This document shows positions 1 through 64,000 of a stretch of 64,000 bases of DNA, one piece after another. Position 1 is the stretch's first letter. The number at the start of each line of letters is the position of its first letter. The notes below the pieces were generated by a model, which worked only from the letters and a program-made list of their open reading frames with translations, had not been told where the DNA came from and searched no databases. Source of the DNA: Verrucosispora sp. NA02020 (GTDB lineage Bacteria > Actinomycetota > Actinomycetes > Mycobacteriales > Micromonosporaceae); contig NZ_CP054923.1 in NCBI RefSeq assembly GCF_013364215.1, forward strand, positions 3,534,001 through 3,598,000. Direction: 5' to 3'. Position numbers and translations under genes: made by a program.

Positions 1-933
1 GTCCTCCCACCAGGCCGCGCCCACGTTGTTCAGCACCGAGGCGGCGTCGGCGGCGGCCTGCCCGGCGTACGAGACCAGGTGCTCCAGCACCACCGGGTTG
101 CGCTTCTGCGGCATGATGCTGCTGCCCTGGGTGAAGTCACCGGGCGTGGTCACCCACTGCCAGCTCAGCCAGTCCATCAGGGTGCGCGCCAGCCGCGCCC
201 CGGTGGCCAGCGCCTGGGCGTTGAGGGTGCCGACCCGCACCAGATGGTCGGCGCCGGCCACCGCCTCGTACGAGTTGGTCACCAGACCCGCGAAGCCGAG
301 CAACTCGGCCACCCGGGCGGGGGAGATGTCCAGGTCGGTGCCGGCGAAGGCGCAGGACCCCAGCGGTGAGACGTTGAGCGCCTCGATCACGTCGGCGTAG
401 GCGAGCGCCTCCCCGGCCAGCGCCTCGGCGTACCCGGCCAGGGCGTGCCCGATGGTGGTCGGCTGGGCCGGACGCCGGTGGGTGTAGCCGGTGATCACCA
501 CGTCCGCGTACCGGTCCGCGGCGTCCAGCGCGACCGTGCCGGTGGCCAGTACCCGGTCGAGCACGCCGGTCAGCTGGTCGCGCAGCAGCATCCGGAACAC
601 CCCGGCGTCGAGGTCGTTGCGGCTGCGCGCCATCTGCACGTCCAGCTCCGAGGTGGGTATCCCGCAGGCCGCCGCGAGACGCTTCTCCACCAGGTAGTAC
701 GTGTCCTCGAAGGTGCCGTCGAAGGGCGGCGCGTCGGCCTGGTCGGCGCGCAGCTCGGCCAGTCCGCGCAGCAACCGGGCGCCCCGATCGGCGGGGATCA
801 ACCCCTGCTCGGTCAGCATCACCACGTGCGCCTGGCTGGCCCGCACCATCGCCGGGAACAGGTGCCCGACGTGGTGGTCGTAGGTGGGACGCAGGTGGTG
901 CCGCTGGTAGGTGGTCAGCGCGGGTGTGCTCAT
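1..933 (-). CDS. Argininosuccinate lyase-like lyase (aspartase/fumarase superfamily), 3' end cut by window
   Basis: The first 311 codons are present; the gene runs off the left edge. The fold family breaks C-N or C-O bonds next to a carboxylate, releasing fumarate or a similar product. Seen here: the catalytic-loop signature GSSIMPQKRNP at residues 270-280, and the helix motif YTHRRPAQP. The usual ASL stretch RSRNDQVATD reads RSRNDLDAGV here, so the substrate pocket probably differs from true argininosuccinate lyase. It is the last visible gene of an ABC-transporter/amidohydrolase operon rather than an arg cluster, which supports a catabolic role on an imported compound. The ATG at 933 has an AGGAA ribosome-binding site. 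It could still be a second ASL; exact substrate unknown. Confidence 0.85.
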   Translation of the reverse strand, partial: MSTPALTTYQRHHLRPTYDHHVGHLFPAMVRASQAHVVMLTEQGLIPADRGARLLRGLAELRADQADAPPFDGTFEDTYYLVEKRLAAACGIPTSELDVQMARSRNDLDAGVFRMLLRDQLTGVLDRVLATGTVALDAADRYADVVITGYTHRRPAQPTTIGHALAGYAEALAGEALAYADVIEALNVSPLGSCAFAGTDLDISPARVAELLGFAGLVTNSYEAVAGADHLVRVGTLNAQALATGARLARTLMDWLSWQWVTTPGDFTQGSSIMPQKRNPVVLEHLVSYAGQAAADAASVLNNVGAAWWED

Positions 934-998
934 GACGGAGTTCCTTACTTCCTCTGCGGGCCGGGTCGGCGCGGGGGCCGTCCCGGACGGTCGGCCGG

Positions 999-1952
999 TC
1001 AGTCGTCCAGCCCGAGCAGGCGCTCGGCGTTACCGGCGAAGATCGCGCGCAGGTGCTCGTCGGGCAGGCCCAGTTCCCGGCAGATGCGGAGCTGGTCGTC
1101 GAGGTAGCGGGTGACGTACCCGCGCGGGAACCACGACGAGTCGCTGCCGAACACGATCCGCTCCGGGCCGATGGTCTCGTAGCAGCGCCGGAACAGGTCC
1201 TCCAGCGTCAGCTTGTACGGCATCCACCGCACCCACTGGTTGGAGCCGGAGGTGTCGACGTGCACGTTCGGGCAGCCCCAGGCGGTGAAGAGCAGCTCCT
1301 GCACGTACTGCACGCCGAAGTGCGGCACCACCACCGGCAGCTCCGGGAACCGACGGGCCATCCGGGCCAGCTCCTCCGGACCACCGTGCCGGCCGAAGGT
1401 GAGGCCGCCGGCGCTGCCGTAGTGCCCGATGTGGATCAGCACCGGCACACCGAGCCGCTGCGCGGTGCCCCAGAGCGGATCGAGGTCCGGCCCGTCGAGC
1501 GGGCCGCGCAGCAACGGCGCGAACAGCTTCAACCCGCGCAGGCCGCGTTCGGTGACCGCCCGTTCCAGCTCGGCCGCGGCGTCCGGTGCGTACGGGTCGT
1601 GGTGGGCGAAGCCGAGCAGCAGGTCCGGGTGCCGGTCGACCACGTCGGCCACCGCGTCGTTGCCGCCGCCGGTGACGAACACCGCCCGGCGTACGCCCAC
1701 CCGGCGCAACTCGTCGGCCCACCGGTCGGCCTCGTCCGGCCAGTGCGCGGCGGGCGGCTCCGGTTCCGGGAACGACCACGCCTGCCGCCACGCCCGCGCG
1801 TACGGGGCGGAGGCGGCGGCGCGGGCGGCCCGCCCGGGTGCCCCGCCGGGGTGCATCCCGGCGGCCTCCTCGCAGGCGTGGATCGTCTCGTCGGCGCCGA
1901 TGCGGAAGTGCAGGTGGAAGTCGACGACGTCCAGTCCCCGGTCCACGGTCAC
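999..1952 (-). CDS. Amidohydrolase family 2 metal-dependent hydrolase
   Basis: A 317-residue TIM-barrel hydrolase/decarboxylase of the amidohydrolase_2 group, cytoplasmic (no signal peptide). The metal-binding pattern is visible in order: DFHLHF near residue 11, HIGH, PHFG and a C-terminal FGSDSS with the conserved aspartate. Members hydrolyse amide or ester bonds, or decarboxylate ring acids; the sequence does not settle which. The GTG start at 1952 overlaps the creatininase stop as GTGA and follows a GGGGAGGAGG ribosome-binding site, so translation is coupled. Its place between a creatininase and a lyase suggests a middle step of one degradation pathway. Confidence 0.85.
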   Translation of the reverse strand: MTVDRGLDVVDFHLHFRIGADETIHACEEAAGMHPGGAPGRAARAAASAPYARAWRQAWSFPEPEPPAAHWPDEADRWADELRRVGVRRAVFVTGGGNDAVADVVDRHPDLLLGFAHHDPYAPDAAAELERAVTERGLRGLKLFAPLLRGPLDGPDLDPLWGTAQRLGVPVLIHIGHYGSAGGLTFGRHGGPEELARMARRFPELPVVVPHFGVQYVQELLFTAWGCPNVHVDTSGSNQWVRWMPYKLTLEDLFRRCYETIGPERIVFGSDSSWFPRGYVTRYLDDQLRICRELGLPDEHLRAIFAGNAERLLGLDD

Positions 1953-2827
1953 CCCTCCTCCCCGGACAGCGGCGGATCACCGGACGGATCGGCGGACAGC
2001 GGTGGATCGGTGGGCAGGGGATCGGCCGTGGGCGCAGCGGGTGCCGGGGCGGCGACCCAGGCGGCCACGATCTCCCGTAACCGGGCACCGGCGATGTGCC
2101 GGACCCGCTCGCCGCTCTCCACGTCGGCCAGCGAGATGTGTCCGGACCAGCCCTGCCACGGGTCGGGCCGGGACTCCACCAGCACGTACGGGTGGGCCAC
2201 CGGCAGCTTCGGCTTCGGCGGCAGGTCCTCGACCGCGTCGAGGCGTACCGCGTCGGGGTCGAAGCCGAGCACGCCGGAGGTCTCGTAGGCCCCGCCGTGC
2301 CCCCGCGCGGGCAGCTCGCCGTAGATCTGCGTGGTCTCCGCCGGGGTGACCAACTGGAACCAGTTGACCAACAGCAGGCTGGCCTGCCGGCGGCCGGAGA
2401 CCCACTCCATCGCGGCCCGCGCGGTGGACATGTTGGCGTCGTGCCCGTTGACGATCAGCAGGCGGGGGAAACCGGCGGCGACGATCCCCTCGATCACGTC
2501 GGCCAGGTAGCCGACCGCGATCTCCGGACGGATCGCCACCGTCCCCGGCCACGGGCGGGTCTGCCCCGGGCAGGCCGCATACGGCACGGCGGGAAAGAGC
2601 ACCCCGCGCGGGCCGTCGCCGGTCGCGCCGCTCTCGGCGGCGAACCCCTCGGCCAGGATCAGGTCGGTGCCCAGCGGCAGGTGCGGGCCGTGCCACTCCA
2701 CCGCGCCCACCGGCAGCACCGCGAAGTCCGCGGCGGCGGCCACCGCCGCCAGTTCGCCACCGGGCACCCGGCCGACCGGCAGCAGGCCCGACTCCGGCCA
2801 GCCCACGGTCACCTCGGTACGCGTCAC
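1949..2827 (-). CDS. Creatininase family amidohydrolase
   Basis: Zn/Mn-dependent amide hydrolase of the creatininase/mycofactocin MftE/FAPy-deformylase family. Visible signatures are EWHGPHLPLGTD for metal binding near the N-terminus, NGHDAN in the middle and GHGGAYETS later, matching the usual HGGExETS block. At about 290 residues it has normal length. I place the start at GTG 2827, which overlaps the permease stop as GTGA like the other joints of this operon; a second in-frame GTG at 2836 is possible. It is cytoplasmic. Here it probably opens an amide or lactam in the compound brought in by the linked transporter. Confidence 0.85.
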   Translation of the reverse strand: MTRTEVTVGWPESGLLPVGRVPGGELAAVAAAADFAVLPVGAVEWHGPHLPLGTDLILAEGFAAESGATGDGPRGVLFPAVPYAACPGQTRPWPGTVAIRPEIAVGYLADVIEGIVAAGFPRLLIVNGHDANMSTARAAMEWVSGRRQASLLLVNWFQLVTPAETTQIYGELPARGHGGAYETSGVLGFDPDAVRLDAVEDLPPKPKLPVAHPYVLVESRPDPWQGWSGHISLADVESGERVRHIAGARLREIVAAWVAAPAPAAPTADPLPTDPPLSADPSGDPPLSGEEG

Positions 2828-4626
2828 GTCGTCCACTTCGCCGCCTCCCGGGACGCCGACCGGCCGCTCTGGAGCCGACCGGAGACCACCATCACCACGA
2901 AGATCAGCGCCACCTGGAGCATGCCGTAGGCGGCGGCGGTGCCGACCTCGAACGAGTACATCCGATTGTTGATCTCGACGGAGATCGGTGCGGTCTGCGA
3001 CGTGTAGATCAGCACCGAGGCGACGAACTCACCGACGCCGTTGACGAAGGCCAGCAGCGCGCCGGCCGCCACCCCGGGGATCATCAGCCGCAGGGTGACC
3101 GTGCCGAACGCCCGCCACCACGAGGCGCCCAGGTTGCGGGCCGCCTCCTCCAGCGAGGGGTCGATCTGCGCCAGCGTGGCCGAACTGGACCGGAACACCA
3201 GCGGCAGGAACCGCACGAAGTACGCCAACGGCATGATCCAGAAGGTGCCGATCAGCACCTGCCCGAAGCTGAACGCGTTGCCGGTGCTGAACGCCGAGAT
3301 CAGGTTGATCGCCACCACCGTGCCGGGCAGCGCCCACGCCAGCATGACCGCCACGTCCAGCAGCGCCCGACCCCGGAAGTCCAACCGCCGCACCGCGTAC
3401 GCGATGAGCACGCCGACCACCACACAGGCGACCGTGGCGATCAGGCTCATCTGCAACGAGTTGAGGATCGGCTGGAACGCCCTCGGGTCGGAGAAGATGG
3501 TGACGAAGTTCTGCCAGGTGTACGCCGAGGGGATCACCTCGGTCGTCCACGACCCGTCCTCGGAGAACGCCACCAGGCCGATCGTGACCACCGGTGCCAG
3601 CAGCACCACCGTGGCCAGGATCGAGGCGGCGAGCGCGGCCCACTTGCCGAACGGGTTGGTGATCTCCCGCCGGTGCGCGGCGACGCCCTTGGACTGCGAG
3701 CGGTAGCTGCGCCGCCCCTCGTACCAGCGCATGCCGAGCAGGAACAGGATCGACACCACCGCCAGCACCGAGGCGTACGTGGAGGCCATCGGCAGGTCGC
3801 CGTTGGTGCGGTTGATGTAGATCTGCATGGTCATCGTGCGGTCCACCCCGAACAGCAGCGGAGCGGTGTACGACGCCAGCGAGGTCATGAACACCAGCAG
3901 CGAGGCCGAGACCAGCGCCGGGGTGAGCATCGGCAGCAGCACGGTCCGCCACACCCGGACCCGACCGGCGCCGAGGTTGTACGCGGCCTCCTCCACCGAC
4001 GGGTCCATCCCGGCGAGGGCGGCCGAGGCGGCGAGGTAGAAGAACGGGTACATGGTGAAGGTGTGCACCACCAGCACCCCGGCGATGCCGGTGAACGGCA
4101 GTACCGGGCTCTCGGTGCCGAACAGTTGCTGGAGCCCGCGCGGCAGGATGCCGGTCTCGCTGTAGAGCAACTGGAACGAGATGGCGCCGATCAGCGGTGG
4201 CAGCGCGGCCGGCACCAGGATGATCGCCTCGATCAGCCGGCGGCCGGGGAACTGGAAGCGCTTGAGCAGGAACGCCATCGCCACGCCGACGATCCCGCAG
4301 AGCAGCACGCTGGCCGCCGAGATGCCCAGCGAGGTGAGCAGCGCGGACCGGGCCACGCCCCCGCCGCGCAGGAACTCGGTGTAGTTGGCCACCCCGTCCA
4401 CCCCGACGCTCTCCGCGAAGGTGGCGAACATCGGCTGGACCACGTACCCGAACAGGATCAGCGCCAGCGGGAACACCAGCGCGTACGGGAACCAGCGGGA
4501 GCTGGCGCCACCGGCGAAGCGTCCGCCCAGCCGGGGACGGCGACCCCGTCCGGGCGGGGTCGGGTCCTCGGTGATCGGCGGGACGGTGGCGGCGCTGGGT
4601 GCGGCCGTCACGGGTGCACCACCCAC
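2824..4626 (-). CDS. Fused two-domain ABC transporter permease (Fe3+/spermidine type)
   Basis: About 600 residues forming two successive binding-protein-dependent permease halves. Each has several hydrophobic spans and an EAA-type loop: EEAAYNLGAGRVRVWRTVLLPML in the first half and EEAARNLGASWWRAFGTVTLRLM in the second, quoted only as landmarks. This fused layout is typical of FbpB/SfuB iron(III) and related phosphonate or polyamine permeases. The start at GTG 4626 has GGGAG five bases upstream and overlaps the ATPase by 19 bases; GTG 4611, overlapping the stop as GTGA, is an alternative. It forms the membrane channel with the adjacent ATPase and binding protein. Confidence 0.9.
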   Translation of the reverse strand: MGGAPVTAAPSAATVPPITEDPTPPGRGRRPRLGGRFAGGASSRWFPYALVFPLALILFGYVVQPMFATFAESVGVDGVANYTEFLRGGGVARSALLTSLGISAASVLLCGIVGVAMAFLLKRFQFPGRRLIEAIILVPAALPPLIGAISFQLLYSETGILPRGLQQLFGTESPVLPFTGIAGVLVVHTFTMYPFFYLAASAALAGMDPSVEEAAYNLGAGRVRVWRTVLLPMLTPALVSASLLVFMTSLASYTAPLLFGVDRTMTMQIYINRTNGDLPMASTYASVLAVVSILFLLGMRWYEGRRSYRSQSKGVAAHRREITNPFGKWAALAASILATVVLLAPVVTIGLVAFSEDGSWTTEVIPSAYTWQNFVTIFSDPRAFQPILNSLQMSLIATVACVVVGVLIAYAVRRLDFRGRALLDVAVMLAWALPGTVVAINLISAFSTGNAFSFGQVLIGTFWIMPLAYFVRFLPLVFRSSSATLAQIDPSLEEAARNLGASWWRAFGTVTLRLMIPGVAAGALLAFVNGVGEFVASVLIYTSQTAPISVEINNRMYSFEVGTAAAYGMLQVALIFVVMVVSGRLQSGRSASREAAKWTT

Positions 4627-5681
4627 ATGCGCTCCCGGTTGAGTCGCAGCCCGATCTGGTCGCCGACGGCGACGCCGGACGGCACGTCGATGGCGGCCAC
4701 CTGCACCGACTCGCCGGCCACCTCGACCACCAGGTTGGTGGCCATGCCGGTGAACTCCAGCTCGGTCACCCGGCCGGGCAGCGCGCCCGCCTCGGTGGCC
4801 GAGGTGAGCCCGATGTGCTCCGGGCGTACCGACACCAGCGCGGTCTCGCCGGAACGCAGGCCGTGCCCGACCGGCGCGGCCACGACGATCTCGGTGCCGT
4901 CCGGACGGCCGACGGTGACCGTCTCGTCGGTGACGGCCGTGACCGGCAGCGACAACACGTTGCTGCGGCCGATGAAGCGGGCCACGAAGGCGTTGGTCGG
5001 CCGGTGGTAGATCTCCTGCGGAGCACCGATCTGCTGCACCCGGCCGGACTCCATCACCGCGATCCGGTCCGACATCGCCATCGCCTCGGCCTGGTCGTGG
5101 GTGACGTAGATGGCGGTGGTGCCGCTCTCCTTCTGGATGCGGCGGATCTCGGTCCGGGTCTCCTCGCGCAGCTTCGCGTCGAGGTTGGAGAGCGGCTCGT
5201 CGAGCAGCAGCGTACGCGGGCGGATGACCAGGGCTCGGGCCAGCGCCACACGCTGCTGCTGACCGCCGGAGAGCTGATCGATGCGCCGCTCGCCGTACCC
5301 GCCGAGGTGCACCTCGCCCAGCGCCTCCTCGACGCGTCGCCGGGACTCGGCCCGCCCCACCTTGCGGATCTTCAGCCCGTACGCGACGTTCTGCGCCACC
5401 GACATGTGCGGGAACAGCGCGTAGTTCTGGAACACCATGCCGGTGTCACGCTTGTTCGGTGGGCGGCGGGTGACGTCCTCGGTGCCGAAGCGGATCCGGC
5501 CGGAGGTGGGGAAGTAGAACCCGGCCACCATGCGCAGGGTGGTGGTCTTGCCGCAGCCGCTCGGGCCGAGCAGGGTGAAGAACTCACCGGCGGCGATGCT
5601 GATGTCGACATCGTCGACGGCCGCGGTGTCACCGGCGCGGGCGAATCGCTTGCTCACCGACTCCAGCGTGACATCGATCAT
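4608..5681 (-). CDS. ABC transporter ATP-binding protein (Fe3+/polyamine type)
   Basis: A 357-residue ATPase with Walker A GPSGCGKTT, signature LSGGQQQR, Walker B LLLDEP and the switch histidine in YVTHDQ. A C-terminal TOBE domain (about residues 270-350) marks the FbpC/PotA/UgpC group. The ATG at 5681 has a strong AAGGAGG site six bases upstream. It lies between the binding-protein gene (172 bases upstream, separated by two hairpins) and the fused permease, which it overlaps. It energises import of the unknown substrate. Confidence 0.92.
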   Translation of the reverse strand: MIDVTLESVSKRFARAGDTAAVDDVDISIAAGEFFTLLGPSGCGKTTTLRMVAGFYFPTSGRIRFGTEDVTRRPPNKRDTGMVFQNYALFPHMSVAQNVAYGLKIRKVGRAESRRRVEEALGEVHLGGYGERRIDQLSGGQQQRVALARALVIRPRTLLLDEPLSNLDAKLREETRTEIRRIQKESGTTAIYVTHDQAEAMAMSDRIAVMESGRVQQIGAPQEIYHRPTNAFVARFIGRSNVLSLPVTAVTDETVTVGRPDGTEIVVAAPVGHGLRSGETALVSVRPEHIGLTSATEAGALPGRVTELEFTGMATNLVVEVAGESVQVAAIDVPSGVAVGDQIGLRLNRERMWVVHP

Positions 5682-5741
5682 GATGTCCTCCTTCTCGTGC
5701 TGCCGGTCGTAGGTAAGAGGGGTGCTGCCGGCCGCGATGAA

Positions 5742-5789
5742 AGGAAGGGACCCTTCCTAACGCCTGCGGTATAGGAAGGGTCCCTTCCT
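5742..5789. repeat. Nested palindrome, AGGAAGGG family, copy 1
   Basis: Two perfect 18-base inverted arms (5742-5759 and 5772-5789) flank a 12-base loop. Each arm is itself a near-perfect palindrome, AGGAAGGG-A-CCCTTCCT. The same 18-12-18 layout with the same outer half and a related loop (AGGCG core) recurs at 12702-12749, so this is an interspersed repeat family. It lies between the binding-protein and ATPase genes. Confidence 0.85.
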
Positions 5790-5812
5790 AACAGCGGTCG
5801 GCCGGACGGCGG

Positions 5813-5842
5813 CCGGGTCGGGGTACGCGTACCCCGACCCGG
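5813..5842 (-). terminator. 30-base perfect palindrome downstream of binding-protein gene
   Basis: CCGGGTCGGGGTACG is followed directly by its exact reverse complement, giving a 15-base-pair stem that ends 11 bases from the binding-protein stop codon at 5854-5856. There is no T-tract. It could be an intrinsic terminator, or a 3' stabiliser that keeps the binding-protein message above the ATPase and permease messages. Confidence 0.7.
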
Positions 5843-5853
5843 TGCCGACGCGG

Positions 5854-6897
5854 TCAGCCCTTGTTCTTGATCTGGCTGTTCCAGTGGTTGATCCACTCGG
5901 TCTCGTGCTCGGCGATCACGTTCCAGTCGACGTTCATCGGGCGCAGGTCGAGCTGGGCCAGCCACTCCGGCTGGTCGGCGATCTCGATGGCGGGGATCTG
6001 GAAGAAGTCCTTGGCCAGGTCGGCGCGGAGCCCGTCGTCGAAGAGGAACTCGATGAACTTCTGCGCGCCCTCGGAGTTGCCGCCCTTGACCGCGGCGAGG
6101 CCGTCGACCAGCACCGGCGCACCGGAGGTGGGCATCACGTAGCCGAAGGGCATGTTCGACTGGTTGGCCTGCAACAGCACGTCCTGCAGGTTCCAGGCAC
6201 TCAGTGTGCCCTGCTGGCGGGAGAGCTTCAGGTACAGGTCGGCCGGGTTGGCCGCGTACGAGCCGGTGTTGGCGTCGAGGCGCTTGAGCCAGTCGTACCC
6301 GGGCTGCGGGTTGCTGCCGTCGGGGGAGAGACGCTGGATCATCGAGGCGTAGATCGACCGCATGGTGCCGGAGGCGGCCACGTCCCGGATGATGATCTTG
6401 TCTTTCCACTGCGGGTCGAGCAGGTCGTCCCAGTCCTTCGGGGCCTGCTCCGGGGTGAGCGCCGCGTTGTTGTACATGATGACCTCGGGCAGCAGGATCT
6501 CCCCGAACCAGCGGCCCTCGGCGTCCTTGTACTGCGCGTCCATGTCCCCGGCGAACGACGGCTGCCAGGGGGCCAGCAGGTCCTCGGCCGCACCCGCCGA
6601 CAGACCCTGCTGGGTGCCGCCCCACCAGACGTCGGCCTGCGGGTTGGCCTTCTCGGCCCGGACCCGCTCCAGGATCTCCTGGGCGCCGATGTTGAGGATC
6701 TCGACCTTGCCCTGGTACTCGGGGTACTTCTCGGTGAACTTCTCCACCACGAAGTCCGTGACCTTCTTGTCCCGGGCGGTGTAGATGGTGAGCTGCTGGA
6801 CGTCACCGGCCGCGTCGTCCGAGCCGCCACCGCCGCAGGCGGTGCCGACGGCGAGCACGGAGGCGAGCGCCCCGGCCAGGAGAAGTCGTCGTTTCAT
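5854..6897 (-). CDS. Extracellular solute-binding lipoprotein (Fe3+/thiamine/polyamine type)
   Basis: A 347-residue binding protein. The N-terminus MKRRLLLAGALASVLAVGTAC is a lipoprotein signal ending at Cys 21, so the protein should be anchored outside the membrane. The mature part starts with LTIYTARDKK and follows the class of FbpA/AfuA/PotD-like type 2 binding proteins. I chose ATG 6897 over an upstream in-frame ATG because GGAGG lies eight bases before it and the signal peptide starts there. It is the first transporter gene after the ROK regulator. Iron chelates, polyamines or opine-like compounds are candidates; the enzymes alongside favour an organic nitrogen compound. Confidence 0.9.
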   Translation of the reverse strand: MKRRLLLAGALASVLAVGTACGGGGSDDAAGDVQQLTIYTARDKKVTDFVVEKFTEKYPEYQGKVEILNIGAQEILERVRAEKANPQADVWWGGTQQGLSAGAAEDLLAPWQPSFAGDMDAQYKDAEGRWFGEILLPEVIMYNNAALTPEQAPKDWDDLLDPQWKDKIIIRDVAASGTMRSIYASMIQRLSPDGSNPQPGYDWLKRLDANTGSYAANPADLYLKLSRQQGTLSAWNLQDVLLQANQSNMPFGYVMPTSGAPVLVDGLAAVKGGNSEGAQKFIEFLFDDGLRADLAKDFFQIPAIEIADQPEWLAQLDLRPMNVDWNVIAEHETEWINHWNSQIKNKG

Positions 6898-6919
6898 GAG
6901 GTACCTCCGAGGGAAGGGA

Positions 6920-8083
6920 TCAAGGGGTGGGTAGGAGTTGGGGTGTGCCGGCCGCCGCAGCGGCGAGGGCGTAACTGACCGCGCCATGCAGCACCGCGCG
7001 GTCGCCGAGGACCGCCCGGCGTACCTCGGTGGTGGCGGGCGCGGAGGCGTCGACGAGCGTCTGGAGCCGCGCCACGGCGTCGTCGTCGAGCTGGGTGGCG
7101 GCGCCGCTGAGCAGGACCCGGCCCGGGTCGATCACGCAGACGCAGGAGACGATCAACCGGGTCCAGGCGGCCAGGACCTCGTCCAGGTACGCCGCCGCCC
7201 GCGCGTCGGTGCGGGCGAGCTCGACCAGGGCGGCCACCGGTGCGTCCGGCCGCCGCCCGGGAGCCAGTGCGACGACTCGTTCGGCGACGGCGTTCTCCGA
7301 CCACCGGGCCTCGAACGGGCCGATCCCGTCGTGTCCCCGGTCGCTCGGGTCCAGCGGCAGGAAGCCCACCTCGCCGGCCGCGCCACCGGCGCCCCGACGG
7401 ACCTGCCCGTCCAGGACCAGTCCGGCGCCGATGCCGTCGGCGACGTGCAGCAGCAGCAGGTCGGCCACGTCGATGCCGGCCCCGGCCGCGTGCTCACCGG
7501 CTGCCATCAGGTTGACGTCGTTGTCCACCACGACCGGCACGCCGAGGTGGCGTTGCACCGATTCGCCTATCTCCCGGCCCTCGACCAGCCCCACCGAGGG
7601 GGCGAGCCGGACCGTGCCGCCCGAGGAGACGCCCGGCGCGGCGATCGCCACCCCGCGCAGCGCGGGCAGCCCGTCGCCGGCCAGTTCGGGTACGGAGCGG
7701 CAGATGCTCTCGACGATGTCGCCGGCGAGTCGGACCGCCCGGTGGGCGATGACGGTGCCGTCGCTGTCGGCGATCTCGCAGCTGATCCGGGTGGGCTCCA
7801 ACGACACCGCGGCGACCAGTTCGGCGCGCGGGTTGAACTCCAGCATGGCCCGGGGGCGACCGGCCCGGGAGGTGCCCGGGCCGCGTTCGATCAGGTAGCC
7901 CTCGGCGATGAGCTCGCGGACGAGGGGCGTGAGCGTGGCGGGGCTCAACCCGGTCAGCTCGGTCAGCTCGGCGCGGGAGAGCAGCCGCACCTGGCGGGCG
8001 GTGGAGATCACCGAGAGGCGCTTGATCTCCTTCGACCGCTCCCGGCTCACCGGGCTCGTTGGTGGCGTCACCACGTCAGTCAC
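6920..8083 (-). CDS. ROK family transcriptional regulator
   Basis: A 387-residue protein with an N-terminal winged helix (about residues 20-85, including SRAELTELTGLSPATLTPLV) and a C-terminal ROK sugar-kinase-like domain. The usual CxCGxxGCxE zinc motif of ROK proteins is absent: the corresponding region reads GEVGFLPLDPSDRGHDG. It is therefore probably a regulator without kinase activity and with an atypical inducer pocket. It is the first gene of the transporter/amidohydrolase operon, 22 bases before the binding-protein gene, and likely controls it. The GTG start at 8083 lies about seven bases after a good -10 box, so the message may be leaderless. Confidence 0.9.
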   Translation of the reverse strand: MTDVVTPPTSPVSRERSKEIKRLSVISTARQVRLLSRAELTELTGLSPATLTPLVRELIAEGYLIERGPGTSRAGRPRAMLEFNPRAELVAAVSLEPTRISCEIADSDGTVIAHRAVRLAGDIVESICRSVPELAGDGLPALRGVAIAAPGVSSGGTVRLAPSVGLVEGREIGESVQRHLGVPVVVDNDVNLMAAGEHAAGAGIDVADLLLLHVADGIGAGLVLDGQVRRGAGGAAGEVGFLPLDPSDRGHDGIGPFEARWSENAVAERVVALAPGRRPDAPVAALVELARTDARAAAYLDEVLAAWTRLIVSCVCVIDPGRVLLSGAATQLDDDAVARLQTLVDASAPATTEVRRAVLGDRAVLHGAVSYALAAAAAGTPQLLPTP

Positions 8084-8089
8084 ACTTCC

Positions 8090-8118
8090 TTCCTACGGCG
8101 AACGAACTATTGCGTCAA
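8090..8118 (-). promoter_or_regulatory. Promoter of the ROK/transporter operon, possibly leaderless
   Basis: On the minus strand TTGACG (8118-8113) and TAGGAA (8095-8090) are separated by 17 bases. Transcription would be expected to start close to 8083, the GTG start codon itself. The spacer contains AGTTCGTTCG, resembling AACTCGTTAC just upstream, a possible operator. Confidence 0.55.
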
Positions 8119-8380
8119 GTAACGAGTTGGTCTCGGGCGTCCGACGACACCGCTCTGAGCTGGTCAGATGTCCGATTCGCGGGGCGATGTGAGGGTGCGA
8201 AGAAGCGCGCGTTGCCGCATCGAGAAGGCGGAGATTATTTATTCCGCGTACAAACGAAGCGGCGTGCGGCATCCGGTCGTCCTGGTGTCGTCAGGCATGA
8301 CCATCCAGTGTGTACGGACCGCTCCGGTGCCGTGCGTCGGGTCGGCGCACGGACGTACCGCAGCGCCGACTCGGCGTCGG

Positions 8381-9274
8381 TCAGGCCGGCCGACTCGTCG
8401 TGGCGGCCCGGATGCCGTCGAGGCCGAGCAGCGCGGTGGCGGCGGTGCTGGGATGCCGACCACCCGCGGTCGCCACGGCGAGCTGCCAGTGCGGCGGGTC
8501 GGTGAGCGGCACGAAGCGCGCGGCGGTCCGCTTGCCCCGGAAGACCTGGGGTACGACGGCGACGCCGAGCCCGTGACCGACCAGGTCGAGCAACCAGTGC
8601 ACGTCGTTGACCTCGAACGCGACGCGCCGCTCCACCCCGGCGGCGGCCATCGCCTGGTCGACGGCGTCGCGGCTGATCCAGCCGGGGGAGAAGTCGACGA
8701 ACGTCTCGCCCGGCAACTCCCGCAGGTCGACTGCGGTGCGTTCGCGCAGCGGATGGGTCGGCCCGCAGGCCAGCACCAGCGGCTCGGCCCGGAACGGAGC
8801 CAACGCGACGCCGGGCACCACGCTCGCGGGCGCGGAGACGAACGCCAGGTCGAGGTCGCCGGTGCGGACCCGTTCGATCAGGTCGGGTGAGCCGCCCTGA
8901 CGCAACCGGATCTCGACACCGGGGTGGGCGGCGTGAAACCGGGCCAACGTCGCCGCGAGGTCGACCGCGCCGAGGCACTGGAGGGTGCCGATGGCGAGCG
9001 TGCCGCGCAGCAGTCCGCGTACGGCGGCGACCGCGTCCTTGGCGGCGGCCACGTTGGCCAGGGCGTGCCGGGCCTGGGTGAGCAGCGCCCGCCCCTCGTC
9101 GGTCAGCTCCACGCTGCGGGTGTTGCGGACGAAGAGGCTGGCACCCAGCTCACGTTCCAGCGAGCGGATGGACGTGGAGAGGCCGGACTGCGCCACGTGC
9201 AGACGCTCGGCGGCGCGGGTGAAGTGCCGTTCCTCGGCGACCGCCACGAAGTACTCGAGCTGGCGCAACTCCAC
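8381..9274 (-). CDS. LysR family transcriptional regulator
   Basis: A 297-residue regulator starting MELRQLEYFVAVAEERHFTRAAERLHVAQSG, the classic LysR winged helix (residues 1-60), followed by a LysR substrate-binding domain (about 90-290) with LAIGTLQCLGAVDL. It is transcribed away from the aldo/keto reductase gene at 9410, the usual layout for a LysR protein and its target. The start is GTG at 9274. The effector is unknown. Confidence 0.93.
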   Translation of the reverse strand: MELRQLEYFVAVAEERHFTRAAERLHVAQSGLSTSIRSLERELGASLFVRNTRSVELTDEGRALLTQARHALANVAAAKDAVAAVRGLLRGTLAIGTLQCLGAVDLAATLARFHAAHPGVEIRLRQGGSPDLIERVRTGDLDLAFVSAPASVVPGVALAPFRAEPLVLACGPTHPLRERTAVDLRELPGETFVDFSPGWISRDAVDQAMAAAGVERRVAFEVNDVHWLLDLVGHGLGVAVVPQVFRGKRTAARFVPLTDPPHWQLAVATAGGRHPSTAATALLGLDGIRAATTSRPA

Positions 9275-9303
9275 GATTCATCACCGCCACCGATTGCCGG
9301 AAT

Positions 9304-9315
9304 CAGATTCTTCTG
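9304..9315. promoter_or_regulatory. Possible LysR operator in divergent promoter region
   Basis: CAGATTCTTCTG forms a small inverted repeat (CAGA/TCTG) in the 135-base gap between lysR and the reductase gene. TTGGAC and TAGAAG, 16 bases apart just downstream, could be the reductase promoter. The assignment rests on position and symmetry only. Confidence 0.35.
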
Positions 9316-9409
9316 TTGGACAGCTTAGCTATCGGGGTAGAAGGTGGAATCCGGGCGTTGCGGGCCACCCGCCCGCCCGCCAACCGCACTGCTTCGAGGA
9401 GGAGCCTGT

Positions 9410-10270
9410 ATGCAGACCCGCCGTATCGGTGACGTCGCCGTCGGCGCGATCGGCCTCGGCGCCATGCCGATGTCGATCGAGGGCCGCCCCGACGAACAGC
9501 GTTCGATCGCCACCATCCATGCCGCGCTGGACGCCGGGGTCACGCTGATCGACACCGCGGACGCCTATCACCTGGGCCCCGCCGACGCCGGTCACAACGA
9601 GTCGTTGATCGCCAACGCCGTGGCGAGCTACGGCGGCGACACGTCCGGCGTGCTGATCGCCACGAAGGGCGGCCACGTACGCCCCGGCGACGGCCTCTGG
9701 ACGCTGAACGGCAGGCCCGAGCACCTCCGGGACGCCGTCGAGTCGTCGCTCAAGCGGCTCGGGGTCGAGGCGATCGGCCTCTACCAGTTCCACCGCCCCG
9801 ACCCGAACACCCCGTACGCGGACTCCATCGGCGCCCTGCGGGACCTGCTCGACGCCGGGAAGATCCGGATGGCCGGCATCTCCAACGCCGACCCCGACCA
9901 GATCAGGCAGGCCAACGAGATCCTCGGCGGCCGACTGGTCAGCGTGCAGAACCAGTTCTCGCCCGCCTTCCGGTCCAGCGAACCGGAGCTGGCGCTCTGC
10001 GCCGAGCTCGGCATCGCGTTCCTGCCCTGGAGTCCGCTCGGCGGCATCTCCAACGCCGCCGAACTGGGTTCCCGGTTCGCGGTCTTCGCCGAGGTCGCCC
10101 GGGAGCGCGGCGTCAGTCCGCAACAGGTCTGCCTGGCCTGGATGCTGGCGAAGGCGCCCACGGTGATCCCGATCCCCGGTTCGTCGCGCCCGGAGACGAT
10201 CCGGGACTCGGTCGGCGCGGCCGACCTGGAACTCTCGACCGAGGAGTTGGCCCGCCTCGACGCGGCCTGA
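9410..10270 (+). CDS. Aldo/keto reductase
   Basis: A 286-residue NADPH-dependent oxidoreductase with a TIM-barrel fold. The catalytic tetrad is visible: Asp and Tyr in DTADAYHLGP, Lys in IATKGG and His in YQFHRPD. The C-terminus holds the cofactor motif IPIPGSSRPETI. ATG 9410 follows GAGGAGG at a good distance; an upstream in-frame ATG at 9344 has no such site. It is divergent from the LysR regulator and probably controlled by it. Substrate unknown; family members reduce aldehydes, ketones or sugars. Confidence 0.93.
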   Translation: MQTRRIGDVAVGAIGLGAMPMSIEGRPDEQRSIATIHAALDAGVTLIDTADAYHLGPADAGHNESLIANAVASYGGDTSGVLIATKGGHVRPGDGLWTLNGRPEHLRDAVESSLKRLGVEAIGLYQFHRPDPNTPYADSIGALRDLLDAGKIRMAGISNADPDQIRQANEILGGRLVSVQNQFSPAFRSSEPELALCAELGIAFLPWSPLGGISNAAELGSRFAVFAEVARERGVSPQQVCLAWMLAKAPTVIPIPGSSRPETIRDSVGAADLELSTEELARLDAA

Positions 10271-10282
10271 CCGACCGGTATC

Positions 10283-10326
10283 CGCGAGCCCCTCCTCCGA
10301 CCCCGGTCTGGAGGACGGGGCTCGCG
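10283..10326 (+). terminator. Terminator hairpin after aldo/keto reductase gene
   Basis: CGCGAGCCCC-TCCTCC pairs with GGAGGA-C-GGGGCTCGCG, a 16-base-pair stem with one bulged base and an 11-base loop, starting 12 bases after the stop codon. No T-run follows, as is common in high-GC actinomycetes. Confidence 0.75.
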
Positions 10327-10391
10327 GCCGGTGCGCGACTGCCATCGACCGTCTACTATCGACGGTGATCAGCCGGTGCCGGGAGGTCGCC

Positions 10392-12284
10392 ATGCGCAGG
10401 TCGATGCCGTGCCTCGTCGCCGTCTCCGGCCTGCTGGCCGGGCTGGCTCTGGCGGTCGTGCCGGACAGTGCCCGTCCTTCGACGGCTGCCGGCAGCGTGA
10501 CGGCCGCCGACGATCTGGCCGCCTCCTGGACCGGCCCGTTGAGCACCCGGGGCCGGTACGTGGTCGACGCCCACGGCAACCGCTTCAAGCTCAGGTCCGG
10601 CAACTGGCACGGCGCCAGCGGCACCTGGACCGGCAGCGGCGACCGCGCCGACCCGGCCACCCACCACGCCGGGGAGATGGCCGACCAGATCCCGATCGGC
10701 CTGGACCGCGCCCCGATGGCCGAGATCGTCGCCGGCTTCCACGAACTCGGCCTCAACAGCATCCGCCTGCCGTTCTCCAACGAGATGATCCGCGACACCC
10801 GCCCGGTGCCGGACGCCGCCGTCCGCGCCAACCCGCACCTGCGCGGCCGGACCCCGATCCAGGTGTACGACGAGACGGTCCGGACGCTGACCGCCGAGGG
10901 ATTCGCGGTCATCCTCAACAACCACACCAACACCTCGCGCTGGTGCTGTGGCGTCGACGGCAACGAACGCTGGAACGCCAGCCAGAGCACCGCCCAGTGG
11001 GAACAGGACTGGCTCCTGATGGCCCGCCGGTACGCCGGCAACCCCCGGGTCGTCGGCGCCGACCTCTACAACGAGGTACGCTGCACCGTCCTCGACGACC
11101 CGAACTGGGGACTCGGCGACCGGCACGACTGGCACGCCGCCGCCCAGCGGGTCGGTGACCGGATCCTCACCGAGGCCAACCCCCACCTGCTGATCATCAT
11201 CGAGGGCATCAACTGGTACGGCCTGCCGGTGGACGGATTCCCGCACGGGCGCCCCACCCTCGAACCGGTCGGCCGGCTCTCGCACACCCTGGTGCGCTCC
11301 CACAAACTGGTCTACTCGGCGCACTTCTACGGCTACACCGGCCCGAACCACAGCGGTGCCACCGGCATCGGCGAGACCAGCGACCCCCGCTACCAGGACC
11401 TCACCCGCGACCAGCTCGTGGAGACCGTACGGCGGCAGGCGACGTACGTGGCGCTCGACGCCGACCGGCACTTCACCGCACCGGTCTGGATCAGCGAGTT
11501 CGGCGTCGGCGGCCGGGACAATACCAACCAGCGATCCCGGGACTGGTTCCACCACTTCGTCGACCACCTGATCGCCACCGACGCCGACTTCGCGTACTGG
11601 CCCCTGGTCGGCTGGCACGACAACCGGCGGGGCAACGGTTGGGCGCTGCTGCACTGGGACGCCGCCGGTCACCGGATGGGCCTCTACGACGGCGACGACT
11701 GGCGGGCCGACGCGTGGCGTCGCCTGGTCACCGGTGGCCGGACCGGTCCGGTCACCCCGGTACGGGAGTGGTCGATGCTGACCCTCGACCACACCGACCT
11801 GAACCAATCAGTGCGGATGCGTGCCGCCCCGGACTGGGACTCCGGCGCCCGCAAGGCGGTCTGCCCCGACGACCAGCGGCTCATCGGCCTGAGCCGCACC
11901 GGTAACCGGGGCCTGTGCACCGACGCCCCGGACACCGGCGGCCACGTGGTGGTCCGCGACGAGTCGCACGTCGACGTCGACTGGGCCTCCGGCTTCACCA
12001 AGCTGCAATGCCCGCCGCACAAGACCGTCGTCGGGTATGCCGTCCGTGGCGCCAACCTGTCGTCCGTGCTCTGCCGCGACGCGGGCACCACCGTCGGTGG
12101 CACCCGCCGGACGGTCTGGTTCGACCGTGGCGACAACCGCCCGCCCGGCAATCCCGGCGGCGACTTCGCCAACGGCCACCACAAGGGACAGTGCGCCGTC
12201 GGTGAACACCTCGTCGGCGTGGCCTACCGCGCCTGGATCTGGTCACCCGGCAAGGAACCCGACGCCCTGCTGTGCCGTAGCTGA
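10392..12284 (+). CDS. Secreted glycoside hydrolase family 5 (cellulase-like) protein
   Basis: A 630-residue protein with a signal peptide (charged start MRRSMPC, then a hydrophobic stretch, cleavage probably near residue 30). The GH5 barrel spans about residues 40-450; the acid/base Glu lies in DLYNEVRC and the nucleophile in WISEFGVGG. Members cleave beta-glucans, mannans or glycosphingolipids; the exact target is open. The last 150 residues hold three similar units, each with a pattern like C-x(5)-[LV][IV]G followed about 10-20 residues later by L-C (around residues 490, 540 and 601-628). I do not recognise this as a named binding domain. GGGAGGTCGCC precedes ATG 10392. No operon partners. 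Confidence 0.85.
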   Translation: MRRSMPCLVAVSGLLAGLALAVVPDSARPSTAAGSVTAADDLAASWTGPLSTRGRYVVDAHGNRFKLRSGNWHGASGTWTGSGDRADPATHHAGEMADQIPIGLDRAPMAEIVAGFHELGLNSIRLPFSNEMIRDTRPVPDAAVRANPHLRGRTPIQVYDETVRTLTAEGFAVILNNHTNTSRWCCGVDGNERWNASQSTAQWEQDWLLMARRYAGNPRVVGADLYNEVRCTVLDDPNWGLGDRHDWHAAAQRVGDRILTEANPHLLIIIEGINWYGLPVDGFPHGRPTLEPVGRLSHTLVRSHKLVYSAHFYGYTGPNHSGATGIGETSDPRYQDLTRDQLVETVRRQATYVALDADRHFTAPVWISEFGVGGRDNTNQRSRDWFHHFVDHLIATDADFAYWPLVGWHDNRRGNGWALLHWDAAGHRMGLYDGDDWRADAWRRLVTGGRTGPVTPVREWSMLTLDHTDLNQSVRMRAAPDWDSGARKAVCPDDQRLIGLSRTGNRGLCTDAPDTGGHVVVRDESHVDVDWASGFTKLQCPPHKTVVGYAVRGANLSSVLCRDAGTTVGGTRRTVWFDRGDNRPPGNPGGDFANGHHKGQCAVGEHLVGVAYRAWIWSPGKEPDALLCRS

Positions 12285-12598
12285 CCCGGGCAGAGTGCGG
12301 CTCAGGTCACCCCGAGGGTGACGGCCAGCGAGACGACCGTCGCGGGCGCGTCGGGATGGCGGATCGTGTCGGCGAGAATGTCCCGAGATGCGGGCCGGTC
12401 ACGTACCTCAGCGTTGATCGGGTCGCGCCGTAGCGCACCTGCCGGTGAACTCCTGCCAGTCGGCCGACGGCGGCTGCTGACGATCCGTCCACGCCGCTCA
12501 GCTCGAAAGAGCCCACACCTGAGATGGCTGGCTTCGCGATCGCCGTTGACGCTTCCATCCGTCTTGCCGGTCTGTCGGATGAAGCGCCTGATGTGGCG

Positions 12599-12644
12599 GG
12601 TGGGTAGATCTGTTGTCGCTCCAGCAGCAACAAATCTACCCACC
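12599..12644. repeat. Hairpin element, GGTGGGTAGAT arms
   Basis: GGTGGGTAGATCTGTTG (12599-12615) and CAACAAATCTACCCACC (12628-12644) pair over 17 positions with a single mismatch. The local base use (AT-richer) differs from the surrounding DNA. It may be a terminator or a small interspersed element. Confidence 0.65.
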
Positions 12645-12701
12645 TTCGCGGGCTCGCCCCGCCTCGCGCGCCCACGCCGCCCTACGCCGGCGAGGAGATG
12701 T

Positions 12702-12749
12702 TAGGAAGGGTCCCCTGCTATGCACCAGGCGCTAGCAGGGGACCCTTCC
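12702..12749. repeat. Nested palindrome, AGGAAGGG family, copy 2
   Basis: Perfect 18-base arms (12702-12719 and 12732-12749) with a 12-base loop. The outer half AGGAAGGGTCCC and the loop core AGGCG match the element at 5742-5789 (read on the opposite strand). It sits 34 bases beyond the end of the minus-strand gene at 12784 and could serve as its terminator. Confidence 0.85.
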
Positions 12750-12783
12750 TTGCACGAATGCGCGCCGGAGGTACCAGCGCGAG

Positions 12784-13359
12784 TCAGCGGCGGTCCAGTT
12801 CCGACTGGAGGCGTTGCAGGAGCGTCTTGCGGGCCTTGCCGCCGCGTTCGCGTCGCAGCGCCGCCCGGAGCTGGTTCTTGTCCAGCCCGGGTACGAGTCG
12901 ACTGGCCTCGGGAACCGTCAGTTCGGTGAGCCGCTCGGCCGAGGTGGCGGACCGGCCTCGGGGCGAGGTCGCCTCCTTGCGGGCGCGTTTGGCCGGTCCC
13001 GTGTTGGCGACGAACTGCCGACCGGTCCGTGACGCCTGCCGCTTCTTGGTCTCGGTGTCGCGCTTCTGCTCGTCCGAGAGCTTTTCCCACGCCTTCTTCG
13101 GCAGGTATCGCGCCGTTTCGTCACCCTTGCGGGCCCGGGTGGAGCCGGTGCTGGTCTGCCACTTCTCCGCACCCCAGCGCTCCAACGACCGTTGCCGTGA
13201 GTCCTTCGGCCCCAGGAAGCCGCCGCCGCGCCGCTCGTACTCCTTGGTGAGCAGTTGCGACTTACGGGCCGACCACTGACCGGGCCGGCCGCCCCGGTCG
13301 GAGGCCATGATCTCGGCCTTGATCTGCTCCCGGAGTTCCGGTTTCGTGTACCGCGCCAT
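12784..13359 (-). CDS. Conserved basic protein of unknown function (DUF5872-like)
   Basis: A 191-residue, very lysine/arginine-rich soluble protein. The N-terminal half (YTKPELREQIKAEIMASDRGG, then PGQWSARKSQLL and RYLPKKAWEKLSDEQK) matches my memory of a bacterial family of unknown function often called DUF5872, found near stress or plasmid genes; the assignment is by recall. The C-terminal half is a charged, alanine-rich tail with a helix-forming segment (LTELTVPEASRLVPGLDKNQ). Nucleic-acid association is plausible from charge alone. No clear ribosome-binding site precedes ATG 13359. It stands alone, followed by an inverted-repeat element. Confidence 0.7.
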   Translation of the reverse strand: MARYTKPELREQIKAEIMASDRGGRPGQWSARKSQLLTKEYERRGGGFLGPKDSRQRSLERWGAEKWQTSTGSTRARKGDETARYLPKKAWEKLSDEQKRDTETKKRQASRTGRQFVANTGPAKRARKEATSPRGRSATSAERLTELTVPEASRLVPGLDKNQLRAALRRERGGKARKTLLQRLQSELDRR

Positions 13360-13447
13360 GCCGGGTCGTTACCCGAACGCGGCCCTGGTGAACGTGGCCG
13401 TCGGGGTCGGGCCTCGGCGGCGGCGAAGCCACTCGCCGGCCTCTGCC

Positions 13448-14098
13448 ATGCTTGGCAGGGTGACGACCGGCCATCCCCGCACCCATCGTCGTACCCGCCG
13501 TCCCTGGCGACTCCTGCTCGCGCTCGGTGCCGTCGCGGCCCTGGGCGCGGCCGCCTACGTGGTGGTGCCGCAACTGCTGCCGCCGGGACCGCGCCCGCTG
13601 TTCCAGATGCCGGTGGGCTGCGGCGAGACGTGGCAGGTGGGCACCTACCCCGGCCACGGCGAGTACGACGTCGACTTCTTCCCGCTCCAGGGCGAGCAGT
13701 GGGGGCAGCCGGTGCTCGCCTCGTACGCGGGCACCGTCACGGTGTCCGGCATCAACGGGTCGCTGGGTGGGCGTACACCGGAGAATCCGGAGGGCCCCCG
13801 GGGCCGGGGCGGCGGCTACTGGGTGAAGATCGACCACGGCGGTCGGTGGGAGACGCAGTATCTGCACCTGCTCGAACCGCCGCTGGTGGAGGAGGGGCAG
13901 CGGGTCGCGCAGGGTGAGCAGATCGGGCGGATCGGCAGCACCGGCAACTCGGGCGCTCCGCACCTGCACTACGAGCAGCGGGTGGGCTGGCAGAAGGTGG
14001 AGACCTGGTTCGACGGCGTGCCGTCCGGCATCACCAGCGACGACGCCGAGTTCACGATGAAGCTGACCAGCAACAACTGCCCCGACGGGCAGCCCTGA
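13448..14098 (+). CDS. M23 family metallopeptidase, membrane-anchored or secreted
   Basis: A 216-residue protein with a basic N-terminus and one hydrophobic span (LLLALGAVAALGAAAYVVV, about residues 23-41), so it probably acts outside the membrane on peptidoglycan peptide bridges. The LytM/M23 fold shows the metal-site patterns HGEYDVDF and PHLHYE plus the glycine-rich core GSTGNSG. The domain is near the short end for the family. ATG 13448 lacks an obvious ribosome-binding site; GTG 13460 is an alternative start. A lone gene, likely cell-wall remodelling. Confidence 0.8.
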   Translation: MLGRVTTGHPRTHRRTRRPWRLLLALGAVAALGAAAYVVVPQLLPPGPRPLFQMPVGCGETWQVGTYPGHGEYDVDFFPLQGEQWGQPVLASYAGTVTVSGINGSLGGRTPENPEGPRGRGGGYWVKIDHGGRWETQYLHLLEPPLVEEGQRVAQGEQIGRIGSTGNSGAPHLHYEQRVGWQKVETWFDGVPSGITSDDAEFTMKLTSNNCPDGQP

Positions 14099-14146
14099 GT
14101 CAGCGGCGAGGACGACAGTGTCGGACCCCTCTGCTGGGATACCGGC

Positions 14147-14608
14147 ATGGGTGTTCTGTACGACTACTTTCGCGCGGCCGACGACGCCGCGGCGGTGCGG
14201 CTGATGGCGGAGATCGACGGCGGGCCGGTGGCTCTCGCCGACGGGCGGCCCGGTGTCGACGCGATCGACTGCAAGGGCATCGACCCGTCGGTGACGCTGG
14301 GCGAGTTGGTGGCTCTCGTGCGCAATGAGGCGGACGCCGACGACCCGGTGAAGGACCGGCTGGTGTGGAGCGGGGCCGAGGACGGCCCCTGGTTGACCGC
14401 GCTCGACGACGCGACCCGGGATACGCTGGCGTCGATCACCGCCGACCAGACGCCCGAGTTGTCCGCGCGATGGGGACGCAGCGAGGAACTCGCCTGGGAC
14501 GGGCCGCTTCCCGACGACCAGATGCAGCCGGTGATCGAGGAGGTCAGCGCGCTCGCCCGACGGGCCCGGGACGCCGACGAACACCTCTACTGCTGGTCCT
14601 GCCTCTGA
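14147..14608 (+). CDS. Hypothetical protein, 153 residues
   Basis: A small acidic protein starting MGVLYDYFRAADDAAAVRL, with no signal peptide or membrane span. I recognise no domain, although this opening is familiar from unannotated actinomycete proteins. Codon use matches the neighbours, with strong G/C in third positions, which supports real coding. It ends DEHLYCWSCL, with two cysteines close to the terminus. It follows the M23 gene by 48 bases on the same strand but need not be functionally linked. Confidence 0.65.
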   Translation: MGVLYDYFRAADDAAAVRLMAEIDGGPVALADGRPGVDAIDCKGIDPSVTLGELVALVRNEADADDPVKDRLVWSGAEDGPWLTALDDATRDTLASITADQTPELSARWGRSEELAWDGPLPDDQMQPVIEEVSALARRARDADEHLYCWSCL

Positions 14609-14712
14609 TCCTGCCGCCGTACGCGTCCTGCCGTCACGGCCGTTTGCGGTTAGCGTGAGGTCCAGGAGGGAGCCGGCGGAACCACGTCCTGCCAGATATA
14701 CCCCGATTTATG

Positions 14713-14741
14713 TTGACAATCGCCGGAGAGCAGGCCAGACT
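14713..14741 (+). promoter_or_regulatory. Promoter of the oligopeptide-type ABC operon
   Basis: A perfect -35 box TTGACA (14713-14718) and a -10-like CAGACT (14736-14741) are spaced by 17 bases, 47 bases before the ATG at 14789. The region is AT-richer than its surroundings. Confidence 0.6.
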
Positions 14742-14788
14742 CGCCAAAATCTTTCAGTAGTAGCCGGGAAAGAATCCAGGGGAGGACC

Positions 14789-16324
14789 ATGTCCAGCACC
14801 AGATTCCGGTTGGCCGGCGCCACCTTCACCCTGATGCTCGTCGCAGTCGCGGGCTGCACCACGGGCGAGGGGGTCGACGTCGACGGGGCCGACGGGGCGA
14901 GCGCGGGCGGTGTCCTCAACGCCGCCATCGGTGGCGAACCCGACCAGCTCGACCCGCACAAGACCTCCGCCTACTACAGCTTCCAGGTCCTGGAGAACGT
15001 CTACGACACCCTGGTCGAGCCGGACGCGAACCTGGAGATGCAACCCGCGCTGGCCACTGAGTGGACCACCAGCGACGACCAGCTCACCTGGACGTTCACG
15101 CTCCGCGAGGGAGTCACGTTCTCCGACGGGTCGCCACTGACCGCCGAGGACGTCGTCTACTCGTACACCCGGATCATCGACGAGAAGCTGAACACCGCGT
15201 ACAAATTCTCCACCGTGACGTCGGTGACCGCGCCCGATCCCGCCACGGTGGTCATCGCGCTGACCGCGCCCACCCCGAACCTGCTCGCCAACCTGGGCGG
15301 CTTCAAGGGTGTGGCGATCGTGCAGAAGGCCAACATCGAGTCCGGTGAGGTGACCACCAAGCCGGTCGGCAGCGGTCCCTTCGCGATCGGCTCCTACACC
15401 AGTGGCGACAGCATCCGGCTGGTCCGCAACGACAACTACTGGGGCGAGAAGCCCAAGGTGGACGGGGTGAACTTCACCTTCGTCAGCGACCCCACCGTGG
15501 CCCTGCAGAACCTGCGTGGCGGCGAGGTCCACTGGACCGACAACCTGCCGCCGCAGCAGGTGCCCGCGCTGCTCGACGCCGACGACCTGACGGTGCGCTC
15601 GGTGCCGTCCACCGACTACTGGTACCTCGCCCTCAACCAGGCCCGTAAGCCGTTCGACAACGTCGCCGTGCGCCGGGCGATCGCCTTCGCCCTGGACCGG
15701 GAGGCGATCACCAAGGCCGCCAAGTTCGGGCTGGCCACGGTCAACCAGACCGCCATCCCGCAGAACAGTGCCTACCACTACGAGTACGCGCCGTACACGC
15801 ACGATGTGAACCAGGCCCGGCAACTGCTCGACCAGGCCGGTGTCAGCGGGTTGACCCTGGACCTGATGGTCACCACCGAGTACCCGGAGACCGTCACCGC
15901 CGCACAGGTGATCGCCTCCCAGTTGGCGGGAGTCGGCGTCACCGTCAAGATCCGTACGCTGGACTTCGCGCAGTGGCTCGACGAACAGGGCAACGGCAAC
16001 TTCGACGCGTTCATGCTCGGCTGGCTGGGCAACATCGACCCGGACGAGTTCTACTACGCCCAGCACCACAGTGGCGGCACCTTCAACTTCCACAAGTACG
16101 CCAACCCCACCGTGGACCGGCTTCTCGACCAGGCCCGCACCGAGACCGACCAGGGCGCCCGCAAGCAGCGGTACGAGCAGGTGGCCAAGCAGATCGTCGA
16201 CGACGCCAGCTACATCTACCTCTACAACCCGGATGTGGCACAGGGCTGGTCCAGCGGTCTGACCGGCTACGAGGTACGCACCGACCGGGCGATCCGGTTC
16301 CGCGACGCGGCGCTGGCGAAGTGA
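14789..16324 (+). CDS. Peptide/nickel-type ABC transporter substrate-binding lipoprotein
   Basis: A 511-residue SBP family 5 protein (DppA/OppA class). MSSTRFRLAGATFTLMLVAV is followed by a lipobox AGC, giving a lipid-anchored surface protein. The mature part shows the family order: GGVLNAAIGGEPDQLDPHK near the start, LREGVTFSDGSPLTAEDV, and the FNFHKYANPTVDRLL region near the C-terminus. ATG 14789 follows GGGGAGG. First gene of a complete five-gene import operon. Substrate not predictable: peptides, nickel chelates or opines are all known for this class. Confidence 0.92.
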   Translation: MSSTRFRLAGATFTLMLVAVAGCTTGEGVDVDGADGASAGGVLNAAIGGEPDQLDPHKTSAYYSFQVLENVYDTLVEPDANLEMQPALATEWTTSDDQLTWTFTLREGVTFSDGSPLTAEDVVYSYTRIIDEKLNTAYKFSTVTSVTAPDPATVVIALTAPTPNLLANLGGFKGVAIVQKANIESGEVTTKPVGSGPFAIGSYTSGDSIRLVRNDNYWGEKPKVDGVNFTFVSDPTVALQNLRGGEVHWTDNLPPQQVPALLDADDLTVRSVPSTDYWYLALNQARKPFDNVAVRRAIAFALDREAITKAAKFGLATVNQTAIPQNSAYHYEYAPYTHDVNQARQLLDQAGVSGLTLDLMVTTEYPETVTAAQVIASQLAGVGVTVKIRTLDFAQWLDEQGNGNFDAFMLGWLGNIDPDEFYYAQHHSGGTFNFHKYANPTVDRLLDQARTETDQGARKQRYEQVAKQIVDDASYIYLYNPDVAQGWSSGLTGYEVRTDRAIRFRDAALAK

Positions 16325-16342
16325 CCGGGGCGGGGACCGCAG

Positions 16343-17287
16343 GTGGCCCGCTTCGTGATCCGCCGGCTGGTGCAGTCCGGCGTCGTGCTGATCGGCGTGA
16401 CCCTCGTGGTGTTCCTGCTGATCCAACTGGTGCCGGGTGACCCGGTACGCGTCGCGCTCGGCACCCGTTTCGACCAGGAGACGTACGACGCGCTGCGGGC
16501 CCGTTCCGGGCTGGACCAGCCGCTGGTCCCGCAGTACTTCGACTACCTCTTCCGGGCGCTGACCGGCGACCTCGGCGTCAGTTTCCGCAGTGGCCGGCCG
16601 GTCACCGCGATCCTGCTGGAACGGCTGCCGGCGACACTGTCGCTGGCGCTCACCGCGGTGCTGTTCGCGGTGCTCGTGGCGTTCCCGCTCGGGATCGTCT
16701 CGGCCATCCGCAGCGGCTCGCTGGTCGACCACGCGGTCCGCGTGTTCAGCCAGTTCGGTGTCTCGGTGCCGGACTTCTGGATGGGCATCATGGGCATCCT
16801 GCTCTTCGCCGGGGTGCTGGGATGGTTCCCACCGTCGGGGTACGTGGCGCTGACCGAGGACCCGGCGCGGTGGGCCTCGCACGTGGTCCTGCCGGCCGCC
16901 ACGATCGGCCTGGTCACCGCCTCGATCCTGACCCGCTTCATCCGCTCGTCGATGCTGGAGGTGCTCTCCGAGGACTACGTCCGCACCGCCGAGGCGAAGG
17001 GGCTGCGGGCCCGGGTGGTGGTGCTGCGGCACGTCCTGCGCAACGCGCTCATCCCGGTGGTGACCGTGGTGGCGGTGCAACTGGCCAGTCTGCTCGGCGG
17101 GGTGATCGTGATCGAGGTGCTGTTCGCCTGGCCCGGCATCGGCCGGCTCACCTTCGACGCGGTCCGGGCCCGTGACTACCCGGTGTTGCAGGGCGCGGTG
17201 CTGCTGGTCGCGGCCCTGTTCCTGTTGGTGAACCTGCTGGTGGACGTCCTCTACGCCCGCCTCGACCCGAGGATCAGGGTCCGATGA
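16343..17287 (+). CDS. ABC transporter permease (DppB/OppB type)
   Basis: A 314-residue inner-membrane permease with six hydrophobic spans. MARFVIRRLVQSGVVLIGV opens the first span, and GDPVRVALG is typical of the DppB N-terminal loop. The EAA loop (EDYVRTAEAKGLRARVVVLRH as a landmark) contacts the ATPases. It starts at GTG 16343, 18 bases after the binding-protein stop, and overlaps the next permease by ATGA. It pairs with the DppC-type permease to form the channel. Confidence 0.92.
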   Translation: MARFVIRRLVQSGVVLIGVTLVVFLLIQLVPGDPVRVALGTRFDQETYDALRARSGLDQPLVPQYFDYLFRALTGDLGVSFRSGRPVTAILLERLPATLSLALTAVLFAVLVAFPLGIVSAIRSGSLVDHAVRVFSQFGVSVPDFWMGIMGILLFAGVLGWFPPSGYVALTEDPARWASHVVLPAATIGLVTASILTRFIRSSMLEVLSEDYVRTAEAKGLRARVVVLRHVLRNALIPVVTVVAVQLASLLGGVIVIEVLFAWPGIGRLTFDAVRARDYPVLQGAVLLVAALFLLVNLLVDVLYARLDPRIRVR

Positions 17288-18216
17288 GCGGGCGGTTCGG
17301 ACGCCTCGTCCCGCCCTGGGCCGGCGTCCGTTCGCGGGGATCCGGCGGCGACGGGCAGGTACGCCGCGCGTTGTCGGCGCTGGGGCGTGATCCGCTGGCC
17401 CTGAGCGGCAGCGCGGTGCTCGTGGTGCTGGTCGTGGTGGGGGTGGCCGGTCCCTGGCTGGCACCGTCGGGCATCAACGACGTGGACACCGACCGGATGC
17501 TCCAGGCGCCGAGTTGGTCGCATCCGTTCGGCACCGACGAGTTGGGCCGGGACGTGCTCAGCCGGGTGATGGTCGCGGCCCGGGTGTCGCTCCAGGTGGG
17601 GCTGGTCAGCGTCGGCATCGCCCTGGCGGTCGGGGTGACCCTCGGGCTGCTCGCCGGCTACTACGGCGGCTGGCTGGACAACGTCCTGATGCGGTGCATG
17701 GACGTGGTGTTCGCGTTCCCGGTGCTGCTGCTCGCGGTGGCGATCGTGGCCGTGCTCGGCCCCGGCCTGCTCACCGCGATGATCGCGATCGGGGTGGTCT
17801 ACACGCCGATCTTCGCCCGGGTCACCAGAGCCGGGGTGCTTTCGGTGCGCGAGCAGGTCTTCGTCCGGGCGGCGGTCTCCATCGGGGCGTCGGACCTGCG
17901 CATCATGGGTCAGCACGTGCTGCCCAACATCGCGGCGCCGTTGATCGTGCAGACCTCGCTGTCGCTGGCGTTCGCGATCCTCTCCGAGGCGGCGCTCTCC
18001 TTCCTCGGTCTCGGCGTGCAGCCGCCGGAACCGGCCTGGGGGCGGATGCTCGACGACGGCCGGGAGTTCGTCACCGACGCGTGGTGGCTCGGTGTCTTCC
18101 CCGGTGCCGCCATCTTCCTCACCGTCCTGGCGTTCAACCTGGTCGGCGACGCGCTGCGGGACGTGCTCGACCCCCGCCAGCTCACCGTCGCCGAAGCCCG
18201 AAGGAAGGTGACATGA
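17284..18216 (+). CDS. ABC transporter permease (DppC/OppC type)
   Basis: A 310-residue permease. After a hydrophilic N-terminus rich in Gly/Arg it has the DppC landmarks HPFGTDELGRDVLSRV and the EAA-type loop EQVFVRAAVSIGASDLRIM, plus about six membrane spans. The ATG at 17284 overlaps the DppB-type stop, and its own stop overlaps the next start (ATGA), so the whole operon is coupled. Confidence 0.92.
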   Translation: MSGRFGRLVPPWAGVRSRGSGGDGQVRRALSALGRDPLALSGSAVLVVLVVVGVAGPWLAPSGINDVDTDRMLQAPSWSHPFGTDELGRDVLSRVMVAARVSLQVGLVSVGIALAVGVTLGLLAGYYGGWLDNVLMRCMDVVFAFPVLLLAVAIVAVLGPGLLTAMIAIGVVYTPIFARVTRAGVLSVREQVFVRAAVSIGASDLRIMGQHVLPNIAAPLIVQTSLSLAFAILSEAALSFLGLGVQPPEPAWGRMLDDGREFVTDAWWLGVFPGAAIFLTVLAFNLVGDALRDVLDPRQLTVAEARRKVT

Positions 18217-19202
18217 GCGAGCGGATGGTGCTGCGGATCGAGGATCTCGCCGTGACGATCGGGACCCGGCGGGGGCCCGCGCGGGCGGTCGTCGGGGTGG
18301 ACTGGTCGGTCCGGGCGGGGGAGACCCTGGCCCTGGTCGGTGAGTCGGGTTCCGGCAAGAGCATGAGCGTGTTGGCCGCGACCGGGCTCGCGCCGCGCTC
18401 TGCCCGGGTGACCGGGCGCGTGCACCTGCTGGGTACGGAACTCACCGGGCTGCGGGAGTCGGAGCGCCGTCGGTTGCGTGGGCGGCACGTGGGCTTCGTG
18501 TTCCAGGATCCGATGACGTCGCTCAACCCGGTGTTGACGGTGGGTCGGCAGGTCGCCGAGGCGAGCGAGGAGCATCTCGGCCTGAGTCGGCGGGCCGCCC
18601 GCACGCGCGCCGTCGAGCTGCTCGACCTGGTCGGGATCCCGTCGGCGGCGCGGCGGGTGGACGCGTACCCGCACCAGTTCTCCGGCGGTATGCGGCAGCG
18701 GGTGGTGATCGCGATGGCGTTGTCCTGCGAGCCGGACCTGCTGATCGCCGACGAGCCGACCACCGCGTTGGACGTCACCACGCAGGCGCAGATCGTCGAG
18801 CTGGTGGCGGACCTGCGGCGACGACTCGGTACGGCGGTCGTCTGGATCACCCATGACCTGGGCGTGGTCGCCGGCATCGCGGACAGGGTGGCGGTCATGT
18901 ACGCCGGTCGCATCGTGGAGCAGGGGCCGGTCGAGGCGGTCTTCGGCCGGCCGGCGCACCCGTACACCAGCGCCCTGCTGGCGGCGCGGCCGGACCCGGC
19001 GGCGGGCGGCGGCGAACTGGTCACCATCCGGGGTGCCCCGCCGAGTCCGCTGGACCTGCCGCCCGGGTGTGCCTTCTGGCCCCGCTGTCCGGTGCGGGGT
19101 GAGGCCCGCTGCGAGCACGAGCCGCCGCCGTTGGTGCCGGTGTCGGCGGGGCACGACGTCCGTACGTTCTATCCGCACCGGCACGACGGGGAGGCCCGAT
19201 GA
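18213..19202 (+). CDS. ABC transporter ATP-binding protein (DppD/OppD type)
   Basis: A 329-residue ATPase. Walker A is GESGSGKSM, the signature is FSGGMRQR, Walker B LLIADEPTTALD, and the oligopeptide-transporter C-terminal domain carries PPGCAFWPRCP, the cysteine motif typical of DppD/DppF subunits. ATG 18213 overlaps the preceding stop; a longer upstream open frame is the read-through of another gene. Works with the DppF-type subunit as a heterodimer. Confidence 0.93.
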   Translation: MSERMVLRIEDLAVTIGTRRGPARAVVGVDWSVRAGETLALVGESGSGKSMSVLAATGLAPRSARVTGRVHLLGTELTGLRESERRRLRGRHVGFVFQDPMTSLNPVLTVGRQVAEASEEHLGLSRRAARTRAVELLDLVGIPSAARRVDAYPHQFSGGMRQRVVIAMALSCEPDLLIADEPTTALDVTTQAQIVELVADLRRRLGTAVVWITHDLGVVAGIADRVAVMYAGRIVEQGPVEAVFGRPAHPYTSALLAARPDPAAGGGELVTIRGAPPSPLDLPPGCAFWPRCPVRGEARCEHEPPPLVPVSAGHDVRTFYPHRHDGEAR

Positions 19203-20233
19203 CCGCCGAGCGGACCGAGCCGCACCTGACCGGCGACCGGCCCGGCGAGCCGGCCGACGTGGTCGCCGCCCTCGACGACCTGACGGTGTGGTTCCCCACC
19301 CCGGCGGGTGTGGTCCGCGCGGTGGACGGGGTGTCGCTGCGGGTACGCCGAGGCGAGACGTTGGGGCTGGTGGGCGAGTCGGGCAGCGGCAAGTCGACCA
19401 CCGGGTTGGCGTTGCTGCGGTTGGTCGACCCGACCTCGGGCACGGTGCGGGTGGCCGGGCAGGACGTGACCCACTGGTCGCGGCGGCGGTTGCGGGCGCT
19501 GCGTCGCCGGGTGGCCATGGTCTTCCAGGATCCGCAGGCGTCTCTCGATCCTCGTCGTACGGTGGGCGCGAGCATCGCCGAACCGCTGGTGGTGCATCGG
19601 CTCACCGATCGGGGTGCCGCGCGGCGGCAGCGGGTGGCGGAACTGCTCGACATGGTCGGGTTGCGTCGGGACCTCGCCGACCGGCATCCGCACGAGCTCT
19701 CCGGCGGTCAGCGGCAGCGGGTCGGCATCGCCCGCGCCCTGGCCGGCGAGCCCGACCTGATCGTGTTGGACGAGCCGATCGCCTCGCTCGACCTCAGCGT
19801 GCAGGCGCAGATCATGAACCTGCTGCGGGGGCTGCAACGGGATCTGGGGTTGACCTATCTGTTCATCGCGCACGACCTGGCCGCCGTGGAGCACATGAGC
19901 GACCGGATGGCGGTGATGTACCTGGGGCGGATCGTGGAGTCCGGTACGCCGGCCCGGATCTGGCAGCAGCCCGCCCATCCGTACACTGCGGCGCTGCTGT
20001 CGGCGATCCCGGTGGCGGATCCGCAGGTCGAGCGGGCCCGTCGGCGGATCATCCTCAGCGGCGACATCCCCAGCCCGGTGGACCCGCCGACGGGTTGCCG
20101 CTTCCGGACCCGGTGCCCGCAGGCCAGGTCGGACTGCGCCCGGACCGATCCGCCGCCGGTCGAGGTCGTCCCGGGGCACCGGGCCGCCTGTCTCTTCGCC
20201 GGGGAGGCGGTACGCGCGATGCGCGGCGAGTAG
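19199..20233 (+). CDS. ABC transporter ATP-binding protein (DppF/OppF type)
   Basis: A 344-residue ATPase with Walker A GESGSGKST, signature LSGGQRQR, Walker B LIVLDEPIASLD and the C-terminal CRFRTRCPQARSDC cysteine motif of the oligopeptide family. ATG 19199 overlaps the DppD-type stop. It closes the operon; the partial GTCGGGCCCGAC palindrome just after the stop could help termination. Confidence 0.93.
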   Translation: MTAERTEPHLTGDRPGEPADVVAALDDLTVWFPTPAGVVRAVDGVSLRVRRGETLGLVGESGSGKSTTGLALLRLVDPTSGTVRVAGQDVTHWSRRRLRALRRRVAMVFQDPQASLDPRRTVGASIAEPLVVHRLTDRGAARRQRVAELLDMVGLRRDLADRHPHELSGGQRQRVGIARALAGEPDLIVLDEPIASLDLSVQAQIMNLLRGLQRDLGLTYLFIAHDLAAVEHMSDRMAVMYLGRIVESGTPARIWQQPAHPYTAALLSAIPVADPQVERARRRIILSGDIPSPVDPPTGCRFRTRCPQARSDCARTDPPPVEVVPGHRAACLFAGEAVRAMRGE

Positions 20234-20281
20234 CCCGTCGGGCCCGACACCTTGACGCGCCGCCCCTAACTGTCCACCATT

Positions 20282-20300
20282 CCTATATGTTTGATGGATT
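20282..20300 (+). promoter_or_regulatory. Sulfur-block motif A, before rrf2 gene
   Basis: CCTAT-N9-GGATT, 23 bases before the GTG start of the Rrf2 gene. Similar CCTAT-N10-GGATT sequences lie before the sulfate transporter, the SfnB-type gene and (variant) the ssu operon. A position so close to the start suggests autoregulation. Confidence 0.5.
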
Positions 20301-20323
20301 ATGTAGGGCGCTGGTGGGGTGAC

Positions 20324-20770
20324 GTGTACGTCTCAGCGCGATCGGACTACGCCGTACGGGCGATGCTGGCGGTGGCCGAGCGCCACCCGGCGGTGGTGAA
20401 GGCGGCGGTGCTGGCCGCGAATCAGGACATCCCGTACTCGTTCCTCCAGGGCATCCTGCTGGACCTGCGCCGGGCCGGCCTGCTGCACAGTCTGCGCGGC
20501 GCGGACGGCGGGTACGCGTTGACCCGCGCGCCGGAGGGGATCACCGTGGGTGACGTGCTGCGCGCCACCGGCGGGGCGTTGACGACGGTCCGTGGCGCGC
20601 CCGCCGACGTCGCCACCTATCACGGCGTGGCCGCCGGGCTGGGGGAGGTGTGGTTGTCGGTGCATCGGGCGATCGAGGACGTGGTCGACCACACCACGCT
20701 GGCCGACCTGCTCGCGCCGGCGGTCGGGCTGGCGCGCGACGTCGTTGATCGGCCGCCCCGGGTGGCGTGA
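20324..20770 (+). CDS. Rrf2 family transcriptional regulator
   Basis: A 148-residue regulator. VYVSARSDYAVRAMLAVAE is the standard Rrf2 N-terminal helix, followed by the winged helix with IPYSFLQGILLDLRRAGLLHSLRGADGGYALTR. No cysteine occurs in the whole protein, so it cannot hold the [2Fe-2S] cluster of IscR/NsrR and resembles instead the cluster-free CymR class that controls sulfur metabolism in Firmicutes. GTG 20324 is chosen because the family sequence begins there; an ATG 33 bases upstream is also in frame. The gene stands before the sulfate and sulfonate uptake genes, so it is probably their regulator. Confidence 0.88.
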   Translation: MYVSARSDYAVRAMLAVAERHPAVVKAAVLAANQDIPYSFLQGILLDLRRAGLLHSLRGADGGYALTRAPEGITVGDVLRATGGALTTVRGAPADVATYHGVAAGLGEVWLSVHRAIEDVVDHTTLADLLAPAVGLARDVVDRPPRVA

Positions 20771-21000
20771 CGGATCGGTGCGTCGAGCCGGTCGGACAGC
20801 CCCTCTGGGCAAGGCTTGAAAACCTGTCGAGTTAGTGGGATATTCGGTGCGCGGTCGGCGCGGACGATCAGACCTGCCGCGTCCGATGTGGAGTCGGGCG
20901 CGACGGGGGGATCGTCGCCGTGCCGGCCGGGCATCGGCGCCCGGTTCGCGACCGCCCCCACCACTGTTTCGGTACACGACAGCCCAAAACGGGCATATTC

Positions 21001-21020
21001 CCTATCTAATCGGTCGGATT
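21001..21020 (+). promoter_or_regulatory. Sulfur-block motif B, before sulfate transporter operon
   Basis: CCTAT-N10-GGATT, followed at once by TATATAG, which may be the -10 box. It lies 39 bases before the ATG of the sulfate-binding protein, in an AT-rich patch of an otherwise GC-rich gap. A bound protein here would overlap the promoter. Confidence 0.55.
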
Positions 21021-21059
21021 TATATAGTGCGGTCACGCACTGGAGGAGGACGGGTTCCG

Positions 21060-22082
21060 ATGAGGCACCGGATCAGAGCGGCCATCGCTCTCGCCATGGT
21101 CACCGGCGTGGCGCTGTCGGGCTGCGGCGGCGGTGACGCGGCCGGCGGCAGCTCCGCCACGTTGAGCATCGTCGGCTTCGCGGTACCCGAGGCGGCCAAC
21201 AAGGCCATCGCCGCCGAGTGGAACAAGACCGAGGCGGGCGAGGGAGTCCGGTTCCGGACCTCGTACGGCGCCTCCGGCGACCAGAGCCGCGCCGTGGTGG
21301 CCGGCCTGAAGACCGACTACGTGCACTTCTCGGTGAGCAGCGACGTGACCCGTCTGGTCGACGCCGGACTGGTCGAGGAAACCTGGGACGACGGCCCGAC
21401 CAAGGGCATCGTCTCGTCGTCGGTGGTGGTGCTCGCGGTCCGCGAGGGCAACCCGAAGAACATCCAGGGCTGGGACGACCTGGTCAAGCCCGGCATCGGC
21501 ATCGTCACCCCGAACCCGGCGTCCTCGGGTGCCGCCCGGTGGAACGCCCTGGCCGCCTGGGGCCACATCGCCGCGAACGGCGGCACGGACGCCCAGGCGC
21601 AGGAGTACGTGACCAAGCTCTTCGGCAACGTCGTGTCGCTGCCGAACAGCGGACGGGACGCCACCACCACGTTCCTCGGTGGCACCGGTGACGTCCTGCT
21701 CGCGTACGAGAACGAGACGATCCTCGCCCGGCAGAACGGCGAGAAGCTGGACTGGGTCCTGCCGGAGACCACCATGCTGATCGAGAACCCGGGCGCGATC
21801 CTCAAGGACGCCGACCCCAAGGCTAAGGAGTGGCTGGACTTCGTGCTCGGCCCGCAGGGGCAGCGGCAGTTCGCGCTGACCGGCTTCCGGCCGATCATCG
21901 ACGGCGTCGACACCAGCGGCGTCGAGGGCGCGATCGACCCGAACAACCCGTTCCCGGCCCCGCAGAAGCTGCTGACCGTGGAGAAGGACTTCGAGAGCTG
22001 GTCGGCGCTGTCGGAGAAGTTCTTCGACGAGAGTGACGGCATCGTGACCAAGATCATCGCGGCCTCCGGGAAGGCCAAGTGA
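21060..22082 (+). CDS. Sulfate ABC transporter substrate-binding lipoprotein
   Basis: A 340-residue binding protein of the Sbp/CysP family. A signal peptide with lipobox LSGC (Cys near residue 21) anchors it outside the cell. Family landmarks: FRTSYGASGDQSRAV, VTPNPASSGAARWNALAAWG and the GDVLLAYENE loop. ATG 21060 follows a GGAGGAGG site; the open frame extends further upstream without signal-peptide features. First gene of a four-gene transporter operon, and its stop overlaps the cysT start. Confidence 0.93.
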   Translation: MRHRIRAAIALAMVTGVALSGCGGGDAAGGSSATLSIVGFAVPEAANKAIAAEWNKTEAGEGVRFRTSYGASGDQSRAVVAGLKTDYVHFSVSSDVTRLVDAGLVEETWDDGPTKGIVSSSVVVLAVREGNPKNIQGWDDLVKPGIGIVTPNPASSGAARWNALAAWGHIAANGGTDAQAQEYVTKLFGNVVSLPNSGRDATTTFLGGTGDVLLAYENETILARQNGEKLDWVLPETTMLIENPGAILKDADPKAKEWLDFVLGPQGQRQFALTGFRPIIDGVDTSGVEGAIDPNNPFPAPQKLLTVEKDFESWSALSEKFFDESDGIVTKIIAASGKAK

Positions 22083-22927
22083 CCTCGGCGACCCTGGTTC
22101 CGGACCGGCCGGCGGGCAACCGCCGGTCGGCCCGGGCCGGCCTCCCGCTCACCTGGGTCTCCGGCCTCGGGCTCGGCGTGGCGATGGTCTGGTTCAGCCT
22201 GCTGGTCCTCATCCCGCTCGCCGCCGTCGTGGTGACCGCCAGCGAGGGCGGCTGGGATGGCTTCTGGCGGACGGTGACCAACGAGCAGACCGCCGCCACC
22301 CTCCGGCTGACCATCGGCACCGCGCTGCTGGTCACGCTGGTCAACGTCGTGATGGGCACGCTGATCGCCTGGGTGCTGGTGCGGGACCGGTTCTTCGGCA
22401 AGCGGGCGCTGGAGATCCTCATCGACGTCCCGTTCGCGCTGCCGACGATCGTCGCGGGCCTGGTGCTGCTGTCGCTGTACGGGCCGGACAGCCCGCTCGG
22501 CGTCAACATCGCCAACACCCGGATCGCGGTCTTCCTCGCCTTCCTCTTCGTCACGCTGCCGTTCATCGTGCGCACCGTGCAACCGGTGCTCTCCGAACTG
22601 GACCCGGACGCGGAGGAGGCGGCAGCGTCGCTGGGCGCGAGCCGGTTCACCACCTTCCGGCGGATCATCCTGCCCAGTCTCACGCCGGCCATCGCGGCGG
22701 GCGCCACCCTGTCGTTCGCCCGGGCCGTCGGCGAGTACGGCTCACTGGTCCTGCTCTCCGGCAACCTGCCGATGCGGACCGAGGTGGCCTCGGTCCGCAT
22801 CCTCAGCAGCATCGAGAACGACAATCCCGACAGCGCGGCAGCGGTCGCCGTGGTGCTGCTGGCCGTGTCGTTGGCCGTCATCGTCGTACTCGACGTCATT
22901 CAGCGGAGGGTGATGCGCCGTGGCTGA
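22079..22927 (+). CDS. cysT: Sulfate ABC transporter permease CysT
   Basis: A 282-residue permease with six membrane spans. The EAA loop EEAAASLGASRFTTFRRIILP and the segment VLVRDRFFGKRALEILIDVPFALPTIVAGL are typical of CysT/CysU (landmarks only). GTG 22079 overlaps the binding-protein stop as GTGA. It forms the sulfate/thiosulfate channel with CysW, which overlaps its 3' end by eight bases. Confidence 0.93.
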   Translation: MTSATLVPDRPAGNRRSARAGLPLTWVSGLGLGVAMVWFSLLVLIPLAAVVVTASEGGWDGFWRTVTNEQTAATLRLTIGTALLVTLVNVVMGTLIAWVLVRDRFFGKRALEILIDVPFALPTIVAGLVLLSLYGPDSPLGVNIANTRIAVFLAFLFVTLPFIVRTVQPVLSELDPDAEEAAASLGASRFTTFRRIILPSLTPAIAAGATLSFARAVGEYGSLVLLSGNLPMRTEVASVRILSSIENDNPDSAAAVAVVLLAVSLAVIVVLDVIQRRVMRRG

Positions 22928-23756
22928 ACACCGCACCGTCGCGCGGAACCGCGTCGGCCGCCGTCCCGGCCGGTACGTCCTGCGGTTCGTCGTGACGGCG
23001 TACCTCTTCTTCCTGGTGGCCTGGCCGTTGTACCTGGTCGGACGGAACGCGTTCGCCGACGGCTTCGTCAACCTCAACGACATCCTGACCGACCCCGACG
23101 TGACCCACGCGTTGCAACTCACCGTGCTGGTCGCGGTCGTCGCGGTGGTCATCAACACCGTCTTCGGCGTCGGCATCTCGCTCCTGCTGGTCCGCTACGA
23201 CTTCCCCGGCAAACGGACGCTGAACGCCCTGCTCGACATGCCGTTGTCGGTGTCGCCGATCGTCGTCGGCCTCGCGTTGATCCTGGTCTACGGCGGCCGG
23301 GAGGGCTGGTTCGGCCCGACACTCGAAGCAGCCGGATTCCAGATCATCTTCGCCGTGCCGGGCATGGTGATGGCCACCGTGTTCGTGGCGCTCCCGCTGG
23401 TCATCCGAGAGGTCGTCCCGGTCCTCCAGGAGGTCGGCGACGAGCAGGAACAGGCCGCCCGCAGTCTCGGCGCGAACGCCGTGCAGACGTTCCGCCGGAT
23501 CACGCTGCCGGCGATCAAGTGGGGCGTGATCTACGGCGTCGTACTCAGCCTGGCCCGCTCGCTCGGTGAGTTCGGCGCGGTCAAGATCGTCTCCGGCAAC
23601 GTGCTCGGCGCGACCCGGACGGCCACCCTCGTGGTCGAGGAGAAGTACCTGAACTTCGACAAGGGCGGCTCGTACGCCACCGCCTTCCTCCTCGCCCTCG
23701 TCGCCGTGGCCTGCATCATCGTCGTATCCGTCCTCAGGCCGAAGGAAGACCGTTGA
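22920..23756 (+). CDS. cysW: Sulfate ABC transporter permease CysW
   Basis: A 278-residue permease, six spans, with [27 protein letters not shown] and the EAA loop [20 protein letters not shown] that mark CysW. Start GTG 22920 overlaps cysT; its stop overlaps the TTG start of cysA. Partner of CysT in the membrane. Confidence 0.93.
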
Positions 23757-24763
23757 GCATCGAGATTTCCCAGGTCGGTAAGCGTTTCGGAGACTTCGTC
23801 GCGCTCGACGACGTGTCGGTCAGCATCCCCGCCGGTCGGCTCACGGCGCTGCTCGGTCCCTCCGGCGGCGGAAAGTCCACGCTGCTGCGGATCGTCGCGG
23901 GACTGGAACGCGCCGACACCGGGCGGGTCGAGATCGACGGTGTGGACGCCACCCATCTGCCGCCGCAGAAGCGCAACGTCGGGTTCGTGTTCCAGCACTA
24001 CGCGGCGTTCAAGCACCTGACCGTCCGACGCAACGTGGCCTTCGGGCTGGAGATCCGCAAGCGTGCCAAGGACGAGATCACCCGCCGGGTCGACGAGCTG
24101 TTGGCGCTCGTCCATCTCGGACAGTTCGCCGAACGGCTGCCGTCGCAGCTCTCCGGCGGCCAGCGTCAGCGGATGGCGCTGGCCCGCGCGCTGGCCGTCG
24201 AGCCCACGGTGCTGCTGCTCGACGAGCCGTTCGGTGCACTGGACGCGAAGGTCCGCAAGGAACTGCGTGACTGGCTGCGTCGCCTGCACGACGAGGTGCA
24301 CGTCACCACCGTCTTCGTCACCCACGACCAGGAGGAGGCCCTGGAGGTCGCCGACGAGATCGTGGTGATCAACGAGGGCCGGGTGGAGCAGATCGGCTCG
24401 CCCGACGACCTGTACGACCGCCCGGCCAACGAGTTCGTGATGCGCTTCCTCGGCCCGGTCACCCAGCTCGGCGACGAACTGGTGCGCCCGCACGACCTCC
24501 AGCTCTCCGCCGACGGCGCGGACAGCGCCGGCGTGGTCGGCCGGGTCACCCGGGTCACCCGGATCGGCTTCGAGATCCGGGTCGAGGTCACCACCTCCGG
24601 CGGCCAGCCGGTGATCGTGACCCTCACCCGCAACGAGTTCCACGCGCTCGGGATCCAGGTCGACTCGCCGGTGCGGATCCGCATCACCCCGGGCAGCCCC
24701 ACCACCACGGTCACCGCGCCCACCCAGCGCTCGGAGGAACCGACTCTCGCACCCTCGCACTAG
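23753..24763 (+). CDS. cysA: Sulfate ABC transporter ATP-binding protein CysA
   Basis: A 336-residue ATPase: Walker [11 protein letters not shown]-loop [14 protein letters not shown] (a CysA hallmark), signature LSGGQRQR, Walker [19 protein letters not shown] and FVTHDQEEA. The C-terminal TOBE region follows residue 240. The rare TTG start at 23753 overlaps the cysW stop (TTGA). It powers sulfate uptake; last gene of the operon, followed by direct repeats and a large palindrome. Confidence 0.93.
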
Positions 24764-24780
24764 CAAGCGCCTCGTCGGCC

Positions 24781-24835
24781 CCGACGCACACCGCGCACGA
24801 TCGTGCCCGACACGACCGACGCGCACCGCGCACGA
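24781..24835. repeat. Imperfect 20-base direct repeat
   Basis: CCGACGCACACCGCGCACGA (24781-24800) recurs with one change at 24816-24835. It lies in the 290-base gap between cysA and the SfnB-type gene, just before the large nested palindrome. Meaning unknown. Confidence 0.5.
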
Positions 24836-24853
24836 CGCGCGCGCAAGATCATG

Positions 24854-24912
24854 CTCGATCCCGGATCGAGTGGCCTTCCCGCGACCACGTGGCCACTCGA
24901 TCCGGGATCGAG
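24854..24912. repeat. Nested palindrome with 22-base arms
   Basis: Perfect inverted arms 24854-24875 and 24891-24912 around a 15-base loop. Each arm contains its own palindrome, CTCGATCC-C-GGATCGAG, so the element can fold as one long hairpin or two small ones. Probable terminator for the cys operon; the design matches the AGGAAGGG elements although the sequence differs. Confidence 0.8.
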
Positions 24913-25002
24913 TGCTGTCCGGGCCGGCGGTGTCCCGGAACGGCGGCGTGGTCCGGTCGGACGGCGAGATTGACGTCGGGCGCCGGTGAGGGCGAGACTA
25001 AC

Positions 25003-25022
25003 CCTATTCAACCGATAGGATT
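25003..25022 (+). promoter_or_regulatory. Sulfur-block motif C, before SfnB-type gene
   Basis: CCTAT-N10-GGATT, 31 bases before ATG 25054. This copy also contains the inverted repeat CCTAT-N7-ATAGG, the best dyad symmetry of the four copies. Confidence 0.55.
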
Positions 25023-25053
25023 CGCGGTCTTCGGTGGGAAGGTGGTCGACGGG

Positions 25054-26307
25054 ATGACGCGTGTGATCCGGACGGACGAGGAGGCCGTCGAGGTCGCCCG
25101 GAAACTGGCGGCCCTCCTCGCCGACGAGGCCGGAGTCCGAGACCGGGAGCGTCGACTGCCCGAGGCCGAGGTGGCCGAGCTCTCCGCCTCCGGTCTGCTG
25201 GGCATCACGGTGCCTGCCGAGTTCGGTGGTGCCGAGGTCTCGGTCGCCACGCTGACCGAGGTGTTCCGGACGCTGGCGGCGGCCGATGCCAGCCTCGCCC
25301 AGATCCCGCACAGCCACGTCGTCTTCCTCCAGGCGCTGCGCCTGCAGGGCACCGAGGAGCAGCAACGGCGCTACTTCGCCGCCGCGCTGGCCGGGCAGCG
25401 GTTCGCCAACGCCCAGTCCGAGCGCGGCGGGCGGACCGTCGCCGACGATGCCACCACACTGCGTCGTCGGCCCGACGGCGGGTACGTGCTGGACGGCGAG
25501 AAGTTCTACTGCACCGGTGCGCTGTTCGCCGACTGGATCGTGGTCCGCGCCGTACTGGCCGACCCGGCCGAGCCCGACGGTCCCGCGGCTCCCGACGGTC
25601 CCGCTGCGTCCGGCGGCCCGGGTGCGTCCGGCGGCCCACCGTTGAAGATGCTGGCCTACCTGCCCCGGGACACTCCGGGGGTGACCGTGCGCGACGACTG
25701 GGACGGTATGGGGCAGCGCACCACCGCCAGCGGGACGGTGCTGCTGGCGCAGGTGGCGGTGGACGAGACGCAGGTGGTGCCGTACACGCCGATCTTCGGT
25801 GCGGCGACCACCTACGGCGCGCGCGCCCAGGTGCTGCACGCCGCGCTGGACACCGGGATCGCCCGGGGCGCGCTGGACGCCGCGGTGGCGCAGGTGGCCC
25901 GGGCCCGGCCGTGGTTCGAGTCCGGTGTCGACCGGGCCGCCGACGAGCCGCTGCTCATCCAGCAGGCCGGCGAGCTGGAGATCCTGGTACGCGGCGCGGA
26001 GGCGCTGCTGCGGGAGGCGGCGACCGCGATCGACGCGGCCGAGGCGGACCTGACCGACGACAGCACGGCGCGCGCCTCGGTGGCGACCGCCGTGGCGAAG
26101 GTGGCCGGCGCCCGCGCCTCGGTAGAGGTCTCCTCGGCCCTGTTCGATCTCGGCGGCACCCGCTCCGCCGCCGATGCGCTGAACCTGTCCCGGTACTGGC
26201 GCGACGCGCGCACCCACACGCTGCACGATCCGGCCCGGTGGAAGGTCCAGCACGTCGGTCGCTGGCTGCTCGACGGCACCCCGCCGCCGCGTCACGGCCA
26301 GCTCTGA
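25054..26307 (+). CDS. SfnB-type sulfur acquisition oxidoreductase (acyl-CoA dehydrogenase fold)
   Basis: A 417-residue flavoprotein of the acyl-CoA dehydrogenase superfamily, in the SfnB/DszC branch of FMNH2-dependent monooxygenases that attack organosulfur compounds. Visible: the N-terminal helical domain with LGITVPAEFGGAEVS, the flavin-contact region FANAQSERGG, the middle beta domain with YVLDGEKFYCTGALFADWIVV and the C-terminal helical bundle ending with DPARWKVQHVGRWLLDG. A Gly/Pro/Ala-rich insertion of about 25 residues (25560-25644) with repeated PDGP/SGGP units sits after the strand LAD and looks like a surface loop. Placement between sulfate and sulfonate transporters supports a role in using alternative sulfur sources. 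ATG 25054 is chosen where the family homology begins. Confidence 0.82.
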   Translation: MTRVIRTDEEAVEVARKLAALLADEAGVRDRERRLPEAEVAELSASGLLGITVPAEFGGAEVSVATLTEVFRTLAAADASLAQIPHSHVVFLQALRLQGTEEQQRRYFAAALAGQRFANAQSERGGRTVADDATTLRRRPDGGYVLDGEKFYCTGALFADWIVVRAVLADPAEPDGPAAPDGPAASGGPGASGGPPLKMLAYLPRDTPGVTVRDDWDGMGQRTTASGTVLLAQVAVDETQVVPYTPIFGAATTYGARAQVLHAALDTGIARGALDAAVAQVARARPWFESGVDRAADEPLLIQQAGELEILVRGAEALLREAATAIDAAEADLTDDSTARASVATAVAKVAGARASVEVSSALFDLGGTRSAADALNLSRYWRDARTHTLHDPARWKVQHVGRWLLDGTPPPRHGQL

Positions 26308-26347
26308 CCGGAGCGGCGCGTCGTCGGCGGGCCGGCGGGTCACCCGG

Positions 26348-27193
26348 TCACGTCCAGGCCGCGAGGAAGCGTCGTTCCAGGAGCCCGAGCAGGGTGTCGG
26401 CGAGCTTGCCCAGCACCGCCAGCAACACGATGGCGAGCAGGATCACGTCGGTGCGGCCGGTGTTCTGGCTGTCGATGAGCAGGAAGCCCAGCCCCATCGA
26501 GGAAGCGATCAGCTCGGCCGCGACCAGGAAGAGCCAGGACTGCGCCATGGCCAGGCGCAGCCCGGCCAGCACCGGCGGCGTGGCGGCGGGCAGCAGCACC
26601 GTGCCGAGCAGCCGTACGCCGGAGCGGCCGTACGCCCGGCCCACCTCGACCAGGTGCGGGTCGACGTGCCGGAGCGCGGCGGCCACGGTGGTGAAGACCG
26701 GGAAGAACGCCCCGATCGCGACCAGGGTGATCTTCGGGGTCTCACCGATGCCGAACCAGAGCAGCAGCAGCGGCACCCAGGCCAGTGACGGGATGGCCCG
26801 GACCGCCTGGATGGTCGGGCCGACCAGCGAGCGGGCCGCCCGGGAGAGCCCCACCAGGGCGCCCAGCACCAGTCCGGCGACGGATCCGGCGGTGAACCCG
26901 AGGAGGACCCGCTGCACGCTGATCGCCAGGTGCTGCCACAGCTCACCCCGGACGAGGAGTTCCCGCAGTGCCAGCAGCACGTCGTACGGCGGCGGCAGTT
27001 GCGCCCGCGAGTAGCCGCCGGAGGTGGCCAGCAGGTGCCAGCCGACGAGCAGCGCCACCGGGAGCAGCAGGCCGGCGGCGGCGTACCCCACCCGGGCGGT
27101 CCAGCTCTGGCCGGGACCGGCGGTGGCCGGAGCCGGCGGCTCGGCCGGGCGGGCCGGTGGCGGCTGCACCGCCACCGGACTGCCCGCGCTCAC
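26348..27193 (-). CDS. ssuC: Sulfonate/taurine-type ABC transporter permease
   Basis: A 281-residue permease of the SsuC/TauC class: a proline-rich cytoplasmic N-terminus, about six spans, PSLAWVPLLLLWFGIGETPKI before the EAA-like loop (HLVEVGRAYGRSGVRLLGTVLLP). GTG 27193 overlaps the binding-protein stop as GTGA. It ends convergently with the SfnB-type gene. Probably moves alkanesulfonates, taurine or similar. The symbol follows the family; substrate not proven. Confidence 0.85.
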   Translation of the reverse strand: MSAGSPVAVQPPPARPAEPPAPATAGPGQSWTARVGYAAAGLLLPVALLVGWHLLATSGGYSRAQLPPPYDVLLALRELLVRGELWQHLAISVQRVLLGFTAGSVAGLVLGALVGLSRAARSLVGPTIQAVRAIPSLAWVPLLLLWFGIGETPKITLVAIGAFFPVFTTVAAALRHVDPHLVEVGRAYGRSGVRLLGTVLLPAATPPVLAGLRLAMAQSWLFLVAAELIASSMGLGFLLIDSQNTGRTDVILLAIVLLAVLGKLADTLLGLLERRFLAAWT

Positions 27194-28182
27194 GGCTGCG
27201 CCCGCGCCTGGGCGAAGCGGGGCTCGAAGATGCTGTCCAGTGCCGCGCGGGCCTCGGCGTCGGTGCGGACGTTGCCGTCGGCGACCAGGATGGGCAGCAC
27301 CCGTTCGAAGACCTGCCGTTGCGCCGCCCCCGGCACCGGGTCGACGTCGAACCGGGTCCGTTCGGCGAGCACCACCCGGGCGACGGCGGGGGAGACCTGC
27401 GACTCGCGGGCCAGCAGCTCCACCGCCTGGTCCGGGTGCGCGACGATCCACTGGCGAGCCCGCTCGTAGGCGTTCACCACCCGCTGCACCAGCTCGGGGT
27501 GGGTGGAGACGAACTCCTCGCGGGCGTTGAGCACGCCGTAGGTGTTGAAGGCGACGTTGCGGTAGAGCAGGGTGGAACCGGCGTCGACCTGGGTCTGCGC
27601 CATGTGCGGGTCGAGGCCGGCCCAGGCGTCCACGTCGCCGCGCTCCAGCGCGGTCTTGCCGTCGGCGTGCTGGAGGTTGACCACGGTGACGTCGCCTGGC
27701 GTCAGCCCGGCCTCGTCGAGCGCCTGCAACAGGAAGAAGTACGGGTCGGTGCCCTTCGTCGCGGCGACCCTGCGCCCCTTGAGCTGTGCGACCGAGGTGA
27801 TCGCGGAACCCTTGGCGACCACGACCGCGGCCCATTCGGGCTGGCTGAACACGCCGACGGTCTTGATCGGCGAACCGTTGGCCCGGGCCACCAGGGCGGC
27901 GACACCGGCGGTCGAGCCGACGTCGAGCGCGCCGGCGCGCAGGTTCTCGTTGGCCTTGTTGCTGCCGGCGGACTGCAACCAGCTCACCGACACGCCCTCG
28001 TCGGCCAACTCCTCCTCCAACCAGCGCTGCTCGCGCAGCACCAGGCTCGCCGGGTTCCAGTACGCGTAGTCCAGACGCAACCGGGTCGTGCCGTCGGCCG
28101 CCGAGCCGCCGCTGTCCTCCCCGGCGACACAGCCGGTGAGCAGCAGGGCGGCGGCCAGCACGACGGCGACTGTCTTCCTCAT
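27190..28182 (-). CDS. ssuA: Sulfonate/taurine-type ABC transporter substrate-binding lipoprotein
   Basis: A 330-residue SsuA/TauA-like binding protein. MRKTVAVVLAAALLLTGC gives a lipobox at Cys 18. Mature landmarks: LRLDYAYWNPASLVLREQRWLEEEL, VGVFSQPEWAAVVVAKGSAI, and VAATKGTDPYFFLLQALDEAGL. ATG 28182 overlaps the SsuB-type stop (ATGA) and follows GCAGGAG. The order ATPase, binding protein, permease is one of the known ssu/tau arrangements. Nitrate or pyrimidine-precursor transporters share the fold, but the sulfur neighbourhood favours sulfonates. Confidence 0.85.
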   Translation of the reverse strand: MRKTVAVVLAAALLLTGCVAGEDSGGSAADGTTRLRLDYAYWNPASLVLREQRWLEEELADEGVSVSWLQSAGSNKANENLRAGALDVGSTAGVAALVARANGSPIKTVGVFSQPEWAAVVVAKGSAITSVAQLKGRRVAATKGTDPYFFLLQALDEAGLTPGDVTVVNLQHADGKTALERGDVDAWAGLDPHMAQTQVDAGSTLLYRNVAFNTYGVLNAREEFVSTHPELVQRVVNAYERARQWIVAHPDQAVELLARESQVSPAVARVVLAERTRFDVDPVPGAAQRQVFERVLPILVADGNVRTDAEARAALDSIFEPRFAQARAQP

Positions 28183-29003
28183 GAACTCCTGCTTCCTTCG
28201 GGGGCGACGCCGAGACGGTCGAGTAGGTCGGTGCGCAGGGCGGCCGAGGCCGGCGAGCCGAGGTCGCGGGGCCGCACCCCGGGTACGGCGGTGACGTGCT
28301 GGACGGTCGATCCCTGTCCGGCCGGACCGGCGGGGCCGAGCACGACGATCCGGTCGGCCAGCCGCAGCGCCTCGTCGACGTCGTGGGTGACCAGCAGCAC
28401 CGTGCTGCCGGCGGCGCGTTGCACCTGGCCGACCAGGTCCTGCATGCGCAACCGGGTGAGCGCGTCGAGGGCGGCGAACGGCTCGTCGAGCAGCAGGACG
28501 CCGGGTCGCCGGGCGAGTGCCCGGGCGAGCGCGGTGCGCTGGGCCATCCCGCCGGAGACCTGCCGCGGGCGGTGTTCGGTGAAGTCGCCCAGCCCCACCA
28601 GTTCCAGCCAGGCCCGGACGTCGGCGCGGGCGGTCGTCCGGTCGTGGCCGGGTGCGAGACCGAAGGCCACGTTGCCGGCCAGCGTCCGCCACGGCAGCAG
28701 GCGCGGGTCCTGGAAGACCATCGCGGTGCGGGCCGCGACCCCGCGCACCGCTCGACCGTCCACGGTGATCTCCCCGGCACTCGGCCGGTCCAGTCCGCCG
28801 ACGAGGCGCAGCAGTGTCGACTTGCCGCACCCGGAGGCGCCGAGCAGCGCGATCACCTCACCGGCCTCGATCCGCAGGGTGACGTCGTCCAGCACCCGGT
28901 GCGTGCCGCGACGGCCGACGAAGGCGCGCCCCACCTGGCGCATCGAGACGGGTGCGGGTGCCGTGTGCAGCCCCGGCGCGAGTCGCGCGGCGCTCGTCGA
29001 CAT
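28179..29003 (-). CDS. ssuB: Sulfonate/taurine-type ABC transporter ATP-binding protein
   Basis: A 274-residue ATPase with Walker A GASGCGKST, FQDPRLLPWRTLAGNV (the SsuB/TauB Q-loop hallmark), signature VSGGMAQR, Walker B LLLDEPFAALD and LLVTHDVDEA. ATG 29003 has AAGGAGG at the right distance. First gene of a three-gene minus-strand operon whose promoter region carries sulfur-block motif D. Confidence 0.9.
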   Translation of the reverse strand: MSTSAARLAPGLHTAPAPVSMRQVGRAFVGRRGTHRVLDDVTLRIEAGEVIALLGASGCGKSTLLRLVGGLDRPSAGEITVDGRAVRGVAARTAMVFQDPRLLPWRTLAGNVAFGLAPGHDRTTARADVRAWLELVGLGDFTEHRPRQVSGGMAQRTALARALARRPGVLLLDEPFAALDALTRLRMQDLVGQVQRAAGSTVLLVTHDVDEALRLADRIVVLGPAGPAGQGSTVQHVTAVPGVRPRDLGSPASAALRTDLLDRLGVAPEGSRSS

Positions 29004-29363
29004 GCCACCTCCTTGCCTCGTCCGGTGGGTCGGCTCACAATACCCATATAACCAACCGGATGAGTAGGGTATATCTCGGGCGGGCCGGGAGGGTGGCTCC
29101 CGAAGGCAGGCGTCGCGCCCGGGTGGGACGCCGTCCACCTGGGCCTCCGCCGGGTCTCGGGTGGTTGCCGACGGAGGATCGACGTGAGAGGAGTGGCCTG
29201 TGAACGCGGTCACTGGCAGGGTGACGGTGTGGACACCCCGCGCTACCGTCCTGGCGCCGATCGGGCAGCCGCGCCCGGCGACCCGGCACCTCCCGCGTAC
29301 CCGGTCGCCCGAGGCGGTCGGGCCGACGCCGGCCGAATCCATCCCCGACGGAGGGAACCCGAC
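29004..29363. other. 360-base gap between ssuB and DUF1684 gene
   Basis: Divergent promoter region. It holds motif D (29043-29068) close to ssuB and an AT-rich patch around 29040-29075. The rest is GC-rich with no gene I can support; an upstream in-frame extension of the DUF1684 gene exists but lacks family sequence. Confidence 0.6.
29043..29068 (-). promoter_or_regulatory. Sulfur-block motif D, before ssu operon
   Basis: On the minus strand CCTAC-N10-GGTTA (29068-29049) and on the plus strand CCCAT-N10-GGATG (29043-29062) overlap, so both strands give a version of the CCTAT-N10-GGATT motif. It lies about 40 bases before the ssuB start and is bounded by TACCC/GGGTA. Confidence 0.5.
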
Positions 29364-30266
29364 ATGACCCGGCCCCACCCGCTTCCGGCGGCGACCCCAG
29401 ACGTGCCCGAGGCCGCCGAGGCGCAGGTCGACGCCTTCACCCTCGAATGGCGGGAGTGGCACCGCCGCCACGAGGAGACCCTGGCCGCCCCGCACGGCTT
29501 CCTCGCCGTGACCGGGCTGCACTGGCTCACCGACCGCCCCGAGCGCGTCGCCGACCTGCCCGGACGGTGGCACACCGGTGCGGACGGCGTGGTGGTCGAC
29601 CTCTCCGACGGTGAGGAACTCCTCGTCGACGGAGAGCCGGTGACCGGTCGCCACGAGTTCGGCCCGATCCCGGAGCGCGGCGGCGTCACCGTCGGATTCG
29701 ACGGCGGCGTGCTGGAGATCGCCCGTCGGGGTGGGTACGACATCCTGCGTCCACGCCGCCCCGACCACCCACTGCGGACCGCCTTCCGGGGCACACCGAC
29801 GTACCCGCCGACGACCCGCTGGGTCCTGTCCGGACGGTTCGTCCCCTTCGACAGCCCCCGGCCGACCACCGTCGGTGCCGCCGTCGAAGGACTCCAGCAC
29901 GTCTACGACGCCCCCGGCACGATCGAGTTCACCGTGGACGGTGTGCCGCTGCGTCTGACCGCCTTCAACGGCTGGTCCCCGGGAAGCCTGTCGGTGCTGT
30001 TCACCGACGAGACCTCCGGCGTGACCACGTACGCCGCCAACCGGGCCCTGAGCGTCGACCCGCCCGACGAGCAGGGCCGGGTCACCGTGGACTTCAACCG
30101 CGCCACCAACCTGCCCTGCGCGTACACCGACTTCGCCACCTGCCCCCTGCCGCCGGCGGAGAACCGGCTGCCGGTCGCCGTCGAGGCCGGCGAGCAGATC
30201 CCGTACGAGCGGCGGGCGGACGGCGTGCCCCCACCGCAGCACAGCACCCCCGGGAGGAACTCGTGA
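29364..30266 (+). CDS. DUF1684 domain protein
   Basis: A 300-residue cytoplasmic protein without signal peptide. It shows the DUF1684 pattern: WREWHRRHEETLAAPHGFLAVTGLHWL at residues 30-56, then a beta-rich middle, and the C-terminal DFNRATNLPCAYTDFATCPLPPAENRLPV with a Cys pair, which is the conserved end of the family. Function unknown. ATG 29364 follows GGAGGGAACC. Its stop overlaps the GTG of a flavin reductase gene, so the two products are made together, next to a sulfonate transporter and near an SfnB-type flavoenzyme. Confidence 0.85.
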   Translation: MTRPHPLPAATPDVPEAAEAQVDAFTLEWREWHRRHEETLAAPHGFLAVTGLHWLTDRPERVADLPGRWHTGADGVVVDLSDGEELLVDGEPVTGRHEFGPIPERGGVTVGFDGGVLEIARRGGYDILRPRRPDHPLRTAFRGTPTYPPTTRWVLSGRFVPFDSPRPTTVGAAVEGLQHVYDAPGTIEFTVDGVPLRLTAFNGWSPGSLSVLFTDETSGVTTYAANRALSVDPPDEQGRVTVDFNRATNLPCAYTDFATCPLPPAENRLPVAVEAGEQIPYERRADGVPPPQHSTPGRNS

Positions 30267-30802
30267 CACCCCCCACCGACGACCAGCCGCCCCTCGACGC
30301 CGAGACCGACGAGATCCGGACCCTGCTGCGGCACCAGGCCAGCACGGTCACGGTGGTGACCGCCCCGGGGACACCGGCGGTCGGGTTCACCGCCACCTCC
30401 TTCACGTCGGTGTCGTTGTCGCCGCCGGTCGTGTCGTTCTGCCTCCACCTCGGCTCGTCCAGTTGGCCCACGGTCGCCGCCGCCCGGCACGTCGGCGTCC
30501 ACCTGCTCGCCCACCACCAGCAGGATCTCGCCCGCACGTTCGCCACCAGCGGCATCGACCGGTTCGCCGCGCCGACCCGGTGGCAGGCCGGCCCCGAGGG
30601 CGTACCGATCCTCGACGACACCCTCGCCTGGCTGCTGTGCCGGGTGATCGACCGGGTGACGGTCGGCAGCCACGCCATCGTGCTGGCCGAACCGGAACTG
30701 GTGCACAGCCCGGCCGCCGGATCGCCGCTGCTCTACCACCGGGGCCGCTACACCGGTCTGGTGCCCGGCAACGACGGCTGGGCCGGGCCGGTCGCGGCCT
30801 GA
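30263..30802 (+). CDS. Flavin reductase (FMN-binding split barrel)
   Basis: A 179-residue flavin reductase-like protein. Landmarks: LLRHQASTVTVVTAPGTPAVGFTATSFTSVSLSPPVVSFCL and the late YHRGRYTGL, the family's FMN/NADH-binding elements. Such enzymes make FMNH2 for two-component monooxygenases. GTG 30263 overlaps the DUF1684 stop as GTGA. The SfnB-type oxygenase 4 kb upstream lacks a reductase of its own nearby, so this protein is a plausible partner; that link is inference. Confidence 0.87.
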   Translation: MTPPTDDQPPLDAETDEIRTLLRHQASTVTVVTAPGTPAVGFTATSFTSVSLSPPVVSFCLHLGSSSWPTVAAARHVGVHLLAHHQQDLARTFATSGIDRFAAPTRWQAGPEGVPILDDTLAWLLCRVIDRVTVGSHAIVLAEPELVHSPAAGSPLLYHRGRYTGLVPGNDGWAGPVAA

Positions 30803-30982
30803 CCATCGGCGCCGGACCCCGCCCCCGCGCCGTCCGAGGGCGTCGGGGATTCTCTCCTTCGTAACGCGGGCATGGGATCCTGGGACCACCCGGTGTGCCG
30901 GCGCCGGGGCCCGCACGGGCACCGTCGCCCGCCCACCGCGCCGTCGCGGCAGCCGGCCCGGTCGAGCCGACGAGGTGAGCTG

Positions 30983-31948
30983 ATGGCCGTCGTCCTGGAC
31001 ACCGCGCAGCTACCGGTCCGCGACCGGGTCGAGGCGGTGCACGCCACGATGGCGTACGCCTCCGCGCCGTGCCACGTGATCCACGAGAATCCGAGCGGCG
31101 ACGTGTACGCCCGGATGGCGCTCTGGGACCTCGGTGACGTCTCGGTCTTCACCACCGAGGCGTCCGGCATCCGGCTGCTGCGCACTCCCCGGCAGACGCG
31201 GCAGGACGTGACGCCGGTGGTGGCGCTCTCCGTGCAGCGGCGCGCCGACGGTCGGCAGGAGCAGGGCGGACGTCACGCGCTGGTCGCACCGGGCGGGCTG
31301 ATGGGGATGGACCTCTCCGCCCCGTACGACTTCTCCTGGTCCGGCGACGGTGCGGCCGGATGTCTCCAGATCCCCATCGACCGGCTCGCGTTACCGGTGG
31401 ACGTGATCCGGCGGGCCCTGGGCAACCTGCCGGCCAGCCCGCTCTATCCGCTGGTCGCCCGGCACGTCGTCGACGTGGTGGGGCGAGCGGACCGACTCGG
31501 CGCCGACCCGGCGGCACCGGTGCTGGGCGCGGCCAGTGTCGAGCTGGCCCGGGCGCTGCTCACCTCGGCGGCGTACGCCACCGCGCGGCACGTTCACGTG
31601 GACCGGGCCGGGACGCTGCTGACCCTCGTCCGGGCGTACGTCCGGCAGCACCTGGCCGACCCCGACCTGCGGCCGTCCACCATCGCGATGGCACACAACG
31701 TCTCCCTGCGCCACCTGTACAAGGTCTGCGCCCAGGCCGACTTCAGCCTGGAACAGTGGATCATCGGGGAGCGGTTGAAGGGCGCCGCCGAGGAGCTGCT
31801 CCGGCCGCAGAGCCGGAACCTGACCATCGCGGTGGTGGCCCGCCGCTGGGGGTTCGGCGACCCCACCCACTTCGCCCGGCGCTTCCGCGCGGCGTACGGG
31901 CTCACCCCGGGACAGTGGCGCCGGATGCACACCGACCTGCCGCGCTGA
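30983..31948 (+). CDS. AraC family transcriptional regulator
   Basis: A 321-residue regulator. Residues 1-200 form an AraC-type ligand-binding half of the class seen in NphR/FeaR-like regulators (VFTTEASGIRLLRTPRQTR as landmark). The C-terminal 100 residues hold the double helix-turn-helix: STIAMAHNVSLRHLYKVC and VARRWGFGDPTHFARRFRAAYGLTPGQWR. ATG 30983 follows GAGGTGAGCTG. The target is unclear: it faces the minus-strand sugar kinase gene and follows the flavin reductase by 180 bases. Confidence 0.92.
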   Translation: MAVVLDTAQLPVRDRVEAVHATMAYASAPCHVIHENPSGDVYARMALWDLGDVSVFTTEASGIRLLRTPRQTRQDVTPVVALSVQRRADGRQEQGGRHALVAPGGLMGMDLSAPYDFSWSGDGAAGCLQIPIDRLALPVDVIRRALGNLPASPLYPLVARHVVDVVGRADRLGADPAAPVLGAASVELARALLTSAAYATARHVHVDRAGTLLTLVRAYVRQHLADPDLRPSTIAMAHNVSLRHLYKVCAQADFSLEQWIIGERLKGAAEELLRPQSRNLTIAVVARRWGFGDPTHFARRFRAAYGLTPGQWRRMHTDLPR

Positions 31949-31965
31949 GGCACCGCCCGCCGGGC

Positions 31966-32925
31966 TCAGGACCCCGTCGGGAAGCGACTCGCCAGCTCGT
32001 GCCGGTACGGCGGATCGGCACCGGCCCGGGTGCAGGTCACGGCGGCCACCTCGACGCCGTACCGCAGCGCGGCCCGGACGTCGTCGTCGGACCACCCGGG
32101 CCCGGCGGTGGAGAGGGCGGCGAGCAGCCCGGCGGTGAAGGCGTCACCGGCGCCGATGGTGTCCGCCACCGCGACGACCGGCGCCGGCTGCCGGAATCCG
32201 CCCGTGCCGGAGGCGGCAGCCGCGCCCCCGACGCCGAGGGTGATCACGGCGAGCGTCACGCCGAGGTCGCGCCAGTGCCGCAGGACGTCCTCGTTCGTCC
32301 GGCCCGGATAGAGCCAGGCGACGTCCTCCTCGCTGGCCTTGAGCACGTGCGCGATCCGGGCCAGCGCGTCGACGCGGCTCCGGGCCGCGTCGACACCGCC
32401 GATCAGGCCGGGCCGGATGTTCGGGTCGACGCTGACGAGCGCGCCGCGCTCGCGCGCCGTCCGCAGGGCGGCGGCCAACCGGTCGGCGCCCGGGTGCAGG
32501 AACGCGGCCAGCGAGCCGGTGTGCACGATGCCCCGTCCGGCGACCGCCGGGGCCAGTTCCTCGGCGCGCCACTGCCAGTCGGCGGTGCCGTCGACGTAGA
32601 AGTCGTACGTGGCCACACCGGTCCCGGTCAGCGTGGCGATCCCCAGGGTGGCCGGCTCGTCGGCGTCGACTGCGTGCCGCAGGTCGACGCCGTTGGTCTC
32701 GGCGTGTGCGCGCAGCCGCCGACCGAAGCGGTTGGTGGAGAAGCGGGCGAGCAACGCGGTGGGTACGCCCAGCCGGGCCAGGCCCACGGCCACGTTGAGC
32801 GGGCTGCCACCGGGATGGGCGACGAACCGGCCGTCCGGCTCCTGCACCAGATCGACGACAGCCTCACCGACCACGGTCACCGCCGGGGCGGCGGACGACG
32901 GCTCCGGGTCGTCCGGGGCCGTCAC
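31966..32925 (-). CDS. PfkB family carbohydrate kinase (fructokinase-like)
   Basis: A 319-residue ribokinase-fold sugar kinase. PGGSPLNVAVGLARLG is the PfkB signature 1 and DTIGAGDAFTAGLL signature 2 with the catalytic Asp. The order and length fit bacterial fructokinases. The GTG at 32925 is one base after the GH32 stop, so translation is likely coupled; GTG 32934 is an alternative. With the GH32 enzyme it would phosphorylate fructose freed inside the cell. Belongs to the LacI-controlled block. Confidence 0.88.
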   Translation of the reverse strand: MTAPDDPEPSSAAPAVTVVGEAVVDLVQEPDGRFVAHPGGSPLNVAVGLARLGVPTALLARFSTNRFGRRLRAHAETNGVDLRHAVDADEPATLGIATLTGTGVATYDFYVDGTADWQWRAEELAPAVAGRGIVHTGSLAAFLHPGADRLAAALRTARERGALVSVDPNIRPGLIGGVDAARSRVDALARIAHVLKASEEDVAWLYPGRTNEDVLRHWRDLGVTLAVITLGVGGAAAASGTGGFRQPAPVVAVADTIGAGDAFTAGLLAALSTAGPGWSDDDVRAALRYGVEVAAVTCTRAGADPPYRHELASRFPTGS

Positions 32926-32926
32926 C

Positions 32927-33880
32927 TCAGGCACCACCGGTGGCCGGCAGCGGTTCGCGTGCCACCAGGCCGGCCTCGGGTTCGTAGCGCACCGGCACCG
33001 GGTCGCTGATCTCGCCGACGAACGTCCCGTCACCGTGCTCGACGAAGCCCAGCAGTACCCAGCCGTCGTCGGTCGACAACAGCCGGGGCGCGTACAGGTG
33101 CGGCTGGGCGATCGGTCGGGCGGCGGCGATGTCCCATGGTCCGCGTACGGTCGGGGCGGTGGCCATCCAGAGCCGTTCCCGGGAGTCGCCGGGTGCGGTG
33201 GCCGGGTTGGTGCAGAACAGCAGCAGCGGCTGCCCCTCCACCACGGCGACCTGCGGCACTTCGAGGTGACCGAATCCGGCCGGTGGCGACAGCGGCGGTC
33301 GGACGGTCCAGTTCAGCAGGTCGGGCGAGGTGGCGTGACCGATGACGCCGCGTTCGGCGGCCGGGCCCTGGTTGCTGCGGGCGGTGATCAGCATGTGCCA
33401 GCCGTCGCCGTCCGGGTCGGCGAAGACCCACGGGTCACGCCAGGCCTGCTCGTACCACGCGTCCAGGTCGAGCAGCTCGTACCAGGTCGGGTCGGCCTCG
33501 AGCAGCGGGGTGTCGCCGTGCCGGTGCCAGGTCACCAGGTCGTCGGAGACGGCCAGCCCGATGCGTTGGACCAGGCCGTCCTCGGCGCGGCCGACACCGG
33601 TGTAGAAGAGATACCACCGCCCGTCCGGCCCGCGTACGGTGCTGCCGGTCCAGGTGGCCAGATCGTCCCAGCCCGGTGAGTCGGCGGGGACCAGCGCGTC
33701 CGGGAGCAGCCGCCAGTCGCGCAGGTCGGTGGAGACGGCGTGGCCGATCGTGGCGCGGCGGTGGCGACGGTCCGGGTCGAGGAGGGCCCGGGAGGCGCGC
33801 AGGAAGAACGCGTGCCACCGGCCGTCGTCGTCCTGGGCGTACCAGCTGTCCCACACCCAGTGGTCGGGCAGACGAAGCAT
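32927..33880 (-). CDS. Glycoside hydrolase family 32 (beta-fructosidase-like), intracellular
   Basis: A 317-residue five-bladed propeller hydrolase without signal peptide. Catalytic landmarks: WVWDSWYAQDDDG near the N-terminus for the nucleophile region, WRDPWVFAD (RDP motif) and LEVPQVA with the acid/base Glu. It lacks the C-terminal beta-sandwich of classic invertases and is shorter than average GH32, so GH43/68-like relatives cannot be excluded. ATG 33880 lies only 16 bases from the lacI stop, and the LacI-type operator overlaps that stop codon. It is coupled to the PfkB kinase. Confidence 0.82.
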   Translation of the reverse strand: MLRLPDHWVWDSWYAQDDDGRWHAFFLRASRALLDPDRRHRRATIGHAVSTDLRDWRLLPDALVPADSPGWDDLATWTGSTVRGPDGRWYLFYTGVGRAEDGLVQRIGLAVSDDLVTWHRHGDTPLLEADPTWYELLDLDAWYEQAWRDPWVFADPDGDGWHMLITARSNQGPAAERGVIGHATSPDLLNWTVRPPLSPPAGFGHLEVPQVAVVEGQPLLLFCTNPATAPGDSRERLWMATAPTVRGPWDIAAARPIAQPHLYAPRLLSTDDGWVLLGFVEHGDGTFVGEISDPVPVRYEPEAGLVAREPLPATGGA

Positions 33881-33896
33881 GGCGGGGAAGGTATCA

Positions 33897-33910
33897 CTAA
33901 ATCGGTTTAG
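33897..33910. promoter_or_regulatory. LacI-type operator 1 (overlaps lacI stop, before GH32)
   Basis: CTAAATCGGTTTAG, a 14-base imperfect palindrome (reverse strand CTAAACCGATTTAG), covers the stop codon of the lacI gene and ends 16 bases from the GH32 start codon. Same pattern as the sites at 35160 and 42071. Bound repressor here would block an internal promoter or elongation. Confidence 0.75.
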
Positions 33911-34982
33911 CCCGCGACCTCGGGGCGGAGTCGCTCTCCGTTCGCGGCATCGGGGTCCGCCCGGCCGGAGTCGCGACCGAACGCCGACGGCGCAGCGGCA
34001 TCGGCACCAGGGCCGGGCCGGAGTCGTCCTTGTCGAGCAGCAGCTCCACCGCCCGGCGACCCATCTGCTCGTGCGGGATGGCGGCGGTGGAGAGCCCCGG
34101 GCGCAGCCAGGAGGCGATCGGATCGTCGTCGAAGGAGATCACCGAGATGTCGTCGGGGATGGTCAGGCCGGCCTCCCCGAGCGCCTGGTACGCGCCGAAG
34201 GCCAGCCGGTCGTTCATGCAGATGATGGCGCTCGGCCGGTCCGGGCGGGCGAGCAGGGCCTGCGTCGCGGTGTAGCCGTGCTCCGGCAGCCACTCGGTGC
34301 AGAAGCCCTCGGCGAACAGCGCGACACCGTCGGCGGCGAGCGTGCTCCGGATGCCGCGCAGCCGCGCCTCGGCGGCGAGGGAGATCTCCGGGTCGCGTTC
34401 CTTGGGTCGGTTGCGGCCGATCAGGGCGATCCGGTCCCGGTGGCCCCGGGCGAGCAGGGCCTCGGCGATCGTGGCGCCGGCCAACTCGTCGTCTGGCAGC
34501 ACGCTCGGCAGCTCCTCCGAGCTGGTGGCGTTGAGCAGCACCACCGGGCCGTTCAGGATGGCCTTCGGCACGGTCAGCCGGCGGGTGGCCATCGCCGCGT
34601 AGATCACGCCGTCGACCTGGCGGTCGAGGATCGCCTCGATGGCGTACTGCTCGAACGACGCGTCACCCTGGGTCTCGGTGATCAGCAGGACGTGGTCGCG
34701 CTCGCGGGCGGCGTCCAGCGCGCCCCGGATCAGGCCGCCGGCGAAGCGGGTGGTGGCGACGATGTCCGAGACGAAGGCGATGGTCGCCGTCTTGCGGGTA
34801 CGCAGACTGCGGGCGGCCACGTTCGGCCGGTAGCCGAGTTCCTCCGCCGCCGCGAAGACACGCTGGTGCGCCTCGGCGGAGAGTCGGGTGCCCTCCCGCC
34901 CGTTGAGCACCATCGAGGCTGCGGTCTTGGACAGCCCAGCCCGTCGCGCGACATCGGCCAGTGTTGCCCTGTTGCGGCCCAT
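33897..34982 (-). CDS. LacI family transcriptional regulator
   Basis: A 361-residue regulator. Residues 1-60 are the LacI DNA-binding domain (TLADVARRAGLSKTAASMVLNGREGTRLS, then the hinge-like GYRPNVAARSLRTRKT); a type 1 periplasmic-binding-protein-like sensor follows, with ISFDDDPIASWLRPGLSTAAIP. ATG 34982 has CGGAGGACTG in front; an upstream ATG in frame has no site. Tandem with GH32 and PfkB genes, divergent from the CUT1 transporter operon. Three copies of one palindrome beside these genes are its probable operators. Confidence 0.93.
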   Translation of the reverse strand: MGRNRATLADVARRAGLSKTAASMVLNGREGTRLSAEAHQRVFAAAEELGYRPNVAARSLRTRKTATIAFVSDIVATTRFAGGLIRGALDAARERDHVLLITETQGDASFEQYAIEAILDRQVDGVIYAAMATRRLTVPKAILNGPVVLLNATSSEELPSVLPDDELAGATIAEALLARGHRDRIALIGRNRPKERDPEISLAAEARLRGIRSTLAADGVALFAEGFCTEWLPEHGYTATQALLARPDRPSAIICMNDRLAFGAYQALGEAGLTIPDDISVISFDDDPIASWLRPGLSTAAIPHEQMGRRAVELLLDKDDSGPALVPMPLRRRRSVATPAGRTPMPRTESDSAPRSRAKPI

Positions 34983-35352
34983 CAGTCCTCCGTTCGCGGT
35001 CGTCCGTACGACGCCGCCGTTGCCCATCATGATGGGTCGAGTCGCGTTCCGGCTCACCGGTGACCGGCCGGGTGTCGGCGAAGCCCCCTGGTGAACCCCT
35101 TGTTTCCGGACCGTTGCCAACTCGTCCTTGACAGGCCGGGGTGCCGCGCGCATGCTCTGCTAAATCAGTTTAGCGACGTTGTTTCGCCACTGCGGGGGCC
35201 GCTGTCACAGCGACCTCCGAGGTCATATCGGATACCGCGAGCCGAGGTCGGGTGCGCGACGCGCAGGCGTGGCGTTCACCGACCGTGGTGGCGAGCGTAC
35301 CCCCGGTCGACGACCGGTGGGGACGTGCGGATGAGTCAAGGGAGCCATTGAC
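34983..35352. other. 370-base divergent promoter region
   Basis: Lies between lacI and the sugar-binding-protein gene. It contains the promoter/operator at 35128-35173. Beyond it is a 180-base leader before the GTG at 35353 with no gene I can support and no riboswitch I recognise. Confidence 0.6.
35128..35173 (+). promoter_or_regulatory. Promoter with LacI-type operator 2, sugar transporter operon
   Basis: TTGACA (35128-35133), 17 bases, CATGCT (35151-35156), then the palindrome CTAAATCAGTTTAG (35160-35173). The operator would cover the transcription start. The same layout and a 24-base identical stretch recur on the other strand at 42071-42116. Confidence 0.8.
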
Positions 35353-36714
35353 GTGCGGGAGTTGTCCACCAGATTCACCCGTCGCCGGCTGGCACTGATG
35401 GTGCCACTACTCGCCGTCGGTCTGACGGCCACCGCCTGTAGCGCACCCGGTTCGGAACAGACCGCGCCGGAGGACTCCGGCGCCCCGGTCAGCACCGAGC
35501 TCGGGACCGACCCGATCACCCTGGAGATGTACGCGGAGACCGGCTTCCCGCTGGCCAAGGCGCTCGCCGACGAGTTCACCAAGCAGCACCCCAACGTCAC
35601 GTTCAACATCCGCGAGGACCAGTTCACGGTCATCGTGGAAAACGCGCCCCGGGTGCTCGCCTCGGACAACGCGCCCGACATCATCCGGCTGCCCACCATG
35701 GTCGACCTGGTGAAGGACGGCCTGCTTAAGAACCTCGACCCGTACTTCGACGCGCACGGCTGGGACAAGTTCCCCGCCTCCCAGCTCGTCCAGCTCCGGC
35801 TCACCGACGGCGGCGCGGAGCGCGGCACCGGCTCGCTGTACGGCATGGGGCTCGGCTACAGCGTGACCGGCGTGTTCTACAACAAGAAGCAGGCCGAGCA
35901 GGTGGGCATGACCCAGCCGCCGGCCACCATCGCCGAGTTCGAGGACCTGTTGGCCAAGGCCAAGTCCGCCGACCTCCAGCCGATCATGCAGTTCAACAAG
36001 AACACCGCCGGCATCAACTTCCCGTACCAGGCGTTGCAGAACCAGTTCGGCGACCCGGCCCCGATCGCGGACTGGATCTTCCAGAAGCCGGGTGCCACCT
36101 TCGACACCCCCGCGTCGCTGAAGGCCGCCCAGACCATCGAGAAGTGGGCCAAGGCCGGCTACTTCCCGAAGGACGCCAACGCCATCGACTACACCGCGAT
36201 GATGGGCGAGTTCCAGAAGGGCAACGGCCTGTTCATGTTCAACGGCGACTGGGAGTCGGCGAACCTGGACAAGAACATGGCCGGCGACGTCGGGTTCTTC
36301 CTCTTCCCCGGTGAGACCGCCGAGGCCAAGAACGTGGCGATGTCCGCGCCGAACACCTTCGGTGTCGGTGCCCGGGCCAAGAACGCCGACGCCGCGGCCT
36401 TCTTCCTCAACTGGGTGCACACCAACGACAAGGCCCGTGAGATCTCGGTCAACGTCGGCGGCTCGCACCCGGGCGGCCCGGCCGACCTGGCGCTGCCGCC
36501 GGTGACCGAGGGCACCGTCCTGGCCGAGACGCTGAAGGCGTCCCAGCAGCTCGGCGCCGACAACGGCGCGGTGGACTTCACCGCCAACGCCACCGGTGGC
36601 ATCTTCGCCGCCGCCATCACCCCGGAGATGCAGAAGCTGATCGCCGGCCAGCAGAACCCGGAGGGCTACGTCAAGGCGGTCCAGGCCGAGTATGAGAAGG
36701 AACTCTCCCGATGA
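35353..36714 (+). CDS. Carbohydrate ABC transporter substrate-binding lipoprotein (CUT1)
   Basis: A 453-residue family 1 extracellular binding protein. The N-terminus (RFTRRRLALMVPLLAVGLTATAC) is a lipoprotein signal with Cys near residue 29. Mature landmarks: LEMYAETGFPLAKALADEFTKQHPNV and GNGLFMFNGDWESANL. GTG 35353 has GGGAG nine bases upstream. First gene of a four-gene operon under a LacI-type operator. An oligosaccharide substrate containing fructose fits the regulon partners, by inference. Confidence 0.9.
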   Translation: MRELSTRFTRRRLALMVPLLAVGLTATACSAPGSEQTAPEDSGAPVSTELGTDPITLEMYAETGFPLAKALADEFTKQHPNVTFNIREDQFTVIVENAPRVLASDNAPDIIRLPTMVDLVKDGLLKNLDPYFDAHGWDKFPASQLVQLRLTDGGAERGTGSLYGMGLGYSVTGVFYNKKQAEQVGMTQPPATIAEFEDLLAKAKSADLQPIMQFNKNTAGINFPYQALQNQFGDPAPIADWIFQKPGATFDTPASLKAAQTIEKWAKAGYFPKDANAIDYTAMMGEFQKGNGLFMFNGDWESANLDKNMAGDVGFFLFPGETAEAKNVAMSAPNTFGVGARAKNADAAAFFLNWVHTNDKAREISVNVGGSHPGGPADLALPPVTEGTVLAETLKASQQLGADNGAVDFTANATGGIFAAAITPEMQKLIAGQQNPEGYVKAVQAEYEKELSR

Positions 36715-37682
36715 CGTCTGCCCTCGGCAGCGTTCCCGCCGGGTCGGGCACCCCTGCCCGACCCGGCGGTGCGGACCCCCGTCCCGCCATGCGGCCCCAC
36801 CGGAAGCGGTGGGGCCGCGTGGTGCGGTGGAGCGGCTGGCTCTGGGTCCTGCCCGCCCTGGCCATGTACGGCTTCTTCGTCCTGCGTCCGCTCGTGATGA
36901 CCGTGCAGTACTCGCTCTACCGCTGGAACGGCATCGGGGCGGCCACCTGGGTCGGCCTGGACAACTACGTCACCGTCTTCACCGACCGCGACCTGCTGAA
37001 GATCATCGGTAACGCCTTCGTCCTGATCATCTTCTTCAGTTTCATCCCGGTCGTCCTCGGCCTGGTGGTGGCCAGCCTGGTCCGGCGCATCACCACCGGC
37101 CCCGGCGGCACGCTGGTCCGGACCGTGCTCTTCCTGCCGCAGGTGATCCCGCTGGTGGCGGCCGGTATCGCGTGGAGTTGGGTGCTGTCCAGCAACGGTC
37201 TGGTCAACCAGGCCCTGCGGGCCGTCGGGCTGGACGGCATCACCCGGGCCTGGCTCGGCGAGTTCAGCACCGCGCTGCCGTCGGTGGGCGTGATCGGCAC
37301 CTGGATCATGCTCGGCCTCTGCACGATCCTGCTGGTCACCGGCATGAGCAAGATCGACCCGTCGCTGTACGAGGCGGCCCGGATGGACGGTGCCGGCCCG
37401 ATCCGTGAGTTCTTCGCGGTGACCCTGCCCAGCCTCCGCCAGGAGATCGGCGTCTGCCTCACCGTGACCATCATCGCGGCCCTGGCCAGCTTCGACATCG
37501 TCTACATCTCGACCAGCGGCGGCCCGGGCATCCAGACCACCGTGCCGGGGCTGGAGATCTACCGGCTGGCCTTCTCCCAGCGCCAGGTCGGGCTCGCCTC
37601 GGCCCTGGGCGTGGTGCTGATGCTGCTGGTGCTGATCTGTGTGCTGCCCATCCAGCGGCTGACCCGGGGGGAGAAGCCATGA
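36711..37682 (+). CDS. Carbohydrate ABC transporter permease (MalF/UgpA-like)
   Basis: A 323-residue permease. A proline/arginine-rich cytoplasmic N-terminus is followed by six membrane spans; the EAA loop reads YEAARMDGAGPIREFFAVTLPSL. ATG 36711 overlaps the binding-protein stop as ATGA. No ATPase is encoded in this operon, as is usual for actinomycete CUT1 systems that share an MsiK-type ATPase encoded elsewhere. Confidence 0.92.
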   Translation: MTSALGSVPAGSGTPARPGGADPRPAMRPHRKRWGRVVRWSGWLWVLPALAMYGFFVLRPLVMTVQYSLYRWNGIGAATWVGLDNYVTVFTDRDLLKIIGNAFVLIIFFSFIPVVLGLVVASLVRRITTGPGGTLVRTVLFLPQVIPLVAAGIAWSWVLSSNGLVNQALRAVGLDGITRAWLGEFSTALPSVGVIGTWIMLGLCTILLVTGMSKIDPSLYEAARMDGAGPIREFFAVTLPSLRQEIGVCLTVTIIAALASFDIVYISTSGGPGIQTTVPGLEIYRLAFSQRQVGLASALGVVLMLLVLICVLPIQRLTRGEKP

Positions 37683-38506
37683 ACATGACCACCCGCAGCG
37701 AGCGGCTGACCGGGCGGATCTTCCTGATCGCCCTGGTCGTCGTCACCCTGCTGCCGTTCCTGAGCATGCTCTCGGCGGCCCTGCAACCACGTGGCACCGT
37801 ACCCACCGGTCTGGCCTGGCCCTCCGATCCACAGTGGGGAAACTTCGCCGACGCCTTCACCGCCGCGAACATGGGCGCCCTGCTGGGGTCCAGCATGCTG
37901 ATCGTGGCCGGGGTGGTGCCGTTCGGCGTGATCATCGCGACCATGGCCGGCTTCGGCCTCGGGCACCTGCGGGTGGCCGGCGGTCACATCGCCTTCGGGT
38001 TGCTGCTGCTCGGTCTCACGCTGCCCTTCGAGGCGGTGGTGACCCCGCTGTACTACCAGATGCGGGACCTCGGTCTGCTGAACACCCGGTGGGCCATAAT
38101 CCTGCCGCTGGTCGGCCTCTACATGCCGTTCGCGGTCTTCTGGATGCGCGCCCACTTCACCAACGTGCCGCGTGAGCTGTCCGAGGCCGCGCGCGTCGAC
38201 GGCAGCAACACCTGGCAGCTGTTCTGGCGGGTGCACGTGCCGCTGGCCCGACCGGCCATCGCCTCGCTGACCATCCTGCTGTTCCTCTGGACCTGGAACC
38301 AGTTCCTGCTCGCCATCGTCATGGTCGACGACGCCACCAAACGGACCATGGCCGGTGCCCTCGGCGCGTTCCAGGGACAGTGGGGAACCGATCTGGTCTT
38401 GCTCTGCGCCGGATCGTTGCTCATCCTCACTCCGACGCTCATCGTGTTCCTGATCTTCCAGCGCCAGTTCATCAAGGCGCTCCTGCAGGGCTCCGTGAAG
38501 GGATGA
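37679..38506 (+). CDS. Carbohydrate ABC transporter permease (MalG/UgpE-like)
   Basis: A 275-residue permease with six spans. PFAVFWMRAHFTNVPRELSEAARVDGSNTWQLFWRVHVPLARPA is the MalG-type EAA region (landmark). ATG 37679 overlaps the preceding stop. Second membrane half of the CUT1 importer; the serine hydrolase gene follows after four bases. Confidence 0.92.
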   Translation: MNMTTRSERLTGRIFLIALVVVTLLPFLSMLSAALQPRGTVPTGLAWPSDPQWGNFADAFTAANMGALLGSSMLIVAGVVPFGVIIATMAGFGLGHLRVAGGHIAFGLLLLGLTLPFEAVVTPLYYQMRDLGLLNTRWAIILPLVGLYMPFAVFWMRAHFTNVPRELSEAARVDGSNTWQLFWRVHVPLARPAIASLTILLFLWTWNQFLLAIVMVDDATKRTMAGALGAFQGQWGTDLVLLCAGSLLILTPTLIVFLIFQRQFIKALLQGSVKG

Positions 38507-38510
38507 CGGG

Positions 38511-39659
38511 TTGAACGACACCCCGATCCACGGCCACGCCGACGAGGGCTTCGGGCCCGTCGCCGACGTGTTCCGGGACAACTTCGTCCACCGTGGGGAG
38601 GTCGGCGCCGCAGTCGCCGTCTACCTGCGGGGCACCAAGGTCGTGGACCTGTACGGAGGGCTGGCCGACCAGCGCTCCGGACGGCCCTGGACCGCCGACA
38701 CCCCGGCCGTCGTCTTCTCGGTGACCAAGGGGATCATGGCGATCTGCGCCTACCTCCTGGTCCAGCAGGGCCGGCTCGACCTCGACGCCCCGGTCATCCG
38801 GTACTGGCCCGAGTTCGGTCGGCACGGCAAGGCCGAGATCCCGGTCCGCTGGCTGCTCACCCACCAGTCCGGACTGCCCACGCTGGACCGCGCCTTCACC
38901 CGGGCGGAGGTGCTCGCCTGGGACCCGGTGATCGAGGCGATCGAGGCACAGACCCCGCTGTGGCAGCCGGGTACGGCCCACAGCTATCACCCGATCACCT
39001 ACGGCTGGCTGATCGGCGAGGTGATCCGCCGGATCACCGGGGAGATGCCCGGCACCTATCTCGCCCGGACCCTCGCCGAGCCGCTCGGTCTGCGTACCTG
39101 GGTCGGCCTGCCGCCCGCCGAGCGCGACGCGGTCGCCTGGATGCTGGCACCGCTCGGCGAGCCCTTCCCGGCCGGCGACCCGGTCGCCGACCGTGGGATC
39201 ACCATGGGCGGCGCGTTCGCCTTCCCCGCCGACGCCGCCGGCCTGGTCAGCTTCAACGACCCGGCGATCCAGGCCGCCCAGATCCCCGGTGCGGGCGGGA
39301 TCAGCACCGCCGAGTCGCTGGCCCGCCTCTACGCCGCCTGCGTCTCCGAGGTCGGCGGCGGACCGCTGCTCACCACCGCGTCCGTCGACGACGCCGTCAC
39401 CGTCCGCGTCGCCGGCCAACAGGTGTACGGACTCCCCGACGTCGGACACCGCTGGGGGACCGGCTTCCTCGTCCACTCGACGCCGCGCCCGATGCTCGGC
39501 GAACGCAGCTTCGGCCACGACGGTGCGGGCGGACACCTCGCCTTCGGCGACGACCAGCACCGGGTCGGTTTCGGCTACGTGGTCAACCAGATGGGCGGCG
39601 TGGTCGACGAGCGGGCCAATCTGCTCGCCGCGGCCCTGCTCTCCTGCCTGAGCAAGTAG
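38511..39659 (+). CDS. Serine hydrolase, beta-lactamase/esterase EstB family
   Basis: A 382-residue class C beta-lactamase-like hydrolase without signal peptide. The SxxK nucleophile motif is SVTK (residues 74-77). The second-motif tyrosine lies in HSYHP, where most relatives have YxN, so the pattern is that of carboxylesterases rather than antibiotic-hydrolysing enzymes. The third motif is probably GHDGAGG near residue 345. The start is TTG 38511, four bases after the permease stop with AAGGG upstream. It shares the sugar transporter operon and may deacylate an imported glycoside; that is inference. Confidence 0.85.
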   Translation: MNDTPIHGHADEGFGPVADVFRDNFVHRGEVGAAVAVYLRGTKVVDLYGGLADQRSGRPWTADTPAVVFSVTKGIMAICAYLLVQQGRLDLDAPVIRYWPEFGRHGKAEIPVRWLLTHQSGLPTLDRAFTRAEVLAWDPVIEAIEAQTPLWQPGTAHSYHPITYGWLIGEVIRRITGEMPGTYLARTLAEPLGLRTWVGLPPAERDAVAWMLAPLGEPFPAGDPVADRGITMGGAFAFPADAAGLVSFNDPAIQAAQIPGAGGISTAESLARLYAACVSEVGGGPLLTTASVDDAVTVRVAGQQVYGLPDVGHRWGTGFLVHSTPRPMLGERSFGHDGAGGHLAFGDDQHRVGFGYVVNQMGGVVDERANLLAAALLSCLSK

Positions 39660-39666
39660 GCGGATC

Positions 39667-39704
39667 GGGTCGACGTCACGGCCGACGAGCCGTGACGTCG
39701 ACCC
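39667..39704. terminator. Bidirectional terminator hairpin
   Basis: Perfect 16-base-pair stem GGGTCGACGTCACGGC with a six-base loop, starting seven bases after the serine hydrolase stop and ending five bases from the stop of the convergent DUF998 gene. It suits both strands. Confidence 0.85.
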
Positions 39705-39709
39705 CGCCG

Positions 39710-40324
39710 TCACCCGTCCGGCGTGGTGCGGCCCGTCCGACCTGACCGGCCCGTGCGGCGCAGGGCGCTGACCACCAGCAGGGGTGCGAACGCCTCCGCG
39801 CCGGCCGCCACCCGCTCGGCCAGACCGACCCGCCCGCCGTCGGCCGCCATCTCGGCAACGAACCAGGCCACGGCCAGCAGCAGCCCGACCGCCAGCGCCA
39901 CCCACGGCGCCCGTTGCCCCGCCGCCCGTTGCCCCGCCGCCCGTGCTGCGGCCGGCCAGAGTGCCAGCGCGCCGAAGGCCACGGCGGCGGCGAGCGTGTG
40001 GGGCACCGACCCGCCACCGTCGGCCGGGAGCGGGAACACCGCCACCGCCAGGGTCGCCACCCCGCCGAGGGCCAGTAGCACCCGCCCGGCGGGTGCGAGG
40101 GGACGCAGCCCGACGGCGGTCACACAGTGGCAGAGCCCGAGACCGGCCAGCGCGACCGTCATGATCCACCGGTCGGTAGCGCCGACGGCGGCGAGTGCGC
40201 TGATCGTCCCGGTGACCTGGTCGAATCCGCCCGGTTGGCGGGCCGCGCCCAGCGTCCACCCACCGATCAGGAGGATCGGTGCCGCCACGGCGGAGACCAG
40301 CGCCCATCCCGGTACGACTCGCAT
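39710..40324 (-). CDS. DUF998 family membrane protein
   Basis: A 204-residue integral membrane protein with about six spans, matching the DUF998 family (RVVPGWALVSAVAAPILLIGGWTLGAARQPGGFDQVTGTISAL as the opening landmark). Function unknown. ATG 40324 is chosen because family homology begins there; an upstream in-frame ATG at 40423 overlaps a hairpin element. Two 15-base tandem repeats near 39910-39945 encode AAGQR twice. Convergent with the sugar operon, no obvious link. Confidence 0.75.
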   Translation of the reverse strand: MRVVPGWALVSAVAAPILLIGGWTLGAARQPGGFDQVTGTISALAAVGATDRWIMTVALAGLGLCHCVTAVGLRPLAPAGRVLLALGGVATLAVAVFPLPADGGGSVPHTLAAAVAFGALALWPAAARAAGQRAAGQRAPWVALAVGLLLAVAWFVAEMAADGGRVGLAERVAAGAEAFAPLLVVSALRRTGRSGRTGRTTPDG

Positions 40325-40414
40325 CCCCGCACCGTACGTGCCGTCCCGCCGCTCCCACGCCACCGGCACGGACCAGGCCGCGCCGTCCGCGCGCCGTTGC
40401 CCGGCGTCAGTCCC

Positions 40415-40488
40415 GTCGATCATGGAGTCGTGGCGTGCAGGAAAGCCATCTACCGGTGCAATTCGGCAGCCACCACTCCATGATCGAC
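40415..40488. repeat. Long inverted-repeat element (TCGATCATGGAGT)
   Basis: Arms GTCGATCATGGAGTCGTGGC (40415-40434) and its near-complement at 40469-40488 match at 19 of 20 positions around a 34-base loop. The AT content is above that of its surroundings. Looks like an interspersed repeat or small mobile remnant. Confidence 0.7.
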
Positions 40489-40601
40489 GAGGCGATGCCG
40501 GGGGAGCGGCGGGGGTGGCGCCCCCTCGGCGGAGGGCGGGAGGGCCGGGAGGGCCGGGGGGAGCTGGGGGGAGTCGTTCGGGTCGCGTGGACCACGAACG
40601 A

Positions 40602-40639
40602 GGCTCGCCGGCCGCGAGATCGATCGCGGCCGGCGAGCC
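40602..40639 (-). terminator. Terminator of secreted hydrolase gene
   Basis: Perfect 16-base-pair stem GGCTCGCCGGCCGCGA with a six-base loop, 25 bases beyond the stop codon at 40665. Confidence 0.85.
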
Positions 40640-40664
40640 CGGACGGTGCCTCTTGAGCGGTGTG

Positions 40665-41978
40665 TCAGCCCTTCCGCTGGGCCAGCAGCCACTGGAGGAT
40701 GTTGCGGTCCTCGTACGTCGGGCCGTAGGCGGCGTGGTAGTCGGGCAGGGAGAACGCGTCGTTGCCGTACTCGGTGTAGTGCAGCAGCTTGGCGATCTGC
40801 GCGGGCGTCTTGCCCTGGGCCTCGTAGGCCGCGCGCAGGGCGGTGTGCGTGTTGCGGGCGAGCGAGATGTTGAGCAGGTGGTCGTTCACCCCGTGGGTGA
40901 TCCAGAGCGGCACCTCGCCGGCGGCGATGGCCTTGGCCTGGTCGGCGCCGACCTGGAAGCCGCCGGTCACCAGACCACCGGCGAACAGGTCGGGACGCTT
41001 CGCGAACGCCTCCCAGAGCAGCCGGGAGCCGTACGACACGGTGGTGGCGTAGACCCGGTCGGTGTCCACCGCGTGGTCCTTGACGAACTGGTCGACCAGC
41101 CGGATCAGCAGGTCGCCCTCGGCGGGCAGGCCGACCCGCTGGTTCTGCGGGGCAAGCACGATGACGTCCTCGCGGCTGCCGGTCCAGCTCGACTGGAGCC
41201 AGGCGGTGGCCGGGATGTCGGCGGCGATCTGGACGCCCAGGTTGTCGCCGTCCCAGCCCATGCCGTGCCCGGGCAGGACGACCATCAGCGGGTACTTCTT
41301 GCCGGGCTGGTAGTTCTTCGGCAGGTGGTAGTGGTACGGCAGCACCATGCCGCTGCTCAGGTACGAGCCGTACTGGAAGTCGTCGACGAGCAGGTTCACC
41401 GGCTCCTCGGTGACCCCACGCGGGGTCTTCGGGGCGGCCTTGGCCTGCACCGGGCCCTTGCCCTTGCCCTTACCGGGCTGGGCGTGCACGTCCTTGCGCT
41501 GGGTCACCCGGGTGGGCAACTCGGTGTTGACCTTCACGCTGCACAGGAAGGTCGGGCACTTGGAGACGATGACGGTCCAGCCGAGGTTCTCGGCGGGGTC
41601 CAGCTCGACGATGACGTACCGACCGTCCACCGAACGACGGTCCGCGCGGGTGGTCGGCGCGCTGTTCGTGTAGGTGTGGGTGACCTTGCGGTCGGCCAGC
41701 TTCGGCAGGTCTTCCATCTGGTTGAAGCGGAAGTTGTAGACGGTGTCGGAGACCGAGAAGGTGGAGTTGTCGAGCTCGCGGGGGTTCACCGTCTGCGGGT
41801 ACTCGACGGCGACGGCGGAGACCTTCTGGCCGTACGTGTAGACGGTGGTGATCGGTGTGACACTGCGGATGCCCCCGGTGTTGCCACCGGGACCCTTCGA
41901 CGCGGCGTACGCGGCCGTGCCGGAGGTGGCGAGAAGTGCCACCGCCGCCACGGCGGTGAGCGTCCTTCGCAGTCTCAT
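40665..41978 (-). CDS. Secreted alpha/beta hydrolase with N-terminal Ig-like domain
   Basis: A 437-residue exported protein. Signal peptide: MRLRRTLTAVAAVALLATSGTAAYA, cleavage after AYA. Residues 35-165 form a beta-rich, Ig-like domain; a Lys/Gly linker (GKGKGKG) follows; residues 190-437 form an alpha/beta hydrolase similar to PHB-depolymerase or prolyl-peptidase-like esterases. The oxyanion region is VVLPGHGMGWDGDN, the likely nucleophile is in TVSYGS, and the acid in THGVNDH; the GxSxG glycine before the serine is not conserved. ATG 41978 follows AAGGAGGACCG. A LacI-type operator and matching promoter lie 92 bases upstream, tying it to the GH32/kinase/CUT1 regulon. Confidence 0.83.
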   Translation of the reverse strand: MRLRRTLTAVAAVALLATSGTAAYAASKGPGGNTGGIRSVTPITTVYTYGQKVSAVAVEYPQTVNPRELDNSTFSVSDTVYNFRFNQMEDLPKLADRKVTHTYTNSAPTTRADRRSVDGRYVIVELDPAENLGWTVIVSKCPTFLCSVKVNTELPTRVTQRKDVHAQPGKGKGKGPVQAKAAPKTPRGVTEEPVNLLVDDFQYGSYLSSGMVLPYHYHLPKNYQPGKKYPLMVVLPGHGMGWDGDNLGVQIAADIPATAWLQSSWTGSREDVIVLAPQNQRVGLPAEGDLLIRLVDQFVKDHAVDTDRVYATTVSYGSRLLWEAFAKRPDLFAGGLVTGGFQVGADQAKAIAAGEVPLWITHGVNDHLLNISLARNTHTALRAAYEAQGKTPAQIAKLLHYTEYGNDAFSLPDYHAAYGPTYEDRNILQWLLAQRKG

Positions 41979-42070
41979 CGGTCCTCCTTGTTGGACGCGT
42001 CCGGCTGCCGCGGGCGGGTCCCGTGGCAGCGCCCCGGACCGGTTGCGGTGGTGTGGGGGAGGACGGGCGC

Positions 42071-42116
42071 TAAACTGATTTAGCAGAGCATCGACGTCCG
42101 GCTGGGCGATGTCAAG
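42071..42116 (-). promoter_or_regulatory. Promoter with LacI-type operator 3, secreted hydrolase gene
   Basis: Minus strand: TTGACA (42116-42111), 17 bases, GATGCT (42093-42088), then the palindrome at 42084-42071. This is the same layout as at 35128-35173, and the operator with ten flanking bases is identical. Confidence 0.8.
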
Positions 42117-42514
42117 ACCGCGCTGGTGACGGCACGGGGACCGACCGTGCGCCCCCTGGCCGCAGACGCGCCTGCGGTGAAGTCCGGACCGGCGTGCCGG
42201 GTGCGACCCCGCCCCTCCGGTCCGTCGTGGAGCGTGAGGCGCGGCCGGTCACACTGTGTGATCGCCGGGTGGGTGTCCGTCGACCGGGTGATCCGTTTTC
42301 CTTTGCGTGTCGACGGATGCGACTGCCGGTGTCCGGACCGTCGCCCCGGGCCACCGGTTGGCGTATTCTCTGCTCTCGATGGATGTTATTCGGGTGGCCG
42401 GTGCGAACGCGCGACTTCCTTCGATGTGCAACGCCTTGAACTGGGGTGATTCGGCCGACCGGTGGAGCCTCGGCTTCGTTACGAGAACGTGACCGGTGGA
42501 TTTCCGGCGAGGTG

Positions 42515-42542
42515 TTGACCCGGGCAATGTGAGCGCTAACAC
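42515..42542 (+). promoter_or_regulatory. Promoter with pentose-type operator, chvE operon
   Basis: TTGACC (42515-42520) and TAACAC (42537-42542) are 16 bases apart. The operator TGTGAGCGCTAACA (42528-42541) fills the spacer and the -10 box. It ends 65 bases before the chvE start. Confidence 0.75.
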
Positions 42543-42606
42543 TTGGGCCCCGAAGTGCGATCCACGCAGCCGGTGCGACGGCGCGAGTTCCAGATTGGGG
42601 AAGCCA

Positions 42607-43743
42607 GTGAGCAGAAGAATTCTGGCCGCTCTCGGTAGCGCCGCCCTGGCGCTGAGTATGGCGGCGTGTAGTGGCGACGGTGCCGGAAGTGGCAACACCA
42701 GCGACGAGAAGCCGTCCGACCTCACCATCGGCGTCTCGATGCCGACCCAGACCTCCGAGCGGTGGATCGCCGACGGCAACTCCGTCAAGGAGAAGCTGGA
42801 GGCCAAGGGCTACAAGGTCGACCTCCAGTACGCCGGTGACGACATCCCGACCCAGTCGCAGCAGGTCGACCAGATGATCACGCGCGGTGCCGACGTGCTG
42901 ATCATCGCCGCGATCGACGGCACCGCCCTGAGCGGACAGCTCCAGGCGGCGGCCGACGCGAAGATCCCGGTCATCTCCTACGACCGGCTCATCCGGGACA
43001 GCCCGAACGTCGACTTCTATGTCAGCTTCGACAACTACAAGGTCGGCGTGGCCCAGGCCAGCGCCCTCCTGGTCGGCCTCGGCCTGCAGACCAAGGACGG
43101 CGGCAAGGGCGAGGCGACCGGGCCGTTCAACATCGAGCTGTTCGCCGGGTCGCTGGACGACAACAACGCCCACTTCTTCTTCGACGGTGCGATGGACACC
43201 CTCAAGCCGTTCCTCGACGCCGGCACGCTCAAGGTGAAGTCCGGGCAGACCAAGATCGAGCAGGTGGCGATCCTGCGGTGGCAGCAGGAGGCCGCGCAGA
43301 AGCGCATGGAGGACCTGCTGACCTCCAGCTACAACGACAACAGCAAGATCGACGGCGTGCTGTCGCCGTACGACGGCATCTCGCGCGGCATCATCACCGC
43401 GCTGCAGAACGCCGGCTACCGGGGTGCCGACGAGATCCCGGTCGTCACCGGGCAGGACGCCGAGATCGCCTCGGTCAAGCTGATCGACGACGGCATCCAG
43501 AGCTCCACCATCTTCAAGGACACCCGCCTGCTGGCCGATCAGGCCGTGGTCGCCGGTGAGGCGTTCCTCCAGGAGAAGACGCCCGAGGCCAACGACAGCG
43601 AGACCTACAACAACGGTGTCAAGGTCGTCCCGTCGTACCTGCTGCCGGTCGAGACCGTCTTCAAGGACGACATCCAGAAGGTGCTGATCGACTCCGGTTA
43701 CTTCACCGCGGAGGAGGTCGCCGCCGGTCAGGCCAAGAGCTGA
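42607..43743 (+). CDS. chvE: Multiple monosaccharide ABC transporter substrate-binding protein ChvE
   Basis: A 378-residue type 1 sugar-binding lipoprotein: [21 protein letters not shown], lipobox Cys at residue 21. Mature landmarks [41 protein letters not shown] and [22 protein letters not shown] mark the ChvE group, which binds several aldoses such as xylose, galactose and arabinose. GTG 42607 follows GGGGAA. A strong hairpin separates it from mmsA. Control by the pentose-type operator upstream is likely. Confidence 0.92.
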
Positions 43744-43758
43744 CGGCGACACCCCCCG

Positions 43759-43791
43759 GGGGCTCGGCGGCGGTGTCCGCCGCCGAGCCCC
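43759..43791 (+). terminator. Stem-loop between chvE and mmsA
   Basis: Perfect 15-base-pair stem GGGGCTCGGCGGCGG with a three-base loop, 15 bases after the chvE stop. Probably a partial terminator or 3' stabiliser that raises binding-protein message above the rest of the operon. Confidence 0.8.
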
Positions 43792-43847
43792 ACCCGCATC
43801 GACCACCCACGACAGACCTCACGACACAGATCGCCAGGACGGTGCAG

Positions 43848-45382
<1,535 letters not shown>

Positions 45383-45386
<4 letters not shown>

Positions 45387-46633
45387 CCAGCACCAAGCCC
45401 TCCTCGGTGTCGAAGGGCCCGTCGACCGAGAGTGCTCCCGCCGCCGCGCTGCACGTCGGCAGCAGCGACCCCCGTACGTTCATCATGAACAACCTGCGGC
45501 AGAGCGGCATCTTCGTCGCCCTCGTCGTCATCGTCGCGCTCTTCGCGTTCCTCACCGACGGACTGTCGCTGAGCCCGGGCAACATCACCAACATCGTCCT
45601 CCAGTACTCGTACATCCTGGTGCTCGCGATCGGCATGGTCATCGTGATCATCGGCGGGCACATCGACCTGTCGGTCGGCTCGGTGGTCGCGTTGACCGGC
45701 GCGGTCTCCGCCGTGGTGGTGATCCGGCAGGGCCAACCCTGGTGGATGGGCGTGGTGGCCGCGCTGCTGGTCGGGTTGGCGGTCGGCGCGTGGCACGGCT
45801 TCTGGGTCGCGTACGTCGGCATTCCCGCCTTCATCGTGACCCTGGCCGGCATGCTGCTGTTCCGTGGTCTCACCCTGCGGGTGCTGGACAACATCTCGCT
45901 GTCGCCGTTCCCGGCCGAGTACAACAGGATCGCCGCGGGCTTCCTCAACGGACTCATCGGCGGCGACGGGTACGACGCCTTCACACTCCTCATCGGCGCC
46001 ATCGCGGTGGCCGGTTACGTGGTGAGCTGCTTCCGCACCCGGGTGGCGCGCATCCGCTACCAGCAGCCGGTCGAGTCCTTCGCGCTGTTCGTCGCCCGGA
46101 TGGTGCTTGTCGGCGCGGTGGTCATGTACTTCGCCTGGCAGCTCGCGAACGCCCGGGGTCTGCCCATCGTGCTGATCATCCTCGCCGCCCTGGTGCTGGT
46201 CTACGGCATGCTCACCCGGCGGACCGTCTTCGGTCGCCAGGTGTACGCCATCGGCGGCAACCTTCCCGCGGCGATGCTGTCGGGCGTCAAGGTGAAGTCC
46301 GTCAACTTCTGGATCTTCGTCAACATGGGCTTCCTGTCGGCCGTGGCCGGCATCATCTTCTCCTCACGCTCCAACGGCGCGCAGCCCGCCGCAGGCAACA
46401 TGTTCGAACTCGACGCGATCGCGGCGGCCTTCATCGGCGGCGCGGCCGTCACCGGTGGGGTCGGCACGGTCGTCGGCGCGATGGTCGGTGGTCTGATCAT
46501 GGCGGTGATGAGCAACGGCATGCAGCTGATGGGCGTGGACCAGTCGATGCAGTCGGTGGTGAAGGGACTGGTGCTGCTCGTCGCCGTCGCCTTCGACGTC
46601 TACAACAAGCGGCGTGCCGGCGCGAGTCGCTGA
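45383..46633 (+). CDS. mmsB: Multiple monosaccharide ABC transporter permease MmsB
   Basis: A 416-residue permease, longer than RbsC-type proteins as usual for MmsB/XylH, with about ten spans. Landmarks: [47 protein letters not shown] and [38 protein letters not shown] 45383 overlaps the mmsA stop. It ends at a perfect terminator hairpin before the ROK gene. Confidence 0.93.
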
Positions 46634-46640
46634 TCGACGG

Positions 46641-46673
46641 GCGCGGGTCGACCGGTCCACGGTCGACCCGCGC
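46641..46673 (+). terminator. Terminator after mmsB
   Basis: Perfect 14-base-pair stem GCGCGGGTCGACCG with a five-base loop, seven bases after the stop. It separates the transporter operon from the ROK regulator, which needs its own promoter. Confidence 0.85.
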
Positions 46674-46732
46674 TTGACGTCGTCCCACTGAGTGGACACA
46701 CTCCCTCCCGTCGGCCGTACGTCCCGTCGCTG

Positions 46733-48007
46733 ATGCCGGAGGTCGGGTTGGTCCAGGAGGAGATCCGTCGGCGCAACGCCGGCACGCTGCTGCGGCACGT
46801 GCACCTCGGTGGCCCGACGTCCCGCGCCGGGCTGGCCGAGCGGATGGGCCTCAACCGCAGCACCATCATGGCGCTGACCACCGAGTTGAGCCGGGCGGGC
46901 CTGGTCCACGAGGAACTGCCGACCGATACCGGCCGCGCCGGTCGCCCCTCGCTGATGGTCCGGCCCTCGGCCGACCGGTTCTATGTGCTCGCCTTCGACG
47001 TGGCGGTGGACCGGCTGGTCGCGGCCCGCGTGGGGCTGGGCGGGGCGATCCTGGACCGACGCGAAGCGGTACGCCCGCGCGCCGGGCCGGACCTGCACCG
47101 CGTGGTGGCCGTCCTGGCCCGGTTCGGTCGCCAACTGCACCGTGCCGCGCCGCCGCAGGCGCGATGCGTGGGCATCGGCGCCTCGTACTGCGGGATGATC
47201 CGGCCCGGTGACGGGATGGTCCGCTTCGGACCGGACCTGGGCTGGGTGGACCAGGACTTCGGCGCGGAACTCGGCCGCCGCCTCGGGCTCGGCCTGCCGG
47301 TCGCGGTCGGCAACGAGGCCCATCTCGGCGCCCAGGCCGAGCAGCGGCGCGGCGCGGGTGTCGGCTTCGACAACCTCATCTACCTGCACGGAGACGTCGG
47401 CGTCGGCGGCGGCATCATCGTCGGCGGACGGCTGCTCGGCGGCGACGGCGGTTACGGCTGCGAGCTGGGGCACATGGTGGTGAACCCGTACGACGGACGG
47501 CCGTGCGGCTGCGGCTCGTCCGGCTGCCTGGAGGCGGAGGTGGGTGAGCGGGCCCTGCTCGACGTCGCGGGCCGCCCCGCCGAGATGGTCGGCCGGGCGG
47601 CCATCCGGTCGGTCGCCGACGACGCCGATCGCGGCGATCCGGTCGCCCGCGAGGCGTTCCGACGGATCGGGGACTGGCTCGGCATCGGCGTGGCCAACCT
47701 GATCAACCTGTTCAACCCCGGCATGGTCGTCTTCGGCGGGATGCTGTGCGACGTGTACCCGGGTGCGGCGGCCCAGGTGCGCAGCCGGATAGCCCGCAAC
47801 GTGCTGCCGGTGGCCCGGGAGAGCGTGCGCCTGCGTACCGCCGCGCTCGGTGACGACGCGACATTGGTCGGCGCGGCCGAACTCGGGTTCGCCCCGCTGC
47901 TCGACGACCCGTTGGGCATCTGCGCGCCGGTGCCGCAGGACACCATCACCGGCCGGTGTGCCACACCCACGACGGCCCGCCGCGAGCCGCCCGCCCGCTG
48001 CGGCTGA
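46733..48007 (+). CDS. ROK family regulator, probable xylose-type repressor
   Basis: A 424-residue ROK protein. N-terminal winged helix (LAERMGLNRSTIMALTTELSRAGLV), then a ROK domain with the full signature GHMVVNPYDGRPCGCGSSGCLE, including the zinc cysteines lacking in the other ROK protein of this window. The C-terminal 30 residues are a Pro/Arg/Thr-rich tail. Placement right after chvE-mmsAB matches XylR-type ROK regulators in actinomycetes. No strong ribosome-binding site precedes ATG 46733. Confidence 0.88.
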   Translation: MPEVGLVQEEIRRRNAGTLLRHVHLGGPTSRAGLAERMGLNRSTIMALTTELSRAGLVHEELPTDTGRAGRPSLMVRPSADRFYVLAFDVAVDRLVAARVGLGGAILDRREAVRPRAGPDLHRVVAVLARFGRQLHRAAPPQARCVGIGASYCGMIRPGDGMVRFGPDLGWVDQDFGAELGRRLGLGLPVAVGNEAHLGAQAEQRRGAGVGFDNLIYLHGDVGVGGGIIVGGRLLGGDGGYGCELGHMVVNPYDGRPCGCGSSGCLEAEVGERALLDVAGRPAEMVGRAAIRSVADDADRGDPVAREAFRRIGDWLGIGVANLINLFNPGMVVFGGMLCDVYPGAAAQVRSRIARNVLPVARESVRLRTAALGDDATLVGAAELGFAPLLDDPLGICAPVPQDTITGRCATPTTARREPPARCG

Positions 48008-48106
48008 GTGCCGGCGTACCGGTCGACGCCCGTCTCGCGCGCACCCCCGGACGTTGGCCGCGTCGGGGGCGTACCCGCCGGGGTGTCGACGTCCGGGCAC
48101 GGCGGA

Positions 48107-48134
48107 CCGGGCGGGTGTCGGGGCACCCGCCCGG
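48107..48134. terminator. Terminator hairpin between convergent ROK and GH27 genes
   Basis: 11-base-pair perfect stem CCGGGCGGGTG with a six-base loop, 100 bases after the ROK stop and 45 before the stop of the convergent GH27 gene. Confidence 0.7.
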
Positions 48135-48178
48135 CCGGTCACCCGGTCACGCCGGGCGACGGGTCCGCGCCGTCCGGG

Positions 48179-49822
48179 TCAGGCCCGGCTCCACCGTTGG
48201 TTGGCGGCGGTGTGGCAGTTCCAGACCAGGACCGTGGTGCCGTTCGCGGTCCCGTTGTTGTTCACGTCCAGGCAGAGGTTCGGGAACCGGACGTTGCTGA
48301 CCGTGCCGTTGCCGTTGAAGGTCCACTGCTGGTTGGTGCCCCCGTTGCAGTCCCAGATCTGCACCGGGCTGCCGGCGGTGGCGGTGGTGGAGACGTCCAG
48401 GCACTTGCCGAGCACCTGGAGGCTCTGGCCGTTCTGGGTGAAGCTCTGGTTGCTGTTGCTGTGGCAGTCCCAGATCAGCGTGGCGGTGCCGTTGGCGGTG
48501 CCGCCGTTGTTGACGTCGAGGCACCGGCCGGAGGACTCGCTGCGCAACCGGAAGGTGGTCGGCGGGTTGGTCGTGCCGCCGCCGCTGACCCGGAAGACCG
48601 CCGTGCCGTGTGCCGGCACGCTGGCGGAGATCGCGCCGGTGCTGGTCGAGGTGCCGTTGGTCCAGGCGTCGCGGAGCGTGAACGAGCTGCCGGACTTGCC
48701 GATGGCCGCCGCCGTGGTGGACACGGTGGTGGTGGACGAGCCCTGGTTGAGCAGGGCCACCGCGACGTCGCCGTTGGCCAACCGCTTGGCCAGCACCCGG
48801 CGGGTGCCGTCGTGGGACACCTGCACGGCCTGGAGGGCGAGCGGGTCCTGGTTGATCGCGATGAGCTGCGGGTTGCGCAGGATGGCCAGGGTCGCCGCGT
48901 TGGCGTTGCGGATGTCGTTGCCGGCGATCAACGGCGAGGCCATGATCGACCAGAGCGCGAAGTGGCTGCGCATCTCGGTGTCGTTCATGCCCCCGTTGCC
49001 GACCACCATCATGTCCTGGTCGTTGAAGGCGCCCGGTGCGGCCCACGGGGCGAGGGGAACGGTGACGTTGATGATGTTCTGCACGCCCATCGGGTAGCCG
49101 TTGGTCTGCCCGGTGTTCCACGAGTTGGTGATGTCCTCGGTGGTCCGCCACATGTTGGCGATGTCGCCCCAGTTGCGCTGCGGACCGGTCTTCTCGTGGA
49201 TGCTGTTCGGGTTGATGCTGTAGACGATCGGTCGGCCGGTGGCGGCCAGCGCGTCACGCATCAGGGAGAAGCCGGCCACCTGGTCGTTGATGGTGCCCCA
49301 GGGCGAGCACCAGTCGTACTTGAGGAAGTCCACGCCCCAGGCGGCGAACTGGCGGGCGTCCTGGTATTCGTGTCCGAGGCTGCCGGTGGAGCCCGGCCAG
49401 GCGCCGAAGTACTGGGCGCAGGTCTTCTCCCGGGGCACCTGGTAGATGCCGAAGAGCAGACCCCGGGCGTGCAGGTAGTCGCCGAGCGCCTTCATGCCGC
49501 TGGGGAACCGGCCGGCGTGGGCCTGCAGGTTGCCCTGGGCGTCGCGGTTCGGGTCGAACCAGCAGTCGTCGACGACGACGTACTTGTAGCCGAGGTCCCG
49601 CATCCCGGTGGAGACGATCGAGTCAGCCATCTGATGGATCAGGGCCTCGTTGATGTTGCACCCGAAGGTGTTCCAGGTGTTCCAGCCCATCGGTGGCGTA
49701 CGGGCCACCCCGTTGTTGAGTGCCTGTGCGGGTCTCGGCGAGTGGAGCCCGTCGACGACGACGGCCGTGAACGCCAGCATCAGGACGCTCAGGACGGCCA
49801 ACCATCGTGGTCGTGCGCGCAT
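48179..49822 (-). CDS. Secreted GH27 alpha-galactosidase-type hydrolase with ricin-type domain
   Basis: A 547-residue exported enzyme. Signal peptide MRARPRWLAVLSVLMLAFTA continues to a cleavage near AQA (about residue 34). GH27 barrel: TPPMGWNTWNTFGCNI, YVVVDDCWFD, nucleophile Asp in FLKYDWCSP, and NDQDMMVVGN with the acid/base region. A beta-sandwich follows, and about residues 415-547 form a ricin-type (CBM13) domain with repeated CLDVNN and QxW motifs (NQSF, NQQW, NQRW). GH27 includes alpha-galactosidases and beta-L-arabinopyranosidases; the Asp pair in VDDCW favours the former, the arabinose-type operator upstream the latter. ATG 49822 follows AAGGAGG. Confidence 0.88.
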   Translation of the reverse strand: MRARPRWLAVLSVLMLAFTAVVVDGLHSPRPAQALNNGVARTPPMGWNTWNTFGCNINEALIHQMADSIVSTGMRDLGYKYVVVDDCWFDPNRDAQGNLQAHAGRFPSGMKALGDYLHARGLLFGIYQVPREKTCAQYFGAWPGSTGSLGHEYQDARQFAAWGVDFLKYDWCSPWGTINDQVAGFSLMRDALAATGRPIVYSINPNSIHEKTGPQRNWGDIANMWRTTEDITNSWNTGQTNGYPMGVQNIINVTVPLAPWAAPGAFNDQDMMVVGNGGMNDTEMRSHFALWSIMASPLIAGNDIRNANAATLAILRNPQLIAINQDPLALQAVQVSHDGTRRVLAKRLANGDVAVALLNQGSSTTTVSTTAAAIGKSGSSFTLRDAWTNGTSTSTGAISASVPAHGTAVFRVSGGGTTNPPTTFRLRSESSGRCLDVNNGGTANGTATLIWDCHSNSNQSFTQNGQSLQVLGKCLDVSTTATAGSPVQIWDCNGGTNQQWTFNGNGTVSNVRFPNLCLDVNNNGTANGTTVLVWNCHTAANQRWSRA

Positions 49823-50062
49823 GCGGACCTCCTTCAAGGTCACGGGAGCCAACAGGTGTCGTCCGTCGATGACCGACGACGAGGTGCCCGTGTGGTGGTG
49901 GGGGTGGTACGACGTGCGTGGTGCGTCGCCGGGTGGGCGCACCGGTGGTGGCAGAGCACCGGCCGGGCGAGGGTGCGCCGGTGACCGGCGGCGGTCGGCC
50001 CTCGCCGTCGGCCGTGGCCGCACGGAGTCCTCGGCCGGCCACGCTCAGCATGGATGTCGCGA

Positions 50063-50091
50063 ATGTTATCGCTGACATTCAATTCTGTAAA
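50063..50091 (-). promoter_or_regulatory. Promoter with pentose-type operator, GH27 gene
   Basis: Minus strand: TTTACA (50091-50086), 17 bases, TAACAT (50068-50063). The operator, TGTCAGCGATAACA on this strand (50077-50064), overlaps the -10 box exactly as at chvE and araB. Confidence 0.7.
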
Positions 50092-50264
50092 TCACTCGGG
50101 ACGGGTGGTCGAGGTGTGTGCGGCAGGTCTGCCCTCGCTCTCATCGGTCGTCGACGCGGTGATCGTGCACGTCAATGCGGAGACGGACCCTTGCGGCAAG
50201 GCGGCGTGCGTGCGGTGGAAGGACGCCGGACGCGATCTGCCTTGATCGTCTGATGAATCGCCAA

Positions 50265-50278
50265 TGTTAACGCTCATT
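50265..50278. promoter_or_regulatory. Pentose-type operator without clear promoter
   Basis: TGTTAACGCTCATT matches the operator pattern at 12 of 14 positions. It lies between the GH27 and araB promoters and could be an auxiliary site for DNA looping. Confidence 0.55.
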
Positions 50279-50764
50279 TGAGGGTCGGCTGAACGGACCG
50301 GTCGCCGGGGCCGATCGGTGCCGCGCCGACGGTCGGACGGTGGCGGAGGTCGGTTCCCGTGTGCCGTCCACGGTGCCCGGTGTCCGTACGGATGTGCGCA
50401 GCTCGTACCCGGGTGCCGAGACCGTGCGGGTCCGGGTGCGGCGCTCCGGCGCGGGGCGCCCCGCGCGGTGATCGTGCGGCGGTCGTCGCGCGCCCGCGTC
50501 CGCTCCGGTCCGACCGGTCCGGCACGCCGTCCCAGCAGGCCGAAGAGGGCCGGGTGCGGTCGTCGTCCCACCCTCCGGTGCGCCCCTGGCGCCCGGCTCG
50601 CGTCGGCGGGGTTCGTGCCCGGCCCCACGGTGGCCGGTGCGCCGATGAGCCGGATGCGGCATGACCTGGGGTGGGGGCGTCGCCGCGCGCCACCCTTCGG
50701 TAACCTGTTGACGACGGTCTATTCCTCGGTGTACTCCGTTACGGAGCTGTTGCCGGCAGGTGTC

Positions 50765-50793
50765 TTGACGGCGCAGGATGTGAGCGTTAACAC
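50765..50793 (+). promoter_or_regulatory. Promoter with pentose-type operator, araB operon
   Basis: TTGACG (50765-50770), 17 bases, TAACAC (50788-50793), operator TGTGAGCGTTAACA at 50779-50792. The araB ATG follows 28 bases later. Confidence 0.8.
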
Positions 50794-50821
50794 TGAGGTC
50801 CGTCATCGGCCGGAGGTGAAG

Positions 50822-52504
50822 ATGAGCGGAGTGGACGAAGCAGGCGACCGGTACGTCGTCGGCGTCGACTACGGCACCCTGTCGGGACGGGCCCTGGTGG
50901 TCCGGGTCCGCGACGGTGCCGAGTTGGGGACTGCGGTGCACGAGTACCGCAGAGCGGTCATCAGCACCGCCCTACCGGACGGCGGCACCCCGCTGCCGCC
51001 CGACTGGGCGTTGCAGGACCCCGAGGACTACCGCGACGTGCTGCGCCACGCCGTTCCGGCGGCGGTGTCCGCCGCCGGGATCGACCCGGCCGACGTCATC
51101 GGCATCGGCATCGACTTCACCGCCTGCACGGTCCTGCCGACGCTCGCCGACGGCACCCCGCTGTGCGAGGTGCCGGAGCTGCGCCAGCGCCCACACGCCT
51201 GGGTCAAGCTCTGGAAGCACCACGCCGCCCAGCCGCACGCGGACCGGATCAACGCGCTGGCCCACGAGCGGGGGGAGCCCTGGATCGGCCGCTACGGCGG
51301 CAAGATCTCGGCCGAGTGGCAGTTCGCCAAGGGCCTGCAGATCCTGGAGGAGGACCCGGAGGTCTACCGCCGGGCCGAGCGCTTCGTCGAGGCGGCCGAC
51401 TGGATCGTGTGGCAACTCTGCGGCGTCGAGACCCGCAACGTCTGCACCGCCGGTTACAAGGGCATCCTCCAGGACGGCAACTACCCGTCGGCGGACTACC
51501 TGACCGCGCTCAACCCCGACTTCGGCGACTTCACGGCCAAGCTGGACGGTCCGCTCCTGCCCCTGGGCGCGAAGGCGGGCGGGCTCACCGCCACCGCCGC
51601 GACCTGGACCGGGCTGCCGGAGGGCGTGGCGGTCGCCGTCGGCAACGTCGACGCGCACGTGACCGCGGCCTCCGCCCAGGCGATCGAGCCGGGCCGGTTG
51701 GTGGCCATCATGGGCACCTCCACCTGCCACGTGGTCAACGGCACCGTCCCGGCCGAGGTGGCCGGCATGTGCGGTGTCGTCGACGGCGGCATCAGCGACG
51801 GCGCGTGGGGCTACGAGGCGGGGCAGAGCGGGGTCGGCGACATCTTCGGATGGTTCGTCACGCACGCCGCCCCGGCCGGGCTCGACTCGCACGAGCGGCT
51901 CACCGAGCTGGCCGCCGCGCAGCCGGTCGGCGCCCACGGCCTGGTGGCGCTGGACTGGTGGAACGGCAACCGGTCGCTGCTGGTCAACCACGACCTGAGC
52001 GGCATGATCGTCGGTCTGACCCTGGCCACCCGCCCGGAGGACGTCTACCGTGCGCTACTCGAAGCGACCGCGTACGGCACCAGGATGATCGTCGAGGCGT
52101 TCGTGGACGCCGGCGTGCCCGTCGACGACCTGGTGATCGCCGGGGGGCTCACCTCGAACAAGCTGCTCATGCAGATCTACGCGGACGTCACCAACCGGCC
52201 GCTGGGCATCATCGGCTCGGCCCAGGGCCCGGCGCTCGGTTCGGCGATCCACGCCGCCGTCGCCGCCGGTGCGTACCCCTCGGTCCGGGAGGCGGCGCAG
52301 ACCATGGGCCGCGTGCACGAGGCCGTCTACCAGCCGGACCCGGAGCGGGTACGCGCCTACGACGCCCTCTACGCCGAGTACCGCGCCCTGCACGACCACT
52401 TCGGTCGTGGCGCCAACGACGTGATGCTGCGCCTGCGGGCGATCCGCAACGCGGCGGTCGAGTCGACCGGGTCGCCGCAGGAGACCGTGGAGGTGCCGGC
52501 ATGA
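50822..52504 (+). CDS. araB: Ribulokinase
   Basis: A 560-residue FGGY kinase that phosphorylates L-ribulose. Landmarks: VVGVDYGTLSGRALVV at the N-terminus (sugar/ATP fold), IGIDFTACTVLP, KLWKHHAAQPHADRINALA, GYKGILQDGNYPS and the late phosphate-binding VIAGGLTSNKLLMQIYADV. These are AraB rather than glycerol- or xylulokinase features. ATG 50822 follows GGAGGTGAAG; the open frame continues upstream without homology. Its stop overlaps araD. Confidence 0.95.
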   Translation: MSGVDEAGDRYVVGVDYGTLSGRALVVRVRDGAELGTAVHEYRRAVISTALPDGGTPLPPDWALQDPEDYRDVLRHAVPAAVSAAGIDPADVIGIGIDFTACTVLPTLADGTPLCEVPELRQRPHAWVKLWKHHAAQPHADRINALAHERGEPWIGRYGGKISAEWQFAKGLQILEEDPEVYRRAERFVEAADWIVWQLCGVETRNVCTAGYKGILQDGNYPSADYLTALNPDFGDFTAKLDGPLLPLGAKAGGLTATAATWTGLPEGVAVAVGNVDAHVTAASAQAIEPGRLVAIMGTSTCHVVNGTVPAEVAGMCGVVDGGISDGAWGYEAGQSGVGDIFGWFVTHAAPAGLDSHERLTELAAAQPVGAHGLVALDWWNGNRSLLVNHDLSGMIVGLTLATRPEDVYRALLEATAYGTRMIVEAFVDAGVPVDDLVIAGGLTSNKLLMQIYADVTNRPLGIIGSAQGPALGSAIHAAVAAGAYPSVREAAQTMGRVHEAVYQPDPERVRAYDALYAEYRALHDHFGRGANDVMLRLRAIRNAAVESTGSPQETVEVPA

Positions 52505-53193
52505 GCGACGACCTGACCGCACTGGTGACCGAGTTGCGTGCCGGCGTCGCCCGGCTGCACGGCGAGCTGACCCGCTACGGGCTGGTCGCCTGGACGGCCG
52601 GCAACGTCTCCGCGCGGGTGCCGGGCCACGATCTGATGGTCATCAAGCCCAGCGGCGTCGACTACGACGACCTCTCGGCCGAGAACATGGTGCTCTGCGA
52701 CCTCGACGGCGTACCGGTCGAGGGGGAGTTGTCGCCGTCCAGCGACACCGCGGCGCACGCGTACGTCTACCGGGCCATGCCCGAGGTGGGCGGCGTCGTG
52801 CACACCCACAGCACGTACGCCACCGCCTGGGCGGCGCGCGGCGAGTCGATCCCCTGCCACCTGACCGCGCAGGCCGACGAGTTCGGCGGGGAGATCCCGG
52901 TGGGCCCGTTCGCGCTGATCGGCGGCGACGACATCGGCAAGGGCATCGTCAGCACCCTCACCGGGCACCGGTCGCCCGCGGTGCTGATGCAGAACCACGG
53001 CGTCTTCACCATCGGGCGCAACGCCCGGGCCGCGGTCAAGGCCGCGGTGATGTGCGAGGACGTCGCCCGGACCGCGCACCTGGCGCGTGCGCTCGGGCAA
53101 CCGGTGCCGATGGCGCAGGCCGACATCGACGCGCTCTACGACCGCTACCAGAACGTCTACGGACAACGCCCCTCGCCTCCGGCGAGCTCCTGA
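52501..53193 (+). CDS. araD: L-ribulose-5-phosphate 4-epimerase
   Basis: A 230-residue class II aldolase-fold epimerase that makes D-xylulose 5-phosphate. Landmarks: GNVSARV, IKPSGVDYDDL, the metal histidines in VVHTHSTYATAWA and the third His in LMQNHGVFTIG. ATG 52501 overlaps the araB stop (ATGA). Confidence 0.94.
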   Translation: MSDDLTALVTELRAGVARLHGELTRYGLVAWTAGNVSARVPGHDLMVIKPSGVDYDDLSAENMVLCDLDGVPVEGELSPSSDTAAHAYVYRAMPEVGGVVHTHSTYATAWAARGESIPCHLTAQADEFGGEIPVGPFALIGGDDIGKGIVSTLTGHRSPAVLMQNHGVFTIGRNARAAVKAAVMCEDVARTAHLARALGQPVPMAQADIDALYDRYQNVYGQRPSPPASS

Positions 53194-53320
53194 CCGGTCG
53201 CGGGTCCCGGCGACCCGCGACCTGATTCGCACCACCCGCACAGGATCCGCACCACCGACTCAGGCCACCCGTGCAGCACGGCGGGGGGCGTGGACAACCG
53301 CACCCACTCGAGGAGATCCG

Positions 53321-54325
53321 ATGAGGAACATGCGAATGCCGATGGCGCGTCGTCGCGCCATCGCGGTCGCCGCCGCCGTGCTGCTCGCCGGCAGCGTGGC
53401 GGCCTGCGGTAACAGCGACACCGGTAGCGACGCCGGTGGCGACGACGGCAAGCTCGTCCTGGGCTTCAGCCAGGTCGGCGCGGAGAGCGGCTGGCGGACC
53501 GCCAACACCAACTCCATCAAGGAGGCGGCGGCGGAGGCGGGCATCGAGCTGAAGTTCGACGACGCCCAGCAGAAGCAGGAAAACCAGATCAAGGCGATCC
53601 GCAACTACATCCAGCAGAAGGTCGACGTGATCGCCTTCTCGCCGGTGGTGGAGTCCGGCTGGGACACCGTGCTCAAGGAGGCCAAGGACGCCGGCATCCC
53701 GGTCATCCTGACCGACCGCGCGGTGGACTCGGCGGACAAGTCGCTGTACAAGACGTTCCTCGGCTCGGACTTCGTCAAGGAGGGCCGCCTCTCCGGTGAG
53801 TGGCTGGTCGAGGAGAAGAAGGCCGCCAGCGGCGACGTGAACATCGTCGAGCTCCAGGGCACCACCGGTTCGGCCCCGGCCAACGACCGCAAGAAGGGCT
53901 TCGCCGAGGCGATCGCGGCCGACCCGAAGCTCAAGGTCATCGCCTCCCAGTCGGGTGACTTCACCCGGGCCGGCGGCAAGCAGGTCATGGAGCAGTTCCT
54001 GAAGGCCCACCCGAAGATCGACGTGCTCTTCGCGCACAACGACGACATGGGTCTGGGCGCCCTCGAGGCGATCACCTCGGCCGGCAAGGTGCCCGGCCAG
54101 GACATCACCATCATCACCATCGACGCGGTCAAGGACGGCATGCAGGCCCTGGCCGACGGCAAGTTCAACTTCATCGCGGAGTGCAGCCCGCTGCTCGGCC
54201 CACAGCTGATGGACCTGGCCAAGAAGGTCAAGGCGGGTGAGGAGGTGCAGCCGCGGATCGAGACCGAGGAGACCACCTTCACCCAGGAGCAGGCCAAGGA
54301 GGCCCTGCCCAACCGCAAGTACTGA
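53321..54325 (+). CDS. Sugar ABC transporter substrate-binding lipoprotein (YtfQ-like)
   Basis: A 334-residue type 1 sugar-binding protein. Lipobox AAC at about residue 29. Mature landmarks: LVLGFSQVGAESGWRTANTNSIKEAA (YtfQ hallmark), QKVDVIAFSPVVESGWDTVL, VILTDRAVD and the late FNFIAECSPLLGPQLMDLAKKV. The group binds furanose forms of galactose or arabinose. ATG 53321 follows AGGAGATCCG. Encoded between araD and the transporter ATPase, so an arabinose-type substrate is likely. A long hairpin follows. Confidence 0.92.
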   Translation: MRNMRMPMARRRAIAVAAAVLLAGSVAACGNSDTGSDAGGDDGKLVLGFSQVGAESGWRTANTNSIKEAAAEAGIELKFDDAQQKQENQIKAIRNYIQQKVDVIAFSPVVESGWDTVLKEAKDAGIPVILTDRAVDSADKSLYKTFLGSDFVKEGRLSGEWLVEEKKAASGDVNIVELQGTTGSAPANDRKKGFAEAIAADPKLKVIASQSGDFTRAGGKQVMEQFLKAHPKIDVLFAHNDDMGLGALEAITSAGKVPGQDITIITIDAVKDGMQALADGKFNFIAECSPLLGPQLMDLAKKVKAGEEVQPRIETEETTFTQEQAKEALPNRKY

Positions 54326-54417
54326 TCGACGCCCGGGGTCGCCGCGCTGACGTGGCGGCCCCGCCGCGTCGCCCATTTCCCGACGGACTGGGCGCCTGGC
54401 CCGAGACCCCCGTGCCA

Positions 54418-54455
54418 CGTCCGCCCGGTCGGCCCCACGGCTGACCGGGCGGACG
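54418..54455 (+). terminator. Stem-loop between arabinose-binding protein and ATPase genes
   Basis: Perfect 13-base-pair core stem CGTCCGCCCGGTC with a 12-base loop, extendable on both sides (CCCCGTG/CACGGGG) through a small bulge. Likely a partial terminator or message stabiliser. Confidence 0.8.
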
Positions 54456-54507
54456 CCACGGGGGCTCCGTGGCCCTTCCGTACAGCGAGAACCCAGAAGA
54501 GGATCTG

Positions 54508-54512
54508 ATGGG

Positions 54513-54516
<4 letters not shown>
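54508..54516 (+). other. Two-codon open frame overlapping the ATPase start
   Basis: ATG GGA TGA (54508-54516): its stop overlaps the ATG of the next gene (54513). The ribosome-binding site AGAGGA is better spaced for this first ATG than for the real start, so initiation, two codons and re-initiation may occur. Confidence 0.4.
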
Positions 54517-56050
<1,534 letters not shown>

Positions 56051-56054
<4 letters not shown>

Positions 56055-56134
56055 GCGAGCGGAGCGAGCGAATCGGCGGGCTCAGGGCGGTGGTGCCTCA
56101 TGGCGGCACGGAGCGAAGCGGAGTGCCGTCATGA
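56051..56134 (+). repeat. 27-codon coupling cassette, tandem copy 1
   Basis: An open frame of 27 codons plus stop (starts MSERSERIGG, ends ERSGVPS). The ATG overlaps the ATPase stop (ATGA); the TGA overlaps the next cassette's ATG. GCGGAG lies seven bases before that ATG, so the cassette carries the ribosome-binding site of whatever follows. The 80-base unit is repeated exactly at 56131. Confidence 0.85.
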
Positions 56135-56214
56135 GCGAGCGGAGCGAGCGAATCGGCGGGCTCAGGGCGGTGGTGCCTCATGGCGGCACGGAGCGAAGCG
56201 GAGTGCCGTCATGA
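56131..56214 (+). repeat. 27-codon coupling cassette, tandem copy 2
   Basis: Identical over 80 bases to copy 1. Its stop overlaps the permease ATG at 56211, again with GCGGAG seven bases upstream of that ATG. Perfect identity means a recent duplication or gene conversion. Confidence 0.85.
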
Positions 56215-57275
56215 GCGAACGGATCAAGCCCCTGCTCGGGCACCGGCTGTTCTGGCCGATCGCCGTCCTGGTGGTGATGCTGGCGGCGAACACGATCTAC
56301 CGCCCCGGCTTCCTGTCGATCGAGATGAACAACGGCCACCTGTACGGGACCCCGATCGACATCCTCCGGTTGAGCGCGCCGCTGATCCTGGTCGCGCTCG
56401 GCATGACCCTGGTCATCTCCACCGGCGGCATCGATCTCTCGGTCGGGTCGATCTGCGCCATCAGCGGCGCCATCGCCTGTCTGCACATCAGTCAGGCACC
56501 CGACCAGAACAGCTTCGTCACGGTGGCGACCGCACTGGCGATGGCGCTCGGGGTGGCACTGGTCCTCGGTGCCTGGAACGGCGTACTGGTCTCGGTGATC
56601 GGTATTCAGCCGATCATCGCCACGCTGATCCTGATGGTGGCCGGTCGGGGACTGGCGCAGTTGATCACCGAGGGTCAGATCATCACGATCAACTCCGGCC
56701 CGTACCGGGCGATCGGTCTGGGTCACTTCCTCACCCTGCCGTTGGCGATCTTCATCGCGCTCGGGGCGGCGTTGCTGGTCGCGGCCTTCACCCGTCGTAC
56801 CGCGCTCGGCATGATCATCGAGTCGGTGGGTGGCAACCGGGAGGCCAGCCGGTTGGCCGGCATCCGGTCGGGCCGGATGGTCTTCCTGGTCTACGTGGTC
56901 AGCGCGGCCTGCGCGGCGGTCGCCGGCTTCATGATGACGGCCAACGTGTCAAGTGCCGACGGCAACGCCGCCGGCCTCTGGGTGGAACTGGACGCCATCC
57001 TCGCGGTCGTCATCGGGGGCACCGCCCTGGCCGGCGGACGGTTCTATCTCAGCGGCACCATCCTCGGCGCGCTGATCATCCAGACGCTCACCACCACGGT
57101 GTACGCCATGAACATCTCGCCGCAGACGGCGTTGCTGTTCAAGGCGGTCGTCGTGATCGCAGTCTGCCTCATCCAGGCACCGGCGTTCCGCGCCACGTTC
57201 AACCGCCGCAAGCGCGGCACCCCACCCCCGCCGGCCCCGACGCCGCAGCGCCAGAAGGAGGAGGCTTCGGCATGA
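56211..57275 (+). CDS. Sugar ABC transporter permease (YtfT-like)
   Basis: A 354-residue CUT2 permease with about eight to ten spans. Landmarks: LVALGMTLVISTGGIDLSVGSICAISGA, GIQPIIATLILMVAGRGLAQLITEGQII, and LDAILAVVIGGTALAGGRFYLSGTILGALI. ATG 56211 is chosen because it overlaps the upstream cassette stop and follows a ribosome-binding site; an in-frame ATG at 56100 would add 37 residues encoded inside the repeats. C-terminal tail rich in Pro, Gln and Glu. Its stop overlaps a third cassette. Confidence 0.92.
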   Translation: MSERIKPLLGHRLFWPIAVLVVMLAANTIYRPGFLSIEMNNGHLYGTPIDILRLSAPLILVALGMTLVISTGGIDLSVGSICAISGAIACLHISQAPDQNSFVTVATALAMALGVALVLGAWNGVLVSVIGIQPIIATLILMVAGRGLAQLITEGQIITINSGPYRAIGLGHFLTLPLAIFIALGAALLVAAFTRRTALGMIIESVGGNREASRLAGIRSGRMVFLVYVVSAACAAVAGFMMTANVSSADGNAAGLWVELDAILAVVIGGTALAGGRFYLSGTILGALIIQTLTTTVYAMNISPQTALLFKAVVVIAVCLIQAPAFRATFNRRKRGTPPPPAPTPQRQKEEASA

Positions 57276-57355
57276 GCGAGCAAAGCGAGCGAATCATCAG
57301 GTTCAGCGCGATGGAGTCTCGTGGCGGCATGCAGCGAAGCGGAGTGACGGCATGA
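57272..57355 (+). repeat. 27-codon coupling cassette, diverged copy 3
   Basis: Same size and layout as the cassettes at 56051 and 56131 but diverged (starts MSEQSERIIR, ends QRSGVTA). The ATG overlaps the upstream permease stop, the TGA overlaps the next permease ATG at 57352, and GCGGAG is again seven bases before that ATG. Confidence 0.82.
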
Positions 57356-58341
57356 GCAGTACGTCGTTGACCACCGGGCCGAGCTGGGCGCGGCTGCCCC
57401 GGCGGCACGTGCCGGTGCTGGCCACGCTGGCCCTGCTGCTGGTCATGTACGCGATCGGTGTGTCCCAGTACCGGGCCTTCTCGAACGTCCAGGTCATCTT
57501 CAACGTCTTCATCGACAACGGTTTCCTTCTCGTCGTCGCGGTGGGGATGACCTTCGTGATCCTCACCGGCGGGATCGACCTGTCCGTGGGGTCGGTGGTC
57601 GCGATGACGGCGATGGTCTCGGCGTGGCTGCTCCAGTCGGGTCTGCCCGCGCTACTGGTGCTGGTCATCGCGTTGCTCATCGGGCCGACGCTCGGGTTCC
57701 TGATGGGCTGTGCGATCCACTTCTTCGACATCCAGCCGTTCATCGTGACACTCGCCGGGATGTTCTTCGCCCGGGGCATGTGTACGTTCATCAGTGACTC
57801 GTCGATCCGCATCACCGACGGTTTCTGGACCACGATGGCGCAGCACCGGATCGGTGATCCCGGCGGCAACTTCGTCTCGGTGAGCGTGCTGGTCGCGTTC
57901 GCGGTGGTGCTCATCGGCGCGTACGTGCTGGCGTACACCCGGTTGGGTCGCAACGTGTACGCGATCGGCGGCAACCCGCAGTCGGCGCTGCTGATGGGGC
58001 TGCCGGTGGGGCGTACCCGGATCGCGGTCTACACGATCAGCGGTCTCTGCTCGGCGATCGGCGGGATCCTGCTCTCGTTCTACACGCTCTCCGGGGCGCC
58101 GTTGATCGGGATCGGGATGGAGCTCGACGTGATCGCGGCCGTGGTGATCGGCGGCACGGTGCTCACCGGCGGTTCGGGGTACGTCTTCGGCACGGTGCTC
58201 GGTGTGCTGGTGCTCGGCGTGATCCAGACGCTGATCACGTTCGACGGTAGCCTCAACTCCTGGTGGACCAAGATCGTTATTGGCGGCCTGCTCTTCGCGT
58301 TCATCCTGCTCCAGCGCCTCATCGGCATCCGCTACAAGTGA
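57352..58341 (+). CDS. yjfF: Sugar ABC transporter permease YjfF
   Basis: A 329-residue CUT2 permease. Landmarks: [56 protein letters not shown] (typical of YjfF), and LDVIAAVVIGGTVLTGGSGYVFGTVLGVLVLGVIQTLI. Pairs with the YtfT-like permease in a furanose-type importer. ATG 57352 overlaps the cassette stop. araA follows after 27 bases. Confidence 0.92.
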   Translation: MSSTSLTTGPSWARLPRRHVPVLATLALLLVMYAIGVSQYRAFSNVQVIFNVFIDNGFLLVVAVGMTFVILTGGIDLSVGSVVAMTAMVSAWLLQSGLPALLVLVIALLIGPTLGFLMGCAIHFFDIQPFIVTLAGMFFARGMCTFISDSSIRITDGFWTTMAQHRIGDPGGNFVSVSVLVAFAVVLIGAYVLAYTRLGRNVYAIGGNPQSALLMGLPVGRTRIAVYTISGLCSAIGGILLSFYTLSGAPLIGIGMELDVIAAVVIGGTVLTGGSGYVFGTVLGVLVLGVIQTLITFDGSLNSWWTKIVIGGLLFAFILLQRLIGIRYK

Positions 58342-58368
58342 CCGCCCCTCTCGCGGAAGGCAACTCCC

Positions 58369-59871
58369 ATGGCAACGCATCCTGAACCCGAGGTCTGGTT
58401 CCTCACCGGAAGCCAGGCGATGTACGGCGAGGACACCCTCCGGCAGGTGGCCGAGCAGTCCCGTCAGATCGCCGCACTGCTCGACGACTCGCCGGACATC
58501 CCGGCCCGGGTGGTCTGGAAGCCGGTGCTGACCACCAGCGCGGACATCCTGGAGGTCTGCCGGGACGCCGCGGTGCAGGGTGCGGTCGGGGTCATCGCGT
58601 GGATGCACACCTTCTCGCCCGCGAAGATGTGGATCTCGGGTCTGGACGCGCTGCGTACTCCGCTGCTGCACCTGCACACCCAGGCCAACGTCCGGCTGCC
58701 CTGGGACGAGATCGACATGGACTTCATGAACCTGAACCAGGCCGCCCACGGCGACCGGGAGTTCGGTTTCATCCAGACCCGGCTCGGGGTGGCCCGCAAG
58801 ACCATCGCCGGCCACGTCAGCGACCCCCGCGTGGTCACCCGTGTCGGCTCGTGGACCCGGGCGGCGATCGGCTGGTCGGCGATGCGTTCCCTGCGCCTGG
58901 CGCGGTTCGGCGACAACATGCGCGACGTCGCGGTGACCGAGGGGGACAAGGTCGAGGCGGAGTTGCGCTTCGGTGTCTCGGTGAACACCTACGGGGTCAA
59001 CGACCTGGTGCGGGTGGTCGACGAGGTCGCCGACGCGCAGATCGACGACCTGGTCAAGGAGTACAACGACACCTTCCGGGTCGCCGCCGAGCTGCGTCCC
59101 GGCGGTGAGCGACACGACTCGCTGCGGTACGCCGCACGGCTGGAACTGGGGATGCGGACCTTCCTGGACGCGGGCGGGTTCCGGGCCTTCACCACGAACT
59201 TCGAGGACCTCGGCGGCCTGCGCCAACTGCCCGGCATCGCGGTGCAGCGGCTGATGGCCGACGGCTACGGCTTCGGCGGCGAGGGTGACTGGAAGACCTC
59301 GGTGCTGGTCCACACGCTCAAGGCGATGTCGGCCGGCGCGCAGGGCGGCACCTCCTTCATGGAGGACTACACCTACGACCTGACGCCGGGCGAGGAGTTG
59401 ATCCTCGGCGCGCACATGCTGGAGGTGTGCCCGACGATCGCCGCGGACAAGCCGAACGTGGAGATCCACCCGTTGAGCATCGGCGGTCGGGAGGACCCGG
59501 TCCGGTTGGTCTTCGACGCCGAGCCGGGACCGGCGGTGGTGCTCGGGCTGGCGGACATGGGGGAGCGGTTCCGGCTGGTCGCCAACGAGGTGGACGTGGT
59601 GCCCCCGCCGCAGCCGCTGCGCCGGTTGCCGGTGGCCCGGGCGGTGTGGCGGCCACGCCCGCACCTGGCCGGGTCGGCCGAGGCGTGGATCACCGCCGGT
59701 GCCCCGCACCACACCGTGCTCTCGCACGCGGTCGGCGTGGAGGAACTGCACGACCTCGCCGAGATGAGCCGTACCGAGCTGGTCGTCATCGACGCGAACA
59801 CCGAGTCTCGTCGTTTCGCCGACGAGCTTCGCTGGAACCAGGCGTACTACCGCCTCGCCCGGGGCTTCTGA
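58369..59871 (+). CDS. araA: L-arabinose isomerase
   Basis: A 500-residue isomerase turning L-arabinose into L-ribulose. Landmarks: [17 protein letters not shown] at the start, [48 protein letters not shown], and the metal-site region [16 protein letters not shown] with [17 protein letters not shown]. Normal family length. ATG 58369; GCGGAAGG lies about 11 bases upstream. Last gene of the arabinose operon, before a terminator hairpin. Confidence 0.96.
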
Positions 59872-59886
59872 CCGCGCCGTCCGCGA

Positions 59887-59925
59887 TGCGTCGGTGACGC
59901 CCCTCCGCTGGGCGGCACCGACGCA
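59887..59925. terminator. Bidirectional terminator after araA
   Basis: TGCGTCGGTG pairs with CACCGACGCA, with an inner GCCC/GGGC stem. It lies between convergent araA and peptidase genes. Confidence 0.75.
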
Positions 59926-59961
59926 CGCGCCCGCTTCCCCTGTGGCGGGGGTTCGGGCCTG

Positions 59962-60930
59962 CTAGGTGCGCGCCATCGTGTCCGCCGCCTCGGACAGGAC
60001 GCGCCGCATGGTCTCGCTGCCGGTGTGCCCGGCGTCCCCGACGACGTGCAGACGTGCCCCGGGCCACGCCTGCGCGATCTCCCACGGCGTGATCGCCGGT
60101 CCGCTCACGTCGTTGCGGCCGTGCACCAGCACACCGGGGATGCCGGTCAGCTTCGGGACGTCGCGCAGGATCTCGCCGTCGGCCATGAACGCGCCGTTGC
60201 CGAAGTAGTGCGCGCAGATGCGGGTCATCGTCAGCCGCTGTCGCAGTTCCCCGGCGGAGTACTGGCCGGGCTGGCCGTTGCTCTCCTCGGAGATGAGCGC
60301 GTCCTCCCATGCGCACCATTGCGCTGCGGCCCGGGCCCGTACCGCCGGGTCCGGGTCGGCGAGGAGCTGGCCGTAGCGCAGCAGGACCGGTTCGATCGGT
60401 GGTTGGCTGTCGGTCGGCAGCGCGTAGCCCGGCACGCCGGCGTGGGCGACGAATCGTTGCCACGCCTCGGGGAAGAACCGGCCCCCGCCGCGGTACAACC
60501 AGTCCACCTCGGAGCGTCGGGTCATGGTCACCGCGACCAGCACCATGCCGCGTACCCGGTCGGGATGGTGCGTCGCGTACGCCAGCGCGAGCGTCGCGCC
60601 CCACGACCCGCCGTACACCACCCAGCGGGCGATGCCGAGGTGCTCGCGCAGCCGTTCGATGTCGGCGACGAGATGGGCGGTGGTGTTGGCGCTCAGATCG
60701 GTGCTCGGGTCGGCCGCCGACGGCGTGCTGCGCCCACAGTTGCGCTGGTCGAAGAGCACGACGCGGAACCGCTCCGGATCGAGTGCCCGTCGGTGCCGGG
60801 TCGTGCTGCCGCTGCCGGGACCGCCGTGCAGGACGACGGCGGGTACGCCCTCGGGGTTGCCGCTGACCTCCCAGTAGACCTGGTTGCCGTCGCCGACGTC
60901 GAGCATCCCGGTGTCGTACGGCTCGATCAT
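59962..60930 (-). CDS. pip: Prolyl aminopeptidase (proline iminopeptidase)
   Basis: A 322-residue alpha/beta hydrolase that removes N-terminal proline. Hallmarks: LHGGPGSGSTTRHRRALDPERFRVVLFDQRNCGRSTP, nucleophile in GGSWGATLALAYA, Asp in VHGRNDVSGP and His in GDAGHTGSE. Cytoplasmic. ATG 60930 follows GCGAGGAGCG. Divergent from a MarR regulator across a 42-base gap with a palindrome, so it is probably controlled by it. Confidence 0.93.
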   Translation of the reverse strand: MIEPYDTGMLDVGDGNQVYWEVSGNPEGVPAVVLHGGPGSGSTTRHRRALDPERFRVVLFDQRNCGRSTPSAADPSTDLSANTTAHLVADIERLREHLGIARWVVYGGSWGATLALAYATHHPDRVRGMVLVAVTMTRRSEVDWLYRGGGRFFPEAWQRFVAHAGVPGYALPTDSQPPIEPVLLRYGQLLADPDPAVRARAAAQWCAWEDALISEESNGQPGQYSAGELRQRLTMTRICAHYFGNGAFMADGEILRDVPKLTGIPGVLVHGRNDVSGPAITPWEIAQAWPGARLHVVGDAGHTGSETMRRVLSEAADTMART

Positions 60931-60947
60931 GTGCGCTCCTCGCGATA

Positions 60948-60961
60948 TGACAGCGCTGTTA
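60948..60961. promoter_or_regulatory. Probable MarR operator
   Basis: TGACAGCGCTGTTA contains the perfect 10-base palindrome ACAGCGCTGT, in the short gap between the divergent peptidase and MarR genes. Confidence 0.6.
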
Positions 60962-60972
60962 CAGTACCCGCC

Positions 60973-61527
60973 ATGGCAACCTCCGATCCCGGTCCCGGCG
61001 TCCTCGGCACGAGACTCGCGACGCTCATGGAGCTGCTCGACGGCGGCATCGGCCAGGTGTACGCCGAGATCGGCCTCCCCGGTCTGCGCGCGCGGTTCGC
61101 GCCGGTGCTCCTGGTGGTGGCCGACGACGGGCCGTGTTCGATCCGGGCCGTCGCGACGGCGATCGACGTGACCCATTCGGCGGCCAGTCAGACGGTCGCC
61201 GCGATGGCGCGTGCCGGGCTCGTGGAGGCGATCCCCGGCCGCGACGCGCGCACCAGGATGGTCACGCTCACCGACGAGGGGCGGCGCGTCCTGCCGGCGT
61301 TGCGGGCCGAGGTCGCCGCCACCACCACGGCGACCCGCGAGCTGGAGACCGAGCTGTCCATGCCGTTGCACGTGCTCGTGGACGAGGCGCTGGCCGCGCT
61401 CGCCCGCCGCCCGATGCGCGACCGGATCATCGCTGCCGACCCTGGCCTGCTCGGTGTTCGGGGCGGGGCCGCCGGGGCGGGCGGTCGCCGCGCGGGCGGC
61501 CCGCCGCACCCGCCGCGTCGACGGTGA
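60973..61527 (+). CDS. MarR family transcriptional regulator
   Basis: A 184-residue winged-helix regulator. Landmarks: SIRAVATAIDVTHSAASQTVAAMARAGLVEAIPGRDARTRMVTLTDEGRRVLP, the MarR recognition helix and wing. The last 25 residues (GGAAGAGGRRAGGPPHPP) are a low-complexity tail. ATG 60973 is chosen by homology; no strong ribosome-binding site. Likely represses itself and the divergent peptidase gene. Confidence 0.88.
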   Translation: MATSDPGPGVLGTRLATLMELLDGGIGQVYAEIGLPGLRARFAPVLLVVADDGPCSIRAVATAIDVTHSAASQTVAAMARAGLVEAIPGRDARTRMVTLTDEGRRVLPALRAEVAATTTATRELETELSMPLHVLVDEALAALARRPMRDRIIAADPGLLGVRGGAAGAGGRRAGGPPHPPRRR

Positions 61528-61651
61528 TCGGCTCGATCCCTGCCGCCACACCGCCCGGCGTGGACGACGCGTCCGCGCCGCCCCGTCGGGCGGTGGCTTC
61601 GTCGTGTCCGGGCGCGTGATCCGGCCCCGCGCAAGTCGTCGGTGTTACATC

Positions 61652-61679
61652 TTGACTAAGGATCTGTTATCGCTCACAG
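61652..61679 (+). promoter_or_regulatory. Promoter with pentose-type operator, GH43 gene
   Basis: TTGACT (61652-61657), 16 bases, TCACAG (61674-61679); operator TGTTATCGCTCACA at 61665-61678. The spacing of operator to -35 box matches chvE. Confidence 0.6.
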
Positions 61680-61777
61680 TCGATAGTGAAGACGGACGAT
61701 ATCTGCGGTCGACCGGGCCAGGCGCGTTCCGCTTCGGCGCAAGCGATCACCACGCCGCACGTGGGCACGGCGGCGGT

Positions 61778-61791
61778 TGTTAGCGATCACA
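61778..61791. promoter_or_regulatory. Second pentose-type operator before GH43 gene
   Basis: TGTTAGCGATCACA, 113 bases after the first copy and 69 before the GH43 start. A downstream site could strengthen repression. Confidence 0.6.
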
Positions 61792-61860
61792 CCACGCGGG
61801 ACGCATCTACCCCGCGACCGTCTCCTGTGGTCGCTCGGCTCTCTTCTCCCAAGGAGGATC

Positions 61861-63948
61861 ATGGGTACCTTCGAGGTCCCCCGCGTCGCTCCGCGTCGGC
61901 GCGGGTGGTTGTCCCGGGCCGTCGCGGCGGTGGCGGCGGTCGTGGTGGGCGGCACGCTGGTGGCGGTCGCACCGTCGCCGGCCGCGGCGGCGACGGTCGA
62001 CACCAACGCGTGGTACGTGTTGGTCAACCGCAACAGCGGTAAGGCCCTGGACGTGTACAACCTGGCCACGAGCGACGGTGCGCGAATCACCCAGTGGACC
62101 CGGAACAACGGTAACCAGCAGCAGTGGCAGTTCGTCGACTCCGGTGGTGGCTACTACCGGTTGAAGTCCCGGCACTCGGGCAAGGTGCTGGACGTCTACA
62201 ACTTCTCCACCGCCAACGGCGCGAACATCGTGCAGTGGAGCGACGGCAACGGCACCAACCAGCAGTTCCGGCTCGCCGACTCCGACGGCGGGTACGTCCG
62301 CCTGATCAACCGCAACAGCAACAAGGCGATGGAGGTGCAGAACGCCTCCACCGCCGACGGCGGCAACATCGTGCAGTACGACGACTGGGGCGGCACCAAC
62401 CAGCAGTGGCAGCTCGTCCGCGTCGGCGACACCGGCAACCCGGGCACCCCCGGCGGCAACTTCACCAACCCGGTGGTCTGGCAGGACTTCGCCGACGTCG
62501 ACATCATCCGGGTCGGCGACGTCTACTACATGTCCGCCTCGACCATGCACTACTCGCCGGGCGCGCCGGTGCTGCGCTCGTACGACCTGGTGAACTGGGA
62601 GTTCGCCGGGCACTCGGTGCCCCGGCTGGACTTCGGCACCAAGTACGACCTGCCCAGCGGGCAACACGCGTACGTGAACGGGATCTGGGCCTCGACGCTG
62701 AACTACCGACCCAGCAACCGGACGTACTACTGGGCGGGCTGCATCGACTTCGCCCAGACCCACATCTACACCGCCTCCGCCGTGGACGGCACCTGGAGCC
62801 GGCACGCCACCATCCCCAACTGCTACTACGACGCCGGCATGCTGATCGACGACAACGACACCATGTACGTCGCGTACGGCAACGGCACGATCAGCGTGGC
62901 GCAGCTCTCCGCCGACGGACGCTCCCAGGTACGGGCCCAGCAGGTCTACCAGACGCCGTCGAGCATCGGCACGCTGGAGGGGGCCCGCTTCTACAAGCGC
63001 AACGGCGCCTACTACATCTGGCTGACCCGTCCGGCCAACGGCCAGTACGTGCTCAAGTCGACCAACGGCCCGTTCGGCCCGTACGAGCAGCGGCAGGTGC
63101 TGCTCAACATGCAGGGGCCGATCTCCGGCGGCGGCGTACCGCACCAGGGTGGGCTGGTGCAGACCCAGAACGGTGCCTGGTACTACATGGCGTTCACCGA
63201 CGCGTACCCGGGCGGCCGGATGCCGACGCTGGCGCCGATCACCTGGACCGCCGACGGCTGGCCGCAGGTGCAGACGGTCAACGGCGCGTGGGGCGTGAAC
63301 TACCCCAACCCGTTGCCGCTGCGGCCGGTCAAGCCGCTCACCGGGGTGGACACGTTCGCCGGCACCCAGCTCGGCGTGCAGTGGGAGTGGAACCACAACC
63401 CCGACACCAGCCGGTTCTCGGTGAACAACGGACTGCGCCTGCAGACCGCCACCGTCACCAACGACCTCTACCGGGCCCGCAACACCGTCACGCACCGTAT
63501 CCAGGGGCCCACCTCGACCGCGACGGTCGAGCTGGACTACTCCACGATGCGCGACGGGGACCGCACCGGCCTGGCCATGCTGCGCGACAACTCGGCCTGG
63601 ATCGGTGTACGCCGCGACAACGGCGCGACCCGGGTGGTGATGACCAACGGCCTCACCATGGGCAGCAACTGGAGCACCACGAGCACCGGCAGCGAGATCG
63701 CCAGTGCCGCGGTGTCCGGCGGCCGGATCTGGCTACGGGCCAACGCCGACATCAGACCCGGCTCCGGGCGGCAGGCGCGCTTCTCGTACAGCACCGACGG
63801 GGTCAACTTCGTCTCGCTGGGCAACGCCCTGACGCTCAACAACAACTGGACGTTCTTCATGGGGTACCGGTTCGGCATCTTCAACTTCGCCACCAGCGCC
63901 CTTGGTGGTGCGGTGACGGTGCGACGCTTCGAGTTGACGACGCCCTGA
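61861..63948 (+). CDS. Secreted ricin-type domain plus glycoside hydrolase family 43 protein
   Basis: A 695-residue exported enzyme. Signal peptide with cleavage near AAAA (about residue 44). Residues 50-190 form a ricin-type domain with three repeats (NSGKALDVYN, HSGKVLDVYN, NSNKAMEVQN, each ending in Q-x-W/F). Residues 205-500 are the GH43 propeller: base Asp in DFADVDIIRV, Asp in YYDAGMLIDD, acid Glu in GTLEGARFYK. Residues 510-695 are the GH43-linked C-terminal beta-sandwich. Family members cut arabinan, xylan or arabinoxylan. ATG 61861 follows AAGGAGGATC. Two pentose-type operators upstream place it with the arabinose genes. Confidence 0.92.
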   Translation: MGTFEVPRVAPRRRGWLSRAVAAVAAVVVGGTLVAVAPSPAAAATVDTNAWYVLVNRNSGKALDVYNLATSDGARITQWTRNNGNQQQWQFVDSGGGYYRLKSRHSGKVLDVYNFSTANGANIVQWSDGNGTNQQFRLADSDGGYVRLINRNSNKAMEVQNASTADGGNIVQYDDWGGTNQQWQLVRVGDTGNPGTPGGNFTNPVVWQDFADVDIIRVGDVYYMSASTMHYSPGAPVLRSYDLVNWEFAGHSVPRLDFGTKYDLPSGQHAYVNGIWASTLNYRPSNRTYYWAGCIDFAQTHIYTASAVDGTWSRHATIPNCYYDAGMLIDDNDTMYVAYGNGTISVAQLSADGRSQVRAQQVYQTPSSIGTLEGARFYKRNGAYYIWLTRPANGQYVLKSTNGPFGPYEQRQVLLNMQGPISGGGVPHQGGLVQTQNGAWYYMAFTDAYPGGRMPTLAPITWTADGWPQVQTVNGAWGVNYPNPLPLRPVKPLTGVDTFAGTQLGVQWEWNHNPDTSRFSVNNGLRLQTATVTNDLYRARNTVTHRIQGPTSTATVELDYSTMRDGDRTGLAMLRDNSAWIGVRRDNGATRVVMTNGLTMGSNWSTTSTGSEIASAAVSGGRIWLRANADIRPGSGRQARFSYSTDGVNFVSLGNALTLNNNWTFFMGYRFGIFNFATSALGGAVTVRRFELTTP

Positions 63949-64000
63949 CCTCGATGTCAGGGCGCCCTCGGGGCGGGTGCGGCGCGTACCTCCGACCGCG

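Follow-up and report, generated by a model that had tools for sequence, protein, structure and literature searches.

Open-frame repeat units at gene start codons of Micromonosporaceae, a putative mobile-like family consistent with a relay of translation

Three units in an arabinose-type transporter operon

The window, i.e. the whole stretch of 64,000 nucleotides from Verrucosispora sp. NA02020 that was analyzed, contains three units of 84 nt which read from ATG to TGA and were located by direct reading of the sequence at 56051-56134, 56131-56214 and 57272-57355. They separate genes of an ABC transporter operon of the arabinose type, recognized by Pfam on the neighbors: a two-domain ABC ATPase, two BPD_transp_2 permeases and an L-arabinose isomerase. 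The features of the region are the following.

54513..56054, + strand: ABC transporter ATPase with two ABC domains, its TGA lying inside the first ATGA, upstream of the first array (Pfam, sequence reading)
56051..56134, + strand: cassette unit 1, A-type, 27-codon ORF MSERSERIGGLRAVVPHGGTERSGVPS followed by the stop, with an ATGA overlap at each end
56098..56134, + strand: 3' hairpin of unit 1, TCATGGCGGCAC / GTGCCGTCATGA with loop GGAGCGAAGCGGA, next AUG in the stem (predicted fold; covariation, 60 distinct sequences)
56118..56123, + strand: GCGGAG, Shine-Dalgarno-like, 7 nt before the ATG at 56131
56131..56214, + strand: cassette unit 2, tandem copy identical to unit 1
56178..56214, + strand: predicted 3' hairpin of unit 2, same sequence as in unit 1
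56198..56203, + strand: GCGGAG, Shine-Dalgarno-like, 7 nt before the ATG at 56211 (permease 1)
56211..57275, + strand: permease 1 (BPD_transp_2, Pfam), its start inside the last ATGA of the array
57272..57355, + strand: cassette unit 3, diverged (82%), MSEQSERIIRFSAMESRGGMQRSGVTA followed by the stop
57319..57355, + strand: predicted 3' hairpin of unit 3, with one pair lost and two pairs G-U relative to the consensus stem (aligned sequence reading)
57339..57344, + strand: GCGGAG, Shine-Dalgarno-like, 7 nt before the ATG at 57352 (permease 2)
57352..58341, + strand: permease 2 (BPD_transp_2, Pfam), its start inside the ATGA of unit 3
58369..59871, + strand: L-arabinose isomerase (Pfam), which marks the identity of the operon and has no cassette before it

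Each unit consisted of 27 codons plus a stop; its first ATGA was the overlap with the upstream stop and its last ATGA the overlap with the next start. The distance between the end of GCGGAG and the next ATG was 7 nt in all three cases (in unit 1, end at 56123 and ATG at 56131). Units 1 and 2 were identical and in tandem with a period of 80 (TRF), and unit 3 (57272-57355) was 82% identical to unit 1. The initial annotation had described three units of equal size with ATGA overlaps at both ends and GCGGAG before the ATG, two of them identical with an 80-base period and one diverged while keeping length, frame, overlaps and ribosome-binding site, and this description was confirmed in full. The tail AGCGAAGCGGAGTGNNGNCATGA, with up to three mismatches, was found three times in the window when 0.00 occurrences were expected and is not due to chance; for the head string GAGCGNAGCGAGCG by itself, allowing two mismatches at most, nine occurrences were counted against an expectation of 8.8, without any excess over chance. 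An Rfam search of positions 55900-57500 gave three matches at E≤1, every one of them under its gathering score.

Placement, distribution and reading frame of the copies

When the 84-nt unit was used as a query against its own genome (G000, 7.28 Mb), 69 matches were obtained at E≤1, self and weak ones counted, and units 70–88% identical to those of the window were present at more than 30 loci. The array census took the profile hits with E≤1e-3 (65 hits) in sampled stretches around unit matches and head-pattern hits, rather than a profile scan of the whole genome, and yielded 36 arrays; the match at 1978531 (E 0.15) was left out, and the weak matches in the islands 1340200, 1421400, 1460000 and 2568100 fell under the profile threshold and are hence outside this number. 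In 35 of the 36 arrays the last unit ended at the ATGA or GTGA start of an ORF no shorter than 104 codons (32 by script, and 2400373, 5417200 and 5497800 by sequence reading, since the profile end was misplaced there). A walk from ORF to ORF reached a long ORF in 34 of the 36, missing the array 6732589, in which an 85-nt unit is fused to the next unit, and the array 6137482, located after a regulator gene and facing the 3' end of a convergent gene. The latter has no downstream gene, and its unit, of 70 nt and out of frame, was the sole one seen in that situation. Across the genomes the arrays ranged from one to six units, the longest being a run of six tandem units in another genome (L193, G001:C124:6705-7188), which would lend itself to gauging the efficiency of a relay in nature.

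On the upstream side, an ORF of at least 60 codons in the frame of the first TGA was found in 23 of the 36 own-genome arrays (in 5417200, where the first hit is partial, the end of trpB was read from the sequence). Among the matches listed in named records, 26 of 81 arrays had no upstream ORF of at least 60 codons ending there, a few of them being near the end of the stretch, and in the trpB of the genome G048 the unit was located behind the native Shine-Dalgarno sequence (SD). Hence, the site is the start codon and not only the stop/start overlap; the insertion at ATGA junctions proposed in the initial annotation held as far as the ATGA placement is concerned, and had to be widened from stop/start overlaps to start codons in general. 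On the downstream side, 72 of these 81 arrays, again among the matches listed, led into an ORF of at least 100 codons or ran off the stretch. From the other nine among those matches, seven begin with a further unit head, one (L163) leads via a 60-nt frame into a long ORF, and one (L198) leads into an ORF of 82 codons only, which counts against the explanation given here.

Next to the arrays, Pfam domains were found in 19 of the 20 downstream proteins tested (20 of the 32 listed) and in all 10 upstream proteins tested (10 of the 26 listed). These neighbors included a PALP enzyme (trpB), trpA, porphobilinogen deaminase, glutamyl-tRNA reductase, riboflavin enzymes, parts of 2-oxoacid dehydrogenase, Fur, a proton antiporter-type subunit and ABC permeases, among others, and no common pathway was apparent among the 29 that carried a Pfam label.

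Additionally, unit sequence was found at the ends of several neighboring proteins. The C-terminus of an upstream protein can be the tail of a unit, as in the trpB product ending in SERSGAAA (loci L051 and L050), and the N-terminus of a downstream protein can be a unit head, as in a porphobilinogen deaminase beginning MSERQ-MSAAP and in the locus L020, beginning MSERQRAN (loci L020, L023 and L003). The repeat thus appears to extend real host proteins at their termini, and the annotated ends of some Micromonosporaceae proteins may derive from it.

Searches with the strict pattern of the unit were positive in 44 of 61 congeneric genomes. At the family level they were positive in 36 of 200 genomes, spread over 5 of the 44 genera, and a sample drawn across the class gave 2 positive genomes out of 394, both from its own genus, although diverged forms could escape such a strict pattern. 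As far as tested, the repeat family is restricted to Micromonosporaceae, and at least 80 loci were found in named records of Micromonospora, Verrucosispora, Plantactinospora, Paractinoplanes, Dactylosporangium and a Micromonosporaceae bacterium. No copy was detected in the viral contigs of IMG/VR with the exact pattern, nor in the plasmids of PLSDB or the phages of INPHARED by blastn with the 84-nt unit. At one permease junction (L105, genome G042) a run of ten N lay within a tandem array of units; assembly gaps may conceal or collapse such arrays in draft genomes.

Tandem copies within one locus were identical or nearly so, and arrays therefore seem to grow by local duplication. A plain tandem duplication of gene boundaries, without any dispersal, would leave this same trace; nevertheless, as an account of the whole family it is hardly credible and already refuted, given the 70–88% identity between units at more than 30 loci of one genome, the copies in other genera and the empty orthologous sites described below.

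The lengths of the units were collected in the 61 genomes of the genus with a pattern anchored at both ATGA ends and leaving 35 to 65 nt free between them. A multiple of three was found for 142 of the 145 units, which came from 44 of the 61 genomes: 84 nt (122 units), 75 (9), 81 (4), 72 (3), 78 (2), 66 (1) and 63 (1), the other three being of 85 nt. When the 84-nt units were set aside, 20 of 23 still had a length divisible by three. Among the matches listed in named records, many of them from the same genomes as the set of 61, the same was true for 97 of 98 units, and in the own genome 12 of the 14 arrays with a unit different from 84 nt were in frame, for which the chance would be about 8e-5 were lengths free (hand arithmetic). 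These unit counts are not independent events, since tandem copies and orthologous sites share ancestry.

The frame itself was open, as 104 of 108 distinct units (taken with their flanks) read from ATG to the terminal TGA without any internal stop; this count excludes 10 distinct hits for which one or both ends could not be placed within 9 nt of the projection. The four exceptions were one unit of 85 nt, one containing a run of N, the copy that precedes the convergent gene and a head-only match, which was read as a gene start. A stop/start overlap of 4 nt (ATGA or GTGA) was present in 104 of the 108 units. The 85-nt units were fused in frame to a response regulator in G048, fused to the next unit in the own genome and stopped at codon 18 in G057. 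Among the matches listed, a single unit of 83 nt was found, in G162 (L298, G162:C25:62995-63077); it is out of frame, with a stop 4 nt past the next start, and an intact unit comes after it. The shifted frame finds its TGA in ATGAGTGA, a stretch of the following unit's head for which the consensus reads ATGAGCGA, and this change perhaps compensates for the frameshift. Copies ignoring start codons, lengths varying freely modulo three and frameshifts as common as intact frames were the three observations that the initial annotation had named as contrary to its reading, and none of them is what the genomes contain.

Subfamilies, encoded peptide and 3' hairpin

Two subfamilies were distinguished by their peptides, A (MSERSERI...) and B (MSERQRANH...), with 12 of the 171 units belonging to neither; sequences containing N were left out of this analysis. 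Relative to each other they differ by one base gained after codon 4 and one base lost later, the two changes cancelling out, so that the frame is restored although about 17 bases are read in different frames in A and B. From head to end, 62 of 75 A units measured 60 nt and 73 of 84 B units measured 59 nt, with mostly 84 nt overall. The pN/pS ratio was 0.80 in 62 A units and 0.95 in 73 B units, and 0.76–1.11 in the other two frames. Since this ratio was no lower in the coding frame than in the others, the constraint falls on an open, in-phase frame and not on the peptide. That the encoded peptides are functional small proteins would agree with the retention of the frame in nearly all copies; this possibility is nonetheless very improbable, considering a pN/pS near 1 and not under that of the other frames, the stretch of about 17 nt that A and B read differently, and the frames of 7 and 13 codons that occupy the same places.

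The last 37 bases of the unit were predicted to form a hairpin, TCATG.CGGCAC / GTGCCG.CATGA around the loop GGAGCGAAGCGGA, a fold in which the following AUG is paired within the stem and the loop contains most of the SD. This component goes beyond what the initial annotation had noted. For unit 1 of the window the predicted fold had a z value of -2.80, and one of 200 shuffles folded equally well. Over 71 units (60 distinct) 96.2% of the pair cells were standard pairs, and double-sided changes were found in 22 cells against a mean of 4.6 in shuffles, 0 of 500 shuffles matching on any of five measures; when the partner was slid by 1 to 3 columns, pairing fell to at most 56.5%. Because related sequences can exceed shuffles, more weight is given to the compensations at 56/76 (GC, UA, CG, AU), 58/74 and 52/80 than to the raw count. 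Such a hairpin over the AUG would hinder independent initiation of the downstream gene. An alternative upstream hairpin, GTGCC/GGCAC, was also considered and rejected, its covariation not being above that of shuffles (235 of 500 as high).

REP and RAYT-associated elements are likewise short, present in many copies and endowed with a hairpin. The units share these traits, including the conservation of the hairpin, and they differ in that REPs are extragenic by name, whereas the units are in-phase ORFs at start codons, and in that their own genome had 0 matches to the Y1 domain. An element of this kind, in which only the RNA or DNA hairpin matters and the open frame is incidental, would account for the covariation of the hairpin. 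It would leave unexplained the multiples of three in the units of changed length, the indels that cancel out and the loss of the frame in the one copy that has no gene after it, and we consider it quite improbable.

Empty and filled sites and the proposed relay

The first permease of the operon was traced into 51 of the 61 genomes, and 30 loci were compared. The junction between ATPase and permease was filled in 3 of the 30, by two A units in the own genome, two B units in G005 and one 63-nt unit in G007. The permease-permease junction was filled in 5 of the 30, by an A unit in the own genome and by B-type units in G058, G041, G042 and G005; in G031 this junction was empty, with flanks that are nearly those of G058. 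All the remaining permease loci had a bare ATGA/GTGA overlap or start. Furthermore, at the start of trpB (30 loci) the native SD preceded the units in G048 and in the own genome, and in G003 and G055 (L130 and L138) 24-nt frames, MSEQVMA and MSAQVTA each followed by a stop, were found between the native SD and trpB, being possibly the last remains of a unit. At the trpB-trpA junction (30 loci, two of them too short to display it) units were present in the own genome, G003, G007 (with a GTG start) and G013, and a 42-nt frame in G036. Walks through these 24- and 42-nt frames still arrive at the gene start, and this is what is informative in the walks along orthologous junctions, as the lengths are there multiples of three by construction. 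Judged from these alignments, the empty, filled and relic states of orthologous junctions would be the mark of a mobile-like repeat, and the different subfamilies at one junction favor repeated arrivals.

A preference for certain start regions was also observed. A gene start reading xTGAGC, with ATGAGC or GTGAGC as its two forms, was found in 78 of 95 arrays (22 of 27 in the own genome) and a C directly before the first ATG in 84 of 95 (23 of 27), when 45 ordinary overlap junctions of the own genome, from 20 stretches of 20 kb picked by position plus the window, gave 5 and 21, respectively. A second background of 56 junctions had xTGAGC in 12.5%, although it is a poorer control because most of its loci had been chosen for having a unit. 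The 95 arrays were those left after dropping 10 of 105 whose left flank itself resembled a unit tail, and the set was also without arrays having short flanks, duplicates and those with a downstream ORF under 60 codons. The flank before the arrays showed an SD-like G at -11 and -8. With xTGAGC and the preceding C, this makes the target resemble the tail|head junction of the unit itself; possible origins of the pattern are a recombinase that reads this sequence, homology-guided copying or a later change of the start region. The left flank of an array correlated weakly with its own tail (z at most 3.2, at individual positions), and this correlation was not used.

Taken together, the data make it probable that the units belong to a dispersed repeat of Micromonosporaceae, mobile-like and non-autonomous, whose copies lie on start codons and which survives by relaying translation. 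This reading builds on the placement, the frame, the covariation of the hairpin, the absence of peptide constraint and the empty and filled sites, as observed above. An insertion of 80 bases would set a new ATGA ahead of the old one. Ribosomes would reach the original start site either after finishing an upstream gene that ends in the ATGA or by means of the own SD of the gene, and would start the mini-ORF, translate about 27 codons and open the 3' hairpin that masks the next AUG; they would then halt at the UGA overlapping this AUG and restart there, aided by the SD of the unit, the same step being repeated in tandem copies. Translation of the mini-ORF and coupled restart, as expected from established work on coupling, would make the insertion nearly silent for both neighbors, and thus tolerable and close to neutral, while copies with a broken frame would be removed because the downstream gene would be cut off. 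Against this reading, the open frame could in part guard against Rho-dependent polarity rather than serve reinitiation. Selection for translational coupling and a mobile element adapted to ATGA, the two options offered in the initial annotation, are both supported and are compatible with each other.

Movement of the repeat is suggested by the comparison of sites between species. For its route we would guess at copying or template switching through short homology, without a dedicated transposase, with which a target resembling the tail|head junction would fit. A stronger version, in which the repeat homes to start codons through the shared SD-ATGAGC context and short-homology copying, always in sense and in phase, as a self-spreading relay that rewrites the N- and C-termini of host proteins, is proposed only tentatively. 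Mobilization in trans by a Y1 (IS200/REP-type) transposase or a reverse transcriptase is unlikely. A short hairpin element without a gene of its own would suit a non-autonomous passenger, and some unit-bearing genomes contain candidates (8 Y1 matches in G048, and one partial reverse transcriptase match above the cut-off in the own genome). Nevertheless, the Y1 domain, present in 17 of the 61 genomes, was absent from G000, G005, G058, G003, G007 and G001, which are among the richest in units; the reverse transcriptase, present in 23 of 61, was absent from G058, G007 and G001, and these three genomes lacked both. As present-day drivers these enzymes were rejected, given an association that is inconsistent over the 61 genomes, with past enzymes or other families being possible.

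The alternative that the units are regulatory devices kept by the host for their benefit, in which the number of units would tune how much downstream protein is made relative to the upstream one, or the downstream gene would depend on upstream translation, is conceivable, although we regard it as doubtful. It would agree with the same-sense orientation and the placement at start codons, the covarying hairpin over the next AUG, the presence in core operons and the arrays of one to six units. It agrees less with permease junctions that are mostly empty and carry different subfamilies at one junction, and with the lack of a common pathway among the 29 labeled neighbors. A host benefit would leave traces identical to those of near-neutral persistence; the patchy occupancy between species speaks for the latter, and regulation would still be compatible with the hairpin and with so strict a placement.

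Several known systems resemble the units in part. The Rickettsia palindromic elements (RPE) are, in the available part of the source, short dispersed repeats tolerated in the path of the ribosome, with 44 insertions in R. conorii genes and 11 of 12 homologs in other species in frame (PMC10969869). They insert within genes and are incorporated into the protein, whereas the units sit on start codons as separate mini-ORFs with overlapping stop and start; an in-frame insertion within an ORF is not what was found in 35 of the 36 arrays, and fusions such as that of G048 are exceptional. The geometry of the units is that of termination-reinitiation at 4-nt ATGA overlaps (PMC6728339; review PMC12548453, both in the parts available), where strict coupling was seen in 13 of the 14 overlapping pairs tested and a structure predicted at the downstream start was suggested to prevent independent initiation (PMC6728339), the coupling studies also pairing the overlap with structure at that start (PMC6728339; PMC12548453). 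The partners are there ordinary genes, while here a repeated, movable cassette would bring the overlap, the SD and the hairpin. The pneumococcal BOX elements, as presented in the accessible part of PMC3049150, are transcribed mobile repeats that can carry ORFs, give stop codons to the ends of genes and are co-transcribed with operons; their ORFs are found on either strand, good SDs were missing from those tested and start-codon placement is not described there, whereas the units are in sense at start codons. MITEs are also short non-autonomous repeats, and the units have the same four bases at both ends. The unit has ATGA on both sides, as a target duplication would give, yet it begins with ATGA itself, and by direct reading its head ATGAGCGAGCG and its tail GGAGTGCCGGC are not inverted copies, without terminal inverted repeats. 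According to these partial sources, RPEs are the nearest in logic and BOX elements the nearest as transcribed, ORF-bearing repeats. Short interspersed repeats and ATGA coupling were each already known. No earlier description of the repeat, or of their combination in a start-codon repeat family of in-phase mini-ORF cassettes, was found in the open-licence literature, a scope that is no proof of novelty, and the available parts of PMC5082802 and PMC3364876 contained nothing on it.

Insertions at start codons should rank among the most damaging in a bacterial genome, and this repeat lives there, apparently by being translatable, even next to genes for trp, heme, riboflavin and 2-oxoacid dehydrogenase. 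The loci thereby offer dozens of natural experiments on coupled reinitiation, with one to six steps, varied hairpins and empty sister sites.

Finally, a second and different tandem family with the same architecture was observed in the own genome (L065, G000:C1 ~2570017-2570200). It consists of GTGA...GTGA frames of 21 codons including the stop (VSARNAAKRSPAVANRRSAT), with a spacing of 59, then a 9-codon frame and then another GTGA start. All that it has in common with the main family is GCAGCGAAGCGGAGT, a short stretch. In 464 kb of control stretches, four other mini-ORF bridges were found, with sequences unrelated to that of the unit.
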